DNA of 64,000 nucleotides from positions 8,184,001-8,248,000 of the forward strand of contig NC_087118.1 of assembly GCF_963855985.1 (NCBI RefSeq), given 5' to 3'. This stretch comes from Ostrinia nubilalis. Taxonomy: Eukaryota > Arthropoda > Insecta > Lepidoptera > Crambidae. This document shows positions 1-64,000 of this stretch, in pieces. Below the pieces are notes generated by a model that saw only the letters and a program-made list of their open reading frames with translations, did not search any database and was not told the origin of the DNA. Position 1 is the first letter of the stretch, and every line of letters starts with the position of its first letter. The translations under genes and the position numbers were made by a program.

Positions 1-1611
1 GAAAATAGCCGCTAAACTATCGAAATTTACTTATGCACTATATGAATTAAAAAAATGTACAGATTTAAAAACTGCAACCAGCGCCTATTATGCATATGCT
101 CATTCTTGGTTAAACTACGGAATCATTCTTTGGGGTAATAGTACAGAAGTAAATCAATTATTTATATTGCAAAAAAGATGTATTAGAATACTCGTTAACA
201 TTACAGATATGGAAAGTTGCAGACCTCACTTCATAAAACTTAACATTCTTACACTCGCCTCTTTGTATATTATAGAAATATGTAAACTTGTCAGAAAAAA
301 TTGTCATGAATATTCCCAAGCCAAAGATCTCTATCCTCAGGAAAGAAACCTTAGACATAGAAATAGACTAGTTCCACCTTTCACTAAATTACATCTAGTT
401 AGCTCAGGAACCTATTATATGTCAATAAAAATATACAGTGTGTCCGGGCATGTAGTGATCAAACTTTAAGGGCGTAATCTATGGACAATTTTATCGATGA
501 AAATACTTCAAATTTGGGGCCTGACCCATTTCTCGAAAAATTACATCGATTTAAGTTTTTAATTTTTAGTTTACACCTCTTCTTTAAAAAACAAGTGAAA
601 GCGTGGGTAGCTTAACATTAATAGGCAAATATTTTATATCATGCGATAGCCAATAAAATTATCTATTAGTAGAAGACGAAAGCAGACACAAGTCTCATAC
701 ATTTTATGGGAGTAAGAATGGATTTAATTAGAAAAATACATTACTTTTTTCACTTCTTTTTCAGTTATTTTCCAACACAAGAAAAACCAGGTCGTTAAGG
801 TATGTTTTATTTGCATTGTATTTATAGTATTTGAGCTATTCTACAAAACGAATGTAAATTTATTAGTCTACGTCTATTAGTTTCGACGTAATTGTTGAAC
901 AAAGATACCCCTTCCCAGCAGTTTCCATAGCGCACGCGACATGCGAAAATGCACTGCCTGAAAGAATCACACAACCTATTCCGATTACTATAGAAACCGC
1001 TGGGAAGGGGTATCTTTGTTCAACAATTACGTCGAAACTAATAGACGTAGACTAATAAATTTACATTCGTTCTGTAGAATAGCTCAAATACTAAAAATAC
1101 AATGCAAATAAAACATACCTTAACGACCTGGTTTTTCTTGTGTTGGAAAATAACTGAATAAGAAGTGAAAAAAGTAATGTATTTTTCTAATTAAATCCAT
1201 TCTTACTCCCATAAAATGTATGAAACTTGTGTCTGCTTTCTTCTTCTACTAATAGATAATTTTATTGGCTATCGCATGATATAAAATATTTGCCTATTAA
1301 TGTTAAGCTACCCACGCTTTCACTTGTTTTTTAAAGAAGAGGTGTAAACTAAAAATTAAAAACTTAAATCGATGTAATTTTTCGAGAAATGGGTCAGGCC
1401 CCAAATTTGAAGTATTTTCATCGATAAAATTGTCCATAGATTACGCCCTTAAAGTTTGATCACTACATGCCCGGACACACTGTATAACATGATACCTAAG
1501 GAAATAAAAGGCATTGAAAAAGATAATTTGTTTTGTAAAAAATTAAAAGAATGGCTACTAAGTAAATGTTTCTACACGTTAAAAGAATTCTTTGATCTCA
1601 AATCTAGATAA
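1..1611 (+). pseudogene. LINE reverse transcriptase, C-terminal part, split by a MITE
   Basis: The open frame runs from the window edge to the MITE at 436 and resumes after 1484, ending at TAA 1609-1611. It contains the region after the RT catalytic core that is conserved in Jockey/CR1 LINEs, seen as WLNYGIILWGNS followed by KRCIRILVNI. If one TA and the 1047-bp MITE are ignored, the frame continues exactly across the junction, so the insertion is the only lesion visible in this part. The catalytic core lies upstream of the window. The protein would normally act in target-primed reverse transcription. It is not expressible intact in its present state. Confidence 0.7.
436..1482. mobile_element. 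Mariner-type foldback MITE (TA target site), complete copy
   Basis: Two inverted arms of roughly 480 bp meet around 940-990. The outer ends read CAGTGTGTCCGGGCATGTAG on the left and its complement on the right. The copy is flanked by TA on both sides (434-435, 1483-1484), as expected for Tc1/mariner mobilisation. It has no transposase and is non-autonomous. A half copy with the same left end lies at 18918-19406. Confidence 0.9.
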
Positions 1612-1808
1612 ATAAATAAATATACCTAAGCAATTGTCTGTAATATTGTTATTTTGATAATTTAGATTTTAATATTGTATGTACCTATAATGTTGCAATG
1701 CCCTTACAGGGCCATGTTTCGGGACTCTGTATTAATATTTAAGATCCAAATGTACCAACATGATGCAATAAACATATATGACTATGACTATGACTATGAC
1801 TATGACTA

Positions 1809-2163
1809 GAAGAAGAGGAAACCACAAAGGGGATCCAGCGGAGCTTCATCTCGCCGGCATCACCACACATGAGCACGGTGGCTAAAAGAATATTTGCCTA
1901 CGTAGCAACCACGCTGGAAGTGGACGGAAGCAGTGCCACCGCTTCAGCCAGGCGACGTCGTGATCGTCGTAGACGGTGCTCTACCCCGCAACGTGTGGCC
2001 GCGCGGAATAATAGAAAAGGTACCCTGGCGCGGACGGGCAGGTTCGAGTTGCGGAAGTGCGGACTTCCCATGGAGTGCTACGGCGAGCAGCTACAAAGAT
2101 CGCGGTTCTACCTACGTAAAATATGTAATGTTTCGAACTTAAGCCCTCAACCAGGGGGTGGAA
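1809..2163 (+). pseudogene. BEL/Pao polyprotein, C-terminal end of the integrase region
   Basis: The frame around 1930-2060 contains GDVVIVVDGALPRNVWPRG, which is characteristic of the C-terminal domain after the BEL/Pao integrase core. Just upstream, in the same frame, RWLKEYLPT is followed by TAG at 1903-1905, so the gene is inactive. A purine-rich tract (AGGGGGTGGAA, about 2153-2163) immediately precedes TGTTAACGG, as a polypurine tract precedes a 3' LTR. The upstream part of the element is displaced by the LINE ending at 1808. Confidence 0.8.
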
Positions 2164-2255
2164 TGTTAACGGTAGAACCTTTGTAGTAGAACCTTATTAT
2201 AGAAACTGTAAATACTCATAGTAATAAAATGTAACTATTGTCTAATGTGTTAGAG
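2164..2255 (+). repeat. BEL/Pao 3' LTR, first part
   Basis: The LTR begins TGTTAACGG directly after the polypurine tract and is interrupted at 2255 by a 10.4-kb Gypsy element flanked by AGAG. It resumes at 12662. The joined LTR would be about 330 bp, from TG to CA. Confidence 0.65.
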
Positions 2256-3125
2256 TGCAACGGGGCGTCTTAGCTAGCTCAGTCTGACACCCCGCTGTTT
2301 AGTACTAAGTCCCAGTTCGCCTTCTGCGATGAGGGATGTGTACCTATCCAGGATGCCTACAGGGATATTTGACCAAGGAAACGCACAATCAATAACACAA
2401 TGGCACTTTATAATTCAGGTTCCACAATAATTTACTTATTCTAGTTTCACTGACTCTAAATTACTATTATTTAGATAATGAGCAAGTTATTCCACAATTA
2501 CAAATATACTATGGCGAGGGGGATAGCGACGCGCCCGGTTCGCGTCCCGAAACTAGTTCACGTATCCGCGAGAGGGGCGGCGCCCTGTGCGAGGTTTAGC
2601 GAGTGTTAGTATGGATACTTATAAACTAGGGGGGGGTAGGACGGTTCGCTCCCAAATCGGTAACCGAGGTTAACGAAGTGGGGATTCGTGCACCAAAGGT
2701 AAAAGGCTTGGGACCTACGTGGCGAGTGGGGAGGAATTACAGGAAGGGTGGCAGCGGGATTGCTACCGCAGGTCGGGATTGAGTAAAGCATGCACTCGGT
2801 AAGGATTTGAATGGGAATACAGGCAGCGATGGTTCGCTCGTGTCGCGGAAACCGCGCGAGCAGAAAGTCCTATCGAGCCAGGTTAGTGGGAACAGTGAGG
2901 GCAGCTATTCGCTAGGGACTCTTGTGCAATTAGCCGTGGGAAAGTTAGACGCGCGCGCGATCGTCTGGCTGTTGCGATGGCTCCCGAGCGAATGCTAGGC
3001 TCCCGCGGTCGCCGCCGTCTCTTATATTAGCTCGGTCCGTGCGGCGTGCGGCCGCGCAGCCGTAGGGTTGTCAAAATCTCTGCACTCGGTGCTAGGGCTG
3101 TCGATGCGTCGCGGGGCGCGTCACA
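2256..3125 (-). repeat. 3' LTR of the minus-strand Gypsy element (LTR A, 870 bp)
   Basis: On the minus strand it starts TGTGACGCGCC and ends CCCCGTTGCA. It is 444 bp shorter than its partner at 11348-12661. The missing block lies between two copies of a GCTAGGCTCC repeat present in the partner, consistent with a slippage or recombination deletion. The same LTR family recurs at 37838-39137 and 41906-44414. Confidence 0.88.
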
Positions 3126-3139
3126 TCCTCCCTTGTTTT
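3126..3139 (-). promoter_or_regulatory. Polypurine tract before the 3' LTR
   Basis: On the minus strand the sequence is AAAACAAGGGAGGA immediately upstream of the TG of the LTR. This is the expected position of the plus-strand DNA primer of an LTR retrotransposon. The same tract adjoins LTR C at 39138. Confidence 0.8.
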
Positions 3140-3348
3140 GGAGATTTTTACCTGGAAAAATCACAAGTCTGGTACATAAAGGTTCTTTAAGAACAACTAA
3201 AAGTCATGTTAATAATAAGTTATTTTTGGGTAACTTCATAACGAGTGAAAAATAAAAATGTAAAACATGACTGAACTTGTATTTAATCATTAGCCCAATA
3301 ATAACTCCTTATTTAAAACATGACAGTACATTTATTTACTTATAACAA

Positions 3349-3665
3349 TATTAGCTAACTTGGTCTTGGAACAATGTTGTTAAGGTACTCTTAACTTTTT
3401 TGCTTACAATGAACTAATTAATCGCTAATATAAGCTAACTTAGTTTTGAAACAATGTTGTTAAGATAGGTAGCTTTGACCTTTTGTTTACAATTAACCCA
3501 TTAAACGCTAATTTTAGCTGACTTAGTTTTGAAACAATGTTATTAAGATACCTTTAATTTTTTTTGCTTACAATGAACTAATTAAACGCTAATTTTAGCT
3601 AACTTAATTTTGAAACAATGTTATTAAGATACCTTTGACCTTTTGTTTACAATTAACTAATGAGC
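3349..3665. repeat. Tandem repeat, about 81 bp x 4
   Basis: Units starting with AGCTAACTTAGTTTTG recur at about 3353, 3433, 3516 and 3597, each containing AACAATGTTGTTAAGATA or a close variant. The block lies between the integrase fragment and the 3' LTR of the Gypsy element, in its 3' untranslated region. Confidence 0.85.
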
Positions 3666-3669
3666 TAAT

Positions 3670-4486
3670 TAAACGAGTTGTTTAATTTGTTATTACGAGT
3701 ATTTCTTGAAATATTTCTTTAATACAGTAATCGTATTCATGGCACTTGTTATTAATATTTCTAGTTTACTAGTTTAATTATTTAAATTACCATACTCAGA
3801 ACAGGCATCTGATTAATGTTAATAATTTCTATAATTATTAAAAGTTATACAAGATAATGGCAGTTAAGGGGTTAAGTTTTAATTACAATAATATTATTTC
3901 GTAATGGAATGCAGCCTGGCGCGACGGCGGCGCAAACATTTGACATTAGGCAGGTAAAATCTAGTTATGATTCATCTAGTAAGCGAGTGCTGTTGATCGC
4001 CCGTGGCGAATAGAAAAAATACGTTTCACTGATAATATGCAAATGAGCTCGCTCGGTGAATCGTTCTTACAATGTTTGTTTACTATTTAAAAGTTATCGA
4101 GAAACTGGTAGTACTATTGACGCGTAGCAAACCGGTTTGTTATTTATGTGAGTTTAGGTTGCGAGTTACGAGTAAATAACAATGTGATTTGCGTCAATAG
4201 TTATTTAACGAGATTAAATAGAACAATTTAACTATTTAAATTATACAGGGCTACTATGTAATGTTAATTAATAGTTATAGGTTATTGATATGTGATATTT
4301 GACGAGATTAAATTCAAGAACTGAATGATCTAGATTATACAGGGTTGCTATGTTATGTTAATTAATACTTTTACATTATTGACTTGTTTTTAATATTGAT
4401 GAATTTACTTTAACGAGAACTGACTAGGCAATTACTATGTATTTTGTATCTATCTATTAGAAACCTAACTTAGGTATAAAGTTAAG
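3670..4486. other. AT-rich 3' untranslated region of the Gypsy element with a 2 x 91-bp repeat
   Basis: There is no coding sequence. Two imperfect units start ACGAGATTAAAT (about 4208 and 4299) and share ATTATACAGGG and ATGTTAATTAATA. The rest is AT-rich sequence in which I recognise nothing. Confidence 0.6.
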
Positions 4487-5170
4487 CTACGAGTAAATGT
4501 TACTGGCCTTGTTCAGCTGGTCCTGGATTTGGCCGCGCCTCTTCTTTCTCCCCGGCCGCCTCCTGGTCTGGTCCTCAGCTCGGGTCGGCTCCTCTCCAGG
4601 GCCGGACTCGCGCCAGTCCAGGTCTTGTGGGTAGTCGACGGTGTCGACATCGAGGATTTCGGTCCAGTCAGTGGACCGGTTTGATGATATGGGTAGTGGT
4701 CTACTCGGGTTTGTAGACACTACGCTCCAGGTTTTGCGTGCGTTGTTGACCTGACAGGTTTTGCAATTCTTGACGTACGTTGACACATCTCTGTACATAC
4801 CGGGCCAATAATATCTTTGTGATATTTTGTTCAGTGTTTTTGCTGTTCCTAGGTGGCCTGCGGTTGGTGTATCGTGGTTTTCTTTCAGAATCTGGTCTTT
4901 TTCGTTGTTGTTTATGCATAGTTTCCAGTCTGATGATGTTGTTGTTCTTGGTCCGTATGCGTGATTTATTATTTTCTTGTGTAATTTGTTGTTTAACATT
5001 TTATAGTCCTTATTTCCGGTTTTTTGTATTTCTTGAATTTTCTTTTGGGTCCAGTCTTCTTTTGTTTCTTGTTTTAAGCGTGTTACGTGTTTATTTATTA
5101 CTTCTTGACTTTTAGGGTTCTGTGAATAGTCTTTTTTCTTGGTTGGTTTTTCGTGTGCGAGTTTGATCAT
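4487..5170 (-). pseudogene. Gypsy integrase fragment: H2C2 zinc-binding domain with a C-terminal tail
   Basis: The 227-codon frame contains an integrase-type HHCC zinc-binding motif, seen as GHLGTAKTLNKISQRYYWPG followed by CKTCQ. The DDE catalytic core that should follow is absent. After the zinc finger the frame passes directly into a basic, RGR/RR-rich tail. The zinc finger normally supports integrase multimerisation and DNA end binding, but without the core this protein could not integrate DNA. Whether the remnant is ever expressed is unknown. Confidence 0.75.
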
Positions 5171-7549
5171 GTGTTTTTCTTGCTTGTCGGTGTTTTAGCC
5201 ATTTCGTATGTAGGTACGATGTTGGCTTCTGTAGTTTTTCTTGACGTTGTTCCCACTTGTTCCCCTAGCTTGGTATTATCTTTAGGCCATTCTACAGGGT
5301 GTTGATTTCAATCCTCGCCATATTTATTTAGGTGATCTATTATGACTTATATAAACGCATTATCCACCAAAAAAAAATTACAAACTAAAGTACAATTTTT
5401 AGCGAATATTTTCCGTGCGACATCAACTGTACTGTGGCTCGTAATACTGCAATACGTTTCAACTGCGGCACCCATCGAGCTACGCGGATCGCTCGCTTAT
5501 CATGTCTGATAGTCTACTGAAGGAAGCCACGTAAAATAGGTAGTGTAAATAGGTATTTTTGTTTGACTAACTAAAGTTAAAGTTCGTTTTAAATTAGTTT
5601 GCTGTTTCCTATGTGTGTGTGTGTGTATTGGAGCGTACCTACGCGCTTTCCGCCACTACCTACCGCAATCGCGGGAGTATTTTGTACACAAAATTACCAG
5701 ATTATTTACTCCCTACATTAAAAAAAACACATTCCTTTAAGTTTAGAACTAGGTACCTACTCACCGATGCGACTTCAGATGCGTTTCCACGTGCCCTCCC
5801 GTAACAGTAAACCATGTTTACGTACCTACTCACGAGCACTGTACGTATGGTTTGGCATCTTCCTAACACTCACTCACTATTATTACACTCACTATCACAC
5901 TTTCACACTAAATACCTACCTACTCAAAACCGCACGAGAAAACAATCAAAAATCGCAAATTTGCAATTAGAAAAGTGCATTCGATGAAATACGTCCATCG
6001 AATGTCGTCGTGAATCGGTAGTTATCGTTATTCTTCATTTTCAACTACTTTACGTAATTTTTAACATCAGAAAAGTTTAATTTCGTCAGTTTAGTACAGG
6101 AAGTCTATCAACGAATGAGAATGTAAAAGCGGCGGGAAAAATACTTTGTTTAATCTTTGTGAACTAAAGATTCGTACTATCATTAATGCTCTTAAAGCAA
6201 GCTTTCAAAACACTCAAATGCAAATGATTTGTAGATCTTTAATTACTAATCGTTATTATTAAAACGATAAGAATATCAATAAATTTTGGTAGTTATTTCG
6301 TGTAATGAAATTACATTCATTTAAAATAATCCCGAACATGATGATGAATTATTTTATGTAAGTTATGAAGAATGGAAGTCTAACCTGAACCTAACTAACA
6401 TTCGTTCAGGGTATTTAAATTAAACGCCGATAGAAATGAAATTACGTTATTACGGTAGTAGGAAGTAATAAGTACTAGAAAACAGTTATCAAGCAGAGAG
6501 GAAGAGAAAAGTTGAAGTTACAAGGCAAGAAATAAGAAAATAGCGATTGAGTACTAGGTATTCTAAATACGAGCTAGATTTCGCGGAGCGTGCGCGCGGC
6601 CTCTCTGCGTGGATAGCAAAATCGGACTGATGAACAGAGAAAATCGATGATCCACGATTGAGCGCCGGCCGCCCGATGACGCCCGAAACACGAAGATGGG
6701 GAAGTACCTATTCCGTGCGAGCCCGATGTCCGTGCCGCGCGCAAGGCGGTGGTATTATTGTATTCAATTACAAGTCACCGCTCCAAATGAAAGATATGAA
6801 ATTTTCTTTTAAGATATGAAATTTTGTTTAGGTACTGAAATCAATCAAGTTTAAAAACAAAATCTTGTCTTATCTCCTATCGAAAGTGAAGGAACAAGAG
6901 TTTGCCAGTGTGTTATTTCTAGGTGTTCAGTTTGCGGTATTAAGTAAGTTAAGTTTTATTTTAATAATTACTATCGTAAAGACGTAAAAGTTATTAAGGT
7001 AGAGAGCTGGAAATGTAAGGAATAACGAACCTGTATGAAAGAGCATTATTGTCATCTGTTTACAGTACTTTTGAATGATAAGTAGGTACAAGCTTATCAC
7101 ACACATAAAAGCATGGTTTAATTAAAAAATAATAATAATGTAGGTTCTGTAAAAAAAAATATTTTGCGGAAGGAAGCAAATTCGTGTAAAAGGTTTTTTT
7201 ATTAATTAAAGAGTACTTAATTAATTAGTTTTTAGAACAACAAATAAACTCGTAACATGATAAGGTGTAAGTAACTAATTTACTCATTACATTTTTAGGG
7301 TAGATTTGTCGTCTTTGAACTCACAGCTGATTGTTGACTGACTCATGGGCGAGCGCGGGTAGTGGGGCGCGGGACGGGGGGCGCAGCGTTTGCCCGGGTC
7401 ACCGGGTGAGCGGCGCGCGCCGTTTGCGTTGGGGGACTATTCTGCACTGTAGTGGTCGATTATGGAAATCGTAGATATTTAAAAAATAATAATAAAAAAT
7501 TTGGAAGTCAGTTTTTTTGCTGATTCGTGATCAGAATAAGCTACTTAAT
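5171..7549. other. 2.4-kb non-coding segment where RT-RNase H would be expected
   Basis: This stretch lies between gag-protease and the integrase fragment. Neither strand shows RT motifs or a long credible frame. It is AT-rich overall, with two GC-rich islands (about 6580-6760 and 7330-7440), the second carrying an inverted CCCGGGTCACCGGGT. A short GT run lies near 5613. It may be captured host DNA or divergent element DNA. Confidence 0.55.
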
Positions 7550-8920
7550 CTACTCCCTAAATATGGCGGGTATTGAAATCAACATTTTGGCTCCTATTCT
7601 ATTCAATATGTCCATGCCGATCAGTATAATATTCGTGATTTGTGGATGATATAACACTTGGTGGTTAATTGTTTTTCCCTTTATATTTATTTGCAAGTCT
7701 AGTGCTTCTTTTATACGAGTTGTGTGCCCATCTGTCATGCTAGCTGTTATGCTTACTGTTTTCGGTTTCAAGTTTCTTTTCACGAATTTATTGTACACTT
7801 GGTCGTTGATGTATGATCTTGTGGCGCCGGTGTCTACGAGTGCTTGATATTTTTCGCCTAGTATCGATACATCTACGAATGGACGGTTATCTTTGAGTTG
7901 CGGACTCGTGTTTATTGTCATGGACTGTGTGTACTCATTTGTTTTCTTACAACACTGTTTACTCATTTTGCCGATCCTGCCACAACCGTTACAAAATAGT
8001 ATTTTCTTACTTCTGCAATCTTTCATGGAGTGCCCGTGTTTTCCACAGCTCCAGCAGCAAGTATTTGTGTTGTAATTGTGTATGTATGATGCTGTCTCCT
8101 TGTTTTCTTGATTTGTGCTTGTTTCGTGGTAGTTATTGCGTGGTTCTTGTTCTGTGAAGCTAGTTTGACGTTCTGCTGTGACATTTTCATAGTCGTTTGC
8201 TAGTTGTATTAATTTGCTTACCGAGTCTGCTTCTGATTTCTTGATATAAAACTTGTATTTTGCGTTCATGTTTTCGTAGATTCTATTGAGTTCTTCCTCT
8301 TTTGACATTTTTGCGTATCTGCGCATGAGCGTTTGTATTTCGATTAAGTAGTCTGTGAATTTTTGGCGGTAGTGTTGCCTATAATTCACTATTTTAGCTA
8401 ACAGGTCACTATCGCGGCTCACAAATGTCAACTTGAAGAGTTCTATGAATTCGTTCCATGTAGTAAACGAGTTTTTATTATTTCTATACCACAGTACGGC
8501 CTTTCCTTTCAGGAATCTGGGGAGCACTTTGAGTACTTTATCTGGTTTGACCTCGCCCGATGACATGAGTTCGTCTAGTTGCTCTAAAAACTCCACCGGG
8601 TCGTTGTATGTGTCAAAACTTAGGTTCCATCTGGATGTTATGCTTTCAGTCTGATCCATGGTGAACGACATGTTTGGTTTGTCGTTGTCTAGTTCTTGGT
8701 GCATCTCTGTGTCTTCGAAATCGGTTTCTGACTCACTGTCTTCGGCCGGCTTACTGGCGGACTGGACTGGTTGATGGGACTGCTTGGTTCTGAGTACTTC
8801 TGAGAGGTTCTGTCTCAGTTCTTGTACGGTTCTGTTCTCCGTTTTTATGTTTCTTCTCTTGCACTCGTTCTCAAGTTCTGTCTTCTTCAGTTTGTATATC
8901 CAAGATGTCGGTTCTGACAT
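7550..8920 (-). CDS. gag-pro: Gypsy gag-protease polyprotein (456 aa)
   Basis: The N-terminal region has a SAP-like helix-rich segment, followed by the conserved gag capsid region (FLKGKAVLWYRNNKNSF). Two zinc knuckles follow: CCWSCGKHGHSMKDC is a good CCHC motif and CNGCGRIGKMSKQCC is degenerate. The C-terminal third has a retropepsin active site (ALVDTGATRSYI) and the later ILIGMDIL block. The frame is open throughout and ends just after the protease, so gag and protease form one protein with no RT fused behind them. Gag would assemble particles and the protease would mature them. Because the copy lacks RT and integrase core, it could at most act with enzymes supplied in trans. The start was chosen at ATG 8918-8920, close to the LINE insertion point. 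Confidence 0.85.
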   Translation of the reverse strand: MSEPTSWIYKLKKTELENECKRRNIKTENRTVQELRQNLSEVLRTKQSHQPVQSASKPAEDSESETDFEDTEMHQELDNDKPNMSFTMDQTESITSRWNLSFDTYNDPVEFLEQLDELMSSGEVKPDKVLKVLPRFLKGKAVLWYRNNKNSFTTWNEFIELFKLTFVSRDSDLLAKIVNYRQHYRQKFTDYLIEIQTLMRRYAKMSKEEELNRIYENMNAKYKFYIKKSEADSVSKLIQLANDYENVTAERQTSFTEQEPRNNYHETSTNQENKETASYIHNYNTNTCCWSCGKHGHSMKDCRSKKILFCNGCGRIGKMSKQCCKKTNEYTQSMTINTSPQLKDNRPFVDVSILGEKYQALVDTGATRSYINDQVYNKFVKRNLKPKTVSITASMTDGHTTRIKEALDLQINIKGKTINHQVLYHPQITNIILIGMDILNRIGAKMLISIPAIFRE

Positions 8921-8948
8921 GTGTGGTTATCAATTTGGTCGGGTGCGA

Positions 8949-11260
8949 AGTTTTTTTTTTTTTTTTTTTTTTTTATGCTAGACAAGGCAGGTATTTGACC
9001 GCAATCGCACCTGGTGTTAAGTGAGATGCAGTCTAGGATGGTACATATCTGCCCTGTAAGTGCCTATTCACTCTCGCCTTGAAAACGCCCGGATTATAGT
9101 GTTCAGGAAATACAGCAGCAGGCAGCGAATTCCAGTCCCTAGCTGTTCGCATTATAAAGGATTCGTCGAAACGCTTAGTGCAAGCTGGTGGAATGTCGAC
9201 AATGTAGGGATGGTACGCTAGCCTGCGTCTGGTTCCCCGGTGATGGAAAGGGGCTGGTGGAATTAAGTTGTATAATTCCTTCGCACATTCTCCGAAGTGT
9301 AGCCTGTAGAAAACCGTTAGAGAAGCAACTTTACGGCGGTGGTCAAGTTCCTGGAGCGACGCTTCAACAAGGGTCGGGCTGTCGATTAGTCTCCTGGCAC
9401 GCCTTTCCACCGAATCCAAAGCAGCCAAATATTTCTTGGCAGAGCCGTCCCAGAGGTGGCAGCAGTATTCCATGCAAGGTCGGATCTGTGCTTTATATAA
9501 CTGCAGCCTTTGCTTATTGGAGAAGTACTGCCTTGCCCTCGAGAGGATACCAAGTTTTTTGGCAGCAGTTTTCGCTATGGATTCGATGTACTCGCCAAAG
9601 TTCAACTTGCTGGACATTTCGATACCCAAAAGTTGGAGTCGCTCGGTGATTTTAACAGGCACACCTCGGAATGTTGGAGCCAGACGAAATGGACTTCGTT
9701 TGGCGGAGAACAGACACGCCTGTGTTTTGGACGCGTTAAATTGGACCAGATTGGCATCGCCCTAATCAGAGACATCCTGAAGGGCCAAATTTAAGCGTTC
9801 GATAAGGGACTCACGACAAGACTCGACCTCACGCCTGCTGGCTTTTGCGCTGGAAAGATATTTGGCTGTCACTGTTGTGTCATCTGCATACCCAAAGGTA
9901 CCGGGTTTGAGCAGATCATTGATGTGCAGTAGAAACAGTGTTGCAGACAGCACCGATCCTTGAGGGACGCCAGCGTCAATAGGTTGCTGACTAGAAGTGT
10001 AGCCCTCAAGGACTACTCTTATTGATCGTCCCACAAGGAAATCGGAGATCCATTTGCATAAGCCAGCAGGGATTCCAAAAGATGGAAGCTTGTTTATTAG
10101 GCTGCCGTGCCAGACTCTGTCAAACGCCTTTGATACGTCCAGTGAAACGGCAAGGGCTTCTCCGTGTTTCTCAATGGCCTCGCTCCATAAGTGTGTGGCA
10201 TACACGAGAAGATCGCCTGTAGAACGACCATACCGAAACCCATACTGACGGTCGCTAAGTAGGTCATTTTCTTCAAGGTATGACAGGAGTCGGCCATTGA
10301 GGACACGTTCCATTATCTTGCAGAGTATAGACGTAACAGAGATGGGTCTATAATTTGTTGGGTCAGCACGACTGCCCTTTTTAGGTACGGGCTGTACATT
10401 TGCAAGCTTCCATGATCTAGGGACTAGTCCAGTCTCAAGTGAGAGTCTATACAGGCGTGTCAGAATAGGAGACAACTCCGGCGCACAGTTACGCAGGACT
10501 ATTGCTGGAATTCCGTCGGGTCCACTGGCTTTATTTATGTCAAGAGAACGCAAGACATTTAAAACCTCTCTCTGCCGTATGCGGACCTCACGCATGGTGG
10601 TAGAGGCAGGTGGTAATGAGGGTGGTATTTTTCCTGCAACGTCAAGACGCGAGCTATCAGCGAACAGGGTGGCAAAAAGGTTCGCTTTTTCCTCAGCAGA
10701 GTGAGCCAGTGAGCCATCAGGTTTCAGCAGTGGTGGCAGGCTGGGGCGACAGAAGTTGGATTGGATGGCCTTGGCAAGGGACCAAAACGCCTTGGACCCG
10801 GCTGGGTATGAAGCAAGTTTGGTGCCAATGCGTCCAATATGGTCGTAGCGAGCCCTGCGTAACGCCTTTTTGCAAGACTTGGAGGCTTGGTTATAGGCTT
10901 TCTTCAGGTTGCGAGTTTCAGGTGAGCCGCGCGTTCGAGCATCAGTCCATGCCAGAAAAGCTGACTGCTTACACGCTTCAGCAAGACGGCAATCAGCATT
11001 GAACCAGGGGCGAGCTTTGCTTCCTGAGGCGACGTCTGAGTAAGGAATGAAGAATTCCATACCCTGACGTATAACCTCTGTTATAGCATCGGCGCAACTC
11101 GTTGGGTCTCGAGAAGAAAAGCATGCCGGCCTCCAAGGGAAAGATGCGAAAAACTGACGCATCTCGTCCCAATCTGCTGACTTGTATCGCCATACTCGTC
11201 TTACTCCACAAGGGCCACGATCGGATGGGGAGTATGTCGATACAGTTTTCACCAGGCAGA
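8949..11260 (-). mobile_element. 5'-truncated LINE (Jockey/CR1 group), minus strand, with poly-A tail
   Basis: On the minus strand the element ends in a run of about 25 A (8949-8974 as T on the plus strand). It lies between the Gypsy primer-binding site region and the gag start. Its 5' end lies between about 11250 and 11330 and the exact junction is not clear. The target-site duplication could not be recognised with confidence. Confidence 0.8.
9033..11252 (-). pseudogene. LINE reverse transcriptase with a single in-frame amber codon
   Basis: The frame covers the endonuclease-RT linker, the RT core and the C-terminal region. Visible RT landmarks are GPDGIPAIVLRN, YRPISVTSILCKIMERV, LDVSKAFDRVWH, GVPQGSVLSATLFLLHINDL and YADDTTV. 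The C-terminal block includes RPCMEYCCHLWDGS. The only interruption seen is TAG at 9762-9764, where related LINE proteins usually have tryptophan. The frame is the same on both sides. The apurinic-like endonuclease is missing through 5' truncation, so this is a dead-on-arrival copy. Confidence 0.85.
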
Positions 11261-11334
11261 TGGTTTTGCGTTCCTTTTGGTCTTTCGCTTGTGTCTAGCG
11301 ATCTGGTGGTCCCTGTAGGTTCCGTGGGTTATTT

Positions 11335-11346
11335 AGTTGGGCGCCA
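11335..11346 (-). promoter_or_regulatory. Primer-binding site (tRNA-Lys type)
   Basis: One base inside the 5' LTR, the minus strand reads TGGCGCCCAACT, a match to the 3' end complement of tRNA-Lys used by many Gypsy-group elements and retroviruses. It fixes the minus-strand orientation of the element. Confidence 0.8.
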
Positions 11347-11347
11347 T

Positions 11348-12096
11348 TGCAACGGGGCGTCTTAGCTAGCTCAGTCTGACACCCCGCTGTCTAGTACTAA
11401 GTCCCAGTTCGCCTTCTGCGATGAGGGATGTGTACCTATCCAGGATGCCTACAGGGATATTTGACCAAGGAAACGCACAATCAATAACACAATGGCACTT
11501 TATAATTCAGGTTCCACAATAGTTTACTTAATATTCTAGTTTCACTGACTCTAAATTACTATTATTTAGATAATGAGCAAGTTATTCCACAATTATAAAT
11601 ATACTATGGCGAGGGGGATAGCGACGCGCCCGGTTCGCGTCCCGAAACTAGTTCACGTATCCGCGAGAGGGGCGGCGCCCTGTGCGAGGTTTAGCGAGTG
11701 TTAGTATGGATACTTATAAACTAGAGGGGGGTAGGACGGTTCGCTCCCAAATCGGTAACCGAGGTTAACGAAGTGGGGATTCGTGCACCAAAGGTAAAAG
11801 GCTTGGGACCTACGTGGCGAGTGGGGAGGAATTACAGGAAGGGTGGCAGCGGGATTGCTACCGCAGGTCGGGATTGAGTAAAGCATGCACTCGGTAAGGA
11901 TTTGAATGGGAATACAGGCAGCGATGGTTCGCTCGTGTCGCGGAAACCGCGCGAGCAGAAAGTCCTATCGAGCCAGGTTAGTGGGAACAGTGAGGGCAGC
12001 TATTCGCTAGGGACTCTTGTGCAATTAGCCGTGGGAAAGTTAGACGCGCGCGCGATCGTCTGGCTGTTGCGATGGCTCCCGAGCGAATGCTAGGCT

Positions 12097-12153
<57 letters not shown>

Positions 12154-12661
12154 AAGGGACGCGCGCTGGTAGCTTGAGGAGCTTTTCCAGCTTCACCGGG
12201 CAGAGTGGCGAGTACAGAAGGTACTCTAGCCGTTTGGCGATCGTCGGTGCGCGTGCCGACGGGGCCGAGTGTGGGCTTCGCGAAGCGAAGCCCAGGCTCG
12301 TCCGCGTCGGTCGCAGACCGACGTTCGCGATCGGGCCGTATCGAGCGCATAAGGCGCCCGATCAGTGGCGAACCCAACTAGAGGGTTGCCCACCGCGGTG
12401 GTGGACCAAAGTCCAGCCTACGGCGGGCTCACTCTAGTGGGCCCGATCGAGGGGGACTACGGACGCGGCCTGAGGGCGCCACGGTAGGCTCGGACCTCGG
12501 CTCAGGCCGTGTCCGGGGGACGGATTGGTGCTAGGCTCCCGCGGTCGCCGCCGTCTCTTATATTAGCTCGGTCCGTGCGGCGTGCGGCCGCGCAGCCGTA
12601 GGGTTGTCAAAATCTCTGCGCTCGGTGCTAGGGCTGTCGATGCGTCGCGGGGCGCGTCACA
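11348..12661 (-). repeat. 5' LTR of the minus-strand Gypsy element (LTR B, 1314 bp)
   Basis: It has TG/CA ends (minus strand) and is nearly identical to LTR A over the shared parts. Unlike LTR A it retains the GC-rich middle block and carries a 53-base T run (12100-12152). The minus strand has a TATA-like CTAATATAAGAG (around 12553) upstream of GC-rich sequence, a plausible promoter. It is flanked on its outer side by AGAG. Confidence 0.88.
12100..12152. repeat. Poly-T tract (53 bases) inside LTR B
   Basis: An uninterrupted T run is absent from LTRs A and C. On the minus strand it is poly-A within the LTR. It interrupts sequence that is otherwise colinear with LTR C, so it looks like a late expansion or a retroposed tail. 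Confidence 0.9.
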
Positions 12662-12905
12662 AGAGTAAGATAGATATAGTTGCTAGTACTTGCTAGAGTA
12701 AGATAGATAAGTATTGTTATTAGAGTAAGATAGACTAAGGCGTGAGCGAGACAAAGATAACAATTGTCCGTTACTTTGATTGTGTGAGCTCATGCCTCAG
12801 TCGCCGTTTGAACACGCTATTACTGTCACGTTTGGATCGAGCCCTGTGTTTCATTTTGCTGACCTGCCCTTCGACGTCAATCAACCCCGCGTCCTGTCTT
12901 CTACA
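12662..12905 (+). repeat. BEL/Pao 3' LTR, second part, with AGAGTAAGATAGA repeats
   Basis: The LTR resumes after the Gypsy duplication AGAG and appears to end at TCTTCTACA. It begins with three imperfect copies of AGAGTAAGATAGA (about 12662, 12696, 12722), probably LTR enhancer-like repeats. The boundary is supported by the copia frame that starts right after it. Confidence 0.55.
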
Positions 12906-12950
12906 ATTTGGGAAAAATTGAAAGCTATATTGGAAAAGATATTAACTATA
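12906..12950 (+). pseudogene. Ty1/copia pol fragment, left part
   Basis: The frame encodes LGKIESYIGKDIN, the region just before the conserved 'SLNQTKYIESL' block of copia RT. It continues in frame with the fragment at 18257 if one TATA and the 5.3-kb insertion are ignored. Its upstream part is displaced by the BEL element. Confidence 0.7.
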
Positions 12951-13534
12951 GGGGCATTTCACGCGAAGCGGACAGCGAAAATCAAGTCAGGTTTTGGATT
13001 TTGTTCATATTTGGATTAAATGTACTGCTATATGACCTGAATGGATGTGCATCATTATAATTGTTTTATGAAGCTTAGTTTATTTTTTATGAGCGTTCAA
13101 AAAATTGCTAAAATTTTAGGAACAGATTTTTCAGAGGCTATTACTGCTATTATTACATTTGATTAAAAATAAACTAACTATTGGACTTTTGAGAATAAAT
13201 AACTGTGTTTCTTACTGTTTACTACAAATTTGAAATTTCTTATTTGTTCACATAGAAAACCGGAAGTAAAGTTTTAAAATCAAATTTTACAAAACTTCGG
13301 TATTTTTTAAATTTTTTATTTTTATTTTAAAATATACCTAGTAGTCTATAAATAACATGTGTAAAGTTGTAGAATGGAGTCTGTATTGGTTTTTGATTTA
13401 GACGCAGTACAGTGCGAGCGCGCCGCAATGAGCGCCATACTGGCTATCGACATTTGGCTACTGTATAAAAATTATTTGTTCGAAAATAACTGAAACGTTA
13501 ATATTGTTGCATGCATACTCTTAAACAATTATAA

Positions 13535-13963
13535 TTTTGACTCGGCGAACTTTGTACCGCCTAAAAACAATGATTGTTGGCATTGAGATGGTATTACGTC
13601 GCAGACCACCCACAACTTATTGGATGATATTCTTAAAACATTACCCTTCTTTTTGGGTAGTCGGGATATGTTAGTCCAGGGTACCAGCTATCTCTATGCC
13701 AAATATCATTAAAATCTGATCAGCCGTTCTTTGTTTTATACATAAAACAAAGTCGTGTTAGTTACACGATTTATAAGTCAAGAACGGCTGGGCAGATTTT
13801 GATGAAATTTGATATGGAGGTAGCTAGCCAACTACCTAAAAAAGAGGAATAATATTTTTAGTGTATTATTCAATAAGATGTGGATAGTCCGCGACGTAAT
13901 ACGCACCATCTCAATGCCAACAGTCATTGTCTGTTAGACGGTACGAAGTTCGCCGAGTCAAAA
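13535..13963. mobile_element. Small foldback MITE flanked by TTATAA
   Basis: The ends are TTTTGACTCGGCGAACTT and its complement, with TTATAA at 13529-13534 and 13964-13969. The arms continue inward with CATTGAGATGGT and a GTATTACGTCGC block. It has no coding capacity. It sits between the left palindrome arm and the Harbinger left end. Confidence 0.7.
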
Positions 13964-14330
13964 TTATAACAGTCTTATTCATAAAAATCCTCTAAAATAG
14001 GTTTAAAACACTCATTAGTTAAAATGCTCATTAGTGCTAATAAACCTTTTATAAAATTCTCTATTCATAAACGTTCAATATACCCATTTTAACTATCTTC
14101 TCACTAAAAGACATTTTAGCGTTGTTATGTTGTCGTTCTGATGAATCCATAGATAAAAATGCCAAAACCAATGGTCCACGGCCCAAAAAAAAAAGTTTTA
14201 CGTCACTTATGACATAATGACAATGACATTTGTTTGTTTATCATCATTATTGCTTGTGTTGTGTTTCGTGCAGCAGAGGTGCTTCGTGGTATTTTTGCAG
14301 AGAAAATTGTATTGCCTAATAGAAATAAAC

Positions 14331-16133
14331 ATGGAAAACGAAAAAAATAAAAAGAAGAGACAAAGAAGCGAAAATTGGCTGGAGGAAGATAAGGTTAGTT
14401 CAACAGTTTTTGCAAAGATACAAGAGTGCTGGTTAATTTTATCACTATCATCATTTTAGTTGATAAACTGATGCCCAATAATTATTTCCGTAGAATATAT
14501 TGATGGATTTAGTGAGGGAGCGTGTATCCATCATCGAAAATAAAAACACGGATACTAATACAAATTCAAAAAAACTGGCAGCGTGGGCAGATTTGTTAAC
14601 CAGGTATGTGGTCTACTTACTTTCATTAAATTCAGATAAATATTAAACTAATTAGTAAAGTAATTAGTGTGTAAAAAGACCCGTTTTTCAACCATCTTTT
14701 TAAATATATTGTCTCAATTGCTACATGTGGGCTATTAGATGTAGCATGCATTTGTGTGTAGCGTCACTCAAATTTGCTTGGGAGGCACATGTTGAATATG
14801 GTTATGGTTAAAGACACTTTATTTCTCATAAGGATACAAATTTGATTCACTTACTGAGAAACGTAACATGTTTATAAGCGATTTTAATACATTATTATAA
14901 GCGGAATATAGCACTGTTAATGTTAATTTTTATTGTTCTTTACTTCCAGTTTCAATAGTATGTGCACAGGTGGCGTGCGCTCCCTTCCACAATTAAAATC
15001 TCAATGGAGCATTATAAAAATGACCAAGAAGAAAGCGAAATCAGAGGAAAGGAAGAAACTTCTCCAGACTGGTGGCGGTCCACCCCCACCAACAAACCCG
15101 GCAAATGCAGATGATATATGTTCATGGCTCCCTAACGAGTTTGTCATTGACATAAATGAATTTGATTCTGATTGCATAAATCAGGTAGGTACATATTATT
15201 GATGTTAAATATGGTTCTGTAACAGACCTCGCAAATATATTTCACAGTAACATAACAACAAACTTCTTCCCCTTTTCAGATCAATGTTGGAAAGACGTTG
15301 GATAAAAAGGACAATGTAGAAGAGATAAAGAAAAAGGTGAGCTTTATTAGTTTCAATACAGTATTTATTCATATTTTATATAATTTGTCTCACCTATAAG
15401 AGTGGTCAAATAAACGTTTATATCATTTTTCAGGACATAATTGCTTCTCATAGTATAATACATAAAATACCGGATGAGATCTCAGATATTGTAAGTATCA
15501 TGTACAACAACAATTTATTATCTTTTTAATAATTGTTTCTTTGCCTGGCCCCTTCCCATTTTATTTGTGTCCAGCCCTCCATATCGTGTGTCTCATAATT
15601 GTTTATTATTTTAGGGCCCAGAGAGTGAAGTGATAGATGTGGCTCAAGAACCACTTCATGAGATACAAAATACACCCAAGGTAAGGCAAATAAAGGTAGA
15701 AATGACACAATCAATTTAAAGTTGTTTATTCATTAAATTATAACAGCCTTCATTGTTTCAGTTTATATCCATTGGTTCGCCAAAAATAAAAGCAACGCCT
15801 TCTAGGATGAAATCTAATAAACAAGAAAAGGTGAACAAGGTATGAGATCCATAAAACTAGAGTATTTATTAAAAAATTGTGTTTTTATAATATGTTAAGA
15901 TTACTAGCGCAATTACTATCTTCATAACTACTTTATTTCAGGTGTCAACAGCAGCAGCAACTGTAGTTGCGGTAGATACTGAATGCAGGAAGCAACTGCA
16001 TGAAGTCGTATTGGCAAACGAACAAAGAAAAACCCGAAACTTGGACTTGGAAGAATCTTTATTACAGCTGAAAATGGAATATTATAGAAAAAAAATTAAG
16101 TTGCTTGAAAATAAAGAAGACAGTAAAGAATAA
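14331..16133 (+). CDS. Harbinger Myb/SANT-like DNA-binding protein, eight exons
   Basis: I place exons at 14331-14393, 14494-14603, 14950-15184, 15280-15336, 15434-15490, 15615-15680, 15762-15839 and 15942-16133. Each is bounded by GT/AG sites with phases that keep the frame open to TAA. The N-terminal part (SENWLEEDK, MDLVRERVSIIENKN, LAAWADLLT, LPQLKSQWSIIK) is a Myb/SANT-like domain. The C-terminal exon is a charged coiled-coil (EQRKTRNLDLEESLLQLKME). In Harbinger elements this second protein binds transposase and element ends and helps nuclear import. Exon 7 could instead end at 15830, using GTGAAC. The upstream ATG at 14217 is out of the domain context, so I prefer 14331. Confidence 0.75.
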
Positions 16134-16170
16134 ATAAAAACTTTAACTAGATAAGATACCTACTTATTAT

Positions 16171-17337
16171 TTATCTAAAATGCCTATCAATAAATGCTCG
16201 TAAGATAGCACTGTTTGGGCCTCTTCCTCTGTCCTCGTTAACTCGTGGTTCAGCAACAGCATCCTGTATCTCAATAATTTCGTTGCCTTGATCTGGTACC
16301 AAGTCCTCATTTCCTATTGCAATATTGTGCAATACTGCAAGTGCGACAATGGTTGGTTTTACATTGTGCATATGCACTGTTAAACCATTTAATAAACATT
16401 GAAACCGCTGTTTCCATACACCAAAGCAACGTTCAACACAGTTGCGAGTGGCAATCTGGGCTTGATTGTATCTTTGTTCCTGTTCATTTTGAGGCCTTAA
16501 TATGGGTGTAAAAAGATATGATTCTAGTCGATACCCAGAATCCCCCAAAAGTCTTCCTCTGAACTCGCCTCGTTCAAAGCGTTCTTTAAGAGTGGACTCA
16601 TTAAATATTCTGGAATCATGAGTGCTGCCTCGCCACCTTGCAACAATGTCCATTATTTTTAGTTCGGCATCACAAGTTACTTGTACGTTCATTGAGTAAT
16701 ATCCTTTTCTGTTTATATAATATTGAGCTGCGTCACCACCATATTTCTTTATTTTTATATGGGTGCAATCAATACACCCCAGGACAGAAGGAAATCGCCG
16801 TATATTGTAAAATTCCCTCATTACTTTTTCTTGTTCTGCCAGTGACTCTGGCATTTTTATATAGGTTCCAGAGTGGCGCGCTATCGCGCGGGCTACTCTG
16901 GCACAAATGCGACTTACAGTTGGTTGAGATAACCCATGGATTTCTCCCCCATCATCTTGAACCTAAAATGTTACAAAGAAATTTAAAAACGTCTTTATGT
17001 AGGTGTATTAAAATGCGGCATAATTATATTAAATACTTGTAAGTAGAGTACTTACTTCACGACGACCCCAACATCTTATAGCGGTTAACACCTGTAACTC
17101 AGGTGAAGTTCCACAACCTCGTGAGTCCAACTGCAAGTCTTGCCTGACGAGATCAATTATAAAATTCATGGTATTTTTGTTGAAACGGTATCGCCGTTTA
17201 AACTCTACATCTGGCAAAGAAAACGGATCACATCTCTCCTGGTAAATCTTTTGACGACGTGGAGCATTTTCTGCTCCTTCAATGCGTTCAATAGCTTCTA
17301 ATGTTTCCAGAGTTTGCAGAGTTAGCAGAGCTTCCAT
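16171..17337 (-). CDS. Harbinger DDE transposase (HARBI1-like), two exons
   Basis: Exon 1 runs 17337-17056 and exon 2 runs 16962-16171, with donor GTAAGT and acceptor TTTTAG joined in frame. Exon 2 starts VQDDGGEIHGLSQPTVSR, the helix-turn-helix-like region of HARBI1 proteins. The catalytic triad is visible as D in LGCIDCTHIKI, D in LLGDSGYRL and E in NCVERCFGVWKQRF. The enzyme would cut and paste the element into TWA targets in the nucleus, together with the Myb-like partner. About 374 residues is a normal length. An alternative ATG at 17361 adds eight residues. All expected blocks are present, which suggests a recently active copy. Confidence 0.85.
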
Positions 17338-18256
17338 AGCTAACAAAAAGTACGATATCACCGATCAATTTTATAAACCTTGCAAATAGCCACACAAAAG
17401 AGGACGACAACTGTTACAAACCTCAAGTCAAAACGGTTCGGACTCACTCATCTGTTCGGACCGGACGCAAAAAAAATCAGCTGTTGCACATTTTGTCGGC
17501 CATATTTCTCTTTATTAGAGGTTTAAAGTAGGGTCGACCCTGTTATAAGTTATGAAGCGGGTATTGAATACTTACAAAGCTTTTTAGCGGTATATGACGT
17601 TTATGAATAATACTTTTCGGGATTTTTACTATAACAAGCTAATAAACCTATTTTAACTTTTTATGAATAAGACCGTAATTGTTTAAGAGTATGCATGCAA
17701 CAATATTAACGTTTCAGTTATTTTTGAACAAATAATTTTTATACAGTAGCCAAATGTCGATAGCCAGTATGGCGCTCATTGCGGCGCGCTCGCACTGTAC
17801 TGCGTCTAAATCAAAAACCAATACAGACTCCATTCTACAACTTTACACATGTTATTTATAGACTACTAGGTATATTTTAAAATAAAAATAAAAAATTTAA
17901 AAAATACCGAAGTTTTGTAAAATTCGATTTTAAAACTTTACTTCCGGTTTTCTATGTGTACAAATAAGAAATTTCAAATTTGTAGTAAACAGTAAGAAAC
18001 ACAGTTATTTATTCTCAAAAGTCCAATAGTTAGTTTATTTTTAATCAAATGTAATAATAGCAGTAATAGCCTCTGAAAAATCTGTTCCTAAAATTTTAGC
18101 AATTTTTTGAACGCTCATAAAAAATAAACTAAGCTTCATAAAAAAATTATAATGATGCACATCCATTCAGGTCATATAGCAGTACATTTAATCCAAATAT
18201 GAACAAAATCCAAAACCTGACTTGATTTTCGCTGTCCGCTTCGCGTGAAATGCCCC

Positions 18257-18915
18257 TATAGTGATGATAAAAATGTAATGAGTCTAAATCAAACAAAATA
18301 TATTGAATCTTTGGCTGCAAAATATGACCTGGAAAATACTAAATTATATGATACTCCAATGGAAACAAATTTGAAATTAGAACAGGCTGAGGAAATAGAT
18401 GAAAGTACTAAGTAGAGAAATTTAATAGGTGAATTATTGTAAATTAGTACAGGCACAAGGCCAGATGTAGCGTACAGTGTTAATTATCTGAGTAGATACC
18501 AAAGTTGTTACAACCGAAATCATTACAAAATTAAATATGCTATGAGAATTTAAAAATACTTATTATGATAATGTAATTACTGAAGTATTGGATTGTATGG
18601 TAGATTCTGACTATGCAGGAGATAATGTGGATCGAAAATCTACATCAGGTTTTATAATCAGATTGTTCGGTGACTTAATTTTTTGGAAAACACATAACAA
18701 AATACTGTAACTAAATGTTCAACTTTTGCAGAATATATTGCGATGTCAGAGGCAGTGACAGAAGTACTTTTTATTAGAAACTTACTAATTGAATCATTTC
18801 ATGTGAAGTTTTGTAAACCAATTAAATTATATGAAGACAATTCAGGTGCAATTTCGATTGCTAAATTTGGTAATTTCACAAAAAATTCAAAGCACATTGA
18901 AGTGCAGTACCATTA
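18257..18915 (+). pseudogene. Ty1/copia RT C-terminus and RNase H relic
   Basis: Conserved copia blocks appear in order: MSLNQTKYIESLA, GTRPDVAYSVNYLSRY, SDYAGDN, KSTSGF, STFAEYIAMSEAVTE and YEDNSGAISIA. The RNase H acidic residues (D in SDYAGD, E in AEY, D in EDNSGA) are recognisable. Several in-frame stops (for example TAG near 18413 and stops around 18555-18720) show that it is dead. The frame is cut at 18915 by insertion of a mariner-type MITE. Confidence 0.8.
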
Positions 18916-18917
18916 TA

Positions 18918-19406
18918 CAGTGTGTCCGGGCATGTAGTGATCAAACTTTAAGGGCGTATAATCTATAGACAATTTTATCGATGAAAATACTTCAAATTTG
19001 GGGCTTGACCCATTTCTCTCAAAATTACAAGGATTTAAATTTTTAATTTTTAGTTTTCACCTCTTCCTTCAAAAACAAGTGAAAGCGTGGGTAACCTAAT
19101 AAGTAAATGTTTTATATCATGCGATAACCAATAAAATTATGTATTAGTAGAAGTAGAAAACAGATACAAGTTTCATACATTTTTGGAAGTAAGAATGGAT
19201 TTAATTAGAAAAAGACATGATTTTTTCACTTCTTTTTCAGTTATTTTCCAACACAAGAATAACCAGGTCGTTAAAGTATGTTTTATTTGCATTGTATTAT
19301 TAGTGTTTGAGCTATTCTACAAAACGAATGTAAATATATTAGTCTACGTCTATTAGTTTCGACGCAATTGTTGAACAAAGATACCCCTTTCCAGCCGGTT
19401 CCATAG
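18918..19406. mobile_element. Half copy of the mariner-type foldback MITE
   Basis: It begins CAGTGTGTCCGGGCATGTAG after TA (18916-18917) and matches the left arm of 436-1482 up to the loop (TTCCATAG). The right arm is missing. The break coincides with the LTR end of the neighbouring Gypsy relic, so a deletion or insertion removed it. Confidence 0.85.
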
Positions 19407-19779
19407 TACATTAATGGAACGAGTTACCACTACATAGTACTTATTTTCAGGAATCACACGAAAATCACAAAACAACGTATCAAATCAACAATCGATTACA
19501 TAAGTATCAAAACAGACTTGAGACTTCACGTTACCACATGCAAGTGACCACATACATTATGTGTCATCCAGAAAATGTATTTAAACAACATTTTCTCTAT
19601 TCAAAGAAAAAGTAGTCTCAAAGTCAAAATAAAAATGGAACTGGAACTACAAATAAAAGGCGCGGATATGCAACAGACTGACTTTAATGACAGGAAGCAA
19701 AGACATTACAACTGGCGGCAGAGGCAATAACAATATACAGCCTAGATGGCGCAATAGTCGCCTCAACAACGTATCATCT
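19407..19779 (-). repeat. 3' LTR of the mag-like Gypsy relic
   Basis: It starts TGATACGTTGTTGAGG on the minus strand directly after the polypurine tract and runs to the junction with the half MITE. The far end is not defined with certainty because no partner LTR is present. Confidence 0.55.
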
Positions 19780-19872
19780 CTCCCCACTTAATCTACTTTA
19801 AACTGACTAATTAATACTTCACTAAACTATCAGATTAAAATTACAAACTAAATCGCTAACAAAATCCTTAAA

Positions 19873-21082
19873 TTAAGATATTAAATTATTCACGGTTAAA
19901 GGCACGCAGAGCCCGAGCAGACGCGCCTGGTGGCGGTGCCGGCGAGCTGGTCTCCGCGCCCGCGCCCTCTGCGCGGCGCCCTCACTAGCCCCCGGCGCTA
20001 GACTAGCCGCTTCGGCCTCACCACAAGCCGCGTCGCCGCGCTCTTCCCTAGTTACATCCTCATTTAACTGTTCAGGATCTACATTTGTGTTATCATTAGA
20101 TACAGAGCTAACTCTTGACAAAGAAAATCTATTCTTGTTTTCCGCTGAAATAATTTAATCTACGTGTCTACGCCACTCCAAACCCTTACCTACGGCCACC
20201 GTATAAGAAACCGGGCCCGTTACTTTCGAAATGTTGCCTTCGGCCCACTTGTCCCCCCTAACAGAGTAGTCTCGGGCCAGTACCTTGTCTCCCACCGCAA
20301 AGTGACGTTGAGCTCCTGTTTCGCGCCCTATACACTTCTCTTGAGAAGCGCGCACTACCGCCGCAACGTCGGGACGCAAAGCATCGAGTCGGCTACGCAA
20401 TCGCCGCCCTAGTAATGCGACTGCAGGGGACACGCCTGTGGTTGCATGTTCGCAGTTTCGGTATTGAAAAAGAAATCTACTTAATGCTGAACAAACATCT
20501 TCACCCTCAAGCACGGCCCTTTTGATTGCTTTTTGATGGTTTTAACAGCATTCTCGGCTGCACCATTGCCCTGGGGTCGGTATGGGGCTGAAGTAACATG
20601 TTTAATAACATTTTTGCCACAGTACGTTTTAAACTCTGCAGAAGAAAATGGCGGTCCATTGTCTGTGACAAGTTGCGACGGTAAACCAAACCGAGCAAAA
20701 ATGCTTCTTAACGTTCGAATTGTTGATTGTGCATCCGTACCACGCATTGCAACCGCCTCAATCCACTTGGAATGTGCGTCAACAAGAATGAGGTATCTCG
20801 TGCCAGAGCAGTCAGCAAAGTCCGCGTGAACGCGCTGCCAAGGGTGCAGCGGGAACTCCCACGGGTGCAGCTGTGCGGGCCCTGGGCGGCGCATCGCGCA
20901 CTGCTCGGCATGCCACACAAGATCGACACACCTCCTCAATGTCCACATCTAAATTTGGCCAGTAAACATAACTGCGCGCGAGCGCTTTCATTTTACCCAT
21001 CCCCAAATGCCCCTCATGAATCTCCCCTAAAATTTTCCGACGCGAAGCTCGATGGCTCCTACGTATAGAGGCGAAACTGCCG
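19873..21082 (-). pseudogene. Gypsy integrase, broken by frameshifts
   Basis: Three overlapping minus-strand frames cover one integrase. The first (to about 20812) has the H2C2 zinc finger (EIHEGHLGMGKMKALARS ... CRSCVACR). The second (20948-20481) has the catalytic core with D in HADFADC and LVDAHSKW, D in VTDNGPPF and E in GNGAAENAVK. The third (20514-20155) has the C-terminal domain with VGDKVLARDY and a GPVSYTVAV block. A further short frame (20121-19873) is Ala/Arg-rich tail. The changes of frame mark an inactive copy. The lineage call (mag-like) is from overall resemblance only. Confidence 0.75.
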
Positions 21083-21086
21083 CTTA

Positions 21087-22159
21087 GGGGAGAGGGGGGC
21101 AGCTTTGAACAATTTTCATACTTTATTAAATATCTTCCAAATTTGAACGATTTCATTAATTTTTTCTTCCTAGATAGAGGTCATGGTTATCACACAACAA
21201 AATAATGATGTTCTTCTTAATTATTCATGAACGCTTATTAAGATATTTAGATTTTTGCACAGACCTGTAAACGTTCTAAACTGCCCCGTAGTCGGGGCAG
21301 CCTTGAACACGCCTGGGGCAGTTTTGAATTAGTATTTTTTTCAATGAAATAAAACTGAATATTTATGAATGTGTATTTTTAAAATAATTAATAAACAAAA
21401 TTTTAAATGATCAGTGTCATTTGGGAACAATTTAACATGTTTATTTTATTTTACATCACTCTGTACAAAGTAACACAAAACTTAGGGATATTATTAAAAA
21501 AAAGTAAATATAAGATATACCAATTAACTAAATACTAATAAACTTTATGTTTAATGACACATCAAAGACAATACTGCATAATTTAAAAAATATCAATCAA
21601 CTACTAAAACTTGCTTTTGCCCGGACTTCACCCAGCTTGAAATTTTATCTGTCACAATAAAGCAATCTGCTTATTTTTTATGTAAAAACCTTCTACGAAG
21701 TATTAGAAAACTTAAGGGTTCATAATACCACTTAAAAAAGAAAATTGATAAAGTTCAAAGGTGCCCCAACCATTTCGTTCAAAGCTGCCCCATGGGTAAA
21801 TTTCCAGAAAAAAACATAAATTTAATAACGGAACATACTTTTATATCGCAATTTCTTATCAAATCTTCATTGAAACTATTTAAACTTCCATATAGTAAAC
21901 AAACCACTCACTATTTAATAAAACTACGTCCACAAAATCCTTAGAACCAAAATAAAAAAGTGCGAAATTGGCAGTCAAAAACAAAAAAACACTTTTGCCG
22001 GTTAACCTACAGTTGAATATTAAAAATGAGATGTGACGGCTATGCGTATCAGTGCTGGCAATATAAAATATGATTTATACCATTGTAGCCTCCTAAACCA
22101 GTGATTTTTAAATTAATTTGTTCTAAGCTGCCCCTGTCCAAAGCTGCCCCCCTCTCCCC
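21087..22159. mobile_element. TA-flanked TIR element with repeated GGGGCAGCTTTGAAC motifs
   Basis: The ends are GGGGAGAGGGGGGCAGCTTTG and its complement, with TA on both sides (21085-21086, 22160-22161). Variants of GGGGCAGCTTTGAAC occur again inside in both orientations (about 21293, 21309, 21762, 21779, 22126). It has no coding region. The TA target suggests the Tc1/mariner group, but no transposase is present. Confidence 0.75.
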
Positions 22160-22161
22160 TA

Positions 22162-22374
22162 CGCCTTTTCCCAATTATTTAAGCAATGATTTCACTTTGC
22201 TCTAATGTATAACATCAGTAAGAAAAAAAAAATTTTTTTCCATTAGATACAAAATAAAATTTTAGGCAAATAGGCGTATGTGCAAAAGTACGCCACGTAT
22301 AAAGCCCAATCATACGATTCGCTCATCTATACGAGTAGTTGCTTACATAAATATATATTTTATACAGGGTGTTT
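22162..22374. other. Short AT-rich interval
   Basis: About 210 bp between two TIR elements. It has a mixed A/T run and no recognisable coding or repeat. It may be a leftover of the interrupted Gypsy pol. Confidence 0.4.
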
Positions 22375-23164
22375 CTTGTAAGGTGTCAAGCCGAAGGCAG
22401 GTGATAGGTGAGGACTAGACCTATCGATTTCACCCCCATGTATGTTCTACGATTTTTCGTAGTTTAGAAGTTATCGTTAATTTTGTGATTTTTTCAAATT
22501 TCAGGACCTAGTGGCTTAATTTTTTTTTATCTTTTTTTTGGGTTGACTTTTCTCAGATTTCTTTTTTTTGACAGATTCCCTATTAGTTGCAGATATTTGA
22601 AAAAAATAATCACCTTCCTATCTTTGATGCAAGATACAAAATTTTTGCTAGAAACATAAAAAATATGCTTTTAGCAGAACATTCTAAAATTTTCAATTGA
22701 AATGTATGAGAAAAAAAAAGAATTTCCATAGGTCCAAAATAATTTTAAAAACTGCGCAGTTTTTTAAACTTTCATAATAACACAAAAAAACATGTACTTA
22801 ATAGGCCATTATTTTCTGTAATCACTCCACTAAAGTGGTAAGTCGGAGATTCCGTTACATGTTTTTGACTTTCTTAGGACTAAGTAATATTTGCAATCCC
22901 CTAAGTTTACGTTATGTAGAACACATTTAGAGACAGTAACTGAAAAGATTTTTTTTTTATCCACAACGTGGAAGCTCTTGCTCTTCATGTGGTATACAAA
23001 AGGGAATATGAAAATTTTGATGATTTACCACATTAGAATGCAAGAAGCTTTTGTAAATTTACGAATAATTGTTTTGCGTCGTTGTCGAATGTGCATTCAG
23101 GTTAGCGACGGACATTTTGAACATTTACTTTAAATTAAATCATTACACCCTTTTTTGCTCTCTC

Positions 23165-23211
23165 TCTCTCTCTCACAGACACACACACACACACACACGC
23201 ATACACACGCG

Positions 23212-23271
<60 letters not shown>
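23165..23271. repeat. CT/AC microsatellite in the loop of foldback copy 1
   Basis: A (CT)n run passes into (AC)n with a short GC interruption around 23208-23220. Frames read across it (His/Thr repeats) are artefacts. Confidence 0.95.
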
Positions 23272-23310
23272 CAGGTAGGTATATCAAATTTAATCGTAAA
23301 GTAACAATCA

Positions 23311-23385
23311 CCACTGTGGTCTAGTGGTAAGACTACCTATTTAGGACAGCCAATTCCTCTGTGGTTTAGGATTCCGGGTGAAGCT
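23311..23385 (+). other. tRNA-like stretch in the foldback loop
   Basis: GTGGTCTAGTGGTAAG resembles a pol III A box, and GTGGTTTAGGATTCC, about 50 bases later, resembles a B box. It looks like a SINE or tRNA-derived head trapped in the loop. The same stretch occurs at about 50997-51071 in copy 2. I do not call a functional tRNA. Confidence 0.4.
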
Positions 23386-24107
23386 CGCTGATCATCCAGC
23401 AGTTTCCAACTTTCCATCAGGTCAGATGAAGGGCAAGAGCTTCCTCGTTGTGGATAAAAAATGTTCTGTTCAGTTATTGTCTCTAAACGTGTTCTACGTA
23501 ACGTACACTTAATGGATTGCAAACATTAGTTAGTCCTAAGAAAGTCAAAAACATGCAACGGAATCTCCGACTTACTACTTTAGTAGAGCGATTACAGAAA
23601 ATAATGGCCTATTAAGTACATGTTTTTTTGTGTTATTATGAAAGTTTAGAAAACTGCGCAGTTTTTAAAATTATTTTGGACCTATGGAAATTCTTTTTTT
23701 TTCTCATACATTTCAGTTGAAAATTTTAGAATGTTCTGCTAAAAGCATATTTTTTATGTTGCTAGCAAAAATTTTGTATCTTGCATCAAAGATAGGAAGG
23801 TGATTATTTTTTTCAAATATCTGCAACTAATAGGGAATCTGTAAAAAAAAAAGAAATCTGAGAAAAGTCAACCCAAAAAAAAGATAAAAAAAAAAATTAA
23901 GCCACTAGGTCATGAAATTTGAAAAAATCACAAAATTAACGATAACTTCTAAACTATGAAAAATCGTAGAACATACATGGGGGTGAAATCGATAGGTCTA
24001 GTCCTCACCTATCACCTGCCTTCGGCTTGACACCTTACAAGAAACACCCTGTATAATATTAATCTTAAATAAAGCCATGAAAATATTTAGCAAACTGTTT
24101 TATTTCT

Positions 24108-24459
24108 AAACTAGCGGCCGCCCGCGACTTCGTACGCGTGGATCCCGTTTTACCCCCTTCATCTATCTTACGCGGTTTAGATTTTTTCATACAAATGTTT
24201 TTTCCCGCTAACTCCCGTTCCCGTCGGAATTTTGCAATATCCTGTTCTAACTAAGCTTTAAGTTTACTAAGGTACCTGCATGCCAAATTTCAAGCGTCTA
24301 ACTTAAGCGGTTTAGGTTTTTCATACAAAAGGATTTTCCCGCTAATTCCTGTTCTCGTGGGAATTCTTAAGTATACTATAACCTGCCCAGGAGTATGAAG
24401 AATAATTGTACCAAGTTTAGTTAAAATCCGTCGAGTAGTTTTTGTTTCTATAAGGAACA

Positions 24460-24495
<36 letters not shown>

Positions 24496-24635
24496 GACAG
24501 ACAGACAGACAGACAAAAATTTTACTGATTGCATTTTTGGCATCAGTGTCGTTCACTAATCACCCCCTGATAGTTGTTTTGAAAATATATTTCATGTACA
24601 GAATTGACTTCTCTACAGATTTATTATAAGTATAG
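24108..24635 (-). mobile_element. RTE-type LINE 3' end fragment, orientation uncertain
   Basis: The sequence has the diffuse pattern common in Lepidoptera: 'gcggccgcccgcgacttcg', CAAATTTCAAGCGTCTAA, AAAATCCGTCGAGTAGTTTT, then a (GACA)n run (24466-24514). I recognise this by family resemblance. No coding remains. Confidence 0.5.
24466..24514. repeat. (GACA)n microsatellite
   Basis: Tetranucleotide repeat with GACG variants inside the RTE-type 3' end. Confidence 0.95.
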
Positions 24636-24639
24636 AAGA

Positions 24640-25205
24640 AGATTATGACACTGTTGGGAACGCCGTAGTACCACAGAATAAGTAATAGTACAGGTACAGA
24701 AGGATTACTCCGCAAGACGATGTAAATAAATGCGAGTCTTGCTACGACGCGATACAGTGGAATTCAGCTCGCACAGCACTACGTACCTACAATTTTATTC
24801 GACCTACAAGTTTTGTCTCTTTCTATCGCTTCTGTTCGTCTGTATCGGTTGCTGTCTAGTGAAAAAATAATTAATCTACTTATTTGTAATGAGGTACGTA
24901 TGTAGGTAAGTATGCATTCATTATGGAAAACCTTGGGAGAGGCCTTTGTCTAGCAGTGGACGTCATTTGGCTGAAACGAACGAACGCATTCTGAACAGTA
25001 GTCATAGTAGGTTAGGTTCCTATACTATCCTAAGAATTATTGATTACCTACATGGCCAACATACCTTTCAGCATCTTTGGGAAGCGAAAAAAAAAAAGAT
25101 AAATCCGGTAGATTTCTTTTCGAATTTAAACACCCGAACGCCGCACAATATTTCTTTCTCTTTATGTCCATTTTTAAATAATACTTCGATCATAGAATTA
25201 TAATC
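24640..25205. other. Interval with a LINE/SINE tail motif, otherwise unassigned
   Basis: GCCTTTGTCTAGCAGTGGACG followed by GGCTGAAACGAACGAACG (24942-24989) is a widespread lepidopteran retroposon tail. The same motif occurs at about 40960-41000. The remainder shows nothing I can identify. Confidence 0.45.
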
Positions 25206-25280
25206 ATACTACAATGCACGCCAGCGTCCTGACGGGCGCGCGCGTAACACTCGACTGATATAAATAATACCCGCCGGCGG
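25206..25280 (+). repeat. Probable 5' part of the plus-strand Gypsy 5' LTR
   Basis: GC-rich sequence directly left of the composite TIR element is continuous with the LTR promoter region at 32400 once the element and one GCCGGCGG copy are ignored. The LTR start is not defined. TGACGGGCGCGC near 25230 is one candidate. Confidence 0.4.
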
Positions 25281-25724
25281 CAGGGTTGCCAGATATCAGC
25301 TAACTCAATTCGCCTAATTTTTCCTACCGAGTAGCCTAAATCGCCTAATATTTTTTTTTCTTAAAGTAGCCTAATTCGCCTAACATTTTGAGCTAAGTAT
25401 ACAAAAATTGCTTATACAAATACATATCAAATCGACACATTAATGACAAACAGCTGTTTATCTCTTTCTAACTTACCCATGGTGACGTATAAAAAAAGAG
25501 ATAGATAATGTTTGGTCAGTACTCATTCTGGCGACTTTTTCATATGACGTCACTACCTGACTTGTGCCGAGTACATATAGTTCCAAAATACTGGACTGTC
25601 CTATCGATGACATTGACAGTGGGGCGCCACCGTCAATACCGGATCGCTGGTTCCGATTTTTGCCATGTTGGAAACCATATAGTTGAACGATGGTAGCGCC
25701 CCCCTGTCATTGAGTTTGGTGGGA

Positions 25725-27082
25725 CCTCAGATCATAGAAGGGAATAGATGTGAAACGGGGGCGTGGCGCGTGTCTCCGCGATATGCCCAGAAACGAACAT
25801 CGCCCGCGACGCCAGGTTAGTCGCGATTCAGTCGTACTGAGGAAATGTTCTCCTATATTGTTGGATAATGCGTCGTAACGTGCAATAACATAAGTGAAAC
25901 GAAGAACTACAGGAACAATGAAGTCATTTACCACATGTAAATATTGCAAATCCATTGGTATTTTGCTTATAAATAAAAAAAACTAAACATTTTTACGAAC
26001 AAATTCAGTGCCGTGACATTTACTGCGATATCGAAATTAGTGGTGATAAAAATTCAAACACGTTGTACATTGACGATTTAGTTAGCAACCACTTTATGTC
26101 ATGCGTAACTACTGCGCAATGTATTTTATTTCTTCCGATATCCACTGACGCGTGAAAATACACAGTACGGCCGCATGTGCCGGTCGTAACATAGTGCAGG
26201 GCTCGTGTTCTAATACGGTTTCCTATTATCGATAAGTAGAAGTAAATTATTATTTTCTATTTTCTAATTTTGAATGAAAAAATCATGAGTTGCTTGCGAT
26301 TTTTAAGTTTTTACAAAAACAATAACAATAGTAGAAGGGATTAGTAACTGTCAACTATATAATTACTATAAGAGCTAGTTGAAAGCCTAATATAGGCATT
26401 ATTTTTGATAAACATAGGGGTACGAATTTCGCCATAATTAAAAAGTTAATGCGCGATAGTAGTTAATAATAATTACAGTGATCCTGTTATTATTATTAAA
26501 GTAATTGTAAATACTGGTAAAAATCGCAAGTACCTACTTAACCCATGACTTTTCATACAAACTTTGTCAGTCTATAACTTCTATACTCCATCGATAACGA
26601 CATTGAGCTTTGGTTGGGGTAAATTAATATAAGGTAACTTCATTTAGTCCCAATAATTGATTCTGAGTTTTTCGTCCATACAAAATGGAACTGACTCCTT
26701 TATGCAAAAATCGTTACAGAACATAATAATAACGTATAATAATAAAAAGGTACATACAAGCATTTTTTAAACCAATTTCGAGCCTTGCCCCCAGGATTTA
26801 AAGTATCGATATCTTATCGACTCCATTTTATCTTTCTTCTCTCTAATTGCTTTTTTCAAAGTGTGCGTCACGTCACGCGGCCATTGATTGGCCATAAGGC
26901 ACGCCTTCTGGCCAATCACAGCACTTTTAAGCCGGTTGCACATGTTGTCGTAGACTCTCAGTCGCTTTGTTTTTACACAGTTGAATGTGTGTGTGGGAGC
27001 TGTGGTGGGGGAAATGTGGGGACACTGGTTCTCGTTGTAGTTACGCGCGACTTCATATCTATTCTCTTTCTATGATCTGAGG
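25725..27082. mobile_element. TIR element inside composite copy 1, absent from copy 2
   Basis: The ends are CCTCAGATCATAGAA and its complement, with similarity extending about 33 bp. GTGGGA flanks it (25719-25724, 27083-27088), and copy 2 has a single GTGGGA at the empty site (54527-54532). It has no credible coding region. The empty site makes the boundaries firm. The superfamily is unknown. Confidence 0.88.
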
Positions 27083-27112
27083 GTGGGACAGTTCAGCGTG
27101 GGTCATCTATAC

Positions 27113-27154
27113 AAGATTTAAGAAAACAACATGGCAATCAGCTGACAACTATAC

Positions 27155-27199
<45 letters not shown>

Positions 27200-27249
27200 A
27201 ACCTGTCAGCTGATTGCCTATATTGCGGCCATGTTGTTTTCTTAAATCG
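27113..27249. repeat. Inverted repeat around an (AC)n tract
   Basis: ATTTAAGAAAACAACATGG plus CAATCAGCTGACA on the left faces TGTCAGCTGATTG plus CCATGTTGTTTTCTTAAAT on the right, with (AC)19 between. Copy 2 has the same structure at about 54557-54691 with (AC)18. It could form a cruciform or an RNA hairpin. Confidence 0.85.
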
Positions 27250-28685
27250 TGTATTTATAATGCGTGTAAGTGTGTGCGTAATGTATGTACTGAGCACGTT
27301 TATTTTAAAGTTACGCCAAGTCCATGAGATACGAGTACCTATTACCTATCCTACAAATATTGTTATGCGAAAGCTAGTATCTCATATCTATACTTGTACG
27401 CACAGTACGCAATAGTTCTATCTCACTCTTATGAAGAGTGAGCGAATGGAAAGAACGGTGGATGTCTCAGATTAAGTGTTAGGTGGATGATGTGCATTAT
27501 TACGTTTCGTTACTTTTGTTACATGCAAAATTTATTTTTCCAAGGTAATCGTGAAGTAGGGTATTTCGCCAAAAATGGTCAATTTTGCCTAATTTCCTTG
27601 GTATGAAAAAATTTTTTGTTTTTAACTATTTTTAGTTTCCCATTGCATTAAGTAGCAAAAACTAAGCTAATATATCTAAAAGGGGTGTCATAATTCGTTT
27701 TAGAAACAAAGTTATAAGGTCATGAATTTTTGGTAGCCAAGGAAATTATTTTAAACAATTGTTTCTCGTAAGTTTTCTTCTGTGGTTTGCTTTTTTTTGT
27801 TCGACCCATTTTTGTGTACCTACGCAAGCAAACATTCCAATGAATATTGTATCATTACGACCTTTTTACACAACTAAGGGAGATAAATGCAGTAGATTGA
27901 GTTAAGAGTTAAAAACAAGTTGTTTTATATCTATTCTGATACCCGTTTCTTAAAATGAAAATTTTAAACTTATTCTAATAAAGAAATACTCAAAATTTGA
28001 CTTTACGCCGAATTAAAAATGGTCTGTTATAATTTCCTAGGCCATTTTATGCCATGGAAAACAAGGAAATTAGGACCAAAGAAATTAGATTTATGCCTAA
28101 AAGACACCACAGACAAAAACCTATTTACCCTATGCATTTACTATTTAAATCATGGGTTTACCCCTACAAACACTACATCTGTGTAAATAAACAATAAAAT
28201 TAATCCATTGTTTAGCTGCAAAAAACCGTCCAAAGAAATTGACTTTTTAGTAAACAAAAACCCAAGGAGGGACCTACTTATGCGATTTGACGCGAAACTG
28301 TTCAACGAAGTACTGTCCTGCCTCGATGACCTCTTGGGATGAAATGGCCGAGTGTAACGGTGCAGTGCATTACATTCTAAGTTCTTTCGTTTCGTTACTA
28401 CAATGGTCGAAAAGAAGACCCAGGGAAATTATACTTTGGACTCGGACAAGAACTTAACTTCTGTCAACTGTCAACCGATCACTCCGAATGCTCGGATTAA
28501 AATAATATTTTCTGTGTTATTCTTGTGCGTCCGAGCCCCTGGACTATATATTTCCCTTCAGTAAGTGACAGGCCTGTCTTGTGCATAAGGACAGACTATC
28601 CCGTGGCTGTTTTGAGCTGTGTTTTGATAATCTTCAGTCATCATCCAGTATTGACAGTATCCAAGGACGCCCTTTTTGACAACGT

Positions 28686-28800
28686 GGGTTGCCGTAAGCC
28701 AGCCAATAAGCGGATGTAATCCAACGCATGCGCTACGGCAACCCGTCACCGTTTCCTCGGCGTGCGCTGTCCACGCATGCGCGGTTCTTCGCCTTTTAGC
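28686..28800 (+). promoter_or_regulatory. Putative promoter region of the RT gene
   Basis: The stretch holds a CCAAT box (28702-28706), two CGCATGCGC sites (28725-28733 and 28774-28782, NRF-1-like palindromes) and an 11-bp inverted repeat GGGTTGCCGTA/TACGGCAACCC (28686-28696 and 28735-28745). It is the only clearly promoter-like, GC-richer block in the 1.4 kb before the ATG. Function is inferred. Confidence 0.4.
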
Positions 28801-28959
28801 TGCGCTGCTTAGCAACCAAGCCGACGACGTGACGTGTTGATAACAATGATGACATATGGGATGTTTAAATGTGCTGTGTTTTTATATTTTATTTTTATGA
28901 GTTTTTGGAATCCTTTTTATTAGTTTAGCGTCATAATTACTCTATTTGTCTTGACGTGA

Positions 28960-31821
28960 ATGTCGGCAAGTTCTTCAATTCCTGGCAGCGACGACGTACA
29001 ACTGGTACAATGCCCTCATTGCCCACAGCCCCGGTTTTTTAAAGGTAACCGGGGCTTGAATATACACATTGGCAGATGTCATAAACCCCCTCATGTTTCC
29101 TCACCAGCAGTTTCTCCAGCTCCACAGCCGGCTAACCAACCTCTTTGGCAAACTCTCGGCAACCTAAAAAATTCACTTCCACTCTTGAAAAGAATCCCTC
29201 GTTCTGCACGGCCTTCAGTCGCTGTTGCTCTAGCACATTGCATCGAGCATGTGATTAGAGTAAACACGACTGAGAGCTGGGCAGAACTCCTAACGTTTTC
29301 CTATAGAATCCTACATATCAATCAAAATAATAGCATGTCATTAACACAAAAAATAAAAGAAAACTGCCGTCTAAATCCCTCCGTTCATTCCATTGTTATT
29401 CCTCCCTCTCGACCCCAAAATTCCAAAAAATCCATTAAATTAATTGAATCAAAAGTTAGCGATGGTGATCTCCGTGGAGCCGCCAATCTTTTATTTAGCA
29501 ACGATGTTGTCGCCTTCGACTGCCAGGAAACACTCAGTGCTCTTGAGGATAAGCACCCACCTCCAGCACCGAATCTCCTCCTGCCTCCGCCTCCTGATCC
29601 TACCGCTGCCCACATAATCTGCAAAGAAGATGACGTATCGTCTGCCATCTTTTCATTCAAAAGCGGGTCTGCCAGCGGCCTAGACGGTCTTTCACCACAA
29701 CACCTGAAAGACCTTCTCTCTGTCTCAGTCGGTGACGCTGGCAGAGTATTATTACACAATATGACTCTTTTGGTAAACCTAATGCTATCCGGCGAAGTCC
29801 CAGCTGATATTATCGAAATTCTTTATGGAGCCAACTTAATAGCTTTACGGAAAAAAGATGGCGGCATTCGCCCTATAGCTGTTGGCTCCACCCTTCGCCG
29901 TATAGCATCCAAAATTTGCTGTTCTCACATTTTACCTACCGTTTCTGCAGAGTTCCAACCAGTACAGCTTGGTTTCGGCGTCAAAGGTGGATGCGAAGCA
30001 GCCGTTCACGCTCTCCGTACCTTCCTGTCACTTGACGCCGCGGAGGTGGTGCTGAAGGTGGATGTCAAGAACGCCTTCAACTCGGTAGATAGAGGTGCCT
30101 TGCTTTCAGCCATTCATCAAAAAGTTCCTCATATTTACAATTATCTTTGGCAATGCTATAGCAAACCCACAAAATTAATTTTCAAAAACAACCTATTATA
30201 TTCATCTGTCGGCTGTCAGCAAGGCGATCCTCTCGGGCCCGCTATTTTTAGTTTAGCAAAACAACCCATTATTGATTCACTAAATTCAAAATTTAATGTG
30301 TGGTACCTAGATGACGGAACTATCGCTGGCGATATTTCATCCGTTCTCTCAGACTTCCACACCATCATTGATAAATTCAAAAGTATCGGACTTGATCTCA
30401 ATTATTCAAAATGCGAGCTATTTATCCCAGAATCAAAATTTTCACATGTTCAGTTACAAGACATTATTACAAAATTTTCGGCTTTAGCTCCCAATATCAA
30501 AATTCTCAATAATACGTCACTCCGTCTTTTAGGTTCCCCTATTTTTGACGAGGCTATTCCGATTTTTATTAATGAACAAATTTCCAAATTTCAGCAGTCC
30601 TCCGAAAATATGCTAAAGATAAACCCTCACATGGCTTTGTATTTAATCCGTTTTTGCGCATATGCCCCAAAATTTATATATTTTTTACGTAGTACCCATT
30701 TTTGGCTTTTTCCAGGACTACTATCAATCATTGATAGTTCGCTCAGGGAGACACTCTCCAAAATTCTAAATTGTGCATTTAGCGATAACGCCTGGAAACA
30801 GGCCTCTCTCCCTGTGCGTTTCGGAGGACTAGGCACACGTCAGATATCGCATATTGCCCTTCCAGCTTTTCTGTCTTCTGCGTATGGTACAGCCGAACTC
30901 TTTAATAAATTACTATCCCCTTCTTTAGGGGTAGTGGAGTTGGCTCACCTCGCAGAAGCCAGAAACGCTTGGACTAGGGCATGCCCGGGAGCCGATCCAC
31001 CTACCTCTCTATCGTCTCAGAGGCAGTGGGACGAGCCGCTCTGTTTGCGTTTTCAGAGTGATCTATTGGCTTCCTCCGAAAATGCTGCAGAGCGTGCTCG
31101 CCTACTAGCGGTCTTTCAGGCAGAGTCCGGTTATTGGCTACATGCTCTTCCTTCGGCCAATATCGGGACTCTGCTTGACAGGAGTACACTATCCCTTGCC
31201 ATTTCCCTTAGACTTGGCGTCAAGACAAACCATCCCCATCGCTGTCGTTGCGGTACTCGCGTCGGTGAGTTAGGACACCATGGCCTCTCATGCCAAATGA
31301 GCGCTGGTCGAGTCTCCCGACACGCCTGCATCAATGACGTCATCCGCAGAGCTCTTGTCGCCGTCAATGTGCCAGCAGTTTTAGAGCCTAACGGCATATT
31401 CCATGACGACGGCAAGAGACCTGACGGCATGACGCTCATTCCCTGGAAGCAGGGACGTCCTCTTGTGTGGGACGCAACATGCGCGGATACGCTTGCTCCG
31501 TCTCATACAGGAGGTACCTCCCTTGCCGCAGGCGCGGCGGCGGCCTCGGCTGAGTGCTCCAAGCGGCGCAAATATGCAGCTCTCAATGAGAGTTATATAT
31601 TTGTGCCGTTTGGGGTTGAGACTATGGGACCATGGGGTCCAAGCGCTCGTTCCTTTTATAAGGAACTGGCAAAGAGGCTCACCGAGGTGACCGGTGATCA
31701 AAAGGCTGGCAGCTATTTTGGTCAGAGAATTAGCCTGGCCATTCAACGTGGCAATGCTGCCAGCCTTTTGGGCACCATTCCCGACTGCGGCGCTGGGGGT
31801 GAAGTATTTTTTATTTTGTAA
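28960..31821 (+). CDS. Reverse transcriptase with C2H2 finger and PD-D (REL-like) nuclease, 953 aa, copy 1
   Basis: One uninterrupted frame. Residues 18-41 form a C2H2 finger (C18, C21, H36, H41). RT blocks follow: SGLDGLSPQHLKDLL, RKKDGGIRPIAVGSTLRR, motif A LKVDVKNAFNSVD (D368), motif B GCQQGDPLGPAIF (418-430) and motif C YLDD (449-452). After the thumb comes a CCHC knuckle (C762, C764, H773/774, C778), then P821-D822, D838 and a later KRRKY (868-872), matching the restriction-like endonuclease of R2-type retrotransposons. Such proteins nick DNA and prime reverse transcription from the nick. Similar proteins of unknown biology exist in other animals, as I recall. The ATG context (GACGTGAATG) is acceptable, with upstream stops. 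All catalytic residues look intact. The setting, inside TIRs, is what is odd. Confidence 0.88.
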   Translation: MSASSSIPGSDDVQLVQCPHCPQPRFFKGNRGLNIHIGRCHKPPHVSSPAVSPAPQPANQPLWQTLGNLKNSLPLLKRIPRSARPSVAVALAHCIEHVIRVNTTESWAELLTFSYRILHINQNNSMSLTQKIKENCRLNPSVHSIVIPPSRPQNSKKSIKLIESKVSDGDLRGAANLLFSNDVVAFDCQETLSALEDKHPPPAPNLLLPPPPDPTAAHIICKEDDVSSAIFSFKSGSASGLDGLSPQHLKDLLSVSVGDAGRVLLHNMTLLVNLMLSGEVPADIIEILYGANLIALRKKDGGIRPIAVGSTLRRIASKICCSHILPTVSAEFQPVQLGFGVKGGCEAAVHALRTFLSLDAAEVVLKVDVKNAFNSVDRGALLSAIHQKVPHIYNYLWQCYSKPTKLIFKNNLLYSSVGCQQGDPLGPAIFSLAKQPIIDSLNSKFNVWYLDDGTIAGDISSVLSDFHTIIDKFKSIGLDLNYSKCELFIPESKFSHVQLQDIITKFSALAPNIKILNNTSLRLLGSPIFDEAIPIFINEQISKFQQSSENMLKINPHMALYLIRFCAYAPKFIYFLRSTHFWLFPGLLSIIDSSLRETLSKILNCAFSDNAWKQASLPVRFGGLGTRQISHIALPAFLSSAYGTAELFNKLLSPSLGVVELAHLAEARNAWTRACPGADPPTSLSSQRQWDEPLCLRFQSDLLASSENAAERARLLAVFQAESGYWLHALPSANIGTLLDRSTLSLAISLRLGVKTNHPHRCRCGTRVGELGHHGLSCQMSAGRVSRHACINDVIRRALVAVNVPAVLEPNGIFHDDGKRPDGMTLIPWKQGRPLVWDATCADTLAPSHTGGTSLAAGAAAASAECSKRRKYAALNESYIFVPFGVETMGPWGPSARSFYKELAKRLTEVTGDQKAGSYFGQRISLAIQRGNAASLLGTIPDCGAGGEVFFIL

Positions 31822-32399
31822 ATAGTTTTTATCATTAGTAATTTTTAAATTTTAGTTTTTAAGTCATTTTAAGTTAATGTAATGTATTATTATAAAATTT
31901 ATTCACTTCACTTTATTTCCTTCCTTTAAGTATTTGACATTTAAAGTTTTTATTTTCCGATAGCCAAACGTTTCTCAAATATAAAGAGAGTGCTATTAGA
32001 ATGAAATTACGCTTCAATTTGTTATAATGTGCCTTCATTTTGGCAAACAACAGTAATGGACATAACAAGGAAATTAGAAAATCGACTTTTGATTAAGTTT
32101 TTCTTCGGTATTATTTGTAGTTTCTGCTATTGTAATAGCAAAAACAAATAAAACTTTTGATGAACTTTCCCATAAAAATAGTTTTATACATATAGATATA
32201 AAAAAACATGTGTTCGCCTGCCTGGACACAGAAAATTTACTGTTTTGGCGAAATACCCAGTAGCCTAAATAGCCCGATCTTTTTTTCTAGGTAGCCTAAA
32301 TGGCTACTGGTAGCCGTTGGCATTTTTTGGTCGCCATTTGACCCCCGAAGGTAGCCTAAATGGCGATAATTCGCCTAATCTGGCAGCACTGGCCGGCGG

Positions 32400-32670
32400 G
32401 GCGCTTCGCTGTAGGTAATTATCGGATGTACCGCGCGGAGTGAGCCAGGCCTGGTAGTACTCTGACTGCGGATGCTATAAAAGGCAGCGCGCGCCGAGCA
32501 TCGGGCTCATTTTGCCTCGGATCGTCAACCTAGCAACATCGCTCTGCTACGTATTTTGTTAATTTATTTTGAAGGTATTTTTGTAATTTTCCGGTTAGTT
32601 AATAAAATCAGGTGAAATCGTTGTTTTCTCTTTTTAAAAAAATAACCTCGCTTCAAATCTTCAAAATCAG
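32400..32670 (+). repeat. Plus-strand Gypsy 5' LTR, main part, with promoter
   Basis: A TATA box (TATAAAA, 32476-32482) lies about 30 bp before a likely start region (ATCGGGCTCATTTTG), and AATAAA (32601-32606) follows. This is the U3-R-U5 layout of an LTR. The exact right end is uncertain. CTTCAAAATCA near 32670 is a reasonable end. Confidence 0.6.
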
Positions 32671-32754
32671 AAGTGGGATAGGATCAACGCGATCCTATCT
32701 TTTTGGCCGTTCTATTTTTGCGTTTTGATAGCGAGTGTAAGGAAAGAGAAAATA

Positions 32755-34053
32755 ATGTCGGATCGCGAACGTACTCGTAGTCGATGCCGTTTAAGTGGTC
32801 GGGAACGGCGTTTATAGTAGGTACCGTGATCGTACTCCGGATGGTGAATTAAGACGTGAAATGGAAACCATGTTGGCGCGCATCAGCAGGACGTTAGAAA
32901 ACCAAGTGGCAGGCGGTACACCACAACCGAGGGCGGCACATAGTGTTCGTTCTGTTACCGTCGTGTTACCGTACCTCGCCGTCGGTCACCTCGGTCGCGT
33001 TCGCGGTCACGGTCCAGGCATTGCCGGGTGGCCTCACCGTCACGTAGTCGTACTCGTAGGCGATCTGTACCCGACCGAAAGTCCCCTTCGTTACTCGGTC
33101 GGCGATCTAGGCGTGAGCAAGTCTCCTCAATGTCACCTAGCCGCCCTGAACCATGCACGCAGCGTGTATTGCCTCCGGAAACGTTAACTCCACCGCTGCA
33201 ACCGCCTAGTGAATTATGTGCCAGTAGGGAAGGTGATAGTGCGTCGGACTGTGTGAATAGTGAACTTGTTGCACCGTCTACAACGACGGATCGGATTGTT
33301 GATGCTATCCGCTCGATAAATAACGTGGTGAGATCGAATCAACGGTTCTATCTTTCTAACTTTGACCCTAACTTGCATAATATTGATGATTGGTGTGCGG
33401 AAGTCGATCGTGCGAAAACGTTAAATAATTGGAGCGATTTTGAGTGTCTTTCGCGCATCGGTAATTGTTTGAAAGGTGAAGCAGAAGTATGGTTGAATGA
33501 GTGGGTGACGAGTGAGCGTACTTGGAGCAATTTCAAACGGGAATTTAAGCCTTTGTGTCCGAAAACACCTGATGTAGCTAATATTTTGTATGAGGTAATG
33601 TGTAACAACTCTGATAATTTCACCACATATGCCGATTACGCTCGTCGTTCACTACTTCGCTTACGTATAGTGCAGGGACTCAGTGATGAGTTGATTTCAG
33701 CGATAATAGTGCGTGGGATTACCGATCCACAGATTCGAGCGTCAGCTACGAATGCTAAACTTTTGCCTAATAACTTGGTTGAGTTTCTCTCGATCTATGT
33801 CAAACCGAACGTGTCTAAAAATAGTGCGTCTCGAATTGTACCTCAGCATAAAACCAAAAACGCTTCCGATACTTTGTTAAATAGAAAACGTTGGCTCGAC
33901 GAGAGACGGTGTTTTACGTGCGGTCAGACAGGGCATAGACAAGCTACCTGTAATAATAATAAAAAGACTAGAAACGATTCGGATGGGCCGTCGTCGGCTA
34001 CTAGTTCCAGTAATTCGAATCCCAAGCCAGTTTTTGTACCGACGCAACCTTAG
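32755..34053 (+). pseudogene. gag: Gypsy gag with CCHC zinc knuckles, broken
   Basis: The likely start ATG 32755 opens an Arg/Ser-rich N-terminus with early stops and frame changes. From 33028 one frame runs 341 codons. It contains the capsid region (LKGEAEVWLNEWV, TWSNFKREF) and a zinc knuckle CFTCGQTGHRQATC. TAG at 34051-34053 precedes a second knuckle (CAFCKKVGHKVEVC), so the original gag was longer. Gag would build the particle and bind RNA. The lesions make this copy inactive. Confidence 0.8.
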
Positions 34054-34158
34054 ACGTGTGCATTTTGTAAAAAGGTCGGTCACAAGGTCGAAGTCTGCTT
34101 TGCCAAGCAAAGGGCCGAATCGCGTAATCAAAACAACGTGAATTTCTGTCGTGAAAGC

Positions 34159-34793
34159 CCATTAGTCAGCGTAGTGATGTTATTGCGGCCGTTATTCAAG
34201 GCATACCGACTGATGTTTTGATTGACAGTGGGTCAACTATATCGCTCATTTCATCATCATTATTGAAGCATTTTAATTGCACACATAAGCCGACATTCCG
34301 TGTTTTGAAGGGCTTAGGTAGTCAGAAACTTGAAAGCACTTCCTATGTGACTTTGCCGATAGAATTCGATGGCGTGACACTTGAGGTTGATCTATTCGTG
34401 GTAGCTTCCGAATTCATGAACACGCCAGTTTTAGTGGGCACTGATGTCCTAAATAGAGAGGGTGTCCGGTATATTCGTACACGTGACTCTCAGATACTTA
34501 CTCGGGAAGTAGTTAAGCCTGACCAAGTGCTGGCAGTTCAGTTTGATGCGTCTATCCCCATTAACACACCTTTGCTTGATAATGATTTGCAACAATTAAT
34601 GGAAATAATTCAAGAGTTTTCACAACATCTTATATCTGGTACTGCGACTTCTACCGTAAATACGGGCAGTATGACTATCAAACTGAACAGTTGCGCGCCT
34701 ATTACCTACCGTCCTTATCGCCTATCGCTCGCGGAGACTCTGCGCGTCCGTGAAATAATTAAAGACTTGTTAAGTAATAGTACAGGAATCTGA
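34159..34793 (+). pseudogene. pro: Gypsy protease and start of RT
   Basis: The frame carries the retropepsin active site VLIDSGSTISLIS and the later VLVGTDVLNREGV block, then the linker into RT (YRPYRLSLAE). It stops at TGA 34791-34793, just before the conserved start of RT. RT continues in another frame, so a frameshift or stop separates them. Protease would process the polyprotein. Confidence 0.8.
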
Positions 34794-35870
34794 GTCTAAT
34801 TACGCAAGTCCTATTCTTCTCGTGAAGAAGAAGGATGGCTCAGATAGAATGTGTGTAGATTTCCGTAAATTGAACGAGGTGACTGTAAAGAACCGGTTTC
34901 CATTACCCCGAATAGACGACTACATTGATCGGTTAGGTCACAATAAGTATTTCACGAGCCTCGACATGGTTACGGGATTTCATCAGATTCCTTTGCAAGA
35001 GGAGTCTGTACCGCTTACTGGCTTCGTAACGCCCGAAGGGCATTACGAATATCTTAAAATGCCCTATGGTCTGGCAAACGCACCAGTTGTGTACCAGCGG
35101 ATCATCACGAAAACACTTCGTGAATTCATAGAATCTGGCGAAATCCTCGTATACATCGACGACGTACTAACTCTGAGTAAGACCTTAGATCGTGGCTTTG
35201 TTCTCTTGCGCGATGTACTTAAGGCCTCAGCCTCGAGTTTAGCGGGCAGCGGGGCGGGAACGGCGGCGGCGCGGGAGCGGGGCGGGCAACGCAGACCCGT
35301 TATCGAAACAAGCGGGCAGCTCGCGCGGCGCTTTAGCGGCGAAATGTTGTGTTCGGGGTTGTGTTGTCGAGATATTCGCAAACGAAATGTTTGAACAACG
35401 GCGACAATTTTATTTCGATTCAAATTTATTCCTAACGCTCGATTTACTGTGGGCAAAAGAAGGAGTGCGCTGCCCGCTCGTTGCCCGCTCAAGTGCCGCT
35501 GCCCGCTCGTTGCCCGCTCCCGCCCCGCTGCCGCGCCGCTGTTTTCGAGAACCGGTCTATTTGATTTTACGCATAAGATCCTGCCGCTCCCGCGCCGCCG
35601 CCGCTCCCGCCCCGCTGCCCGCTAAACTCGAGGCTGAGGCCTAAGACATTAACTGATGCCGGGTTTTCGATAAATCTGAAGAAATGTTCTTTTCTCGCGA
35701 CGAATATCGAGTATCTTGGCCGTAGCATTAGTGAGGGTCAGGTGAGGCCGAGTCGTGATAAGGTTAAGGCCCTGATAGATACTGCAGAACCAAATAATGT
35801 TAAACAGGTCCGCCAGTTCATGGGCCTAGCCAGCTACTTCCGACGAAACCTTTGCACTGAAAACTGCTTG
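34794..35870 (+). pseudogene. Gypsy reverse transcriptase, split by a MITE
   Basis: RT blocks seen are ILLVKKKDGSDRMCVDFRKL, FTSLDMVTGFHQIPL, YLKMPYGLANAPVVYQR and the catalytic VYIDDVL. After DVLK the 419-bp MITE interrupts. The frame resumes at 35642 with the conserved motif after the fingers-palm (EYLGRSISEGQVRPS) and the connection VRQFMGLASYFRR. The frame fails around 35870, before RNase H. The YIDD catalytic site is intact, but the gene is not expressible as a whole. Confidence 0.85.
35223..35641. mobile_element. GC-rich Harbinger-type MITE, copy 1 (419 bp)
   Basis: The ends are GGCCTCAGCCTCGA and its complement, flanked by TAA (35220-35222, 35642-35644). It is very rich in GC, with repeated GCGGGCAGCGGGGCGGG in inverted arms. 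If the element and one TAA are ignored, the RT frame continues. Copy 2 is at 51775-52203. Confidence 0.85.
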
Positions 35871-35880
35871 TATTGCGGCT

Positions 35881-36576
35881 TTGACTCGTAAAGGGGTAGA
35901 ATTTAAATGGGGTGCAGAGCAGCAGGCAGCTCGGAATGATATCATTCAGTCACTTACCAGTGAGCCAGTATTAGCGATCTACGACCCTTCCTTGCCTATC
36001 GAGGGCCATACCGACGCAAGCTCCACCGGTTACGGGGCTGTTCTTATGCAAGTGCACGAGGGTGGGTGCAAGCGGGTGGTAGCTTACTACAGCCAGCTGA
36101 CACAGGGAGCTGAGGGTAAATACCACTCGTACGAGCTGGAAACCCACGCCGTAGTTAAAGCCCTGCAGCATTTCAGGCACTATCTTGTGGGTGTACGTTT
36201 CACCGTGGTCACAGACTGCAATGCGCTTAAACTCACTCAGCGCAAGAAAGACTTGCTTCCCAGGGTGGCCCGGTGGTGGGTATACCTCCAAGACTTTGAT
36301 TTTGGCCTGGACTATCGCAAAGGCTCGCTCATGTCACATGCCGACTATTTAAGTCGAAATCCTGTGAATGTGTGCACGGTTCAAAGACCACAGACCTGGT
36401 CACAGATAGCACAAGCTTCCGATGAAGAAACCCGGACTCTCATCCAGAAGCTTTCCGATGGGCAACTGGATGCGACTCGCTATGTCGTTAGAAACGACCT
36501 CCTTAATGCCAAGTATACCCCTACTCTGGAGAGCCTTCTCGACTCCTCTGTTTCATACCAAAGGGACACAGATTAA
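35881..36576 (+). pseudogene. Gypsy RNase H domain and connection to integrase
   Basis: The frame includes the RNase H blocks GHTDASSTGYGAVLMQ, HSYELETHAVVKALQHFRHY and VVTDCNALKLT, with the D-E-D residues in place, and ends in HADYLSR, the conserved end of Gypsy RNase H. A stop follows at about 36574. RNase H removes template RNA during reverse transcription. Confidence 0.85.
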
Positions 36577-37672
36577 GTCTGCTTCGTGTGTTCCATGACG
36601 AACACGAACATCCTGGGGTTGATAAAACAGTCGATTAGATATTGAAACATTTCTGGTTTCCGGGCTTACGAGGGTTTGTTCAGAAATACGTCGCACACTG
36701 CTTAGTGTGCATTTCTCACAAAAAGATTGCGCGAGCGCCTCTCCAACCTATTCACTCTTGGGAGAAGCCTGAGTTACCTTTTGAGATTGTCCATATGGAC
36801 GTCTTGGGCCCTCTCCCTGAAGCAGATGGGTATCGCTATGTTCTTATAGTGATCGACGCATTCTCGAAGTTTTGTCTTTTATATCCCATGTCTCGACAAG
36901 ATGCAAGCGAATTAAAACGTCACGTTACCAATGCGATTTCTCTATTTGGAACTCCTAAGTTGATTGTGGCTGACAGGGGCCGCATGTTTCAGAGCGTCGA
37001 ATTTCTCGAGTTTATTACGGGATTAGGGTGCGATACACGCCCATTACGCCCGAGATGCATCAGTCAAACGGTCAAGTGGAGCGCTACTGCCGGACGGTGC
37101 TCAATATGATACGCATCGAATCCAATTACCGGCAGCACAAGTGGCCCAGTGTCATGTGGAAGCTCCAATTGATACTGAACATCACAAAACACCGAACAAC
37201 TCAATACTCTGCTCTAAACTTGTTGGTGGGTATCGATGCTGCAACGCCTCTTATCAGAGGCCTGGTACGTGATGTGGCCTTGGAGGGCTCCAGTCCTAAT
37301 AGGGAAGCTTTACGGGAGATGAGCAGACAAAGAGCCTCGGAGCGACTTAGGCAGAATCAACAAGATCAGGATTCCTACGTCAATCGGGGACGAAGACCAC
37401 CTCGAGGGTATGAGCTTAATTCACTAGTTTTTGTCAGAAAGCAGGCACAATCAACTGGGAAACCGGACTCAGGTATGCGTGGTCCATATCGCATAGTGAA
37501 GAAACTACCCCATGGACGCTACGAGCTACAGCTGGTGGCTGGGTCATATGGGAAACTGACTCAAGCAGCTTCCGAGTACATGACCCCGTGGCGGGGTGGA
37601 TGGACCCCTGAGGTGTGTGCCGCTTATTTTGAAGGTGAGATGAGAGGTATATTTCTCTTTATTCACTTGTAA
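36577..37672 (+). pseudogene. Gypsy integrase with GPY/F-like C-terminal domain, frameshifted
   Basis: The H2C2 finger begins in HDEHEHPGVDKTV, contains a stop (TAG near 36635), then continues AHCLVC. The catalytic core has D in HMDVLGPL and VLIVIDAFSKF, then D in IVADRGRMF. A frame change around 37028 leads to the part with the catalytic E (HQSNGQVERYCRT). The C-terminal part has GPYRIVKKLPHGRYEL, the GPY/F module. The stop is at 37670-37672. Confidence 0.85.
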
Positions 37673-37689
37673 AATGCGGTGACTTTTGA

Positions 37690-37837
37690 TGTACGTTAAC
37701 TCCGCGCCTAGGCACTGGCAGTTTCATGTGCTTGATATTTATTTGCTTTGAGTTCCCTGTTAAGTGTTGCAATCGTTAGAGTATGCTAACGTCGTGCCTA
37801 TGTACTGACGATTGCGGGCATTTAATACTGGTTAGGG
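37690..37837 (+). other. Gypsy 3' region with repeated hairpin motif, left part
   Basis: At 37764-37812, CAATCGTTAG pairs with CTGACGATTG around the shared loop GCTAACGTCGTGCCTATG. A weaker relative lies at about 37696-37735. The series continues at 44448-44690 on the other side of the inserted LTR element. Confidence 0.7.
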
Positions 37838-39137
37838 TGCAACGGGGCGTCTTAGCTAGCTCAGTCTGACACCCCGCTGTTTAGTACTAAGTCCCAGTTC
37901 GCCTTCTGCGATGAGGGATGTGTACCTATCCAGGATGCCTACAGGGATATTCGACCAAGGAAACGCACAATCAATAACACAATGGCACTTTGTATTTCAG
38001 GTTCCACAATAGTTCCTTATTCTAACTTCACTGACTCTAAGTTTATTATTACCACGAGTAGGTATTTTACGAGTTATTTTACAATTATCAATTAATAACA
38101 ATGAGAGGAATAGCGACGCGCCCGGTCCGCGTCCCGAAACTAGTTTACGTATCCGCGAGAGGGGCGGCGCCCTGTGCGAGGTTTAGCGAGTGTTAGTTTG
38201 GATACTTATAACTAGGGGGGTAGGATGTGGTTCATTAGCTCTAGCCAAGAGACCTTAGTCGTTGGGGAGTATGACCACTAGGGAAAGGCGTCGGACCTAC
38301 GAGGCGAGGGGGTGTGAAGTTTGGGATGGGTGGCAGCAGGATTGCTACCGCAGGTTCGGGATGAGTATCACATGCACTACTCGGTAGGGACGAGAACCGA
38401 TAGGCTATCGACGATATAACGTCTCGACACGAATGCTTTATGGCCCCGCGGAGATAGACGAGATATCGAGTCAAGCCAGAGTCGAACAGTCAAGGTTAGC
38501 GGGAACAATGTGGATAGCTATTCGCTAGGGACTCTGTGCAATGCAGCCGAGGGAACGATAGACGCGCGCGCGAACGTCTGGCTGTTGCAATGGCTCCCGA
38601 GCGAAGGAGCTTTTCCAGCTTCACCGGGCAGAGTGGCGAGTACAGAAGGTACTCTAGCCGTTTGGCGATCGTCGGTCCGCGTCGGTCGCAGACCGACGTT
38701 CGCGATCGGGACGTATCGAGCGCATAAGGCGCCCGATCAGTGGCGAACCCAACTAGAGGGTTGCCCACCGCGGTGTTGGACCAAAGTCCAGCCTACGGCG
38801 GGCTCACTCTAGTGGGCCCGATCGAGGGGACTACGGACGCGGCCTGAGGGCGCCACGGTAGGCTCGGACCTCGGCTCAGGCCGTGTCCGGGGGACGGATA
38901 GGGGCTAGGTAGGCTCGGACCTCGGCTCAGGCCGTGTCCGGGGGACGGATAGGGGCTAGGTAGGCTCGGACCTCGGCTCAGGCCGTGTCCGGGGGACGGA
39001 TAGGGGCTAGGCGCCCGCGGTCGCAGCCGTCTCTTATATTAGCTCGGTCCGTGCGGCGTGCGGCCGCGCAGCCGTAGGGTTGTCAACATCTCTGCGCTCG
39101 GTGCTAGGGCTGTCGATGCGTCGCGGGGCGCGTCACA
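37838..39137 (-). repeat. LTR C (3' LTR, 1300 bp)
   Basis: Same family as LTRs A and B, with the polypurine tract on its right side (39138). It contains three tandem copies of a roughly 51-bp GC-rich unit (about 38861-39010) that occurs once in LTR B. It lacks the poly-T of LTR B. Confidence 0.88.
38861..39010. repeat. 51-bp x 3 tandem repeat inside LTR C
   Basis: Units carry AGGCTCGGACCTCGGCTCAG and GTCCGGGGGACGGATAGGGG in the same order. LTR B has one unit, so this is a local expansion. Confidence 0.9.
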
Positions 39138-39236
39138 TCCTCCCTTGTTTTGGAGATTTTTACCTGGAAAAATCACAAGTTTGGTACATAAAGGTTCTTC
39201 AAGAACAACTAAAAGTCATGTCAATAATAAGTTATT

Positions 39237-41619
39237 TTGGGTTAGTCCCAACGGCCCCGGTGGATCTGCCCCGTCAACGGGGTGGATGGGAAAAAGTGTT
39301 TCAACGACCCCGGTAGTCATAGTCTTAGCGTTCAACGGGGTGGATGGAACACATCAAGTGTCAACCACCCCGGTATATCGTTTAACGGGGCGGATGGATC
39401 AAATCAAGTTTCAACCACCCCGGTATTTCACTAAACGTGAAGGATGACACAGATCTAAAAGGTTCCACCTCGGTATTGCATACCGAAAATAAAACCTGTT
39501 AATAAAATTTAAAAAAAAAAATCAGTTTTATTTAACAGTCACTGTTTAAAAAATCTTCAGCATAAAAGTAAGTTTAATTGTTACAAAATATTATGGTCAT
39601 AAACCTATAGATTACATTTAGAATCACAGATGCGCAATTGCATTAATCAGTCAATATTAATAACACTCTAATAGTCTAACTAATGTCATAAAAATTAACT
39701 CCAAAATTGTTACAAAATATTATTATTATTCAAGAATCACAGATACTTTGATTGATGAGATTGGTGAAAAATAAAATCGAATAAAGAAGATGAAGAATTT
39801 AATTTGAAGAACAAGTGAAATAAATCGAATATCGGAGAATTTTAAAGAAGACAAAGTGAAAATGGAAAATATGCTGGCTGCCGGGCGTAGATGGTGCCAG
39901 ATGGAGGTTTGGTGATGTGCTGGGCGCTGGAAGAGTTCGAGTCAGATGTTGGTTAATTGCTGGCTGCTGGGAGAGTTCGTGTCAAGGTGATGAGTGCTGC
40001 CGGGTGATAAAACTCGAGCAAGAAAGGTATTATCGGAAACATCAAGTAATATTAATTTTACACTTTAATCGGTCTTCATTGGTTAATCAATTAATAACTA
40101 TCGTAAAGTTTCTAGATAATTTCCTACTGTCATTTGGCTATTCAAAAATTCCTTTGTTTTTTCTATAATAAAGTCGTCCCAAAGTGAAGACTCCTGTAAA
40201 CGATTACACTGCTGAGATACTGACAGATTTTCTACTTGTTTTGAAATCACTTCATAATAGGAGGAGGCTGAGCAGTGTGTTTAACAACTCTATGATATTC
40301 GGTTGCTTTTTTTAATTGTTTTATTAAGCTTTTTGTGCCACGCCTCAAGCATATTAGTAGTCCGGTGTCTCTCTCCGAATACGCACCAGATTGGAATAAA
40401 CTCGTCAGTAAAAAATAAACTCGTCGTAAAACCACTGACTGAGCATATATTTGCGGAAAAGCTTTCTTTTTCCATCGTCAGGGCTCTGAGCAGCTTTGTA
40501 CCACCAACCGTTAAAAATTTGATTTTGAGGCAAATGAGGCAGTACAGCACACTTGGCAAAATCAAATTTTTAACGGTTGGTGGTACATAGCTGCTCAGAG
40601 CCCTAACGATGGAAAAATCATGCTTTTTGTTGTTATTATTTGTTAGTAATAGTAGTTTAAGAGTTACTTTTAATTACATTAAAGTGTTTATTGACTTATT
40701 AATGTTATTGCGCATCTGTGATTCTAAAACTAATCATCATAATTCGTTACCGTAATATTTTTATGTCAATTTTAGAATACTTTTTTTCGTTATTAGTGAT
40801 TTATTTAAGTTGTAGTTTAAGTTCTATTGTTAATCAACACCTCATTAATGTAACGACGTGTCTGTGATTCTTAAATAATAATCATATGATTATTATTTAA
40901 GATTTTGTAACAATTTTAGATTTCTTTGTTATTATTTGTTAGTGATGAGTTTTAGCTTTGTCCAGTAGTGGACGTCTTTTGGCTGAAACGAAACGAGGAG
41001 TTTTAGAGTTAGTTTTTATCACATTAGACTATAAGAGTGCTATTGACTGATTAATGCTATTGCGCATCTTTGATTCTAAAAATAATCTTTAAGTTTAACT
41101 GATTAATGTAACTACGTATCTATGATACTTAAATAATAATATTTTGTAACAATTTTGGAGTTAATTTTTATGACATTAGACTATTAGAGTGTTATTAATA
41201 TTGACTGATTAATGCAATTGCGCATCTGTGATTCTAAACGTAATCTATTGGTTTATGACCATAATATTTTGTAACAATTAAACTTACTTTTATGCTGAAG
41301 ATTTTTTAAACAGTGACTGTTAAATAAAACTGATTATTATTATTTTTATTTTATTAACAGGTTATATTTTCGGTATGCAATACCGAGGTGGAACCTTTTA
41401 GATCTGTGTCATCCTTCACGTTTAGTGAAATACCGGGGTGGTTGAAACTTGATTTGATCCATCCGCCCCGTTAAACGATATACCGGGGTGGTTGACACTT
41501 GATGTGTTTCATCCACCCCGTTGAACGCTAAGACTATGACTACCGGGGTCGTTGAAACACTTTTTCCCGTCCACCCCGTTGACGGGGCAGATCCACCGGG
41601 GCCGTTGGGACTAACCCAA
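39237..41619. mobile_element. Foldback element with tandem repeats in its arms and a MULE-like relic
   Basis: The ends are TTGGGTTAGTCCCAACGG and its complement. The left arm (39275-39478) has four tandem units of 50-57 bp, each with AACGGGGTGGATGG and CAACCACCCCGGTA, mirrored in the right arm (about 41380-41590). A second palindrome lies at the core (about 40468-40612). The arrangement resembles Drosophila FB-type foldback elements. A target-site duplication is not evident. Confidence 0.75.
40303..40440 (-). pseudogene. Transposase fragment, MULE-like
   Basis: A short minus-strand stretch reads FIPIWCVFGERHRTTNMLE followed by AWHKKLN. This resembles the region of MULE-type transposases that carries a 'TN-x-x-E-x-W/F-H' motif near the C-terminus. 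The surrounding frame is not related and no catalytic core is present. It suggests that the foldback element derives from a MULE, but the match is short. Confidence 0.4.
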
Positions 41620-41636
41620 TTTAAAATTTAAGGTCT

Positions 41637-41905
41637 GTGCAGGAAGTGTGAGCAAACACCGGACTGGCGTAAGTCAACACTGGACGGATGCAGGTTTTAA
41701 GTGACAATTTACTTTTCCTTCCAACTAGGTGGTAGAGTCGGTGGATGTAGTGGTTCGTACGGCTCAAGACGCGTCTGAGGTGCGGAGCGAACGATAATCT
41801 CTGGTCGAGGGTGACACCTAAGTACTTGGCCTCACTCTTCTAAGGAATAGTTTGGTCAAATAAGGTGAGATGGGTGGGGACATTAGGACGAATGCGAACC
41901 GGAGG
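41637..41905 (-). pseudogene. LINE reverse transcriptase fragment (Jockey/R1-like C-terminal region)
   Basis: On the minus strand EAKYLGVTLDQRLSF, then KLSLKTCIRPVLTYASPVF, are the conserved blocks after the RT core of Jockey/R1-type LINEs. Both ends are truncated. It lies between the foldback element and the truncated LTR D. Confidence 0.75.
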
Positions 41906-42883
41906 TAGGCGCCCGCGGTCGCCGCCGTCTCTTATATTAGCTCGGTCCGTGCGGCGTGCGGCCGCGCAGCCGTAGGGTTGTCAACATCTCTGCGCTCGGT
42001 GCTAGGGCTGTCGATGCGTCGCACAGTGGTCCCGATTTAATAAAACATGGACATTGATGCTAGAGGCACGAACATTTTTTTGATGGTTACTGCTATGATA
42101 ACTAATAAGGCAAAAAAATATTACAATCCTACGACGTCTATTTCGTAGTAAAAAAAAATATATACATATTTTTTGTATGGAAGAAATTACGTTTCTGTCA
42201 ATTTTTCGAAATTCTTTGACGATGTCAAGATGCCGATCACACATGTTATAAAACAAGTGATTCTGTGTATTTCATGCGAAGATACTTGTCACTTATCTCT
42301 GCGTACTTTTGAGTTATCGAGGGTTGAAAAATCGATTTTTTTATATTAAATATTTCCACGAAAAATTGCCAGAATTACAATATGGTGTATAAGGGACACC
42401 TTTGATGACACATAACAACGACTCGCACTCGCGCGCGCTCGTATGCATCAACTTTTACTAAAATAAAAAAAATAATTAAGGGAAATACTTAATACAACGT
42501 TGTATGTATAGGTCCGCTGGCCGTAAAAAGTAGCTTATACGAGAGGTTGCCCAATTTACAATATGTCCATCATTGATAACTCACACAAATATCGTCTCTC
42601 TCTGAAGGATAACAAGTTTTTTTTGGTTCCAGAAGCTCTTGATAGAATGGAAGCCCATAAATACTCTCTGAAGCGAGAATGAATCTCAAATTGCGATATT
42701 GCCATTTTGACAAATTACATGATGTAACTAGCGCTAACGTTTATCTTCAGGTAAACACAGTTTTAAGTTAAAAGATTGTCTACTATTTCACACTGTTCTT
42801 CGTTTTGGAACAGTTCTTTGATTATAGGTAGTCGCTAATTTGGTTTTGTTAGGCTCTTTCAGTTTAGCACATAAATCGTAAAC

Positions 42884-43084
42884 TTATTCCTCCTCAGAAT
42901 GATCTAAAAGTGTTAGAGAGCGCCTCTTCTTCTGCAGAAGAAGAATTTTGCATAAATCTTCAAAAGGTTTTTTATTTATACTAAAAGTCGATGGTTGCAC
43001 ATCTACTTCCGCAGTCTCATCAACTGGAGCGTCTTCCTCAGTATTAACGTTGTCTATGCGTTGTGATAACTCGGTAAAAAACAT
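42884..43084 (-). pseudogene. Mirrored, truncated copy of the 98-aa ORF
   Basis: It has the same N-terminal sequence as 43332-43628 but ends after DHSEEE because of a TAA. The downstream sequence still aligns with the rest of the right-arm ORF. Confidence 0.55.
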
Positions 43085-43331
43085 TTTTTAATTCTATATT
43101 TTTACAATTCGGCCAGACAATTTCAGAGTCTAGCCCATGCGAATTCTGGTGCAAAAATGTCTTTTGGGCTCTGCTGGAAGCAGACCATATCTTCTTTGAT
43201 ATATTTCTTGTAAAATTACGACTTAATAATTTGATAATTACTCAAATCTTAGGAAGACAATTCAATGCCAATACGTTCGTCATTTTAGTCTGAATTGGTC
43301 TGGCCGAAATGTAAAAATATAGAATTAAAAA

Positions 43332-43628
43332 ATGTTTTTTACCGAGTTATCACAACGCATAGACAACGTTAACACCGAGGAAGACGCTCCAGTTGATGAG
43401 ACTGCGGAAGTAGATGTGCAACCATCGACTTCTGGTATAAATAAAAAACCTTTTGAAGATTTATGCAAAATTCTTCTTCTGCAGAAGAAGAGGCGCTCTC
43501 TAACACTTTTAGATCATTCTGAGGAGGAATTAGTTAACGCTTTATGTGCTAAACTGAAAGAGTCTAACAAAACCAAATTAGCGACTACCTATAATCAAAG
43601 AATTGTTCCAAAACGAAGAACAGTGTGA
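43332..43628 (+). CDS. 98-aa ORF in the right arm of the palindromic element
   Basis: The protein is acidic at the N-terminus (NTEEDAPVDETAEVDV) and basic toward the end (QKKRRSL, QRIVPKRR). The arm copy on the other strand (42884-43084) encodes the same first 66 residues with one difference (F for S in 'PSTSGI'-type context nearby) and then stops early. I do not recognise the family. It may be the end of a transposase or a captured exon. The two mirrored copies are nearly identical, which arm homogenisation would explain as easily as selection. Confidence 0.4.
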   Translation: MFFTELSQRIDNVNTEEDAPVDETAEVDVQPSTSGINKKPFEDLCKILLLQKKRRSLTLLDHSEEELVNALCAKLKESNKTKLATTYNQRIVPKRRTV

Positions 43629-44414
43629 AATAGTAGACAATCTTTTAACTTAAAACTGTGTCTACCTGAGGATAAACGTTAGCGCTAGTTACATCATGTA
43701 ATTTGTCAAAATGGCAATATCGCAATTTGAGATTCATTCTCACTTCAGAGAGTATTTATGAGCTTCCATCCTATCAAAAGCTTCTGGAAACAAAAAAAAC
43801 TTGTTATCCTTCAGAGAGAGATGATATTTGTGTGAGTTATCAATGATGGACATATTGTAAATTGGGCAACCTCTCGTATAAGCTACTTTTTGACGGCCAG
43901 CGGACCTATACATTCAACGTTGTATTAAGTATTTCCCTTAATTTTTTATTTTATTTTATTAAAAGCTGATGCATAAGAGCGCGCGCGAGTGCGAGTCGTT
44001 GTTATGTGTCATCAAAGGTGTCCCTTATACACCATATTGTAATTTTGGCAATTTTTCGTGGAAATATTTAATATAAAAAAATCGATTTTTCAACCCTCGA
44101 TAACTCAAAAGTACGCAGAGATAAGTGACAAGTATCTTCGCATGAAATACTCAGAATCACTTGTTTTATAACATGTGTGATCGGCATCTTGACATCGTTT
44201 AAGAATTTCGAAAAATTTACAGAAACGTAATTTCTTCCATACAAAAAATATCTATATATTTTTTTTTACTACGAAATAGACGTCGTAGGATTGTAATATT
44301 TTTTTGCCTTATTAGTTATCATAGCAGTAATCATCAAAAAAAATTTCGTGCTTCTAGCATCAATGTCCATGTTTTATTAAATCGGGACCACCGTGCGTCG
44401 CGGGGCGCGTCACA

Positions 44415-44787
44415 AGGGGCTCATTGTTTTTTTTTTTGGGTGTTTTCAATTGTTAGCGTATGCTAACGTCGTGCTTATGCACTAACAATTGCAAGCATGT
44501 GTTTACTGTTGTTACCTGATTGGTGACTGTGTACGTACAACTGTGATGTTGTGGTGATCGTTGCTATTGTTAGAGATCGCTAACGTCGTGCTTCTTTTCT
44601 GGCAATTGCAAGCGATAAGTTTGCAATTACGGGCGTAAGCTAACGTCGTCGTGCCTATGCGCTTGTAATCGCTAACGTTTGATCTGTGTTTGAGCGTTGT
44701 GTGAAGAGTTGGATACTTTGGTTGTTGTAGATAGAGCTTCTTCGTAGGAGATACGTAGATAAAACACCAGACAATAGTTGATTAATA
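44415..44787 (+). other. Gypsy 3' region with repeated hairpin motif, right part
   Basis: Three more hairpins share the loop GCTAACGTCGTGC. At about 44450-44493 CAATTGTTAG pairs with CTAACAATTG. At about 44564-44612 CTATTGTTAG pairs with CTGGCAATTG. At about 44622-44673 CAATTACGGGCG pairs with CGCTTGTAATCG. No 3' LTR was recognised in the rest. Confidence 0.7.
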
Positions 44788-44789
44788 TA

Positions 44790-45650
44790 CAGTGTGAGTC
44801 ACGTTAAAGTGTACATATGAAAATAGATGAAACTAGACCTATTTTTATCGACAAAAAAGAGGTCAAAAAAATTTTGAGATTTTTTTTTAATTTTTTATAG
44901 AATTTTTTTCTTCCAATTACTTATTGTAAAGAAAACGTAATAACTTTTAAACTAAGCGATATAATATATCCTGATAAAATAAAAACAGTAATAATGCTAA
45001 ATAACAGGCGATACTAAAAAAATACACAAAAAAGGCCAAAAAATAATAAAAAATGATACTTTTTGAAAAAAATCTGCTTTTAAATTCGTGTTTTTTTGGT
45101 TATTTGATATCTCCAAAAAATGCCCCTATAACCGGTGATTTTTATTACTTTGTATTATTCTCTATAGTATTACCTTTGTAAAACCTAAAATCGCATGTCT
45201 CTATCCCTATCACAACGTTTGCAATGATCGTTTGAACTAAGCCTCTCCGGGCGCGTCATTCAACGCTTCTTTAACAACGAAACTGAAAATGGCTCTAGAT
45301 TTGTAATTTTGATAAAGACAAGTTAGATTTCAAATAAAAACAAAATATTTCGAAGTAAAATAAGCATTTTAGTTAAAATTAAAATTGTCTCTACCTGTAG
45401 CGGAAAATAATGTTGTGGCAGGCCTTTGTTCAAACGATCATAGCAAATGTTGTGATAGGGATAGAGACATGCGATTTTTGGTTTTACAAAGATAATACGA
45501 TAGAGAATAATAGAAAAGTAATAAAAACCACCTGTTATAGGGGCATTTTTTGGAGAAATTTATCAAATAACCAAAAAAACACGAATTTAAAAGGAGTTTT
45601 TTTTCAAAAAGTATAATTTTTTATTATTTGTTGGCTTTTTTTGTACATTT
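44790..45650. mobile_element. Truncated TA-flanked foldback element
   Basis: The left end CAGTGTGAGTCACGTTAAAG follows TA (44788-44789). The inner parts of the arms are inverted repeats about a centre near 45290. The right terminus (about 200 bp) is missing where the next repeat begins. It differs in sequence from the families at 436 and 22375. Confidence 0.75.
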
Positions 45651-45654
45651 TATG

Positions 45655-46131
45655 TATTTTTAAGGTTCCGTACCTCAAAAGGAAAAAACGGAACCCTTAT
45701 AGGATCACTTTGTTGTCCGTCTGTCTGTCTGTCAAGACCCTTTATCTCAAGAACGCGTGGACGTATCAAGCTGAAATTCACATAAAATACTCAGGTCTAT
45801 TGTCCCTTTAAGCTGTGAAAAGATCAAACTTCTAAGCCAAGCCAATCAAAAGATACAGCCGATTATGTCGATATTTTCAACAAATTTTCGACACTCGCAA
45901 AGGAATCAAAACCTACAGGATACTTCCCGTAAACTCAGAATCTTGAAATTTGGCATGAAGCATTGTCATATAATGCAAATATAGGAAAAATTGCGAAAAT
46001 CACATTTTTTTAGGTATATAATATATTTTAATAAAATGAAACTTACTACCTTATTTCTCACGAACGAATAAAGGTATGAAACTGAACCAAAAACCCTTTA
46101 AGCAGTGAAAAAAAAAAAAAAAAAAAAAAAG
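45655..46131 (+). mobile_element. Dispersed GGTTCCGTACC repeat ending in poly-A
   Basis: It starts AAGGTTCCGTACCTCAAAAG, with a near-perfect hairpin to AACGGAACCC, then TTGTCCGTCTGTCTGTCTGT and AAGACCC. It ends in a run of about 22 A (46109-46131). This repeat is widespread in Lepidoptera, as I recall. The poly-A implies retroposition on the plus strand. Confidence 0.6.
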
Positions 46132-46203
46132 AAATAAAATCTTTTTATTTACTTTTACAAGCAAGTACTTACATTAATCTGATTCTCACTGTTTGTAAGT
46201 GTA

Positions 46204-46389
<186 letters not shown>

Positions 46390-46452
46390 AGTTTGTGTGC
46401 GATGGGTAGCCCTACGATTTTAATCTTGGGATCGGTTTTTAAAGACCACTAC

Positions 46453-46959
46453 TCAAGACACGGTTAAGTTCGAATAAAAGCCTACCGTACAGGCCTTGAA
46501 ACAAGGTCTTCTATCTAAGTCAAGGTAGCCAAAAGATGCAAGTCCCTTTATCAGGGTTTTTTTATGCAACCTATTGTATACAAAAGTAGACTGAACATAA
46601 AATTGCCGTCTGGCGAATTCAGTTTTACAAGTCGGAATAGGTATCACATTTTTTTGTCTTCTACACCAGTCATCAAGTCGGGTTTGTATGTCATGGTTTT
46701 ATGTACTTTAAGTGTTGATGCTAGGACATATAGTTTTCTAACCGACATTATGTTATAGGTTTCGTATAATTCGTCTGTGGGAAATTTGTACGGTTTAAAA
46801 AACATCGTCTTTAGTAAGCATCTTTGTGCTCTCTCTACCTCGAGGAATTTAGATTTTGTGGCACCTCCCCAGATAGCTATGCAATATATTATGACAGATT
46901 GGGCCAAAGCTAAGTAGATGCTGTAGAGAAGATTTTGAGAAGTGACGTGCCTCAGTTTT
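46453..46959 (-). pseudogene. LINE RT, C-terminal end
   Basis: The block QSVIIYCIAIWGGATKSK (from 46907) is the conserved region after the RT core. A frameshift near 46645 separates it from the last part (RRQFYVQSTFVYNRLHKKT). It continues upstream at 48593 across the TTAA element, where the frame LVWIF joins KKLRHVTSQN exactly. Confidence 0.8.
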
Positions 46960-46963
46960 TTAA

Positions 46964-48588
46964 CACGCTCACTGCGAAACCATTTTTCGTAGACTTTCAG
47001 CCAGTGCGTATGAGGTCTTTTCGAGTCAATATTGAACTTCTTTACAGTGCGTATGAGACCTTTTCTGCCTCACAAAATATTGTTTCTAAAAATACTTTAA
47101 ATATAGCTCAGAAAAGACAATATTGGCTTGAAACTTTTCTGTTATAAACTTAAATAGATGTTTAACCTTAAACTAGCTTCGCCCGCAGTTATGACATTTT
47201 GGTATTGAATAAATTAAAAAAATATATATGACATCTTTTCTGCCTCATTTCGCACTGAAAGAAAGTCCAATTTGTGTCTCGACTAGGGATGGGAATAAAA
47301 CAAAATTTCAGTTACCATAAAATTATAATATTTGTTTTTAATTAAAGTGTTTTTCATTAAAACAGGGCAAACAGTAGGATTTGTCACACAGAATACAAAC
47401 AGTTACAATTTTTTTAGTTTTTTTTTGCAGCCTGAGTGCTATTTAGTCTTAATCTGTCGTAGCAACCTACTTCGTTGACCACCTTTTTTAAGCGAATGTT
47501 CAGCACATCATTGTCGGCCGTTTGGTGTAGTGGTTCGAAACGGACTACTATTCCGGAGGTTGCGAGTTCGATTCCCGCACAGTATTTGTGTGCATGAGCC
47601 ATGAACATATTTGTTTGTATTGGACTGGGTGTTTTCTATGTATAATAATATGTATGTATTTACAAAAGAAAAAGTATTTAAGTATGTTTATATCCGTTGT
47701 CTAGTACCCATAGTACAAGCTTTGCTTGGTTTGGGACTAGAAGCGCAGTGTAAAATGTCCAAAAAATATTTATTATTATTATTCTCGGTTTACACTTTAG
47801 TGTCTCAGCTCTAGGCTGGTATCAAAGGAAAGCACGGGCCTAAGCCAAGTGCGATCCCGATAAAAAGGTTATTATTATTATTATTATCTGCCACTAGGAA
47901 TACCTGAAATAAATACGTGCGTTAAGTGTATACAAATGCCATTTTTAGTTAAAAAGTCAGTGTTAATGTGTCACCGGCTAACAGCGTGCGTCCGTATCGA
48001 AACTTATCACATCACTACTCTAAATGCGCGGCGCCCGCGCCTCACCCTGTGCGGTTATGAGGCCTGCAATTTTTGAGGCAGTTCAGACCTCACGGCGCAC
48101 TGAACGTGATTAATTTCTATCCAGTGCGTATGGGACCTAATCGACCTCATACAATATTGTCTACGTCATTATGCTAGGCTTCGTAAGAGAAGCAATTTGA
48201 TATATTTGTCTCTGTTGTACTTGTCTACTCACGGACATTGCCCGCGGGCGGCGTGACCGGAGGGAGCGGCGAGCGTTCGGCGAACGAACGAGCAATGTTC
48301 GGTTCGCGAGCGAACATCTAAGAAGACGATCCTGACGCACTCTCTTCAACGACTTTGCACAAAACGGTCTCGATAATATTGTAAATTTATACCGAATAGA
48401 CAATTAATTGTATACAGTCCACTCTTTCATTTAATTAACTTCCACTACACTCACTATCGAAGTAACAGTACTCATAGAAATGTTAAAATAGTCGCCCCCC
48501 GCACAGAGTGAGAGAACGCGATTATCACTGCCGCACCTGCGGTAAGTTCTGCATGTGGCTTTTTAGACCTCATAACGCAGTGAGCGTG
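46964..48588. mobile_element. piggyBac-like non-autonomous element (TTAA target, 1625 bp)
   Basis: The ends are CACGCTCACTGCG and its complement, flanked by TTAA (46960-46963, 48589-48592). Subterminal repeats of CAGTGCGTATGAGGTC and AATATTG occur near both ends (about 47003, 47046, 48121). No transposase is present. A SINE is inserted at 47512-47887. The insertion leaves the LINE frame restorable, as expected for TTAA-specific elements. Confidence 0.85.
47512..47887 (+). mobile_element. tRNA-derived SINE with (TTA)n tail
   Basis: The head has an A box (TGGTGTAGTGG, 47523-47533) and a B box (GAGTTCGATTCCC, 47564-47576), spaced as in a tRNA gene. A unique body follows and the tail ends in a TTA repeat. 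Such SINEs depend on LINE enzymes. No clear target-site duplication was found. Confidence 0.8.
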
Positions 48589-48592
48589 TTAA

Positions 48593-49167
48593 AGATCCAC
48601 ACAAGTTTTCTTATTCTATCATCAATATGATCTATTTGATGATGCCAAGATAGCCGTTGGTCGAGAGTTACCCCGAGGTACTTAGTGAAGTTTACACATT
48701 TGATTGCAGCACAACCGCAGGATTTGGTGTTGCTGTAGTCGCAGTAGTGAATTTTTAGTTCGTAGTTAATAGATGGTTGTGTTCGTTTATTAATAGCAAA
48801 GCAAATATAGTTGGTCTTAGCAATATTTATGGTTAGGAGAGCAGATTTGAGCCAGTTAGAGATCTTAAAGAGTCCTTTCTCCGCTATATCAAACACAGAG
48901 TTCCAGGAGGAGCCTCCAAATACGATGGCCGTGTCATCCGCGTAGGAAAAAATACGACCACTCTCAATATTAAGGTTTGTCAAGTCATTTAGATATATTA
49001 GAAATAGAGTGGGGCCCAGTACGCTACCCTGTGGCACTCCGTACTCAGTGGTTGTAGCGTTACTTAAATAACCGTCTATCCTTACACACTGCGATCTGTC
49101 CCGAAGATAGTCTGTTAGTAGGTTTAATGGAGTACCCCGAATGCAAATGTTTTCAATTTTTTCTAGG
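48593..49167 (-). pseudogene. LINE RT core, second part
   Basis: RT motifs B and C are visible: YGVPQGSVLGPTLFLIYLNDL and FSYADDTAIVF, followed by FTKYLGVTLDQRLSWHHQI. It joins upstream to the piece at 53750-53919 across the plus-strand LINE, where VAIP is followed by VLLEKIENICIRG. The catalytic ADD is intact. Confidence 0.85.
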
Positions 49168-49196
49168 AGTACGTGTTCTGACTTAGACTCGTGCAC

Positions 49197-49949
49197 TGAC
49201 ATCTTTTATGATGAACTTTTTAAAATTATAAAGAAACACACACCTCTTTCAGCCATTAATTCTCAAAAATATCCAATTTGGTATAGTAAACCCTTAATAA
49301 AATGTAACGAGGAAAAGAATAAATTTCACAAACTTTACAAAAAATTCAAGAACCCTCGTGATTATGACACATTTTCATTATTGCGTGACAGATTTAAGAG
49401 AATGGCTAATCAGTGTTATAGGAATTATATCGCTTCAATTGAGGACTCCATGAACAAAAATATTAAACATTTTTGGAAGTTCCTGAATGGTAGGAAGGGT
49501 AATGTAACAATACCTCAGGAGATGAAATTTGGTGACCGTTCTGCGTCTGATGGATACGGTATCTGTGAACTGTTCTCTACCTACTTTGCATCAGTCTTCA
49601 GAGCGGACACTCAAAATGGAACATCTTCTCCACCCCAATCTGGCACTAATGGAGAATCTCTTGAGGGCAAATCAGCTGACACATTATCGTATATAACAGT
49701 CACTGAGAAAAACATTATGACTAAGATTGAAAATCTCGACATAAATAAAGGTCCTGGACCTGACCTACTTCCTCCGCTATTTATTAGACTATGTGGTAAG
49801 GAGCTTAGCATCCCATTATGCATTATATTTAATAAGTCACTCAACTAAGGTATCTTTCCCAAGCGATGGAAAACAGCTCACATAATACCCATCTTTAAAA
49901 GTGGTGATAGGACCCGTTGTGATAACTATAGACTTATTAGCATCAGCTA
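49197..49949 (+). pseudogene. Plus-strand LINE, endonuclease-RT linker and first RT block
   Basis: The frame has the linker region (FWKFLNGRKG, FSTYFASVF) and then INKGPGPDLLPPLFIRLCG, the first RT block. A stop (TAA near 49846) precedes GIFPKRWKTAHIIPIFKSGD and YRLISIS, which continue the same protein up to the foldback insertion. It is a dead copy. Confidence 0.8.
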
Positions 49950-49951
49950 TA

Positions 49952-51725
<1,774 letters not shown>

Positions 51726-51774
51726 TATATGCATTTCAAGCCATACTTGTCAAATAAACAACATGGCTTCGTAA

Positions 51775-52203
51775 GGCCTCAGCCTCGAACTTAGCGGGCA
51801 GCGGGGCGGGAGCGGCGGCGGCGCTGGAGCGGGGCGGGCAACGCAGACCCGTTCTCGAAACAAGCGGGCAGCTCGCGCGGCGCTTTAGCGGCGAAGTGTT
51901 GTGTTCGGGGTTGTGTTGTCGAGATATTTGTTTTTATTCGCAAACGAAATGTCTGAACAACGGCGACAATTTTATTTCGATTCACATTTATTCCTAACGC
52001 TCGATTTATTGTGGGCAAAAGAAGGAGTGCGCTGCCCGCTCGTTGCCCGCTCCCTCGCCGCTGCCCGCTCGTTGCCCGCTGCCGCCCCGCTGCCGCGCCG
52101 CTGTTTTCGAGAACCGGTCTATTTGATTTTACGCATAAGATCCTGCCGCTCCCGCGCCGCCGCCGCCGCCGCCCCGCTGCCCGCTAAGTTCGAGGCTGAG
52201 GCC
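51775..52203. mobile_element. GC-rich Harbinger-type MITE, copy 2 (429 bp)
   Basis: Same ends (GGCCTCAGCCTCGA) as 35223-35641. It is flanked by TAA on the left (51772-51774) and TTA on the right (52204-52206). The LINE frame (QHGF ... VKGRSTITNL) supports TTA as the original target, so the left copy has probably changed by one base. Confidence 0.82.
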
Positions 52204-52206
52204 TTA

Positions 52207-53520
52207 AGGGTAGGTCTACTATCACCAATCTGCTAGAATACAAACACTATCTATGTAAGAGCTTTGCCGCAGGCGGTCAGGTAGACTCTATCTATACTGA
52301 TTTTTCGAAGGCCTTTGATAGTGTCAATCATGGATTGCTTTGTGAAAAACTTGCGCTTTACGGTATTCATGGTAATTTGTATCGCTGGATGACTTCCTAC
52401 CTCAGTAACAGAAGCCAATTGGTCGCTTTAAGGGGATTCATCTCATTACCAACATTAGTCACTTCCGGGGTGCCACAAGGGTCTCACTTGGGGCCTCTTC
52501 TGTTCGTTGTTTTTATTAACGACCTTATCGAGCTTCTATCTTGCGAATGTTTGTTGTACGCAGATGATCTCAAGATATTTAAAACTATTTCTTCTGATGC
52601 CGACCGCATTAACTTACAAAAAGATCTGAGCACTGTTTCGAACTGGTGTTAGAAGAACAACATGGATCTCAACATCAACAAATGTTTTATTATTACATTC
52701 ACTAACAAGTGTTCCAGGATCGTTAATGATTACACGATTGACGGACAGGTCCTGTCGAGATTCTCTGTTGCCAGAGACCTTGGCGGAACAGTGTGCCTTG
52801 TGGCGAAAATACACAAGTTCATAGCCATTAATAAAAGAAGAAGAAGAAGACCTTGGCGTTTATTTTGACGAAAAACTATCTTTTCGACCACACTATGAGC
52901 ACGTAACATCAAAAGCCAATCAACTCCTTGGTTTCGTCTTCAGATCCACTAAAGGTTTTAAAAAACCCCGGTCCTTGCTTTATTTATTCTCCGCTATCGT
53001 CAGGAGTATCTTGGAGTACGGCAGCCCCGTTTGGTCTCCTCACTACAGGGTACATATTGACGAAATTGAGCGGGTACAGCGGAAATGTTTACGAATGCTT
53101 AACTATCGCCTGCGTCTGGGTCGTCCAGGTTTCGATTATGAAGCAAGTCTTCAAAAATTTGGCATTCAAAAACTTGAATTGCGTCGAAAATATTTTGACT
53201 TTGTCTATCTTTACAAAATAATTAATTCGGTTATAGACACCCCTTACTTGCTTTCTCAAATATCATTTAACATCAAACATAGTGCTCGAAGATCCAACAA
53301 AACTAACCTTTTTGCATTACAGATTTTTAAAAACAATACCTCCTTTTACAGTCCCTTAGTTAGAATGGCTCGTCAGTATAATGAATTGGCAAAGCATAAC
53401 CCGGAGCTCGATATTTTTGCTTCCAGACTCACACATTATATCAAATCACTGCAGGATGTCCTCTACGCCGCGCCTGACGGGCTCGGTGATGACTTTGAGT
53501 CGGCTCGACGTCGTCGCTGA
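52207..53520 (+). pseudogene. Plus-strand LINE RT core and C-terminal region
   Basis: RT blocks are IYTDFSKAFDSVNHGLL, TSGVPQGSHLGPLLFVVFIN and LLYADDLKIF. TAG at about 52650 interrupts the frame (SNWC then KNNMDLNINKC). A 62-bp insertion (52786-52847) splits RDLG. The C-terminal block LEYGSPVWSPHY and the rest run to TGA 53518-53520. The YADD site is intact, but the stop and insertion make the gene non-functional. Confidence 0.85.
52786..52847 (+). mobile_element. 62-bp retroposed fragment with 11-bp target-site duplication
   Basis: AGACCTTGGCG occurs on both sides (52775-52785, 52848-52858). The inserted piece ends AAAAGAAGAAGAAG, an A-rich tail. It looks like an extremely 5'-truncated LINE or SINE insertion. 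Confidence 0.85.
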
Positions 53521-53743
53521 GTCTCGCCTGATTAACCTACCTACTTATTTGTTTGCTCGCGTCCGTACGTTACGTGCATGGCTACGGTGACGTTTGAACT
53601 GTACTGACCTACCCACCTTGCTTTTCTAATAACACATACTTCTGAATTACAATCTAGATCTAAGCAAAACAATTTTGTTAAAATATTTTTTTGAAAATTG
53701 TAATTTTTCATGTGTTTTATAAAATAAAATAAAAAATAAAATA
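53521..53743 (+). other. 3' untranslated region of the plus-strand LINE
   Basis: It follows the RT stop and ends in ATAAAATAAAATAAAAAATAAAATA before the AGTACG duplication. Confidence 0.7.
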
Positions 53744-53749
53744 AGTACG

Positions 53750-53919
53750 GGTATGGCCACTGTGTCAAAGGCCTTTTTTAGGTCTAAGAAGACCGTTAGA
53801 CACTTAGTTCCTTGATCTAAATATTTAGTGACTAGAGAAGACAAATCCATGACCGCATCTTCAGTGGATTTCCCCTTACGGAAGCCAAATTGGGAGGTGG
53901 AAATGATTTTGAAAGGAGA
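53750..53919 (-). pseudogene. LINE RT core, first part (motif A region)
   Basis: On the minus strand the frame reads SQFGFRKGKSTEDAVMDL then LTVFLDLKKAFDTVAIP, the RT blocks before and including motif A. It connects downstream to 49167 and upstream to 60816. Confidence 0.85.
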
Positions 53920-54598
53920 ATGCCCAAAAGTGGTATCGCTCGAAATCTAATTGTACATTGAGAGTACCACACCGTAAATTCCTTTCTTCATTTGTAATGA
54001 TTTGCGAAAGTAGTAAGAAATTGTAAAACCTCCGGAATAAAATCCGATTTTAATAAAAAGTATTGTAACAACGAGCTGCAATCAGCAACAGGGTTGCCAG
54101 ATATCAGCTAACTCAATTCGCCTAATTTTTCCTACCGAGTAGCCTAAATCGCCTAATATTTTTTTTTCTTAAAGTAGCCTAATTCGCCTAACATTTTGAG
54201 CTAAGTATACAAAAATTGCTTATACAAATACATATCAAATCGACACATTAATGACAAACAGCTGTTTATCTCTTTCTAACTTACCCATGGTGACGTATAA
54301 AAAAAGAGATAGATAATGTTTGGTCAGTACTCATTCTGGCGACTTTTTCATATGACGTCACTACCTGACTTGTGCCGAGTACATATAGTTCCAAAATACT
54401 GGACTGTCCTATCGATGACATTGACAGTGGGGCGCCACCGTCAATACCGGATCGCTGGTTCCGATTTTTGCCATGTTGGAAACCATATAGTTGAACGATG
54501 GTAGCGCCCCCCTGTCATTGAGTTTGGTGGGACAGTTCAGCGTGGGTCATCTATACAAGATTTAAGAAAACAACATGGCAATCAGCTGACAACTATAC

Positions 54599-54641
<43 letters not shown>

Positions 54642-55000
54642 AACCTGTCAGCTGATTGCCTATATTGCGGCCATGTTGTTTTCTTAAATCGTGTATTTAT
54701 AATGCGTGTAAGTGTGTGCGTAATGTATGTACTGAGCACGTTTATTTTAAAGTTACGCCAAGTCCATGAGATACGAGTACCTATTACCTATCCTACAAAT
54801 ATTGTTATGCGAAAGCTAGTATCTCATATCTATACTTGTACGCACAGTACGCAATAGTTCTATCTCACTCTTATGAAGAGTGAGCGAATGGAAAGAACGG
54901 TGGATGTCTCAGATTAAGTGTTAGGTGGATGATGTGCATTATTACGTTTCGTTACTTTTGTTACATGCAAAATTTATTTTTCCAAGGTAATCGTGAAGTA

Positions 55001-58000
55001 GGGTATTTCGCCAAAAATGGTCAATTTTGCCTAATTTCCTTGGTATGAAAAAATTTTTTGTTTTTAACTATTTTTAGTTTCCCATTGCATTAAGTAGCAA
55101 AAACTAAGCTAATATATCTAAAAGGGGTGTCATAATTCGTTTTAGAAACAAAGTTATAAGGTCATGAATTTTTGGTAGCCAAGGAAATTATTTTAAACAA
55201 TTGTTTCTCGTAAGTTTTCTTCTGTGGTTTGCTTTTTTTTGTTCGACCCATTTTTGTGTACCTACGCAAGCAAACATTCCAATGAATATTGTATCATTAC
55301 GACCTTTTTACACAACTAAGGGAGATAAATGCAGTAGATTGAGTTAAGAGTTAAAAACAAGTTGTTTTATATCTATTCTGATACCCGTTTCTTAAAATGA
55401 AAATTTTAAACTTATTCTAATAAAGAAATACTCAAAATTTGACTTTACGCCGAATTAAAAATGGTCTGTTATAATTTCCTAGGCCATTTTATGCCATGGA
55501 AAACAAGGAAATTAGGACCAAAGAAATTAGATTTATGCCTAAAAGACACCACAGACAAAAACCTATTTACCCTATGCATTTACTATTTAAATCATGGGTT
55601 TACCCCTACAAACACTACATCTGTGTAAATAAACAATAAAATTAATCCATTGTTTAGCTGCAAAAAACCGTCCAAAGAAATTGACTTTTTAGTAAACAAA
55701 AACCCAAGGAGGGACCTACTTATGCGATTTGACGCGAAACTGTTCAACGAAGTACTGTCCTGCCTCGATGACCTCTTGGGATGAAATGGCCGAGTGTAAC
55801 GGTGCAGTGCATTACATTCTAAGTTCTTTCGTTTCGTTACTACAATGGTCGAAAAGAAGACCCAGGGAAATTATACTTTGGACTCGGACAAGAACTTAAC
55901 TTCTGTCAACTGTCAACCGATCACTCCGAATGCTCGGATTAAAATAATATTTTCTGTGTTATTCTTGTGCGTCCGAGCCCCTGGACTATATATTTCCCTT
56001 CAGTAAGTGACAGGCCTGTCTTGTGCATAAGGACAGACTATCCCGTGGCTGTTTTGAGCTGTGTTTTGATAATCTTCAGTCATCATCCAGTATTGACAGT
56101 ATCCAAGGACGCCCTTTTTGACAACGTGGGTTGCCGTAAGCCAGCCAATAAGCGGATGTAATCCAACGCATGCGCTACGGCAACCCGTCACCGTTTCCTC
56201 GGCGTGCGCTGTCCACGCATGCGCGGTTCTTCGCCTTTTAGCTGCGCTGCTTAGCAACCAAGCCGACGACGTGACGTGTTGATAACAATGATGACATATG
56301 GGATGTTTAAATGTGCTGTGTTTTTATATTTTATTTTTATGAGTTTTTGGAATCCTTTTTATTAGTTTAGCGTCATAATTACTCTATTTGTCTTGACGTG
56401 AATGTCGGCAAGTTCTTCAATTCCTGGCAGCGACGACGTACAACTGGTACAATGCCCTCATTGCCCACAGCCCCGGTTTTTTAAAGGTAACCGGGGCTTG
56501 AATATACACATTGGCAGATGTCATAAACCCCCTCATGTTTCCTCACCAGCAGTTTCTCCAGCTCCACAGCCGGCTAACCAACCTCTTTGGCAAACTCTCG
56601 GCAACCTAAAAAATTCACTTCCACTCTTGAAAAGAATCCCTCGTTCTGCACGGCCTTCAGTCGCTGTTGCTCTAGCACATTGCATCGAGCATGTGATTAG
56701 AGTAAACACGACTGAGAGCTGGGCAGAACTCCTAACGTTTTCCTATAGAATCCTACATATCAATCAAAATAATAGCATGTCATTAACACAAAAAATAAAA
56801 GAAAACTGCCGTCTAAATCCCTCCGTTCATTCCATTGTTATTCCTCCCTCTCGACCCCAAAATTCCAAAAAATCCATTAAATTAATTGAATCAAAAGTTA
56901 GCGATGGTGATCTCCGTGGAGCCGCCAATCTTTTATTTAGCAACGATGTTGTCGCCTTCGACTGCCAGGAAACACTCAGTGCTCTTGAGGATAAGCACCC
57001 ACCTCCAGCACCGAATCTCCTCCTGCCTCCGCCTCCTGATCCTACCGCTGCCCACATAATCTGCAAAGAAGATGACGTATCGTCTGCCATCTTTTCATTC
57101 AAAAGCGGGTCTGCCAGCGGCCTAGACGGTCTTTCACCACAACACCTGAAAGACCTTCTCTCTGTCTCAGTCGGTGACGCTGGCAGAGTATTATTACACA
57201 ATATGACTCTTTTGGTAAACCTAATGCTATCCGGCGAAGTCCCAGCTGATATTATCGAAATTCTTTATGGAGCCAACTTAATAGCTTTACGGAAAAAAGA
57301 TGGCGGCATTCGCCCTATAGCTGTTGGCTCCACCCTTCGCCGTATAGCATCCAAAATTTGCTGTTCTCACATTTTACCTACCGTTTCTGCAGAGTTCCAA
57401 CCAGTACAGCTTGGTTTCGGCGTCAAAGGTGGATGCGAAGCAGCCGTTCACGCTCTCCGTACCTTCCTGTCACTTGACGCCGCGGAGGTGGTGCTGAAGG
57501 TGGATGTCAAGAACGCCTTCAACTCGGTAGATAGAGGTGCCTTGCTTTCAGCCATTCATCAAAAAGTTCCTCATATTTACAATTATCTTTGGCAATGCTA
57601 TAGCAAACCCACAAAATTAATTTTCAAAAACAACCTATTATATTCATCTGTCGGCTGTCAGCAAGGCGATCCTCTCGGGCCCGCTATTTTTAGTTTAGCA
57701 AAACAACCCATTATTGATTCACTAAATTCAAAATTTAATGTGTGGTACCTAGATGACGGAACTATCGCTGGCGATATTTCATCCGTTCTCTCAGACTTCC
57801 ACACCATCATTGATAAATTCAAAAGTATCGGACTTGATCTCAATTATTCAAAATGCGAGCTATTTATCCCAGAATCAAAATTTTCACATGTTCAGTTACA
57901 AGACATTATTACAAAATTTTCGGCTTTAGCTCCCAATATCAAAATTCTCAATAATACGTCACTCCGTCTTTTAGGTTCCCCTATTTTTGACGAGGCTATT

Positions 58001-59700
58001 CCGATTTTTATTAATGAACAAATTTCCAAATTTCAGCAGTCCTCCGAAAATATGCTAAAGATAAACCCTCACATGGCTTTGTATTTAATCCGTTTTTGCG
58101 CATATGCCCCAAAATTTATATATTTTTTACGTAGTACCCATTTTTGGCTTTTTCCAGGACTACTATCAATCATTGATAGTTCGCTCAGGGAGACACTCTC
58201 CAAAATTCTAAATTGTGCATTTAGCGATAACGCCTGGAAACAGGCCTCTCTCCCTGTGCGTTTCGGAGGACTAGGCACACGTCAGATATCGCATATTGCC
58301 CTTCCAGCTTTTCTGTCTTCTGCGTATGGTACAGCCGAACTCTTTAATAAATTACTATCCCCTTCTTTAGGGGTAGTGGAGTTGGCTCACCTCGCAGAAG
58401 CCAGAAACGCTTGGACTAGGGCATGCCCGGGAGCCGATCCACCTACCTCTCTATCGTCTCAGAGGCAGTGGGACGAGCCGCTCTGTTTGCGTTTTCAGAG
58501 TGATCTATTGGCTTCCTCCGAAAATGCTGCAGAGCGTGCTCGCCTACTAGCGGTCTTTCAGGCAGAGTCCGGTTATTGGCTACATGCTCTTCCTTCGGCC
58601 AATATCGGGACTCTGCTTGACAGGAGTACACTATCCCTTGCCATTTCCCTTAGACTTGGCGTCAAGACAAACCATCCCCATCGCTGTCGTTGCGGTACTC
58701 GCGTCGGTGAGTTAGGACACCATGGCCTCTCATGCCAAATGAGCGCTGGTCGAGTCTCCCGACACGCCTGCATCAATGACGTCATCCGCAGAGCTCTTGT
58801 CGCCGTCAATGTGCCAGCAGTTTTAGAGCCTAACGGCATATTCCATGACGACGGCAAGAGACCTGACGGCATGACGCTCATTCCCTGGAAGCAGGGACGT
58901 CCTCTTGTGTGGGACGCAACATGCGCGGATACGCTTGCTCCGTCTCATACAGGAGGTACCTCCCTTGCCGCAGGCGCGGCGGCGGCCTCGGCTGAGTGCT
59001 CCAAGCGGCGCAAATATGCAGCTCTCAATGAGAGTTATATATTTGTGCCGTTTGGGGTTGAGACTATGGGACCATGGGGTCCAAGCGCTCGTTCCTTTTA
59101 TAAGGAACTGGCAAAGAGGCTCACCGAGGTGACCGGTGATCAAAAGGCTGGCAGCTATTTTGGTCAGAGAATTAGCCTGGCCATTCAACGTGGCAATGCT
59201 GCCAGCCTTTTGGGCACCATTCCCGACTGCGGCGCTGGGGGTGAAGTATTTTTTATTTTGTAAATAGTTTTTATCATTAGTAATTTTTAAATTTTAGTTT
59301 TTAAGTCATTTTAAGTTAATGTAATGTATTATTATAAAATTTATTCACTTCACTTTATTTCCTTCCTTTAAGTATTTGACATTTAAAGTTTTTATTTTCC
59401 GATAGCCAAACGTTTCTCAAATATAAAGAGAGTGCTATTAGAATGAAATTACGCTTCAATTTGTTATAATGTGCCTTCATTTTGGCAAACAACAGTAATG
59501 GACATAACAAGGAAATTAGAAAATCGACTTTTGATTAAGTTTTTCTTCGGTATTATTTGTAGTTTCTGCTATTGTAATAGCAAAAACAAATAAAACTTTT
59601 GATGAACTTTCCCATAAAAATAGTTTTATACATATAGATATAAAAAAACATGTGTTCGCCTGCCTGGACACAGAAAATTTACTGTTTTGGCGAAATACCC
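55001..59700 (+). mobile_element. RT-coding TIR unit (4700 bp), copy 2
   Basis: Identical termini to 27559-32258 and the same AGTA flanks (54997-55000, 59701-59704). Because the host element and position are the same as in copy 1, the unit entered the hAT-like element once and was then duplicated with it. Confidence 0.8.
56402..59263 (+). CDS. Reverse transcriptase with C2H2 finger and PD-D nuclease, 953 aa, copy 2
   Basis: The translation is identical to the gene at 28960-31821 over all 953 residues, including the C2H2 finger, the RT catalytic YLDD, the CCHC knuckle and the PD-D nuclease residues. The identity extends into the flanking untranslated DNA as far as I compared it, so the copies separated very recently. 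Two intact genes make decay unlikely. The protein should be nuclear and bind DNA through the N-terminal finger. Whether it mobilises its own RNA, the TIR unit, or something else cannot be read from the sequence. Confidence 0.88.
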   Translation: MSASSSIPGSDDVQLVQCPHCPQPRFFKGNRGLNIHIGRCHKPPHVSSPAVSPAPQPANQPLWQTLGNLKNSLPLLKRIPRSARPSVAVALAHCIEHVIRVNTTESWAELLTFSYRILHINQNNSMSLTQKIKENCRLNPSVHSIVIPPSRPQNSKKSIKLIESKVSDGDLRGAANLLFSNDVVAFDCQETLSALEDKHPPPAPNLLLPPPPDPTAAHIICKEDDVSSAIFSFKSGSASGLDGLSPQHLKDLLSVSVGDAGRVLLHNMTLLVNLMLSGEVPADIIEILYGANLIALRKKDGGIRPIAVGSTLRRIASKICCSHILPTVSAEFQPVQLGFGVKGGCEAAVHALRTFLSLDAAEVVLKVDVKNAFNSVDRGALLSAIHQKVPHIYNYLWQCYSKPTKLIFKNNLLYSSVGCQQGDPLGPAIFSLAKQPIIDSLNSKFNVWYLDDGTIAGDISSVLSDFHTIIDKFKSIGLDLNYSKCELFIPESKFSHVQLQDIITKFSALAPNIKILNNTSLRLLGSPIFDEAIPIFINEQISKFQQSSENMLKINPHMALYLIRFCAYAPKFIYFLRSTHFWLFPGLLSIIDSSLRETLSKILNCAFSDNAWKQASLPVRFGGLGTRQISHIALPAFLSSAYGTAELFNKLLSPSLGVVELAHLAEARNAWTRACPGADPPTSLSSQRQWDEPLCLRFQSDLLASSENAAERARLLAVFQAESGYWLHALPSANIGTLLDRSTLSLAISLRLGVKTNHPHRCRCGTRVGELGHHGLSCQMSAGRVSRHACINDVIRRALVAVNVPAVLEPNGIFHDDGKRPDGMTLIPWKQGRPLVWDATCADTLAPSHTGGTSLAAGAAAASAECSKRRKYAALNESYIFVPFGVETMGPWGPSARSFYKELAKRLTEVTGDQKAGSYFGQRISLAIQRGNAASLLGTIPDCGAGGEVFFIL

Positions 59701-59841
59701 AGTAGCCTAAATAGCCCGATCTTTTTTTCTAGGTAGCCTAAATGGCTACTGGTAGCCGTTGGCATTTTTTGGTCGCCATTTGACCCCCGAAGGTAGCCTA
59801 AATGGCGATAATTCGCCTAATCTGGCAGCACTGATCAGCAA

Positions 59842-60812
59842 CACCTATCACCGAGCAACGACACTACGTAGTTCGCACGGTTATCAATAGATGGCACTGT
59901 TCGTAGTTAGCTCGCGATATCATTTGATTTTTTCCCGTCCTTAAGTAGTCAGGGCAAGTTTGTCCGTATCTCCGTATGCCCGTGCGTCTTCCATTGCATA
60001 GGAGCTTGAAGCGTACAGTAGCATCCATCTCTGGATCTGTTGACTGTTGGACATTTTAGCGTTACTAGTTACTAGGGCATCGGAACGTTTATTCTCACCG
60101 ACTAGTAGTGCTGGCGTACGGGATTATCCATCTTGGATATTCCGGACCTTGCATCTCCGCGCCGCGACACCGCGTACTACTCTTAGTGGTTGTCTTGTCA
60201 CTCATTTGATTGTACTGTACCTACTCAGAAACTCTGAAGTAAACGGATATTATACTGAAGCACTGAGTCTTTCATTGAAGAACCTACTACAGTATTTGTT
60301 TATTTCCGTACCGGGAGGTAGTGGCGAAAAAGTCGGTGTTGCCAATGTTAAAAATATAGTGATAGCAAAGATAGATCTATTTGATTTAAATCGATTCATT
60401 CATATCTATTATGACATCATTAATAAAATGAACTAAAAATATCAATCTAAAGTACCTATATAAAAATTATTATCCCCTTGCAAAATGGTATAAGTAACAT
60501 TGGTATGCACGCAAGATTATTTTATGTTTATATCTGATCCTAATCAAGTAACGCTAGCTTTGGCGTAGCTAGGGTTTTTTTCTAGGTATGGTAACAATCC
60601 ACAAATATAAAACAAGTATTCTAAGGTAAAACCTGTAGCTACGCCAATGGACACCATTCATTTTACTTAAACCAAAATTACGTCAAAGTCCGGAGTTTTA
60701 TAAAAAAAAAATAACTGTACCAAATAGTCCACTATGCATACTATAAATTAAGCTTTATTCGATTAATGTACAATGAATTTGATAGCGATACCAACTCCCA
60801 TAGTCACTTGGG
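59842..60812. other. Interior of the TIR element, no gene recognised
   Basis: About 970 bp right of composite copy 2. It holds a possible LTR-like stretch (TGTTGGACATTTTAGC near 60048) but no partner or coding support. Otherwise nothing is identified. Confidence 0.35.
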
Positions 60813-60815
60813 CAT

Positions 60816-61853
60816 TCTCCTTTTCAAGGTAGTTAATGATTCGAGCATTAATAAGTCTTTCGATTATTTTTGAGATAGCCGGCAGGACAGAAATAGGTCT
60901 GTAGTTATTAAGGTCGCTTTTGTACCGCCTTTGTAGACTGGTGTGACGATGGATTTTTTTAGAACAGTGGGAAAGATACCTTTCTCAAAGCAGAGGTTTG
61001 CTAAATGGCAGATGATGGGAACAACAATGGGTCTGACCATTTTGAGAAACTTAATATGGATTCCATCCCAGCCAGGGGCACTTTCAGATTTTAAGTTTGA
61101 GATAACCGCATTAATCTCCTCAATGTCAGTCCCCAATAAAACGAATGATGATGGTTGGGGCGCCGGCAAAATGGTTTGGACTTTTCCATTAGAGGGTTTA
61201 TTGATGATGTCTTCTGCAAGTTGTTTGCCAACGTTTGCGAAAAAATTATTTATGTGGTTTACGGAATCTATCGGCGAGTTCATAATACCTAGTAATTCAT
61301 TATTGGTGGTTTTGTTTGCCTTAAGGTGAGTTATTTCTTTTATTGATTTCCAAAGCGCTCTAGGGTTTTTAATATTGTTTTTAATCTGTTCGGATTCGTA
61401 TTTACGTTTTAGTTTTTTAATCAATTTATTACAATAATTTCGATATCTTAGATATGTTAGTTTGAGTATGGCGTTATGAGGGTCTGATCTTAATTTTAAT
61501 TGCATTCGATCTCTATTTCTGATACAGCGCAGTATTCCACTGGTTATCCAAGGTTTAATACTGCGCTGTTTATTCGACACTATTTTGACTTTAGTACTAT
61601 CCTTCAAGGATTCAGAGAGTTTGTGAATTAATTGTTTTGCCACGAAGTTTGGGTCATCGTTCGTTAGCAGATTTGGTAGGTCTTTAGTTAATAGTGTTTT
61701 AGCAGCTTCTTCGTAGTCGATAAATGGGGTAGTAGTTGAAGATTGATTAACTTTAATTTTGGAAATACTCATGAATACTGCGGCGTGATCAATAACTGTT
61801 GAGTTTAGGACTGCAATCGAGACGGAGACCTTGGCCTTTTCAATTTTTAGCAT
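60816..61853 (-). pseudogene. LINE ORF2, linker and first RT blocks
   Basis: The frame from 61853 carries the linker after the endonuclease (NPRALWKSIKE, NHINNFFANVGKQLA) and RT block SAPGWDGIHIKFLK, then GIFPTVLKKSIVTPVYKGG. A frameshift near 60930 moves to LNNYRPISVLPAISKIIERL, which continues to the TIR insertion. It should be joined in the original gene to the endonuclease at 61862-62509, across a small frameshift. Confidence 0.85.
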
Positions 61854-61861
61854 AGTGTGGT

Positions 61862-62509
61862 CTATTTATTTTCCCTAGTTGGGAGTGTGTGTCCCGTCAT
61901 AATACCATGAGAGGTTAGCATATTGAGGTAAGAAACTCTGTTGTTATTGTCATACGTTGGTTCGTTTAATTTATTAATTAAATTTATGTTTATATCGCCA
62001 GTAATTATTATGTTTGGTAGGTGTTTATTTGATTCCAAGTACGTGTCAAGTGAATTAATAAAGGACGAGGCGTTTTGAATTGATGGTGAGCGATATAAAC
62101 CTAGTATAGTAGTGTTACAAATGGTCAATTGAATACAGGTAGCGTCATTTATTTGTACTTCTTTAAAATTTGGGTTTAGTTTAGATTTGGCGTAAATCAC
62201 CACGCCGTCACATTGGTTAGAGTTGTGAGTGGATGCAAAGTGAGAGTAATATTTTAGCTGTGGGACGGGCTTGCGTGGGTTAAGATGACATTCGCTAAAA
62301 ATTATAACATCAATTTCCTCTATTAGATTCGAAAAAGTAGCACTAAAGTTGTCAAGATTGCAATAAATGCTCCTTATATTCTGCTGAATTATAGTTAGAT
62401 TACATTTATTAAAATTAATGAGACTGTTAAGATCCTGTATGTCACATTTTACTGAGGGTGCAATAGTAATATCATCAAGTTCCTTTAAGTTATTAAAATT
62501 GTTCATCAT
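61862..62509 (-). pseudogene. LINE ORF2, apurinic-like endonuclease domain
   Basis: The frame has LTIIQQNIRSIYCN at the N-terminus (the first APE motif, N), FSECHLN (the E motif), and NIIITGDININL (the GDxN motif). It ends in TRENK with a stop caused by a 1-2 bp frameshift. The next residues (DHTMLKIEK) continue in another frame. The endonuclease would nick target DNA to prime reverse transcription. Confidence 0.85.
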
Positions 62510-62838
62510 GTATGAAGTTGTAGAAGCCGCGGTCGTCGAACTGAAGTAGAAAGTTTATAATTAAGAAGTGCAGGAGGTATGCTCATGTAAAGGATGTTAT
62601 AAGTTTGGTACGATATAGTAGCGTAAATAAAAGTGAGTTTTTGTGTGTGTGAGAGTATATTATGTGTTTGTGTATGAGTAATGAGTATATTATGTATGGT
62701 GTGTGTATGTGAGTATTTAGATTTATAGTTTATGATCAGATTAAAAAACGGTGTGAGTTTGTAAAGTGTTAACAGTGAGATCAGTAATACAAAATTACAT
62801 AAGTAATAGAAACCTTTAAATTTACTTACTAAGGCTAG
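62510..62838. other. Spacer between LINE ORF1 and ORF2
   Basis: About 330 bp with GT-rich stretches and no coding sequence. An intergenic spacer of this kind is known from several insect LINEs. Confidence 0.6.
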
Positions 62839-63753
62839 TCATTTAATTTGGAAAAGTTGTTTAATTTGAGCTTCGCTCGTTATGGTAATTATTGGGGAAT
62901 TCTCATCTCTTCTAACGTATACATTTCCGTAGGCGGTCCAGCAGAAAGTGAACGTCGTTGATTTCACAAGGTCCCGCGCTAGAAAATACAAGCGTGAGGC
63001 CTTTGGGGTCAATTGCTCCGAGACAAATATGGGGGTCTCTTCTTGTGTGACGAATCCAAGGTGTTTCGCCCGAAGTTTGGTTTTGTTGCGGATGTTATAG
63101 GTCTTGCAGCTCTGTAGTAATTCACTCTTCAGGGTAGTGGACGTTGTTTCAACAACAATAGGGGTATTAACTACATTTTCTTTTTTGCCACGTACTCTGT
63201 AGATGTCGGCCACGTCGGATTTGGTAAGGGCAGCGCCCACTGAGGAGGACAAGCAGGTCACCATCTTGATTAAGTCTTCTTTTGTTTCTTTCTCTTTCTT
63301 CGGCACATTCTTAATTTCAAAATTAGCTTTTCTTGAGTGTTTTAGCATGTTTTAGATTTTGTCCTCGAGGGCCGTGATGTGTTTGGCGTCCTCCTTTTTT
63401 TGTAGTTCTAAGGTTTCAATTCTTTTTTGTAGTTCTAGATTTTGTCTGGACAGGAATTCAATCGAGCTTTCTATCTTTATGTTAGTGTCCTGGATTTGTT
63501 TTAGAGTGGGATTGATCTTTTGAAATTCCTGCCGCTGGGTAGCAAGAAGTGTTGCGAACATTTCCCTCATTTCTTCTCTAAGTACAGAAATGTCGTTATT
63601 CCCGGGCTCGTGCTGAGTGTCCGTGTGCACTGGAGGGCTGTGGTCTTCCTTTCTCTTCTTAGCAGCACGGTTGGAGACGTAGTTCGGTGGGGTTATATTA
63701 AAATCGCGCGGAGGCGATACATTTAAGTTTGATTCGGATAATGACTTATTCAT
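62839..63753 (-). pseudogene. LINE ORF1 with coiled coil and FP25K-like domain, one nonsense codon
   Basis: The N-terminal half (63753-63352) is polar and ends in a heptad-rich coiled coil (FLSRQNLELQKRIETLELQK). A TAA at 63352-63354 interrupts it. The same frame then continues with ANFEIKNVPKKEKE and a C-terminal domain (KLRAKHLGF, PIFVSEQLTPKASRLYFLAR, FCWTAYGNVYVRR). This resembles the domain shared by lepidopteran LINE ORF1 proteins and the baculovirus FP25K protein. ORF1 would coat LINE RNA as a chaperone. With one nonsense codon the copy is inactive or encodes a truncated protein. Confidence 0.8.
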
Positions 63754-64000
63754 TTCGTATGTTTGTTCACTGTTTTACGTAAGACGTGTTAGCAGGACGT
63801 GGATTGGGTCTAATTATTAGATAAATAAGGTTGATTTTGGCACACAATGTTCACTTGTACCGCAAAGTCAGATGCCGCACAAGCCGTCCGTAGCACAACA
63901 CGTAGCATACAGTCCGTAGTGCCAGATCCGTAGCGCGCAATCACTGTTTCGTAGCGCCTCGTAGCAAACACGTTGAGATGGTGGGTGGGACCGCGCGCCG
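63754..64000 (-). promoter_or_regulatory. 5' untranslated/promoter region of the minus-strand LINE
   Basis: It lies upstream of ORF1 on the minus strand and has repeated 'tagcgc/cgtagc' stretches. It may extend past the window edge. No distinct promoter element was recognised. Confidence 0.4.

Follow-up and report, generated by a model that had tools for sequence, protein, structure and literature searches.

The locus and its nested elements

The window, the stretch of 64,000 nucleotides from Ostrinia nubilalis analysed here, contains a 953-amino-acid open reading frame (ORF) within an R2-like LINE of ~3.44 kb. The LINE interrupts a short element, named TIR1 here, which is bounded by 16-bp perfect inverted repeats (TIRs) and by the 4-bp target-site duplication (TSD) AGTA, and TIR1 itself lies inside an outer hAT-like element with its own 8-bp TSD (Table 1). 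The inverted repeats, the AGTA flanks and the ORF had been described in an earlier note on this DNA and are all present where that note placed them. The 4.7-kb package of TIR1 and LINE occurs twice in the window; the second package, at 55001-59700, is absent from the earlier note, and the identity of the two copies extends beyond the TIRs.

The outer element of copy A also contains an additional insert of 1356 bp, which has the footprint of another transposon-like element nested in it.

Table 1. Coordinates of the two composites and of their parts in the window
Feature	Position	Strand	Remarks
Outer hAT-like element, composite copy A, 7111 bp	25281-32391	+	Starts CAGGGTTGCCAGAT, ends ATCTGGCAGCACTG; contains TIR1, LINE and the extra insert
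8-bp TSD of copy A, left	25273-25280		GCCGGCGG
8-bp TSD of copy A, right	32392-32399		GCCGGCGG
Additional insert, copy A only, 1356 bp	25726-27081		Ends CTCAGATCATAG/CTATGATCTGAG, 12-bp inverted
8-bp TSD of the 1356-bp insert	25718-25725 and 27082-27089		GGTGGGAC
TIR1 interrupted by LINE	27559-32258	+	Own sequence 27559-28461 and 31905-32258; ~1.25 kb when empty
Left 16-bp perfect inverted repeat (TIR1 end)	27559-27574
Right 16-bp perfect inverted repeat (TIR1 end)	32243-32258
4-bp TSD of TIR1, left	27555-27558		AGTA; from the sequence; L048 has a single AGTA here, and L047 is also without TIR1 there
4-bp TSD of TIR1, right	32259-32262		AGTA; basis as for the left AGTA
R2-like LINE, full length, ~3.44 kb	28462-31904	+	Full-length copies L012-L015 start at element position 1-4 and have unrelated flanks
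5-bp TSD of LINE, left	28457-28461		ACTTC; from empty TIR1 copies L003, L006 and L008
5-bp TSD of LINE, right	31905-31909		ACTTC; from comparison with empty TIR1 copies
953-aa ORF	28960-31821	+	C2H2 finger, RT (YLDD), CCHC knuckle, PD-D nuclease
Outer hAT-like element, composite copy B, 5745 bp	54089-59833	+	Same nested content, without the extra insert
8-bp TSD of copy B, left	54081-54088		ATCAGCAA
8-bp TSD of copy B, right	59834-59841		ATCAGCAA
Second TIR1 and LINE package, inside copy B	55001-59700	+
Second intact 953-aa ORF	56402-59263	+	Identical to the first

The LINE protein

The 953-aa ORF matches the RVT_1 domain over residues 297-494 with an E value of 2e-24. Residues C18, C21, H36 and H41, YLDD at 449-452, C762, C764, H773/H774 and C778, and P821, D822 and D838 are invariant in all nine rows of an alignment whose sequences all come from this genome, five belonging to one family at 99% identity and four standing at 57-60%. 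We take these residues to be the C2H2 finger, the YLDD motif of the RT, the CCHC knuckle and the PD...D motif of the nuclease, respectively. Aligned with a solved R2 protein, a profile made of the nine rows gives an E value of 1.1e-14 over profile positions 217-905, a span that runs from the RT through the knuckle to the nuclease and leaves the finger outside. The R2-like layout proposed in the earlier note is borne out by the RVT_1 match and by the profile alignment.

Among the solved R2 proteins 9nl3, 9dou and 9nl2, the first two are co-linear with the LINE over the RT, knuckle and nuclease (profile E values 1.1e-14 and 2e-14), while at the N-terminus one finger is seen in the LINE when it is compared with the R2 structures. 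R2 proper occupies one site in the 28S gene, whereas the insertion sites of the LINE differ from one another: 28S-specific insertion was not found, as each of the 17 loci outside contig 31 has flanks of its own and the window copy is placed in TIR1. With its single ORF, C2H2 finger, RT, CCHC knuckle and PD-(D/E) nuclease, the RT gene of the window is that of an R2-like REL non-LTR retrotransposon, the protein of which is presumably made.

The R2NS/BLAG elements, in the excerpt of their description (PMC7650587), likewise possess one ORF with RT and nuclease, N-terminal CCHH finger(s), scattered insertion and 5'-truncated copies. They are 3215-3669 bp long and encode 974-1073 aa with one or two N-terminal CCHH fingers, as compared with ~3440 bp and 953 aa here (PMC7650587, same excerpt). 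The host of BLAG in that excerpt is other than the present one, and the likeness is one of layout, length and insertion pattern.

Related RT families with 51-62% identity are present in the same genome at L024, L027-L030, L032 and further places. Several of them have open frames of 956-994 aa, which indicates that several R2-like lineages coexist here.

LINE copies elsewhere in the genome

The LINE was followed at the DNA level in 17 loci outside contig 31, which were fetched from matches with at least 92% identity; eight further places at this identity, one of them the second piece of the L026 locus, lie outside this set. TIR1 is absent beside the LINE in all 17 (no match longer than 80 bp at E 1e-10), which does not support the suggestion of the earlier note that an unusual RT family ends its copies with inverted repeats. 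Eleven of the loci are 5'-truncated, at 11 different internal points, and reach element position 3370-3440 of 3440. Four (L012-L015) are full length and start at element position 1-4, and of the remaining two, L023 is in two pieces and L026 has its 5' flank outside the stretch examined.

The longest words common to the 5' and 3' flanks have a mean length of 5.6 bases in 14 LINE copies, compared with 4.5 for shuffled pairings of flanks (200 shuffles, maximum 5.2), a count which omits L016 and L023 (script exclusion), L034 (short 3' end) and L026 (5' flank missing). Among the clear TSDs are ATATCAGATT in L018 (10 bp) and ATAAAAATC in L012 (9 bp), whereas in several single copies no TSD is evident. 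A retained 3' end, 5' truncation and TSDs of variable length, the footprints of target-primed reverse transcription, are all found among these copies, which are read here as products of ordinary target-primed reverse transcription with no fixed target sequence.

The 3' tails are not uniform. Many LINE copies end in TTTATTC, which in L020, L021, L025, L026 and L035 is followed by TTCTCTAAT, and L014 and L015 have a deviant tail made of AAGACAAGTT and then a run of A.

TIR1 as an independent DNA transposon

The 16-bp repeat occurs without mismatch at 119 places in the 495-Mb genome, a number far above chance, as a reversed-pattern control gives one match. The first eight of these 119 places yielded seven complete TIR1 elements of 1239-1252 bp, all free of RT sequence, and one place, L002, which matches over 94 bp only. 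The seven complete copies align to window positions 27559-28461 joined directly to 31902-32258, and each is flanked by a perfect 4-bp TSD (ATAG, ACAT, AAGC, TACT, AGGT, ATTG and ATCG). The TIRs and the 4-bp duplication had been proposed as the ends of the RT element itself, which is not compatible with seven complete RT-free copies having the same ends.

A second sample comprised 16 loci, twelve fetched as L052-L063 and four as close pairs. The right end was found, with at most one mismatch, in 11 of the 16, and nine of these 11 have a perfect TSD; the two exceptions are L063, where three of the four bases agree, and L040, which is a multi-element locus. In the other five the fetched stretch contained no right end. 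LINE sequence was not found in any of the 12 loci L052-L063 (1.3 kb each, with the right end not seen in five of the 12). Taken together, 24 loci were examined and 16 of the 18 copies with a right end carry a perfect 4-bp TSD. TIR1 is, to judge from its fixed TIRs and the constant length of the TSD in independent copies, a cut-and-paste DNA transposon family.

The site entered by the LINE is seen empty in copies L003, L006 and L008, where TTAACTTC is followed by A(C/T)TTTATTTCC; the left part of this site is also printed as GAACTTAACTTC, again preceding A(C/T)TTTATTTCC. In the filled site of the window ACTTC stands on both sides of the 28462-31904 insert, forming a 5-bp duplication. The exact search word at the LINE site was not found in L001, L004, L005 and L007, the BLAST match of which is in two parts as in the other complete copies.

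One TIR1 copy, L039 on contig 14, is 4658 bp long, a length that suggested a second RT-type TIR unit. It was rejected as such, its insert being different and containing a 577-aa gag-like ORF, which by its look is presumably a Pao-type gag.

The outer hAT-like element

The outer borders, CAGGGTTGCCAGATATCAGC... on the left and ...AATCTGGCAGCACTG on the right, are common to copies A and B of the window and to a third composite, copy C, which lies inverted in L044 on contig 31 near 7.89 Mb. Their 8-bp TSDs are perfect and different, GCCGGCGG for A, ATCAGCAA for B and GCGGCGGG for C, and the three are surrounded by three different flanking repeats. The outer 5' end has 37 matches in the genome with at most two mismatches, and its control has none. 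Six of the 37 copies were fetched: L047 is a complete outer element of 1008 bp without the nest and with the TSD GTGTGTGG, L048 is a copy in which the TIR1 site is empty and AGTA is single, and the other four match at the 5' end only or in blocks (1.1 kb fetched).

The 8-bp TSD expected of hAT elements is present in A, B, L044 and L047. As a rule, hAT elements have short TIRs that begin with CAGRG; the left end of the outer element, CAGGGTTGCCAGAT, fits this rule, and the right end (CAGTG), read inwards as CAGTGCTGCCAGAT, departs from it at the fourth base. The ~1-kb outer element is called hAT-like from these ends and the 8-bp TSD alone.

Movement of the whole stack

The junction between LINE and TIR1 is present four times in the genome (at most two mismatches), always on contig 31 and in a span of about 360 kb, and all four junctions are inside the hAT-like element. 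Over about 5.75 kb, copies A and B are free of substitutions relative to each other and are set apart by a single 2-bp gap; C differs from each of them by three substitutions and a short gap. Empty-site words of 29-32 bases with one 8-bp copy were found, at up to three mismatches, at 1149 places for A, 145 for B and 86 for C, and at none for the controls; the comparison covers words of this length. The word is exact in all 100 matches listed of the 1149 for A and in 18 of the 86 for C, and for B it is exact in one of the 100 matches listed of 145, the other 99 having one mismatch.

The fourth composite, in L043, is missing its 5' end and has its ORF out of frame. Its 3' flank is 99.9% identical to that of L044 over 1147 bp, and the two loci hold the composite and 3' flank in duplicate, in opposite orientation and separated by some 25-30 kb of contig 31. 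On this likeness L043 is a segmental duplicate of the L044 composite, not a fourth transposition.

The junctions between the elements, TSDs of three kinds, the empty sites found for each level of nesting and the near-identity of the copies, which are all directly visible, make it almost certain that these are three nested transposons, and that the outer hAT-like element carried the ~5.7-kb stack to at least three sites by DNA transposition. In the proposed course of events, a non-site-specific R2-like LINE would have entered TIR1 by target-primed reverse transcription. TIR1, with its 4-bp TSD, would have entered a non-autonomous hAT-like element with an 8-bp TSD, either before or after the LINE arrived. 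A hAT transposase, presumably supplied in trans and recognising the outer ends, could then have taken the whole ~5.7-kb stack to three sites or more. For three sites to be occupied, the complete stack has to have moved at least twice and, since it would have moved by DNA transposition, the intact LINE ORF would have spread without reverse transcription. Nothing found suggests that the LINE is more than passive cargo. The idea of an RT that became part of a cut-and-paste-like element is retained in this passive form, with the outer hAT-like element, which the earlier note did not describe, as the vehicle in place of the TIR1 unit.

The earlier note had taken the TIRs for the true ends of a single RT-bearing element which moves with a 4-bp TSD. 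Perfect TIRs and the AGTA duplication do surround an intact RT ORF, and the TIR-bounded package is found at four places, but these places share sequence beyond the TIRs and therefore provide no second 4-bp TSD for the 4.7-kb unit. TIR1 also exists in empty copies and the LINE in TIR1-free ones, 11 of 17 variably 5'-truncated, which are the kind of copies that the note itself had named as evidence against its reading; a single element of this type has next to no probability. The idea of a new RT family whose copies end in TIRs was rejected as well, there being, among the LINE copies fetched and the four LINE-TIR1 junctions, no independent TIR-bounded RT copies with different TSDs. Segmental duplication or gene conversion, rather than transposition, might also have multiplied the composites, all four of which are confined to about 360 kb of contig 31 and two of which, L043 and L044, form a duplicated pair with a common 3' flank. 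However, the borders of A, B and L044 coincide exactly with the outer ends. Their perfect 8-bp TSDs are three different ones, the repeats that flank them differ as well, and for each of them empty-site words occur elsewhere. Duplication as the general cause is very improbable: by the distinct TSDs it is refuted for A, B and L044, and it holds for L043 versus L044.

A variant of the nested explanation, compatible with it, is that TIR1 already contained the LINE when it entered the hAT-like element, which would amount to one 4.7-kb move of TIR1. By the data, either of the two inner insertions may have come first, and the LINE-TIR1 junction is common to all four copies, but no such junction is found outside a hAT-like context (four of four inside), and none of the 12 TIR1 loci L052-L063 has the LINE in 1.3 kb (right end unseen in five of the 12). 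This order of events is possible, if somewhat unlikely.

Precedents and implications

In maize, Ds elements of the hAT type carry LTR retrotransposons, and an Ac/Ds macrotransposon moved as much as 100 kb, mostly of nested retrotransposons (PMC3260210, in excerpt). These systems are likewise hAT-type with retrotransposon cargo, which in the macrotransposon was moved by DNA transposition (PMC3260210, in excerpt). Unlike the cargo in maize (PMC3260210), the cargo described here is a non-LTR element. Its ORF is intact, it is nested by way of a second TIR element, and it lies between the termini of a single element, whereas the cargo of the macrotransposon lies between an Ac and a Ds. Given these hAT precedents, the case is filed under a known kind: the window stack is a clean example of a known phenomenon and involves no new RT mechanism.

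This assignment disposes of an attractive but false candidate superfamily of RT-carrying cut-and-paste elements, and annotation which relies on TIRs and a TSD around an ORF would repeat the same error. In its place stands a clean case, with empty sites at each nesting level, of a DNA transposon spreading an intact LINE ORF as cargo. A protein search in which 48 of 1409 candidates were scored, and whose counts are lower bounds, found at least seven loci with an intact full-length ORF, three of the seven in hAT-like vehicles. It is conceivable, though rather doubtful, that the hAT-like vehicle is a second spreading route, by which the LINE is copied at full length by DNA transposition and escapes 5' truncation. 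If hAT-borne copies also seed new LINE insertions, a Class II element would be storing Class I master copies and distributing them.

Other elements in the window

Downstream of composite A, at 33028-37672, there are ORFs of an LTR retrotransposon, which we take to be gag-like, RNase H-like and integrase-like. No matching LTR pair was found around composite A in the window, and copies A and B were rejected as the two LTRs of one LTR retrotransposon, having hAT-like termini and different TSDs. A 227-aa ORF at 16171-16854 presumably resembles a nuclease of the Harbinger type.
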